A stretch of DNA of 18,004 nt from Nitrososphaerales archaeon TH5896 (GTDB taxonomy: Archaea; Thermoproteota; Nitrososphaeria; Nitrososphaerales; Nitrososphaeraceae). The stretch spans positions 1-18,004 of the forward strand of contig JAATVP010000207.1 in the NCBI GenBank assembly GCA_014523625.1. Reading direction: 5' to 3'. The position numbers and the translations under genes are program-made. Positions 1 through 18,004 of the stretch are shown here, piece by piece. A model generated the notes under the pieces. The model was not told the DNA's origin. It saw only the letters and a list, made by a program, of their open reading frames with translations, and did no database searches. Numbering within the stretch: the stretch's first letter is position 1; each line of letters begins with the position of its first letter.

Positions 1-401
1 TCTACAGTCCGATTTAAGTTGGGCTCAACCAAAAAGCTCCACCAGTCAGCATCAACAATACTAAAGTTCTGACTTTTGACCTCAACAATTGATTCATCAT
101 CTGAATCACCGAAGCGTTGAAGACCCTCCGCAACAAGCTCCACCAACTTCCATCTGTTGGTTCCTGTTCGTTTCCTATTAATCGCCACCGCCCATTTCTT
201 ACTTTTGTCAATTCTATGCAGCCCAATTTTGTCTGCGATATCTAGAACACCGATTCTTTTTTCTTCACAGAAATACTCTTTCGTCACTACGCTTCGCCAG
301 ACATCAACAGATCCAATATTTCTATGTCCTTCATTTATATTGATAACTCCAAAATAAACAACTCCGGTGACAGAATTTGAATTATTCGTATCCGACGCCA
401 A
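1..401 (-). CDS. Partial hypothetical protein, runs off the left edge
   Basis: An open frame of 133 codons plus two bases runs without a stop from a TTG at 401-399 to the window edge; the codon just before this TTG is a TGA stop. No ATG occurs in the frame, so TTG is the first usual start, and an AAGGAT-like stretch lies about 10 bases upstream. The translation looks like a real soluble protein: an N-terminal beta-like segment (VVYFGVININEG), a basic middle (RIDKSKKWAVAINRKR) and an acidic, Trp-containing end (VDADWWSFLVEP). I do not recognise the family. A frame this long is unlikely by chance at this base composition, and the overlapping ATG-started frames on both strands are shorter and less protein-like. 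The C-terminus lies outside the window. Confidence 0.55.
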   Translation of the reverse strand, partial: MASDTNNSNSVTGVVYFGVININEGHRNIGSVDVWRSVVTKEYFCEEKRIGVLDIADKIGLHRIDKSKKWAVAINRKRTGTNRWKLVELVAEGLQRFGDSDDESIVEVKSQNFSIVDADWWSFLVEPNLNRTV

Positions 402-434
402 TCAATTAATCCTTAGATCTAATCACGGGTATAT

Positions 435-794
435 TTATTTGGTTCTCGCCAAATCGTAGTATTTTTCTAAATAGCTTGCTAGGCCATCTACCTTATCGTT
501 CCTGCGATATTCTATGCCTAACTCGTTGCATCTCCTTCTATACCTATTCGAAAGTGCGAATCGAGGATGGAGTGACTCAAAATTATCATCCTCGATTTCA
601 ATAAACATGCCTTTCTCCGTCAGCATAGTTGAATGGAGTCGGGCCTTCTCTGCGTTCCAATTACAAGCCTCCGCGATTTTAGATACAGTCATCTTCCCAG
701 AATGTACAATTAACAAGTAAAGTTGGGCTTCATTTGCATTCAGGCCTAAAACTGATTTCAATGTAATATCGCAATTTCTACTGCGTGCAACCAC
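435..794 (-). CDS. TrmB-like winged-helix transcription regulator
   Basis: A 119-residue protein, probably a small DNA-binding regulator acting in the cytoplasm. Residues about 14-70 read as a TrmB/ArsR-type winged helix: a leading LGLNANEAQLYLLIV helix, a second and a recognition helix (VSKIAEACNWNAEKARLHSTML), then a wing (EKGMFIEIEDD). The following HPRFALSNRYRR segment resembles the linker seen after the winged helix in archaeal TrmB-like proteins. No sugar-binding effector domain follows, so this is a short, HTH-only member and its ligand, if any, cannot be read. The start used is GTG at 794; an in-frame TTG at 761 is an alternative that still keeps the helix-turn-helix. A TATA-like tract at 804-812 is too close to 794 for a leaderless start there and would suit the downstream TTG better. 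Confidence 0.65.
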   Translation of the reverse strand: MVARSRNCDITLKSVLGLNANEAQLYLLIVHSGKMTVSKIAEACNWNAEKARLHSTMLTEKGMFIEIEDDNFESLHPRFALSNRYRRRCNELGIEYRRNDKVDGLASYLEKYYDLARTK

Positions 795-876
795 AACAGT
801 TCCTATAGTATACTTTGCAATTGCCTTTATTAAGGTATATTAACAGCGATAAGATTGAATCCAGATGTAACCTAAT

Positions 877-1734
877 TTAATATACTACTTGATTCATTGT
901 TACCTGAGCACCGAGCCCCGAGAACACAAGAATATTGACCATGACTACCGAAATCACAATTAGCGCCGGAAATGTCAACTCTTTTATCCCTCCTGGTATT
1001 ATCTGACGCCTGAAAATAACCAAGAATGCTGCAACGAGAATACCTGTTATCGATAAAGACGATATTAAACTTGCATTGGAGATTAGCTCAGTGGCATAAG
1101 ATACACTAGAAATCACACCTATCTGTGTGTAAAGGCCTGAGAATACTATTAAATTCACGGCCACCACCGATGCTACCGTAACCGTAGATATTATGACGCC
1201 CTTAATTCCCTTAGGAATTATCCGCCTCCTGAACATAATCAGGAATGCCGCAGCGAGAATACCTGTTATCGATAAAGACGATATTAAACTTGCATTGGCG
1301 ATCATCTTGTCCAAATCCAATCCAGGGAGGCCCAAGGCAGAATTAACTTGCAATATAGCTACTATTGCGGCGACGATACCTGCATAAGGAATTATCCACA
1401 TATACTCCTTCATTGACTGTCGCCCTATGCTTTCTCTAGATGGCATCTGGTCCTCCACTACATCTTGAGGGATAGACATCTGCGCCGGTCGATTATCAAT
1501 ATAACTATGATCGATTTCTTGAAGAAACCGGTATCCTTGGGCAGTAAGGGTATACTCCTTTGAATTTTTTCCCACAAAATCAGCCATTCGTCCGAGATGA
1601 TAGTATATAGAGCCGGTAGAAAGTCCGGTAGAATTTCTAATGTCGGAGAACCTTGCAGCTCCTCTCTTCTCTGCTATCGCTCTTAAGATCTTTATTCTAG
1701 TTCGTCTTGCCCGCAGCTGAGTCTCTCCGGTCAA
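877..1734 (-). CDS. Membrane-anchored winged-helix protein with tandem internal duplication
   Basis: A 285-residue protein with a cytoplasmic N-terminal winged helix (about residues 10-75: RIKILRAIAEKRG, then the GLSTGSIYYHLGRM recognition helix and a KEYTLTAQG wing), a polar linker (80-108), and a membrane part (110-285). The membrane part contains hydrophobic segments around 113-133, 148-167, 178-199, 221-240 and 255-273. Residues about 147-219 and 220-285 are two copies of one unit: NASLISSLSITGIL occurs twice, 73 residues apart, each followed by an FRR-x-IIP turn and a VNxxVFSGL segment. ArsR-like winged helices fused to membrane helices are common in archaea and are taken to be membrane-tethered regulators; the signal is unknown. 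The start is TTG at 1734, supported by an A-box (GATAAATAATTT, reverse strand) centred 26 bases upstream, as for a leaderless mRNA. Confidence 0.72.
   Translation of the reverse strand: MTGETQLRARRTRIKILRAIAEKRGAARFSDIRNSTGLSTGSIYYHLGRMADFVGKNSKEYTLTAQGYRFLQEIDHSYIDNRPAQMSIPQDVVEDQMPSRESIGRQSMKEYMWIIPYAGIVAAIVAILQVNSALGLPGLDLDKMIANASLISSLSITGILAAAFLIMFRRRIIPKGIKGVIISTVTVASVVAVNLIVFSGLYTQIGVISSVSYATELISNASLISSLSITGILVAAFLVIFRRQIIPGGIKELTFPALIVISVVMVNILVFSGLGAQVTMNQVVY
1035..1298. repeat. 45-bp exact direct repeat inside the membrane regulator gene
   Basis: The 45 bases at 1035-1079 recur without mismatch at 1254-1298, a shift of 219 bases (73 codons). Similarity continues with scattered differences on the low-coordinate side, which encodes the FRR-x-IIP turn and the next helix. 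Because the shift is a multiple of three, the reading frame is kept and the protein simply carries a second copy of a two-helix membrane unit. Exact identity over 45 bases, including third codon positions, suggests a recent duplication or gene conversion between the copies. Confidence 0.9.
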
Positions 1735-1753
1735 TATCGTTGGGTATACTCCG

Positions 1754-1765
1754 AAATTATTTATC
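1754..1765 (-). promoter_or_regulatory. Archaeal TATA box for the membrane winged-helix gene
   Basis: On the reverse strand this reads GATAAATAATTT, centred 26 bases upstream of the TTG at 1734. That is the distance expected for a transcript beginning at the start codon, so it supports both the promoter and the TTG start. Confidence 0.5.
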
Positions 1766-1890
1766 TCTTTCCTTAACCTGTGTTCTTACCGAAATTAGTA
1801 AGAGCAGAGATACGCAGATATTACGCTTCAATATTTACAGCCGTTGCTGGGTGGGGTCGTAGCGAAGCCAGGGATCGCAACGGGCTCCAG

Positions 1891-1923
1891 ATCTTAAATC
1901 CCAACCAACGGAATTGGGCAGAA
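1891..1923 (+). other. tRNA-Trp intron 1, canonical position 37/38
   Basis: This is the insert between G37 (1890) and A38 (1924) of the anticodon loop. It contains a hairpin, CCCAA 1900-1904 with TTGGG 1914-1918, and TCT 1892-1894 can pair with AGA 1920-1922. I could not draw a strict bulge-helix-bulge by eye, so the exact ends could shift by a base (A1923 and A1924 are equivalent). Confidence 0.8.
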
Positions 1924-1944
1924 ACCCGTGGATCAAGGGTTCAA

Positions 1945-1975
1945 TTACTGACACTTGATGGTGTAGGTAGAACAT
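1945..1975 (+). other. tRNA-Trp intron 2, T loop position 58/59
   Basis: The insert follows TTCAA of the T loop. Its own stem pairs 1946-1954 (TACTGACAC) with 1961-1969 (GTGTAGGTA), with one G-A mismatch and one G-U. On the 3' strand this stem runs straight into GAAC 1970-1973, which pairs with GTTC 1939-1942 of the exon. The 5' strand is left with a 3-base bulge, A1943-A1944-T1945. Cutting after the second bulge base gives exactly 58/59. The 3' bulge is looser (about five bases), so this is a relaxed form of the motif cut by the archaeal tRNA splicing endonuclease. Confidence 0.78.
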
Positions 1976-2119
1976 ATCCCTTCGGCCCCATCCCTTCATA
2001 TTGAATTATGGACTCACACAGTTGGCGATCATCCTGAGACCCAAATGCCCTTAGAGTTATGGCTTGGCTAAAGGTTCGATCTGATCCTATAAGTATATGA
2101 CTGTCATATCGTGACTGAG

Positions 2120-2413
2120 TCAACTCACGTGATTTTTTCTCGTTCTGCGCCACATTCCTAACCTTAGCAATAAAATGCCTGCTGCTATTCCTGACAAAGA
2201 GGTAATCAATGTAATAGGCTGGACAATACCTCTAAGGGGTTCAGGAGAATCAGAAATGAATTCACACTTGTCAGTTTCATTTTCACAGTATTTTGAGACT
2301 GGGAATGCCAAAAGGACAATAATCAATGTCACCAGGACGGCAACCCCGATCAGAGAGGAGATTGCTCCACACTTGATAAGGACGTCATCAAACCGATCCA
2401 ATCTCTTACTCAC
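2120..2413 (-). CDS. Small two-helix membrane protein, unknown
   Basis: A 97-residue hypothetical membrane protein. A short basic N-terminus is followed by one hydrophobic helix (about 17-41), an outward loop of about 25 residues holding two cysteines seven residues apart (CENETDKC), a second hydrophobic helix (about 64-86) and a basic tail (WRRTRKNH). The basic ends suggest both termini are cytoplasmic with the cysteine loop outside, where a disulfide could form. The start is GTG at 2413, 22 bases downstream of the stop of the upstream 201-residue gene on the same strand, so the two may be co-transcribed. The gene converges on tRNA-Trp. The opposite strand also has an 80-codon open frame here, but it lacks this membrane-protein pattern. 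I do not recognise a family. Confidence 0.5.
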   Translation of the reverse strand: MSKRLDRFDDVLIKCGAISSLIGVAVLVTLIIVLLAFPVSKYCENETDKCEFISDSPEPLRGIVQPITLITSLSGIAAGILLLRLGMWRRTRKNHVS

Positions 2414-2435
2414 TTAATGTAGTTGTACGTGTGAA

Positions 2436-3041
2436 TCATAGATGACGTAGCCGCCTGACATCCATCACCTTGAAATAGTAGGTTGAGTCGTCTGAAACTT
2501 CAGCAAACTTATCATTATGGTACAAAAAGGGAATTGAGCCCTTCACATGGCTTTCCCATAGGTCATGAACCAATGAAAAATATTCTTTTCTCCGTCTTCC
2601 TAAGAGTCTCAAACACTCATGGGTCAGTAAGTGAGATATTTTTGAACAGTTATTTTCTGCAAAGAATCTGGATCTATCATGTCCAATTACGTTATCTTCC
2701 GGCCTCTTCCAATATACCATCGAAAAATTTTCTGCTGAGTATCCCTCAATCTTACAATCAGTCCATATGGGTTTGAAATAGGCTAAATAGAAATGGTATG
2801 TCGATGAGCCTCGTTCCTTGTGATCTCTTGTCAGGTAGCCAATTGACATTCGATCGAATAAATGGCCAGGAATCACAGGCAATATATCAGCATCTAGTGT
2901 GAAACTAATATTGAAATTTCTTTTCATCCACCAATTGAAGAAGCGCACCATAGAGAGAACGTAAGTCCAATCCTGACCTTCTCTGTCCCTCCATTCCGAC
3001 TCTTTAGCAACATAGATAAAAAATAATTTTCCCTTATTCAC
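2436..3041 (-). CDS. Conserved-looking unknown protein with an H-x3-HE motif
   Basis: A 201-residue protein of unknown function. It begins with a beta-strand-like segment (KLFFIYVAKESEW) and has an aromatic-rich middle (YHFYLAYFKPIWTDC, about residues 81-95; MVYWKRPED) and a helical motif HLLTHECLRLLG around residues 137-148, followed by VHDLWESHV. The His and Glu spacing (H-x3-HE, then VHD about 18 residues later) is reminiscent of metal-binding sites, but no standard HExxH is present, so a metalloenzyme role is only a guess. No signal peptide or membrane helix is visible. The start is GTG at 3041, supported by a TATA-like AGATATAG (plus strand 3064-3071) centred 26 bases upstream. Confidence 0.6.
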   Translation of the reverse strand: MNKGKLFFIYVAKESEWRDREGQDWTYVLSMVRFFNWWMKRNFNISFTLDADILPVIPGHLFDRMSIGYLTRDHKERGSSTYHFYLAYFKPIWTDCKIEGYSAENFSMVYWKRPEDNVIGHDRSRFFAENNCSKISHLLTHECLRLLGRRRKEYFSLVHDLWESHVKGSIPFLYHNDKFAEVSDDSTYYFKVMDVRRLRHL

Positions 3042-3426
3042 AAAGGAATCATGACATAACTCTAGATATAGACATTGTTCCGTCCGAACTGCCCGATAAT
3101 TGGTAGCTCAGGTTACCTCTTCATTTAGTAAAGTATCTACCACAGGCCTTAGTGGGCAAAATAGATACGATGAGGCAATATTGATTCGTTTGTCATATGA
3201 TAGTGGCGTGACGCCGAACATAAATAAGAATGAAATGTATGCATTATTCGTATACACGCCTCTGCTTTAGTCAGTGTCATTGACCGAACAGCATTGTCAA
3301 TTCCTAGGTTTTTAGGTCTAGGATATCTTAAAGTAAATAGACAAACACGATTCATGGGCAATCATAGGTAACTTATACTTAGAAGTACATGTCACTTATA
3401 TCGCTGATAAGGCATATTTTACCCAG
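3042..3426. other. Intergenic stretch without a convincing gene
   Basis: These 385 bases separate two divergent genes. They hold the TATA-like box of each gene at the two ends (3064-3071 reverse, 3396-3401 forward). A 70-codon TTG-started reverse frame (3149-3361) has an unconvincing composition and I do not call it. I looked for a tRNA around 3090-3115, where the bases resemble a D arm, but no acceptor or T stem could be matched. Nothing else stands out. Confidence 0.5.
3396..3401 (+). promoter_or_regulatory. TATA box for the FAD-linked oxidase gene
   Basis: TTATAT within CACTTATATC, centred about 28 bases before the ATG at 3427. The spacing fits a leaderless archaeal transcript. Confidence 0.45.
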
Positions 3427-4917
3427 ATGGTAGACGATATCCTTTTGCGGAAATTGGCAGACAAGACACACATGGATCAATGGACACGACTAATAAACTC
3501 GGTTGATGCAAGCCAATTTCAGATCTATCCATCAATGGTTTTTGTCCCGGAAGACGTGACTGATGTAATCAATATTTGTCAATATGCATATGGTAAAGAA
3601 ACTCCACTAACTCCAAGAGGAGGTGGGACGGGTCTTCTCGGACAAGCTCTAACTAAAGGAATAGTAGTTGACATTAGCAAACATTTGAACAGGATTATTG
3701 AAACTGACGAAAATCATGTGGTAGTTGAACCCGGTGTCGTAAAGGCCGTGCTGGACAAAGAGCTCAAGAAAAAGGGAAAGTTCCTCCCGCCCGACCCTTC
3801 GAGTAGCAATTTTTGCACAATTGGGGGTATGATTGCCAACAATTCAAGTGGAGCTCACACATTACAATATGGTAGTACTATTGATTTCGTTGAAGAATTG
3901 GATGTTGTATATTCTGATGGATCCAAGAGTACAATTGGCTCTTCGATAGAGCTTGATCAACGCTGTACGTCGCTACTACCAATAGTCTTGACAAAGCTAG
4001 GCCTGATAGCTGCTTCTTTCCCAGATACTTCAAAAAATTCCTCTGGATTTAGGTTGGATGCTTTGATCCGGAACGGATCATATTTTCCCCAAAGGGTTTT
4101 TGCAGCAGCAGAAGGTACGCTTGGAATCATAACCAAAGCCAAGCTGAGAACGGTAGACATTCCACAGTTCGTGACTCTGCTTGTGTGTGTGTTCTTTAAT
4201 TTGGTAGGCTTGCTGCAATCTGTCCCGAAAATACTTTCGTTTAGGCCTTCGGCTGTCGAGCTTCTAAGTTTCGGACACCTTAGCTCAGACATGGGTCAGC
4301 ATATAGAGAAAGGATTGACGGATCTTCCTACTATTTATGTGGAGCTCTGTGGAGAGTCGATGGCAAGACTAGAACAACAAGTAGACCGATGTAGATCTGC
4401 CCTCAAGCAGAGATGTATTTCGATAGAACTCTTGTCTGATACGACTAGCTGTAATGCTGCGTGGAAAGAGAGAAGAAACTCATTGAATCACATATTGCGA
4501 GTCAGTGACGGCAATAAGAAAGCTATAGGAATTATCGAGGATACGGTAGTTAAACCGTCATTGTTAGAAGAATACATTCCATTCGTTCAGGGAATTTATG
4601 ATAAATATAAGTTGGACTATGTGATGTATGGTCATATCGGTAATGGGAACATTCACACTAGACCTCTAATTAATGTCCAGTCTGTTCAGGGTGAACGAGT
4701 CTTAGAGCATCTTGCAGGTGAAGTTTTCTTGAAGGTGAAGGAGCTCAACGGAAGCATAAGTGCTGAACATGGGGACGGGTTGGCGCGTTCTCGCTATATT
4801 GGAGAAATGTTCGGTGTTGATACATACCGGCTTTTTGTTCAGGTAAAAAAGATTTTTGACAAGAAGAACATAATGAATCCGGGGAAAAAGTGTTGCTTAC
4901 TTAGCAAGACTATTTGA
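3427..4917 (+). CDS. FAD-linked oxidase, GlcD / D-lactate dehydrogenase type
   Basis: A 496-residue flavoenzyme of the vanillyl-alcohol oxidase fold that would oxidise a 2-hydroxyacid such as glycolate or D-lactate; the exact substrate cannot be read. The FAD-binding part shows PRGGGTGLLGQ (63-73), DPSSSNFCTIGGMIANNSSG (123-142) and AEGTLGIITKAKL (228-240). The C-terminal FAD-oxidase domain has the active-site-type motif GHIGNGNIH (402-410), then SAEHGDG (445-451) and the family's closing FDKKNIMNPGK (477-487). Length matches single-domain GlcD proteins; there is no fused iron-sulfur domain and no GlcE or GlcF gene beside it, so the electron acceptor is unclear. It stands alone, convergent with the glycosylase gene 49 bases downstream. 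The ATG at 3427 fits the upstream TATA box. Confidence 0.88.
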   Translation: MVDDILLRKLADKTHMDQWTRLINSVDASQFQIYPSMVFVPEDVTDVINICQYAYGKETPLTPRGGGTGLLGQALTKGIVVDISKHLNRIIETDENHVVVEPGVVKAVLDKELKKKGKFLPPDPSSSNFCTIGGMIANNSSGAHTLQYGSTIDFVEELDVVYSDGSKSTIGSSIELDQRCTSLLPIVLTKLGLIAASFPDTSKNSSGFRLDALIRNGSYFPQRVFAAAEGTLGIITKAKLRTVDIPQFVTLLVCVFFNLVGLLQSVPKILSFRPSAVELLSFGHLSSDMGQHIEKGLTDLPTIYVELCGESMARLEQQVDRCRSALKQRCISIELLSDTTSCNAAWKERRNSLNHILRVSDGNKKAIGIIEDTVVKPSLLEEYIPFVQGIYDKYKLDYVMYGHIGNGNIHTRPLINVQSVQGERVLEHLAGEVFLKVKELNGSISAEHGDGLARSRYIGEMFGVDTYRLFVQVKKIFDKKNIMNPGKKCCLLSKTI

Positions 4918-4966
4918 ACAACTTATCTTGATTTTCTAATCTTCTCCAAAGCTAGATTGTGCAATA

Positions 4967-5596
4967 TCACCTTGGAATAGATTCAATCTTCAAGTCAGAA
5001 GTAAACTTGGTAGCGGTGTATCGCCAAGGTCTATCGACAGCTCTTGATATCCCTACCCTCTTGCTTGTCACAAAGTCGACGATCCCCTGCCCTTGATGTA
5101 TAGTGATAAGAGATGCCTCCTGTGTAACGTCCAGGCCATTGTGAGCCGGCGTTATTGACATTGCTTGTGTAATACGACCAGGGCCGAATGACAAATTTTT
5201 AGAATACCTTCTCATCTTGGTCATCTTACCTTGTCCCGCCAAAGGTAGAATGGATCTTATTAACACAGCACCAGCCTCGCTATCTCTATTTCTTGCGGTG
5301 ACGTTAGCACAAAAGTGCTTGCCATAAACAAAAAATACATATAAACAGCCCACGTTTCCGAACATGACAGAGTTCCTTGGCCTGAGGCCATTGAAGGCAT
5401 GACTAGCAGGGTCATCGAGGTATCCATATGCTTCCGTTTCTATGATGTAACCTCCTAGCTTTAAGATTCCACCAGGTACTGCTAGCTTTCGTACAAAGAT
5501 CTTTCCCAAAAGGGATCTTGCTACCTCTGCGGTATCCCTCTCGTAGAAAGTACGTCCTAAGCATGCAGGCATATGACTGAGAGATTCGATCGTCAT
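4967..5596 (-). CDS. Alkyladenine (3-methyladenine) DNA glycosylase, AAG/Mpg family
   Basis: A 209-residue base-excision repair enzyme that removes alkylated and deaminated purines such as 3-methyladenine and hypoxanthine from DNA. The whole length matches the AAG fold: LGRTFYERD near the start, IIETEAYGYLDDPASHAF (51-68) holding the active-site Glu (E55), Tyr (Y57) and a His (H66) that match the human enzyme's E125, Y127 and H136, YVFFVYGKHFCANVT (about 106-120) and the FGPGRITQAM motif (about 147-156). Its length is usual for the prokaryotic enzymes. The start is ATG at 5596; the first ten residues are probably disordered. The gene lies 55 bases downstream of the PfkB kinase on the same strand, with A/T-rich tracts in the gap that could be its own promoter. 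Confidence 0.9.
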   Translation of the reverse strand: MTIESLSHMPACLGRTFYERDTAEVARSLLGKIFVRKLAVPGGILKLGGYIIETEAYGYLDDPASHAFNGLRPRNSVMFGNVGCLYVFFVYGKHFCANVTARNRDSEAGAVLIRSILPLAGQGKMTKMRRYSKNLSFGPGRITQAMSITPAHNGLDVTQEASLITIHQGQGIVDFVTSKRVGISRAVDRPWRYTATKFTSDLKIESIPR

Positions 5597-5651
5597 TGGG
5601 ACATGATTACTTTCTGCTTTTTAAGAAGCTATCTTAAAAAATCTTCGAGGT

Positions 5652-6551
5652 CTAAAGCTGTGTTAATGTTCTGTATAGATTGAACCTCTTGGTAATTTCT
5701 TCGTTGCCGATACGTAGAAGTCTGGTTAAGCCAAAATCTTCTACTGCAAATGACCCCATGACGTTACCGTATACCACTGCAGCTCTAAATTCTTTGACAT
5801 CATTAGTCTCAACTGAGGCTAAGTGCCCCATAAATCCTCCCGCAAAGGAGTCACCTGCTCCAGTGGGATCAACAATCTCTTCTAGCGGATAAGCAGGAGC
5901 AACAAATATCATGTCAGATCGCACTAAGACCGAGCCGTGTTCTCCCTTTTTAACAACGACAAATTCTGGGCCCCACGATAATATCTCTTTGGCACATTTG
6001 ATCAGGTTTGACATGCCGCACAGCATTCTTGCTTCTTGATCGTTAATAATAACACCGTGTACCAATCCGAACATTTTCTTTACTTCATCGGGCATTGTTT
6101 GAATCCAAAATTCTATGGTATCGCAGACTACCAACTTTGGATTGATGAATTGTTTGAGCATCTTGATATTCTGAATGGGATCGTTGTTTGCCAAATAAAT
6201 ATACCGTGAATTCTTAAGTTGATCTGGTACCGACGGTTCATATTCTGCGATTACGTTTAGATCTGTCTTGTTAGTAGTCCTGTGAGAAAGATCATAGTTA
6301 AATGAGGAATCATATCTAAATGTCCTTTTACCAGATTTTATCTCCAGTCCAGCTGTTCCAACTTTTGATCGCAAGATCTCCAGGTATTTTTCTGGGAAGT
6401 CAGATCCGATTACCCCCAGGATTTCTGTTTTGACAAAGTTGCTGGAGGCAATAGATGCATAAGTAGCGGCGCCCCCCATTATTTCTATTTCCGTTCTAAA
6501 TGGAGTTCTAGTAGTGTCCAATGCAAGACTTCCAAATACTGTTAAGTGCAT
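5652..6551 (-). CDS. PfkB-family carbohydrate/nucleoside kinase
   Basis: A 299-residue ribokinase-fold kinase that transfers phosphate from ATP to a sugar or nucleoside. It opens with TVFGSLALD (4-12) and the GGAATY (26-31) substrate-site glycines, and ends with the PfkB signature DPTGAGDSFAGGF (228-240), where D234 is the catalytic base and GAGD forms the anion hole. The KKGEHGSVLV strand (201-210) is also typical. Substrate specificity cannot be assigned: the family covers ribose, adenosine, fructose and others, and no linked sugar gene helps. The start at ATG 6551 is preceded by AGGAG about ten bases upstream on the reverse strand, one of the few clear Shine-Dalgarno sites here. It is divergent from ubiX across a 95-base gap. 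Confidence 0.87.
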   Translation of the reverse strand: MHLTVFGSLALDTTRTPFRTEIEIMGGAATYASIASSNFVKTEILGVIGSDFPEKYLEILRSKVGTAGLEIKSGKRTFRYDSSFNYDLSHRTTNKTDLNVIAEYEPSVPDQLKNSRYIYLANNDPIQNIKMLKQFINPKLVVCDTIEFWIQTMPDEVKKMFGLVHGVIINDQEARMLCGMSNLIKCAKEILSWGPEFVVVKKGEHGSVLVRSDMIFVAPAYPLEEIVDPTGAGDSFAGGFMGHLASVETNDVKEFRAAVVYGNVMGSFAVEDFGLTRLLRIGNEEITKRFNLYRTLTQL

Positions 6552-6612
6552 CCGTAGAAATCTCCTAATTGATAGTTCATTAATTTGTTTTTGTTACAGC
6601 TAGGTCATCAGG

Positions 6613-6620
6613 AATAAATA
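6613..6620 (+). promoter_or_regulatory. Possible TATA box for ubiX
   Basis: AATAAATA centred about 30 bases before the ubiX ATG at 6647, in the shared gap between ubiX and the divergent kinase gene. Weak evidence taken alone; the spacing matches other promoters in the window. Confidence 0.35.
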
Positions 6621-6646
6621 GGAATTGGCTTTTACTAAGGTAGAAT

Positions 6647-7219
6647 ATGAAACTCATAGTAGGGATCACCGGAGGCTCCGGTGTTATCTATGGGATAAAA
6701 TTTCTAGAAGCCCTTTTTAAGTTGAATATTGAGAGTCATTTGATTATGAGTGAGTGGGGTGAAAAAACCATTAGGATTGAAACGAATTTTACCATCAAAT
6801 ACGTTAAATCGCTTGCATCTGTCAACTACGACCCTCATAACATGGCATCAGAGATATCCAGTGGGTCGTTTATCTCTGATGGCATGGTAATTGTCCCATG
6901 TAGCATGAAAACATTGTCAAGCATAGCGAATGGTTATGATGATAATCTAATTTCACGCGCTGCAGACGTTTGTTTGAAAGAGACACGAAGATTAGTAATA
7001 GTTCCCCGCGAAACGCCACTCTCTAGAATTCATCTTCATAACATGCTCCGATTGGATAAGGCTGGTGCCGTATTGCTTCCAGCCATGCCCGGTTTTTACC
7101 ATAAACCTAAAACGGTTGACGATCTAGTAAATCACATCGTAGGAAAGGTCCTAGATCAATTCCGTATTTCAAATAACGTATTCAGGCGATGGGCACAAAG
7201 TATTGATAGAACTGATTAG
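6647..7219 (+). CDS. ubiX: Flavin prenyltransferase UbiX
   Basis: A 190-residue enzyme that attaches a dimethylallyl group to reduced FMN, making the prenylated flavin cofactor used by UbiD-type decarboxylases. The sequence is strongly typical: the FMN-binding start GITGGSGVIYGIKFLEAL (6-23), VPCSMKTLSSIANGYDDNLI (about 85-104), the RAADVCLKETRRLVIVPRETP stretch (about 106-126), NMLRL, and the closing AGAVLLPAMPGFYHKP motif with the DDLVNHIVGKVLDQF helix. Length is normal. No ubiD is next to it, so its decarboxylase partner must lie elsewhere; quinone or aromatic-acid metabolism is the likely setting, but this is inference. The gene is convergent with the KH-domain gene. Confidence 0.95.
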   Translation: MKLIVGITGGSGVIYGIKFLEALFKLNIESHLIMSEWGEKTIRIETNFTIKYVKSLASVNYDPHNMASEISSGSFISDGMVIVPCSMKTLSSIANGYDDNLISRAADVCLKETRRLVIVPRETPLSRIHLHNMLRLDKAGAVLLPAMPGFYHKPKTVDDLVNHIVGKVLDQFRISNNVFRRWAQSIDRTD

Positions 7220-7310
7220 ATACAGAACGATCCAATATGCAGCACCAGGAATGGAATAAGTGCTTCGTTCATGCTAGTGAAAACCTAAACTAACTCTCCA
7301 ATTTAGTAAA

Positions 7311-7922
7311 CTATTCCTCCCAAAGGGACATTTTTTCCTGTTTTAGCTTTCGTCTGTAGTTCTGCAACATCGCATAAACACTCTTGTGAGAACTTCCTTT
7401 CGACAATAGAATTATCGCCTCAACTGCTACCTTAATGGCCTCAAAAATTCCGATAAAACCAACTGTGTGTCCGTAGACTGAAACATCGGCGCCGCTCAGC
7501 TCTTCAATGGTGCGTCGTGACTTTCCACGTTCACCTATGATTCTGCCCTTTAATCTGCTCATCGAGCTCTGCGAGTTCCCTACATAGTCCCTCATATCAA
7601 GCAATTGAAAAACAACATCCTCATGGAGCAATTTGAATGCCCTCTCCGGTGAAAAGCCTCGGGCAATTGCAGAGATTATTTCTAGCGCTTTGAATGGATC
7701 TCCTTCGAGTAATGATCTGGAGTCGTATCCAACAATCACGTTCCCAGTCTCACTCTCAATCTCAACGTTGACCCTACATTCCTGCTTTATTCTCTCTACT
7801 ACTACACCTTTCCTGCCAATTAATACCCCTATCCTTTCTCCGGGAACCCTGACTGACTGGTGGGAGACTTCTGGCCCATAGTTAGACGCTCCCAAGTCAT
7901 CTTCCACGCTCAATCCTGGCAT
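7311..7922 (-). CDS. Two-KH-domain RNA-binding protein, archaeal Dim2/Pno1-like
   Basis: A 203-residue RNA-binding protein related to eukaryotic Pno1/Dim2 and Krr1, which work in 3' maturation of small-subunit rRNA; archaeal homologues bind near the 16S 3' end and aIF2-alpha. KH1 starts at VRVPGERIGVLIGRKGVV (24-41) with the GxxG loop at 36-39. KH2 lies around 124-170 with RLKGRIIGERGKSRRTIEEL; its GERG loop is intact. The linker GFSPERAFKLLHED (89-102) is characteristic of the archaeal family, and the C-terminus is a basic helix (YRRKLKQEKMSLWEE). The start is ATG at 7922; a TATA-like CTTTAATATAG (reverse strand, 7952-7962) lies 35 bases upstream, giving a short leader. DUF424 sits upstream on the same strand, so both may belong to a translation/ribosome group. 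Confidence 0.9.
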   Translation of the reverse strand: MPGLSVEDDLGASNYGPEVSHQSVRVPGERIGVLIGRKGVVVERIKQECRVNVEIESETGNVIVGYDSRSLLEGDPFKALEIISAIARGFSPERAFKLLHEDVVFQLLDMRDYVGNSQSSMSRLKGRIIGERGKSRRTIEELSGADVSVYGHTVGFIGIFEAIKVAVEAIILLSKGSSHKSVYAMLQNYRRKLKQEKMSLWEE

Positions 7923-8010
7923 TTCCCTGTTTCTTCATTGGGGTAAATTAGCTATATTAAAGTAACAGCTTTGAAAATTGAGAAAATCAAAAAAGTGAGA
8001 AACAAGAACT

Positions 8011-8355
8011 CTACCTATGGTAGAATTTGAAAATCATTAAGAAAGGGATGCCACAGATCCACTTAACACTAGCCTCTTTTGCTAGTCCCATTGAAATGGC
8101 CATCGCAACAATCTTCTCGCCGACAAGATTGGCAATCGAGCATTTGTTCAGAAGGTCAGCGGCTTGCTCCTTTTCAATTACTTCTTCTTGAAAATACTCT
8201 CTCGATAGAGAAATGACCACTTCTCCCTGCCTTAGTGTCCTGTCGACTAGATCTGAATCGCAGACGCTTATCATTAAAGAGTCACTATATTTTGTCGTTC
8301 TGGCGGCATAAATTTCGGTATCTCCGCGCAATGACTTCAAGTATAAAGGTCTCAT
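8011..8355 (-). CDS. DUF424 family protein
   Basis: A 114-residue archaeal protein of the DUF424 family, of unknown biochemical role but often found near translation genes. The recognisable core is the middle-to-C-terminal part: EVVISLSREYFQE (about 44-56), the helix EKEQAADLLNKCSIANLVGEKIVAMAISMGL (positions 61-91), where ANLVGEKIV is the best conserved stretch, and the closing beta strand with GIPFLMIFKF. Length is usual for the family. The ATG at 8355 overlaps the TGA of a possible 48-residue upstream gene (ATGA overlap), and the KH-domain gene follows 88 bases downstream. A TATA-like GCTTTATGCA (reverse strand, about 8381-8390) lies about 31 bases upstream, so it may also have its own promoter. 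Confidence 0.82.
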   Translation of the reverse strand: MRPLYLKSLRGDTEIYAARTTKYSDSLMISVCDSDLVDRTLRQGEVVISLSREYFQEEVIEKEQAADLLNKCSIANLVGEKIVAMAISMGLAKEASVKWICGIPFLMIFKFYHR

Positions 8356-8498
8356 GTTAGTATATTAACGATCACATTCATGCATAAAGCGGCCTGATCA
8401 TGAACTAGATGCATAAGCATCCTCGATTTTTCCTTTTCAAGTTTAGATGCTATTCTCTCGGATCTCTTTTTGATCAGATTAATTAGGAGGTTCAACAT
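8352..8498 (-). CDS. Possible 48-residue helical protein upstream of DUF424
   Basis: A short frame from ATG 8498 whose TGA overlaps the ATG of the DUF424 gene by the classic ATGA four-base arrangement, which usually marks translational coupling. The product would be a small helical protein: a hydrophobic start (MLNLLINLIKK), a charged middle (SERIASKLEKEKSRM) and a hydrophobic end (MNVIVNIL). I do not recognise it. The same frame is open further upstream to 8651, but that part lies opposite the DUF373 coding region and is probably shadow. The case rests on the overlap and composition only. If real, its start codon lies just 25 bases from that of the divergent DUF373 gene, so the two would share a very compact promoter region. 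Confidence 0.35.
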   Translation of the reverse strand: MLNLLINLIKKRSERIASKLEKEKSRMLMHLVHDQAALCMNVIVNILT

Positions 8499-8523
8499 TC
8501 TTGTAACTAGTCCGGGCCCCAAA

Positions 8524-9705
8524 ATGCCAGATGTAATTGGTAAGAGTAAAGGATATCGAAAGAGTCTGCTTTCATCTTCAGAGGAAATCTTAAAGAAACC
8601 TGCATCACATAACAAGATTCTTGTCCTTTGTGTTGATAGAGATGACGACATAGGCTCTAAGGGGGGGCTGCAGACACCTATTGTTGGACGAAGTTCGTGT
8701 ATAAATGCAGGAATACGCTTGGCGATCGAAGACCCTGAAGATTCTGATGCGAATGCAATATTTGGAGCAGTAAAAACATATGAAGAGTTGATTTCTAAAG
8801 GGCATAATGCAGAGGTCGCACTGGTAGCTGGAAGATATGAAAGAGGAATAGAGGCCGATGAAAAAATCTATTCAGAAGTTCAGCTAATTATTAATTCATA
8901 CCAGGCAGACGCGGTCGTTTTGGTATCTGACGGAGAAGATGACGAAGTCGTAGTCCCTGTTTTGCAAACACTGGTGCCCATTATTTCACTGCAACGGATA
9001 ATAATTAAGCATAGCCGGAGTGTGGAGTATTCATACGCGGTTCTAGGCAGATATGTAAAAATGCTAGTATATGATCCAAGATATTCCAAATTCTTTTTGG
9101 GTGTTCCCGGAGCATTGTTGGTTGCAACAGGGATTGCGACTGTTTTCGGGCTGACTAAAGAAGCAGTTGCCCTTGCTTTGAGCATTCTTGGTATTGCATT
9201 CATTATGCGAGCTTTTGATTTAGATAAGGCAATCGGATCGTTAGGTAGGCCTACACCTTCGGGTTTCATTCGAATATTTTCGGTATTCTCAGGGATACTC
9301 ATAATTCTGGTTGCAATAGTCAATGGATTCTCGAATATTCCCGCTAATCTCATCGAACCTAATTCCGGCGTAACCGCAATAATTACGAACAGAATGATAG
9401 TTGGGTCTTTTATTCAAGGCACAATTACACTTCTGTGGATAGGCATTGCTACGATATTTGTTGGTTCGCTGCTCAGCAATTGGTTCAAAGGTAGTATCAA
9501 GACAATGTCAGATATTCTCCGGTTGGTAGTACTGGCGTTGCTATATATACCGGTCCTGCAGTTCACTTCGATTCTTACCGAGGGAGCAAATCCTTTTAGT
9601 TTGATATCGTCTATCCTGATTGGTTTGGCAGTTACTCTTGTTGCGGCTACATTTTTGTTCCAGTATTTTAGAAATAGAAAAGGCGGAGAAGTCCTGAAAC
9701 ACTAA
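8524..9705 (+). CDS. DUF373 family integral membrane protein
   Basis: A 393-residue archaeal DUF373 protein of unknown function. The cytoplasmic N-terminal part holds the family hallmark VLCVDRDDDIGSKGGLQTPIVG (residues about 33-54) and continues as an alpha/beta domain (GAVKTYEEL, VALVAGRYERG, VVLVSDGEDDEVVVPVL). From about residue 195 it becomes a membrane protein with six or so helices (starting FFLGVPGALLVATGIATVFGL). The frame stays open to a TTG at 8470, but I chose ATG 8524 because it is the first ATG and the extra 18 residues are not typical. An AGGAGG at 8485-8490 lies 33 bases upstream with no ATG, GTG or TTG properly spaced, so its meaning is unclear. The cis-prenyltransferase gene follows 72 bases downstream on the same strand, suggesting a role around polyprenyl lipids or the cell envelope (inference). 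Confidence 0.85.
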   Translation: MPDVIGKSKGYRKSLLSSSEEILKKPASHNKILVLCVDRDDDIGSKGGLQTPIVGRSSCINAGIRLAIEDPEDSDANAIFGAVKTYEELISKGHNAEVALVAGRYERGIEADEKIYSEVQLIINSYQADAVVLVSDGEDDEVVVPVLQTLVPIISLQRIIIKHSRSVEYSYAVLGRYVKMLVYDPRYSKFFLGVPGALLVATGIATVFGLTKEAVALALSILGIAFIMRAFDLDKAIGSLGRPTPSGFIRIFSVFSGILIILVAIVNGFSNIPANLIEPNSGVTAIITNRMIVGSFIQGTITLLWIGIATIFVGSLLSNWFKGSIKTMSDILRLVVLALLYIPVLQFTSILTEGANPFSLISSILIGLAVTLVAATFLFQYFRNRKGGEVLKH

Positions 9706-9777
9706 GCTATCTGATCCTAAATAAGGTCCAAACAATAAAATCGTAGATGAGACCTTCGCTAATTTGGATAGGCTCTG

Positions 9778-10587
9778 ATGCAAACAATTGAGAACGGGAA
9801 GGCATTTGCTGGAACTCTTCTACAATTGAGCGGGCTATACCAATACTATGAGAGGAGACTCCAATCACATATTCTTTGTAATCCCCTACCAAATCATGTT
9901 GCGATTATTCTGGACGGAAACAGGCGTTGGGCGAGATTAAATCTCTTAAATGTTGATGAAGGTCACTTTGTTGGCGCAGACAAGGCCGAGGAGCTTCTCA
10001 ACTGGATCCATGACATTGGGATTAGAATTACGACTCTCTATATCCTTTCGACTGAAAACCTCAATAGAAATGATGAAGAAGTTAACAATATTTATGACCT
10101 ACTATGTATAAAATTACAAAGGCTCTACAATGATTCGCGTATTCACAAGAGAAGAATGAAGATAAAGGCCATTGGAAACGTTGAGTTGGTGCCGATTAAG
10201 CTACAAAAGATATTAAACGAGTTAGAAAAAGCAACCTGCGAATATGACTCGATGTTTTTAAACATTGCAGTGGCCTACGGTGGTCAAAAGGAACTTATTG
10301 ATGCAATTAAGCGAATAGCCGGAATGGCCGTCGCAGGGGATATTAGAGTAGAGGACATCAACGAAAAAACGATTGAATCTTGTCTCTATACTTCTCATCT
10401 ACCGCAACCAGAGCCCGATCTTGTACTGCGAACCTCTGGAGAAAGGCGGCTCAGTGGCTTCTTGTTATGGCAGAGCGCGTACAGCGAGATAATATTCATG
10501 GATGTTTTCTGGCCTCAATTCAGGAAGATCGACTTTATGCGAGCAATTAGAATTTATCAGAATAGAGTAAGAAAATATGGTCTCTAG
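9778..10587 (+). CDS. uppS: cis-Prenyltransferase (undecaprenyl/dehydrodolichyl diphosphate synthase family)
   Basis: A 269-residue enzyme that lengthens farnesyl or geranylgeranyl diphosphate with isopentenyl diphosphate in cis to make the long polyprenyl carrier used for N-glycosylation and envelope glycans. Conserved regions appear in order: HVAIILDGNRRWA (40-52) with the catalytic/magnesium Asp D46, the VGADKAEELLNW helix, TLYILSTENLNR (about 86-97), VAYGGQKELIDAI (about 164-176), and the C-terminal EPDLVLRTSGERRLSGFLLW block with the diphosphate-binding RTSGE. An N-terminal LSGLYQYYERRLQ helix is typical of archaeal members. ATG 9778 was chosen because it keeps that helix. It overlaps the next gene by 11 bases, and DUF373 precedes it. 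Confidence 0.93.
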   Translation: MQTIENGKAFAGTLLQLSGLYQYYERRLQSHILCNPLPNHVAIILDGNRRWARLNLLNVDEGHFVGADKAEELLNWIHDIGIRITTLYILSTENLNRNDEEVNNIYDLLCIKLQRLYNDSRIHKRRMKIKAIGNVELVPIKLQKILNELEKATCEYDSMFLNIAVAYGGQKELIDAIKRIAGMAVAGDIRVEDINEKTIESCLYTSHLPQPEPDLVLRTSGERRLSGFLLWQSAYSEIIFMDVFWPQFRKIDFMRAIRIYQNRVRKYGL

Positions 10588-10771
10588 AAAATTATGCCGT
10601 ATGTGTTATTTAGTGACATTTGATGTTATTGACAAACGCCGCATCAATTCCAAGTTGTCCAATGGAGGATATTGTAAGCAAAGAACGCATTTTCTTCGTT
10701 GGCGAAGTCATCTGAGTTACCTCTGTATGCTGAGACTTAGACTGACCAACTGCCGTTCATGCATGCGCTAA
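10577..10771 (+). CDS. Small Cys-pair protein between uppS and the Nudix gene
   Basis: A 64-residue basic protein with two CxxC pairs, C7-x2-C10 near the start and C59-x2-C62 at the very end, plus single cysteines at 33 and 50. The layout could bind one zinc in a treble-clef or ribbon-like fold; this is inference. Between them lie VTFDVIDKRRIN and a Trp/His/Arg-rich stretch (RTHFLRWRSHLSYL). The ATG overlaps the last 11 bases of uppS, and the TAA is only three bases before the ATG of the Nudix gene, so it fills the gap exactly as an operon member would. I know no named family for it. Alternative: a chance open frame, which the placement and paired cysteines make less likely. Confidence 0.5.
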   Translation: MVSRKLCRMCYLVTFDVIDKRRINSKLSNGGYCKQRTHFLRWRSHLSYLCMLRLRLTNCRSCMR

Positions 10772-10774
10772 AAA

Positions 10775-11203
10775 ATGATTATGGAACATTCAGCAGGAGC
10801 AGTTCTCTTTGGATACTTCCCATATGGTGAAAGAAAGTTCTTGTTGCTACACTATTCTTCGGGTCATTGGGACTTCGCAAAAGGTAATGTGGAAGTAGGA
10901 GAAACTGAAGTACAAGCTGTCATAAGAGAAATTTTCGAAGAGACGGGTATAACCGACTTGCGATTCGTGGAAGGATATATCCAATCAATATTTTATAAAT
11001 ATAGGCGAGATGGGAATTTGGTACAAAAGAAGGTCAGTTTTTATCTCGCCCAAACACCAAGCAGAAATATAAAGCTGTCAAATGAACACCAGGATTTTCT
11101 CTGGGCGGATTATCATTCGGCTTTAAAAACTCTAACGTACCGGTCGGCTCGAGATGTTCTCATCTCAGCAAATAATTTTGTCAATGGCAAGCAGACACTA
11201 TGA
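10775..11203 (+). CDS. Nudix hydrolase, Ap4A-hydrolase-like
   Basis: A 142-residue Nudix enzyme that would cleave a nucleoside diphosphate linked to another group, with release of phosphate or a nucleotide. The full Nudix box is present at residues 37-59: G37, E43, the REIFEE core (R51, E52, E55, E56) and G58, which together hold magnesium. The surroundings (SGHWDFAKGNVEVGETE, and a strand order with KKVSFYLAQ) resemble diadenosine tetraphosphate hydrolases; the preceding HWDFAKG is typical of that group, but substrates cannot be fixed from sequence. The start at 10775 could equally be the second ATG at 10781. It is the last gene of the forward cluster and ends nine bases before the convergent pyrF. 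Confidence 0.88.
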   Translation: MIMEHSAGAVLFGYFPYGERKFLLLHYSSGHWDFAKGNVEVGETEVQAVIREIFEETGITDLRFVEGYIQSIFYKYRRDGNLVQKKVSFYLAQTPSRNIKLSNEHQDFLWADYHSALKTLTYRSARDVLISANNFVNGKQTL

Positions 11204-11212
11204 ACTTTGTCC

Positions 11213-11974
11213 CTAGCGTTTTCTTAAGCTATCTTGGAGTAAACCCAGGGTCTTCAATGGTTCTGCGCTCTGAATTATGCTTCTGCCAATAATAAAATAA
11301 TCTACCCCATACTTAGAGGCTTGCAATATGCTCCCTCCCTGATGCCCTAAGCCGGGAGAAAAAATTGGTGCTGGCTTTCCAGATGCAATTTCATTAATTA
11401 TATGGGGCTTAGTAGCTCCTACAACCAATCCATCTACCTTTGCTTCTTTGGCATATTTTAAAAGCAAACGATATAGTGGCACTCTTCTAATTCCATTCTT
11501 CTCAGACTTATCATAAACCTGGATTCCGTACGTTTGCGAGGCACCAGGATGGCTCATATAGATTATCGCCAAAATACCTGTACCTAATGAGTGGGCTTTC
11601 TTTACTAATTCAATTGTTTCCAATCTGCCGATAATGGGATTAGCTATTATTGCGTCAAAACCCTCTTCAACTAGGCATTTCAAGGCTATCTCATTTGTCG
11701 AAGGGATATCATTAAGCTTGATGTCTGCTATTACTTGTATGCCATATGAATGGCACATTTGTATAATTTTAGTCATTTCATCTTGACCTAGAGGTACGAT
11801 TACATGAAGGTTAAATTTGATAGCGCAAATACCAGATTCTAGGAGACTAACAATTTCATTCAAATATTTGGATAAGTCATTTTCTTGAACGGGATCTAGC
11901 GCTAAGATAATGTTGCTCTGTTTTTTCTTGGAAGATGTCCATATCCTAGAGGAGAAATTTTCACCTGAACTCAA
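11213..11974 (-). CDS. pyrF: Orotidine 5'-phosphate decarboxylase
   Basis: A 253-residue TIM-barrel enzyme that makes UMP from OMP, the last step of de novo pyrimidine synthesis. Active-site features are visible in order: ALD with D27 on strand 1, AIKFN with K53 on strand 2, and the signature ADIKLNDIPST with D84-x-K86-x2-D89, the Asp-Lys-Asp charge network. The phosphate-binding end FSPGLGHQGG and the FIIGRSIIQ strand follow near the C-terminus. The N-terminus is about 20 residues longer than the barrel needs. The first possible codon is TTG at 11974, which lies inside the 3' end of the upstream unknown gene (14-base overlap), pointing to translational coupling. No orotate phosphoribosyltransferase gene is adjacent. 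Confidence 0.92.
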   Translation of the reverse strand: MSSGENFSSRIWTSSKKKQSNIILALDPVQENDLSKYLNEIVSLLESGICAIKFNLHVIVPLGQDEMTKIIQMCHSYGIQVIADIKLNDIPSTNEIALKCLVEEGFDAIIANPIIGRLETIELVKKAHSLGTGILAIIYMSHPGASQTYGIQVYDKSEKNGIRRVPLYRLLLKYAKEAKVDGLVVGATKPHIINEIASGKPAPIFSPGLGHQGGSILQASKYGVDYFIIGRSIIQSAEPLKTLGLLQDSLRKR

Positions 11975-12665
11975 GGGATCTCACTAATGGGTGTGGTTTT
12001 GCAAGCCTAATTAACTTGAGATATATATAGCCGTGCTCATCTATCCTGTTGTAAAATGAGGTAGCTTCGGATTTCTGGCTCGAATATCTTAGGAACGATG
12101 TAGCTGGACATTCATCCAAAACTACATAATAGAAATAGGAGAATGTGTCGCTCTCACTTACGCTCATAGGTGCTCCTATGATGTACTTTGTTTGATTTTC
12201 GATTTTTTGTTCAAATATCAAAAGAGGTAAAGGTGGTTCTTCATATATGGTCTTGTAGGCACACACCTTGGATAAACTTGCAAGATCTGATAATCTGATG
12301 GCTACATACTCGAACGTTGAAGTGACCTTGCTTGATCTAGAAAAACTCTTGGGAGATTTGTCGATCTTTACAATTGGAGAATAGACAAAAGTGGGATTTG
12401 ACACATATTCGACCAGTGTTACCTCTTCAACTTCACCAACAATTCGATACGCTAAATATTCTCCAACTCTCCCAAACTCATTCTTGACAAAGAAGATGAC
12501 AGGTCTCCCGTTCACAAAATCGACCTGAACTGCCAAGGCCGGAGCTCCATTCAATGAAAGGGAAAAGGACGGAAGAGGTACACGTTCCAGAGCACAGACA
12601 AGCCTGCCAAAGTCCTTCAACCCAGAAAGCTCAACATACCATGGTGATTTTATCCGCAATTTCAA
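11961..12665 (-). CDS. Unknown protein overlapping pyrF
   Basis: A 234-residue protein I do not recognise. It has no membrane helix, signal peptide or familiar motif. The pattern is largely beta: alternating hydrophobic stretches such as SFSLSLNGAPALAVQVDF (33-50), RPVIFFVKNEF, YLAYRIVGEVEEVTLVEYV, KYIIGAPMSV and FSYFYYVVLDE, ending in a short helix with YIYLKLIRLAKP. Its stop lies 14 bases inside pyrF, so the two are almost surely one transcription unit, and a role connected with nucleotide metabolism or simple co-expression are both possible. The start is TTG at 12665; no other usual start exists in the first 60 codons, and a TATA-like TTTTAATA (reverse strand, 12685-12692) lies about 24 bases upstream. 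Confidence 0.72.
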   Translation of the reverse strand: MKLRIKSPWYVELSGLKDFGRLVCALERVPLPSFSLSLNGAPALAVQVDFVNGRPVIFFVKNEFGRVGEYLAYRIVGEVEEVTLVEYVSNPTFVYSPIVKIDKSPKSFSRSSKVTSTFEYVAIRLSDLASLSKVCAYKTIYEEPPLPLLIFEQKIENQTKYIIGAPMSVSESDTFSYFYYVVLDECPATSFLRYSSQKSEATSFYNRIDEHGYIYLKLIRLAKPHPLVRSLEFR

Positions 12666-12684
12666 ATAGATTCATCAGAGATCC

Positions 12685-12692
12685 TATTAAAA
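12685..12692 (-). promoter_or_regulatory. TATA box for the unknown-pyrF unit
   Basis: Reads TTTTAATA on the reverse strand, about 24 bases upstream of the TTG at 12665, consistent with a leaderless mRNA. Its upstream edge overlaps the proximal arm of the 8-base inverted repeat at 12690-12697/12720-12727. Confidence 0.45.
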
Positions 12693-12732
12693 GCATGTGA
12701 AAAAGATACACGATATTACCATGCTTTGTATC
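12690..12732. repeat. Inverted repeat with pseudoknot-like pairing upstream of the unknown-pyrF unit
   Basis: AAAGCATG at 12690-12697 is the perfect reverse complement of CATGCTTT at 12720-12727. Within the 22-base loop, GATAC at 12705-12709 is the reverse complement of GTATC at 12728-12732, directly abutting the second arm. Either an operator-like dyad or, in a purA readthrough RNA, an H-type pseudoknot would fit. An 8-base inverted repeat by itself is expected several times by chance in 18 kb. Confidence 0.35.
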
Positions 12733-13047
12733 CTAAAATAACCAACTTCGCTATTCTAAATTTACTCGGTTGAAATGTAGTTCGACACCTGGCATGACAA
12801 GATTTAGGTCGCTAAGTCGTGGCCGTCAAGTCTTGTCTCTAAGGTTATAAACGCTAGAAATATGATGAGAATTAAACGTCTCCGCTTTCCTCCAATAAAT
12901 TGAATTACAAAATCTGCAGTATGGTCTAGGTAACCCGCAATAGATTCCTCCGATACGAGGCAACTTGGATCAATCAGGCAGAGCTTTGAAACCTGATGCA
13001 TTGTCCCTGTTAGTGAATGCGATTTGCTTCGACTAAATCGGATTAAG
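12728..13047. other. Stretch between purA and the unknown gene, one weak frame only
   Basis: Apart from the weak reverse frame at 12804-13001 listed separately, these bases show no gene, tRNA or repeat I can support. Bases 12728-12803 are A/T-rich without a clear T-run terminator for purA. Confidence 0.4.
12804..13001 (-). CDS. Weak candidate: 65-residue single-helix membrane protein
   Basis: From ATG 13001 the reverse strand stays open for 65 codons. The product would have a soluble N-terminal half (SEESIAGYLDHTADFVIQF), a basic patch (GGKRRR), one hydrophobic helix (LILIIFLAFITL) and a short acidic tail. An in-frame TTG at 13064 would extend it into the purA 3' end. Positive-inside placement of the basic patch before the helix is sensible for a membrane protein, but there is no family match I recognise and no promoter I can point to. 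It may be non-coding. Confidence 0.28.
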   Translation of the reverse strand: MHQVSKLCLIDPSCLVSEESIAGYLDHTADFVIQFIGGKRRRLILIIFLAFITLETRLDGHDLAT

Positions 13048-14049
13048 CTAGTATCTGCGATCAATTATGTCGTCGAGTTCCTGTCCAGTTCCTATTACTC
13101 CAACTTTTAGACCTACTTCTTTTTCGATATTATTGACAAACCTTTTGGCATCACTGGACAGATTATCGAATTGCCTTTTCCCTGCGTCGGAAGGGAAAAC
13201 AATATCGAGTTTTGTTAATGCTATCTGTGTGGCACTGTTCAGCATTATCGAACGCTTTGCTAAATCAAAATTGAAGGGTGCGGCTCTTCTCAATCGTCCT
13301 GTGACACTACCATATTCAGTCCATCCTTTTGAAGTAGTTTCTTCTAGTTCTAATTCTCCCTCAAGTGGACCCGAACCTACTCTTGTAACATATGCCTTGA
13401 ACACTATCAATACCTCGCTGACTTTTTTCGGTCCAATTCCGACATCAGAACAAATAGCAGATGCCGTTACATCCTTTGAGGTCACGAAGGGATAGGTCCC
13501 ATGGTAAAGAGAGAGGAACGTACCTTGCGTGCCTTCAACTAGAACGGTCTTATCATTGTCAATTGAGCTGTTTACGATACTTGGTATGTCCTGCAAATAC
13601 TCTGATAATTCAAACGAATCTCTTGCAAGTAATGCTTTTCGCAATGCTCGGTCGGCATTTGCAGGTCCTGTTCCCGTTCCAGTTGTTCCAATCCTATTTA
13701 AATTTGGATCGGAGCCATCCATTTCAATGTGAGTAGTAGCTATTATGCAACATTGAGGATCAACGAATGTTCTATCTTTTGTATCGAAATTTTTGATTTC
13801 TTCAAGAAGGACGTTCACGTTAATAAGAACTCCTGGGCCAATCATAAGTCTGGTTTGATTGCTTACTAGTGCACTTGGTAACATTCTGGTCTTATGTTCT
13901 TTTCCATGGAACATTACTGTATGCCCTGCATTGGGCCCTACTCCGCCCCGAACCGCCACATCGGCTTTATCTTTCCTAGCCAAATATGCAACAATTTTCC
14001 CCTTTCCTTCGTCACCAAAAAATCCACCTACGATCACCGTACACGGCAT
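13048..14049 (-). CDS. purA: Adenylosuccinate synthetase (short archaeal form)
   Basis: A 333-residue enzyme joining IMP and aspartate with GTP to form adenylosuccinate, the first committed step to AMP. The P-loop-like GFFGDEGKGK (9-18) holds the catalytic Asp D13, and GPNAGHTV (38-45) holds the catalytic His H43. Further conserved blocks are GTTGTGTGPA (about 122-131), EGTQGTFLS (about 172-180), VTSKDVTASAICSDVGIGP (about 189-207) with the family's T-A-S segment, and GSVTGRLRRAAPFN with the Arg pair near IMP. At 333 residues it matches the shortened archaeal enzyme rather than the roughly 430-residue bacterial one. ATG 14049 has a TATA-like CTTAAAATATG 27 bases upstream. It is divergent from the helical 155-residue gene. 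Confidence 0.95.
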   Translation of the reverse strand: MPCTVIVGGFFGDEGKGKIVAYLARKDKADVAVRGGVGPNAGHTVMFHGKEHKTRMLPSALVSNQTRLMIGPGVLINVNVLLEEIKNFDTKDRTFVDPQCCIIATTHIEMDGSDPNLNRIGTTGTGTGPANADRALRKALLARDSFELSEYLQDIPSIVNSSIDNDKTVLVEGTQGTFLSLYHGTYPFVTSKDVTASAICSDVGIGPKKVSEVLIVFKAYVTRVGSGPLEGELELEETTSKGWTEYGSVTGRLRRAAPFNFDLAKRSIMLNSATQIALTKLDIVFPSDAGKRQFDNLSSDAKRFVNNIEKEVGLKVGVIGTGQELDDIIDRRY

Positions 14050-14070
14050 CCCATCTCATAAATAGGATCA

Positions 14071-14081
14071 CATATTTTAAG
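14071..14081 (-). promoter_or_regulatory. TATA box for purA
   Basis: Reads CTTAAAATATG on the reverse strand, centred 27 bases upstream of the purA ATG at 14049; the spacing fits a leaderless transcript. Confidence 0.55.
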
Positions 14082-14120
14082 CAAATGGCATTACTGCGGT
14101 GATCAAGATATCATCTTACA

Positions 14121-14128
14121 TTAATAAG
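14121..14128 (+). promoter_or_regulatory. TATA box for the 155-residue helical protein gene
   Basis: TTAATAAG centred 27 bases upstream of the ATG at 14152; divergent from the purA promoter 40 bases away. Confidence 0.45.
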
Positions 14129-14151
14129 CAACATTTCAAAATTACTAAAAT

Positions 14152-14619
14152 ATGCATGATGATTTGCAACAATACCCTACCGAGAATATTGTCCTGATTT
14201 TGTCTAAGCTTCCTGAATTCTTACGTGAGTCGATGATGAGAAGCCGACTGCAGGACCTTTGTAGCAAGGATTTAAAGGCGCAGGAAGAATTCATTGATTC
14301 GATATTAAGCGGCCTTTCCTTAGCAGAAAAGGAATCCTTGAGAAAGGTAATTCGAACATGGCTCGGGATAGTATCAAGTTTGGAGCGCAATAAAATTATG
14401 ACTATCTTTGCTGCTTTTATAAATATATACGAAAAGGATCCGACTTTGTGCGAAAGGGATTACTTTGCGGTTCTTTTCGAAGCCTATCAATCGGCAGAAG
14501 AAAATCAAAGGATTATCCTTCGAGATTGTCTTCTTGAGGCGTTATTCAATCAATATCAAGGTAGACAGATAATGCTCTCCTTGCCTCAGGAAGTACGTTC
14601 GGCACTAGCGCTGCTATGA
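14152..14619 (+). CDS. All-helical protein of unknown function
   Basis: A 155-residue soluble protein that appears to be almost entirely alpha-helical, with regular heptad-like spacing of Leu and Ile: NIVLILSKLPEFLRESMM (13-30), AQEEFIDSILSGLSLAEKESLRKVIRTWL, KIMTIFAAFINIYEKD and RIILRDCLLEALFNQY. No catalytic or metal-binding motif is visible, and I do not recognise a family. The start is the ATG at 14152, with a TATA-like box 27 bases upstream. The 3' end overlaps the convergent zinc-ribbon gene by six bases. A structural or adaptor protein is plausible; nothing in the sequence decides. Confidence 0.7.
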   Translation: MHDDLQQYPTENIVLILSKLPEFLRESMMRSRLQDLCSKDLKAQEEFIDSILSGLSLAEKESLRKVIRTWLGIVSSLERNKIMTIFAAFINIYEKDPTLCERDYFAVLFEAYQSAEENQRIILRDCLLEALFNQYQGRQIMLSLPQEVRSALALL

Positions 14620-14877
14620 ATCGTCTTGTTCCCTTTTGTCGGGATTCTTTTGCAGTTCCTCTGGTTTCTCCAATCCAAAAAACATTCTTTCATGTTTGCG
14701 TAACGCTTTTCTATGTTCGGGAAGAGACATATCTAGCCTCAGTTCGTTGATCACCATCACGGAATAAGTGTTCCATTCTGCCCAACAAGTCGGACACGAA
14801 GGATACTTCTGAGACATCTGATCCAGAATAGAGGAATCATCAAAATCTTTCCCACATTTCATGCAGGTTTTAGACAT
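14614..14877 (-). CDS. Zinc-ribbon protein with YggX-like (iron-trafficking) C-terminal region
   Basis: An 87-residue protein. The N-terminal part has two cysteine pairs, C5-x2-C8 and C28-x2-C31, likely a single zinc or iron site. It runs into CWAEWNTYSVMVINELRLDM (31-50) and PEHRKALRKH (53-62), which matches the core of the bacterial YggX family (W-A-x-W, M-x-INE-x-x-L, EHRK-x-L), proteins tied to iron handling and protection of iron-sulfur clusters. In YggX a different N-terminal part with a single Cys precedes this core; here it is replaced by the Cys4 ribbon. Function by homology is therefore suggestive only. ATG 14877 has a TATA-like AATAAAATATT 26 bases upstream. The C-terminal 15 residues are charged and probably disordered. 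Confidence 0.78.
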   Translation of the reverse strand: MSKTCMKCGKDFDDSSILDQMSQKYPSCPTCWAEWNTYSVMVINELRLDMSLPEHRKALRKHERMFFGLEKPEELQKNPDKREQDDS

Positions 14878-14897
14878 TAACCGACTTTTACCTGTCG

Positions 14898-14908
14898 AAT
14901 ATTTTATT
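14898..14908 (-). promoter_or_regulatory. TATA box for the YggX-like gene
   Basis: Reads AATAAAATATT on the reverse strand, centred 26 bases upstream of the ATG at 14877. Confidence 0.5.
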
Positions 14909-14918
14909 GTTTGTTACT

Positions 14919-14996
14919 TTACCAAAATATGACTACACATTGATCTTCTACAGAAAACACTTCAGTTTTTCCATCTTCGAACTCATACTCTAACCG
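14919..14996 (-). other. In-frame open extension after the TAG of the C2H2 gene
   Basis: Immediately after the TAG (14999-14997) that ends the two-finger C2H2 gene, the same frame continues for 25 codons to a TAA at 14921-14919. It would encode RLEYEFEDGKTEVF then SVEDQCVVIFW, a coherent acidic, strand-like peptide. The frame holds no ATG of its own. It may be a lost C-terminus, a readthrough product or chance. Confidence 0.35.
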
Positions 14997-15194
14997 CTAG
15001 ACTCGCTTATTTTTATAGCTATGAAATTTCATGATGTGAGCTCGCATTTGTTCCATCCCAAGATATTCGAGCCCACAGGAATTACACCTATAAGATAGGT
15101 CTTCTCCATGCACAACCTGTTGGTGCTGCATTAACTCTTCAATTCTTCTGAAGGTTCTCCCACATTCTTCGCACTTATTTCTTTTAAAAAGCAA
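14997..15194 (-). CDS. Two-finger C2H2 zinc-finger protein
   Basis: A 65-residue protein made of two classical C2H2 fingers. Finger 1 uses C8, C11, H24 and H29 (CEECGRTFRRIEELMQHQQ then VVH), finger 2 uses C37, C40, H53 and H58 (CNSCGLEYLGMEQMRAHIMK then FH). The hydrophobic Phe/Leu and Tyr/Met positions expected between the zinc ligands are present, and the linker of about seven residues allows both fingers to bind DNA, RNA or protein. Small C2H2 proteins are frequent in Thaumarchaeota; their targets are mostly unknown. The first start is TTG at 15194. No ATG or GTG precedes it in frame back to the upstream stop. A basic tail (SYKNKRV) ends at TAG, after which the frame remains open for 25 more codons. 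Confidence 0.8.
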   Translation of the reverse strand: MLFKRNKCEECGRTFRRIEELMQHQQVVHGEDLSYRCNSCGLEYLGMEQMRAHIMKFHSYKNKRV

Positions 15195-15299
15195 ATTTGT
15201 AGTCGACGTTCTCCTTTTGCGATTGGCACCACATATTTCCGGATGATCTCAATTTGATTGCCATCTCCAAATTCCTTCTACAGTCTAATCTCATAATAC

Positions 15300-15309
15300 T
15301 TTAATAAAA
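15300..15309 (+). promoter_or_regulatory. Possible TATA box for the P-II gene
   Basis: TTTAATAAAA, centred about 33 bases before the ATG at 15338, implying a short leader. Confidence 0.35.
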
Positions 15310-15337
15310 GCTCATTGTTAGCTATTTGACCCCGTCT

Positions 15338-15676
15338 ATGAAAAAGATAGAGGCAGTTATGCCACATGCTCGTTTGGAACTTGTGCTCTCGGCGCTAAAG
15401 GATTTGGGAGGCCTAACGTATTACGAGTCCAAGGGTAGAGGTCAGAACCCGCGTCCGATACTACATTCTGGAAGAGGCACATCTACCTATACTCCTGAAT
15501 TCAATCTCAATGCTACGCTAGTAGTCGTAGCTAAAGACACTGCCGTTGACAGTATACTTAACACGATACTCGAGAATTCTAGTACTGGACTTAAGGGAGA
15601 AGGAAAGATATTCGTCTACGACCTGGATGACGCCGTAGACATAGGATCGAAGTCCAGAGGTGAAGCTGCGATTTGA
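15338..15676 (+). CDS. P-II family nitrogen regulatory protein
   Basis: A 112-residue P-II signalling protein, a trimer that senses 2-oxoglutarate and ATP/ADP and controls nitrogen or carbon metabolism by touching partner proteins. It starts MKKIEAVMPHARLELVLSAL like GlnB, has a T loop (about 33-54), and the diagnostic GEGKIFVYDLDDAVDIGSKS (87-106) with K90, then RGEAAI at the end. Length equals E. coli GlnB, and Tyr51 falls at the same position as the uridylylated tyrosine, although the rest of the T loop differs. An in-frame TTG at 15326 would add MTPS; I prefer ATG 15338 because it gives the family N-terminus. No ammonium transporter or glutamine synthetase gene is adjacent, so the partner is unknown. 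Confidence 0.9.
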   Translation: MKKIEAVMPHARLELVLSALKDLGGLTYYESKGRGQNPRPILHSGRGTSTYTPEFNLNATLVVVAKDTAVDSILNTILENSSTGLKGEGKIFVYDLDDAVDIGSKSRGEAAI

Positions 15677-15689
15677 AAAGTCATCTTAA

Positions 15690-15733
15690 GTGGATCGACA
15701 CCATACAGTAGATCCACCTCACATTCGTTTTTT
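15690..15733 (+). terminator. Possible terminator of the P-II gene
   Basis: GTGGATC 15690-15696 pairs perfectly with GATCCAC 15711-15717 around a 14-base loop, followed ten bases later by six Ts (15728-15733). It starts 14 bases after the P-II stop. Archaeal termination needs mainly the T run, so the hairpin may be incidental. Confidence 0.4.
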
Positions 15734-15947
15734 AGAGAAGAGATAAGGTTTTTAGTATATTTGAATTAAATTCCTTTCGAATTGTCAATTTTGGGAAATA
15801 CCAAGGCTATTCCCTATATTGGGGAAGTGGGGTTTTAAGCCGAGTTCTCATGAATCGAGGGAAGAATCATAGATAATTACAATTTACGACCTCTCTATTA
15901 GATTAGAGGAGATTGTCGAGGCGGCTTCAAGGAACCCTCTTGCCCTT
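15734..15947. other. Long gap between convergent genes, no gene seen
   Basis: Beyond the P-II terminator candidate, 214 bases lead to the aIF5A stop. They contain short complementary G and C runs (GGGAA near 15793 with TTCCC near 15813, then GGGGAA) that can form overlapping hairpins, and no open frame of note. I tested for a tRNA and for C/D-box motifs and found neither. Confidence 0.4.
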
Positions 15948-16340
15948 CTAGCCTTTCGCCCTCACTACCTTAATTCGTTCTAGTACCTTCCAGTATTCAA
16001 CTTCACCGCCTTGTCTGATCTTGTTTTTCATTTCATCATCAGCAGCATCAGTCTCGAATACTTCAAAAGTTTCAAGGTCCATAATTTGAAGCGACTGGCC
16101 AGAAATTGATATGATTTGACCGCTGCGCTTGTCAATAAGTGGCACATCAATGTTAGCAGAGACTGGCGAAACCATACTATGTTTAGAACCATCAAAAACG
16201 CCAATCGCTGAGATTCGAGCCTTAGCGGACCCGTGCTTGCCTGGCTTGCTATGGTCGTATGATACTATCCTGCAGGGCTCATTGTCGATTATTATATAGG
16301 ATCCCACCTTTAAGCTACCTAATTCCATTGGCTTACTCAA
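15948..16340 (-). CDS. Translation factor aIF5A
   Basis: A 130-residue archaeal homologue of eIF5A/EF-P, which binds stalled ribosomes and helps peptide-bond formation and termination. The N-terminal SH3-like domain shows LGSLKVGSYIIIDNEPCRIV (7-26) and the modification loop SKPGKHGSAK (31-40), in which K35 is the lysine expected to become hypusine or deoxyhypusine. The C-terminal OB fold begins near residue 70 (VPLIDKRSGQIISISG) and ends with VEYWKVLERIKVVRAKG. The start is TTG at 16340, giving MSKPMELGSL as in relatives; ATG 16328 would lose MSKP. A TATA-like ATTAAATATATC (reverse strand) is centred 34 bases upstream. No deoxyhypusine synthase gene is in the window. It lies 53 bases downstream of an unknown gene on the same strand. 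Confidence 0.95.
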   Translation of the reverse strand: MSKPMELGSLKVGSYIIIDNEPCRIVSYDHSKPGKHGSAKARISAIGVFDGSKHSMVSPVSANIDVPLIDKRSGQIISISGQSLQIMDLETFEVFETDAADDEMKNKIRQGGEVEYWKVLERIKVVRAKG

Positions 16341-16368
16341 TGTCGATCAGGTATCAGGAACTCGAAGG

Positions 16369-16380
16369 GATATATTTAAT
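16369..16380 (-). promoter_or_regulatory. TATA box for aIF5A
   Basis: Reads ATTAAATATATC on the reverse strand, 34 bases upstream of the TTG at 16340, implying a leader of a few bases and an independent promoter for aIF5A. Confidence 0.5.
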
Positions 16381-16393
16381 ATTTCTGCTCAGA

Positions 16394-16999
16394 TTACTTG
16401 AATTCCTCTAGAATAGAAAAACTAAACAAATTAGACAGGGACATACCTTTTCGTATAGCATCCCTTCTAGTCCTTTCACAGTACCGCTGATCGCTCTGAT
16501 GAGTCCGACCACCATCTACTTCAAGAATCAACAGATTCCTTGAATAGGGAAAACTAAACTTTGGTTTCATTGAACAGGACACTGTCATTTCTGCGAGTGT
16601 GGCCTTTGTTACTCTGTCTCTCTTAGCCAGCGAGGTGGCCAAGTCGATCAATTCTTTCTGCCCATACGAGTATCTCATGAAATAGATGGAAACATAGTTA
16701 AGTCGCTCGCATAGTCTTTCGAAGAGTGTAGTAGTAATCTTGAACTCGAAGACATGTCGCTCATGGCTGGAAAGTATTTCTGTTGTGTTCGCCTCGTCTT
16801 GCTGACCTAGATTCGAGATTAAGATATAGTGGTTAGCTCTGCCGGGAAAATATAGCCTAGTTTCTTCAGTAAACGTTGCAGTCACAAAGTACATCCTCTT
16901 GGGTCTCTGGGAGCTTTTCCACTTTTCAAGAGCTATATCAAGGTTCGCATGATGTGGAATACATAGGTAGCTCTGATCACTATCTCGCTGGTGCTCCAA
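16394..16999 (-). CDS. Unknown soluble protein upstream of aIF5A
   Basis: A 201-residue protein that I do not recognise. It has no signal peptide or membrane helix. The first half is mixed alpha/beta (RPKRMYFVTATFTEETRLYF, about 32-51; ANHYILISNLG), the middle is a helix with FERLCERLNYVSIYFMRYSY (about 97-116), and residues about 130-145 may form a small helix-turn-helix-like segment (DRVTKATLAEMTVSC), which is only an impression. The C-terminal third is basic (QRYCERTRRDAIRKGMSL). The start is TTG at 16999, with a clear TATA-like GCATATAAATAC (reverse strand, 17024-17035) centred 30 bases upstream; the next ATG in frame would remove 35 residues. No functional assignment is possible from context. 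Confidence 0.62.
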   Translation of the reverse strand: MEHQRDSDQSYLCIPHHANLDIALEKWKSSQRPKRMYFVTATFTEETRLYFPGRANHYILISNLGQQDEANTTEILSSHERHVFEFKITTTLFERLCERLNYVSIYFMRYSYGQKELIDLATSLAKRDRVTKATLAEMTVSCSMKPKFSFPYSRNLLILEVDGGRTHQSDQRYCERTRRDAIRKGMSLSNLFSFSILEEFK

Positions 17000-17023
17000 C
17001 CCAGAGGATTTCTATTATGGAAA

Positions 17024-17035
17024 GTATTTATATGC
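17024..17035 (-). promoter_or_regulatory. TATA box for the unknown 201-residue gene upstream of aIF5A
   Basis: Reads GCATATAAATAC on the reverse strand, centred 30 bases upstream of the TTG at 16999; the best TATA match in this part of the window. Confidence 0.5.
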
Positions 17036-17111
17036 TACGATATTTTGTTACTTCGTTTTAGAACCTTAAATCTGGGATAATAATTCTGAAAGAAGGAAAA
17101 CGTCTATTTAA

Positions 17112-18002
17112 TCATCGAGTTTGGGCTTTTGTGGAGGTAGCAATCGTCCATTTGTACGAGTTAGTCCCAGGGAGTCTCCAACCATAGAAAGGAAGAAGAC
17201 ATGAACAGAGGAGCATGAAAATTGCACCAGTAGGATTGTCATAAGCAGTCTTTACAGACGCAATCAAAACTGGCCAGGGCGAAGCATTGATTCCGAGCCT
17301 TCTTACCTGAGTGGAAATTTGTCTATGGCCATTCCTCGACCTCAAGACCTGGGACGTGAAGTCCCTCATATTAGATGGGGGTGTGAAATGTACCCTAGCT
17401 TTTTCTCTGTAAAGTATGTGATACCCCATTTCTAGAATTCTACATTGCAGATAAAGGTCGATTGCTATCGTTTCTTTAGGAATGATGATCCTCTTCGCCA
17501 AGTCAGTGCGTATAGAAAGCGATCTTCCCATAACGGTGTATTGGGAAATTCCACGACTTCTGATAACTTCTAACCAACTTGAGATGAATGAAGCAGCTCT
17601 AGCAGTTGACGAACCTGATTTGAGGCAAACAGGATTGGATGCACATAATCCTACTCTATTGCTCTCCATACATGACACAAGTTCACTTACACATTCTTTA
17701 TGAGGCAAAACATCGGCGTCGAATAGTACGATGATGTCACCTGTAGCTATAGAAAAAATTTCATTCCAAGCCGAAGCTGCACCTCCCCTTTCGTCATGAT
17801 GGCTTAAATGGATCGGTAAGTAAGGGTGTTGAGACACAAATGATCTTAATATCTTAGGTGTCGCGTCGGAAGAATGGTCACAAATTATTACCTCACTAAT
17901 CTGGACTTCATCATTGAGCACACTTTCAAATACCGTTCTAATTAACGATAAGATTCTAGCTCCTTCATTATAGGATGGGATTCCTATTGTTATTCTCAAC
18001 AT
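17112..18002 (-). CDS. Family 2 glycosyltransferase
   Basis: A 296-residue inverting glycosyltransferase with a GT-A fold that would pass a sugar from a nucleotide-sugar donor to a lipid, protein or glycan. It starts with ITIGIPSYNEGARI (4-17), has the VIICDHSSDATPKIL strand-helix (38-52), GAASAWNEIFSIATGDIIVL (74-93) and the metal-binding DAD at 95-97 (LFDADVLPH). An IAIDLYLQCRILEMGY segment (about 180-195) fits the acceptor-site D-x2-L region of the family. A hydrophobic stretch near 264-279 (GAIFMLLCSCLLPFYG) may be a C-terminal membrane anchor. Donor and acceptor are unknown; archaeal members often build surface glycans on polyprenyl carriers. ATG 18002 is two bases from the window edge, so an upstream start cannot be excluded. 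Confidence 0.85.
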   Translation of the reverse strand: MLRITIGIPSYNEGARILSLIRTVFESVLNDEVQISEVIICDHSSDATPKILRSFVSQHPYLPIHLSHHDERGGAASAWNEIFSIATGDIIVLFDADVLPHKECVSELVSCMESNRVGLCASNPVCLKSGSSTARAASFISSWLEVIRSRGISQYTVMGRSLSIRTDLAKRIIIPKETIAIDLYLQCRILEMGYHILYREKARVHFTPPSNMRDFTSQVLRSRNGHRQISTQVRRLGINASPWPVLIASVKTAYDNPTGAIFMLLCSCLLPFYGWRLPGTNSYKWTIATSTKAQTR

Positions 18003-18004
18003 AA

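Follow-up and report, generated by a model that had tools for sequence, protein, structure and literature searches.

The stretch of DNA analyzed here (the window, 18,004 nucleotides) is contig C157 of a Nitrososphaeraceae MAG (2.74 Mb in 277 contigs, 92% complete). On its forward strand, at 1853-1990, lies a tRNA-Trp(CCA) gene made up of three exons and two introns, one at the canonical position and the other inside the T loop. The window also encodes an adenylosuccinate synthetase (PF00709) that is 96% identical to a protein from a Nitrososphaerales MAG, 86% to one from Dino_bin45 (a Nitrososphaeraceae MAG) and 84% to one from strain TH5895, and the assignment to Nitrososphaeraceae is based on these identities; no mobile-element gene was found among nine tested window ORFs beside the tRNA-Trp gene. 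The parts of the gene and the region upstream of it are as follows:

1816..1830, forward strand: possible promoter region, AGATATTACGCTTCA, common to four loci of the window's own genus (L003, L034, L035 and L036)
1853..1890, forward strand: exon 1, mature positions 1-37; 5' strand of the acceptor stem, D arm, 5' strand of the anticodon stem, and CTCCAG with the anticodon CCA
1891..1923, forward strand: canonical-position intron (37/38), 33 nt, with no box C-like motif; position shared by all 59 complete orthologues of the family
1924..1944, forward strand: exon 2, mature positions 38-58; 3' strand of the anticodon stem, variable region, 5' strand of the T stem, and TTCAA
1939..1942, forward strand: GTTC (53-56), the exon half of the 4-bp central helix of a bulge-helix-bulge (BHB)-like motif; pairs with 1970-1973
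1945..1975, forward strand: T-loop intron (58/59), 31 nt; all 50 distinct family versions fit the plan N-helix-GRAY-AN
1946..1969, forward strand: hairpin of the T-loop intron, arms 1946-1954 and 1961-1969; eight of nine positions pair, by reading, and the arms covary
1970..1973, forward strand: GAAC, the intron strand of the central helix; a GRAY in each of the 50 distinct family introns
1976..1990, forward strand: exon 3, mature positions 59-73; AT, 3' strand of the T stem, 3' strand of the acceptor stem, and A73

Once the introns are removed, the cloverleaf with anticodon CCA is complete: the acceptor stem is formed by 1853-1859 and 1983-1989, the D stem by GCGA and TCGC, the anticodon stem by 1880-1884 and 1925-1929, and the T stem by 1935-1939 and 1978-1982, with A73 at 1990. 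The 74-nt spliced form, whose T loop reads TTCAAAT, is typed by ARAGORN as tRNA-Trp (cca). An earlier, sequence-only reading of this DNA had claimed that every stem of a tRNA-Trp(CCA) is present around 33 extra bases in the anticodon loop and 31 in the T loop; the stems lie where it placed them, and both lengths are correct. It had also described the stem of the T-loop insert as stacked on GTTC/GAAC pairing with AAT as the bulge, and AAT (1943-1945) is indeed what separates GTTC from the intron stem. That stem, described as spanning nine positions, is located properly; pairing holds at eight of them, including one G-T wobble, and 1950 faces 1965 as a G.A mismatch.

A tRNA-Trp covariance model, built on eight mature sequences of the family including the mature form of the window gene itself, assigns the stretch 78.2 bits (E = 7e-19) and locates the extra bases in the anticodon and T loops. 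With its default threshold, ARAGORN does not call the unspliced gene in the window whether or not intron options are set, and the Rfam tRNA family misses it in searches of the window and of the genome. The suspicion that standard finders may miss this gene is thus confirmed for these two tools at this locus, but it does not generalize: the Rfam family detects tRNA-Trp in five of nine other loci tried (two of the three from the window's family), and ARAGORN at a relaxed threshold reports 34 candidates, one of which is a truncated tRNA-Trp at 1852-1957. At a relaxed threshold, Rfam gave only a match to PVT1_7, dismissed as a chance one (20.3 bits, where the cut-off is 80). When the unspliced strand is folded thermodynamically, the result is not significant (z = -1.31; 22 of 200 shuffles fold as well). 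The support for a doubly interrupted gene is comparative, not energetic.

A DNA search over 300 genomes of Nitrososphaerales returned 62 loci from 58 of the 70 Nitrososphaeraceae genomes. Two loci at contig ends (L036 and L146) and one with no 5' match (L145) were left out; the other 59, from 56 genomes, have both ends, and every one carries both introns at the same two positions. The three-exon pattern used for this comparison has fixed exon lengths, so what was found is that none of the 59 loci departs from it; with that qualification, all of them are consistent with the cut at 58/59 proposed by the sequence-only reading, which leaves the T loop TTCAA-N-T. No match better than E = 0.2 was found in the remaining 12 family genomes, of which 11 are 59-87% complete and one is 92% complete; five of the 12 gave one hit each when a looser pattern for the 5' exon was used, one that tRNA-Lys genes match as well. 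The 59 loci collapse into 20 distinct mature tRNA-Trp sequences (T loop TTCAA followed by A, T or C and then T), 45 distinct canonical introns of 26-48 nt and 50 distinct T-loop introns of 23-33 nt. Over 600 sampled family pairs, the mean identity of the mature tRNA is 0.963, and the similarity ratio is 0.711 for canonical introns and 0.574 for T-loop introns, compared with 0.468 for shuffled T-loop introns. In other words, exons are conserved (about 96%) and introns are divergent across the family. Three genomes (G219, G226 and G232) have two tRNA-Trp loci each, with both introns in both copies, and a fourth (G191) has one locus and a fragment; these extra copies probably reflect strain mixture in the bins.

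Conservation extends upstream of the gene. Among the 60 family loci with at least 50 upstream bases, CTTATA occurs 34-51 nt upstream of tRNA-Trp in 52, and four others have TTTATA instead. The four loci of the window's own genus lack CTTATA and have in common the different conserved upstream block listed above. A conserved upstream element fits an expressed tRNA-Trp gene.

That so small a gene holds two inserts, including one in the T loop, and that both ARAGORN and Rfam fail to call it might be taken as signs of a decayed pseudogene, that is, of a tRNA-Trp broken by two insertions while another copy does the work. However, all the stems are intact, and the exons have remained 96% conserved while the inserts diverged. 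The sequence-only reading had itself named a second, ordinary tRNA-Trp as the finding that could turn this locus into a pseudogene, and we found none in the 92%-complete genome or in six single-contig relatives. In each of these seven genomes, the best hit of the covariance model is the interrupted tRNA-Trp; an uninterrupted copy would be expected to score at least as high and hence to stand at the top of the matches listed. Among those matches, 21 further hits from the seven genomes were fetched (L191-L211), and none is another tRNA-Trp: those typed by ARAGORN include Met, Arg, Thr and Phe tRNAs, and L208, which it did not call, has by eye the Arg anticodon CCT. Likewise, the 5'-exon pattern yields one tRNA-Trp and one tRNA-Lys-like match per genome in the three single-contig genomes with matches listed, and none of 30 tRNA loci fetched from the window's own genome by the Rfam search is typed as Trp, a result limited by the roughly 8% of that genome that is missing. 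With UGG codons to be read and no other tRNA-Trp found in the seven genomes searched, the window tRNA-Trp is very probably a working gene from which both introns are removed, and a pseudogene is very improbable.

The T-loop introns provide further insight into how such removal might take place. All 50 distinct versions share one plan, N-helix-GRAY-AN, in which GRAY is GAAC (27), GAAT (13), GGAC (7) or GGAT (3) and in every case can pair, partly by wobble, with exon G53-U54-U55-C56. The first four pairs of the intron stem are formed in 100, 98, 96 and 92% of the distinct introns, each by at least two Watson-Crick types, and pairs 5-7 are weaker (56, 54 and 49%). Taken together, these seven positions are 78% paired, compared with 59.5% when the 3' arms are re-dealt (sd 2, maximum 66, 1000 re-deals), a difference that should not be read as a probability because shared ancestry persists in the re-dealt control; repeating the control with matched cells left the result unchanged. 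The nine-pair stem as a whole is 73% paired, and 33-41% if slid by one to three bases. The T-loop insert has an exon-intron central helix, a 3-nt 5' bulge and an intron helix, as in a relaxed BHB; it is relaxed rather than strict because, if G53 pairs with the intron, the 3' bulge is 5 nt and so exceeds 3 nt.

Of the 37/38 introns, all 45 distinct versions start with ATC or GTC and contain an internal GGC, and no simple central helix is apparent by eye. In 41 of the 45 this element is GGGC, often inside a small hairpin as judged by eye. Pseudoknot-like pairing of this element with exon GCTC (31-34) is conceivable, as is mimicry of exon GGGC. A C-box-like (RUGAUG-like) motif is found in none of the 45 and CTGA in two, so these introns do not look like box C/D guides; among the family's T-loop introns, none has both C and D boxes.

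For comparison outside the family, we used 33 tRNA-Trp loci from three other families (f9, f2 and f10), comprising 29 of the 30 loci read from a pattern scan of the 300 order genomes (matches in 195) and four others; L151 (contig end), L170 (a tRNA-Pro) and L153-L159 (chance matches) were left out. All 33 have a canonical intron of 50-67 nt with a C-box-like motif, resembling in this the guide intron of Haloferax, and CTGA is present in this intron in the 23 loci of f9 and f2 and absent from it in the ten of f10. Intron-guided 2'-O-methylation of tRNA-Trp thus appears to have been lost in the window's family. In the f9 and f2 genes the 5' half is interrupted as well, by an intron that by eye lies near position 28-30. 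The T arm, judged by stem pairing, is uninterrupted in 32 of the 33 loci. The exception is L167 (genome G130, f10), where, by eye, TTCAA is followed by a different T-loop insert of its own, about 34 nt long, a feature that the other nine f10 loci lack. Among the loci read, the T-loop intron is, by sequence, a mark of the window's family, with L167 as one separate case.

Since the T-loop insert forms a hairpin of its own, one might ask whether the mature tRNA retains it and so has an enlarged T arm. We regard this as highly unlikely. In all 59 loci, removal of the insert restores an ordinary T loop of seven bases, TTCAA-N-T; its conserved GRAY can pair with the very bases of that loop, as a splice motif should; and the T arm is uninterrupted in 32 of the 33 tRNA-Trp loci read from other families. 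An assembly or binning artefact, for which one could point to the 277-contig MAG of which the window is a single contig and to the four relatives with more than one copy or a fragment, has next to no probability given that six single-contig genomes, and loci spread over 11 genera, show the same doubly interrupted structure.

T-arm introns in the family are not confined to tRNA-Trp. The initiator tRNA-Met of genome G083 has a T-loop intron at 58/59, as in tRNA-Trp, and a pattern for this tRNA found 14 loci across the 70 family genomes, with nothing matching it in the remaining 56. By eye, five of the 14 have their T-arm intron at 58/59, whereas in nine it interrupts the T stem near 52/53; three of the nine, including the locus of the window's own genome (L270, C33:7993), also have a D-loop intron. 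T-arm intron positions thus vary between relatives in initiator tRNA-Met and are uniform in tRNA-Trp. Other tRNAs of the window's genome are interrupted as well: by eye, D-loop introns are present in Leu(TAA), Gln(TTG), Arg(CCT), Glu(TTC) and Asp(GTC), and Lys(CTT) has an insert in the variable loop.

The sequence-only reading had supposed that this lineage has a splicing endonuclease of broad specificity, and the protein sequences support the idea. Two proteins of the genome have PF01974 and PF02778 domains. The first (L001, 200 aa), the alpha subunit, aligns to the Aeropyrum pernix catalytic subunit 3p1z (E = 3e-45) and keeps the catalytic Tyr, His and Lys as well as a lysine aligned with K44 of the 'Crenarchaea-specific loop'; the second (L002, 215 aa), the beta subunit, lacks the catalytic His. 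In A. pernix, according to passages of PMC6379350, the lysine of this loop is responsible for broad specificity, and passages of PMC4090602 attribute alpha2-beta2 splicing endonucleases to Thaumarchaeota. The genome, then, encodes both subunits of a putative broad-specificity (alpha-beta)2-like splicing endonuclease.

These observations can be combined into a single account, which also agrees with the earlier view that both introns are removed by such an enzyme. The pre-tRNA would offer a splice motif at 37/38 and a BHB-like motif at 58/59; the heteromeric endonuclease, with a catalytic alpha subunit bearing the broad-specificity loop and a structural beta subunit, would cut both sites; and a ligase would join the exons into the 74-nt tRNA-Trp(CCA) with T loop TTCAAAT, releasing the introns. 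At the second site, the highly conserved tRNA sequence GTTC (53-56) would form one strand of the central 4-bp helix, and because the exon supplies this strand, the intron itself need bring only GRAY and a hairpin. We infer transcription, cleavage, ligation, the exact cut sites and intron circles from gene anatomy and comparison, and we hold with high confidence that the locus is a functional Nitrososphaeraceae tRNA-Trp gene processed in this way. A T-loop intron can thus be kept family-wide in what appears to be the sole tRNA-Trp gene, so that tRNA maturation in the family should depend on a broad-specificity splicing endonuclease. On the practical side, tRNA inventories of these genomes made with tools that are not intron-aware can lose tRNA-Trp.

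How this arrangement arose is a matter for a tentative and rather doubtful scenario. The essential, single tRNA-Trp of the family might have swapped intron systems: the canonical intron shrank, its C/D-box signals were lost and the T-loop intron became fixed. Position 58/59 might be a repeated point of insertion, as L167 and some initiator tRNA-Met genes could suggest, because the conserved GTTC gives half of the splice motif. The interruption may then persist by destroying the usual attachment site of integrating elements; two exact-pattern scans for copies of the attachment site in viral contigs gave no hit, which is no evidence either way. Whatever its origin, the family offers a natural series for testing the gain of non-canonical introns, including the shifting positions in initiator tRNA-Met.

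The tRNA-Trp intron of Haloferax volcanii lies at the canonical position. It is 103 nt long and, as described in passages of PMC7714728, serves as a box C/D guide for C34 and U39; the window gene also has a tRNA-Trp intron, but one of 33 nt and without a C-box-like motif. T-arm introns as such are described in passages of PMC4090602 and PMC6379350. In Thermoproteales, the presence of canonical and non-canonical introns in one gene, relaxed motifs and an (alpha-beta)2 endonuclease are shared with our case; an example given in the same passages of PMC4090602 is the Pyrobaculum islandicum tRNA-Pro, with introns at 25/26, 37/38 and 56/57. However, these archaea belong to another phylum and the tRNAs are different ones, and the positions quoted there, which include 56/57 and 59/60 and end in 'etc.', do not include 58/59. 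Caldiarchaeum subterraneum, from a related archaeal lineage, likewise has non-canonical introns: passages of PMC3293823 report introns in the D, V and T arms of its tRNA genes and propose their gain by integration of mobile elements, but it is for Leu, a CUG tRNA and Thr that they mention several introns in one tRNA. Another precedent is the tRNAscan-SE 2.0 work, in which, according to passages of PMC8450103, 107 non-canonical introns were counted in Thaumarchaeota and a covariance model was trained on that phylum. Phylum, BHB motif and multiple introns per gene are shared with the window gene, whereas the text passages of that source do not name the tRNA-Trp of Nitrososphaeraceae, the 58/59 position or family-wide fixation. 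In our literature search on tRNA introns of Nitrososphaera and Thaumarchaeota, which left most subscription journals outside its coverage, no title or abstract among the matches listed treats this gene; the window tRNA-Trp may well be annotated in GtRNAdb. Non-canonical and multiple introns in thaumarchaeal tRNAs are thus already documented, as the passages of PMC8450103 attest. What appears mildly new is the family-wide fixation of the T-loop intron together with the loss of guide signals from the canonical intron, and a further addition to the known introns is the separate T-loop intron in the tRNA-Trp of another family (L167).
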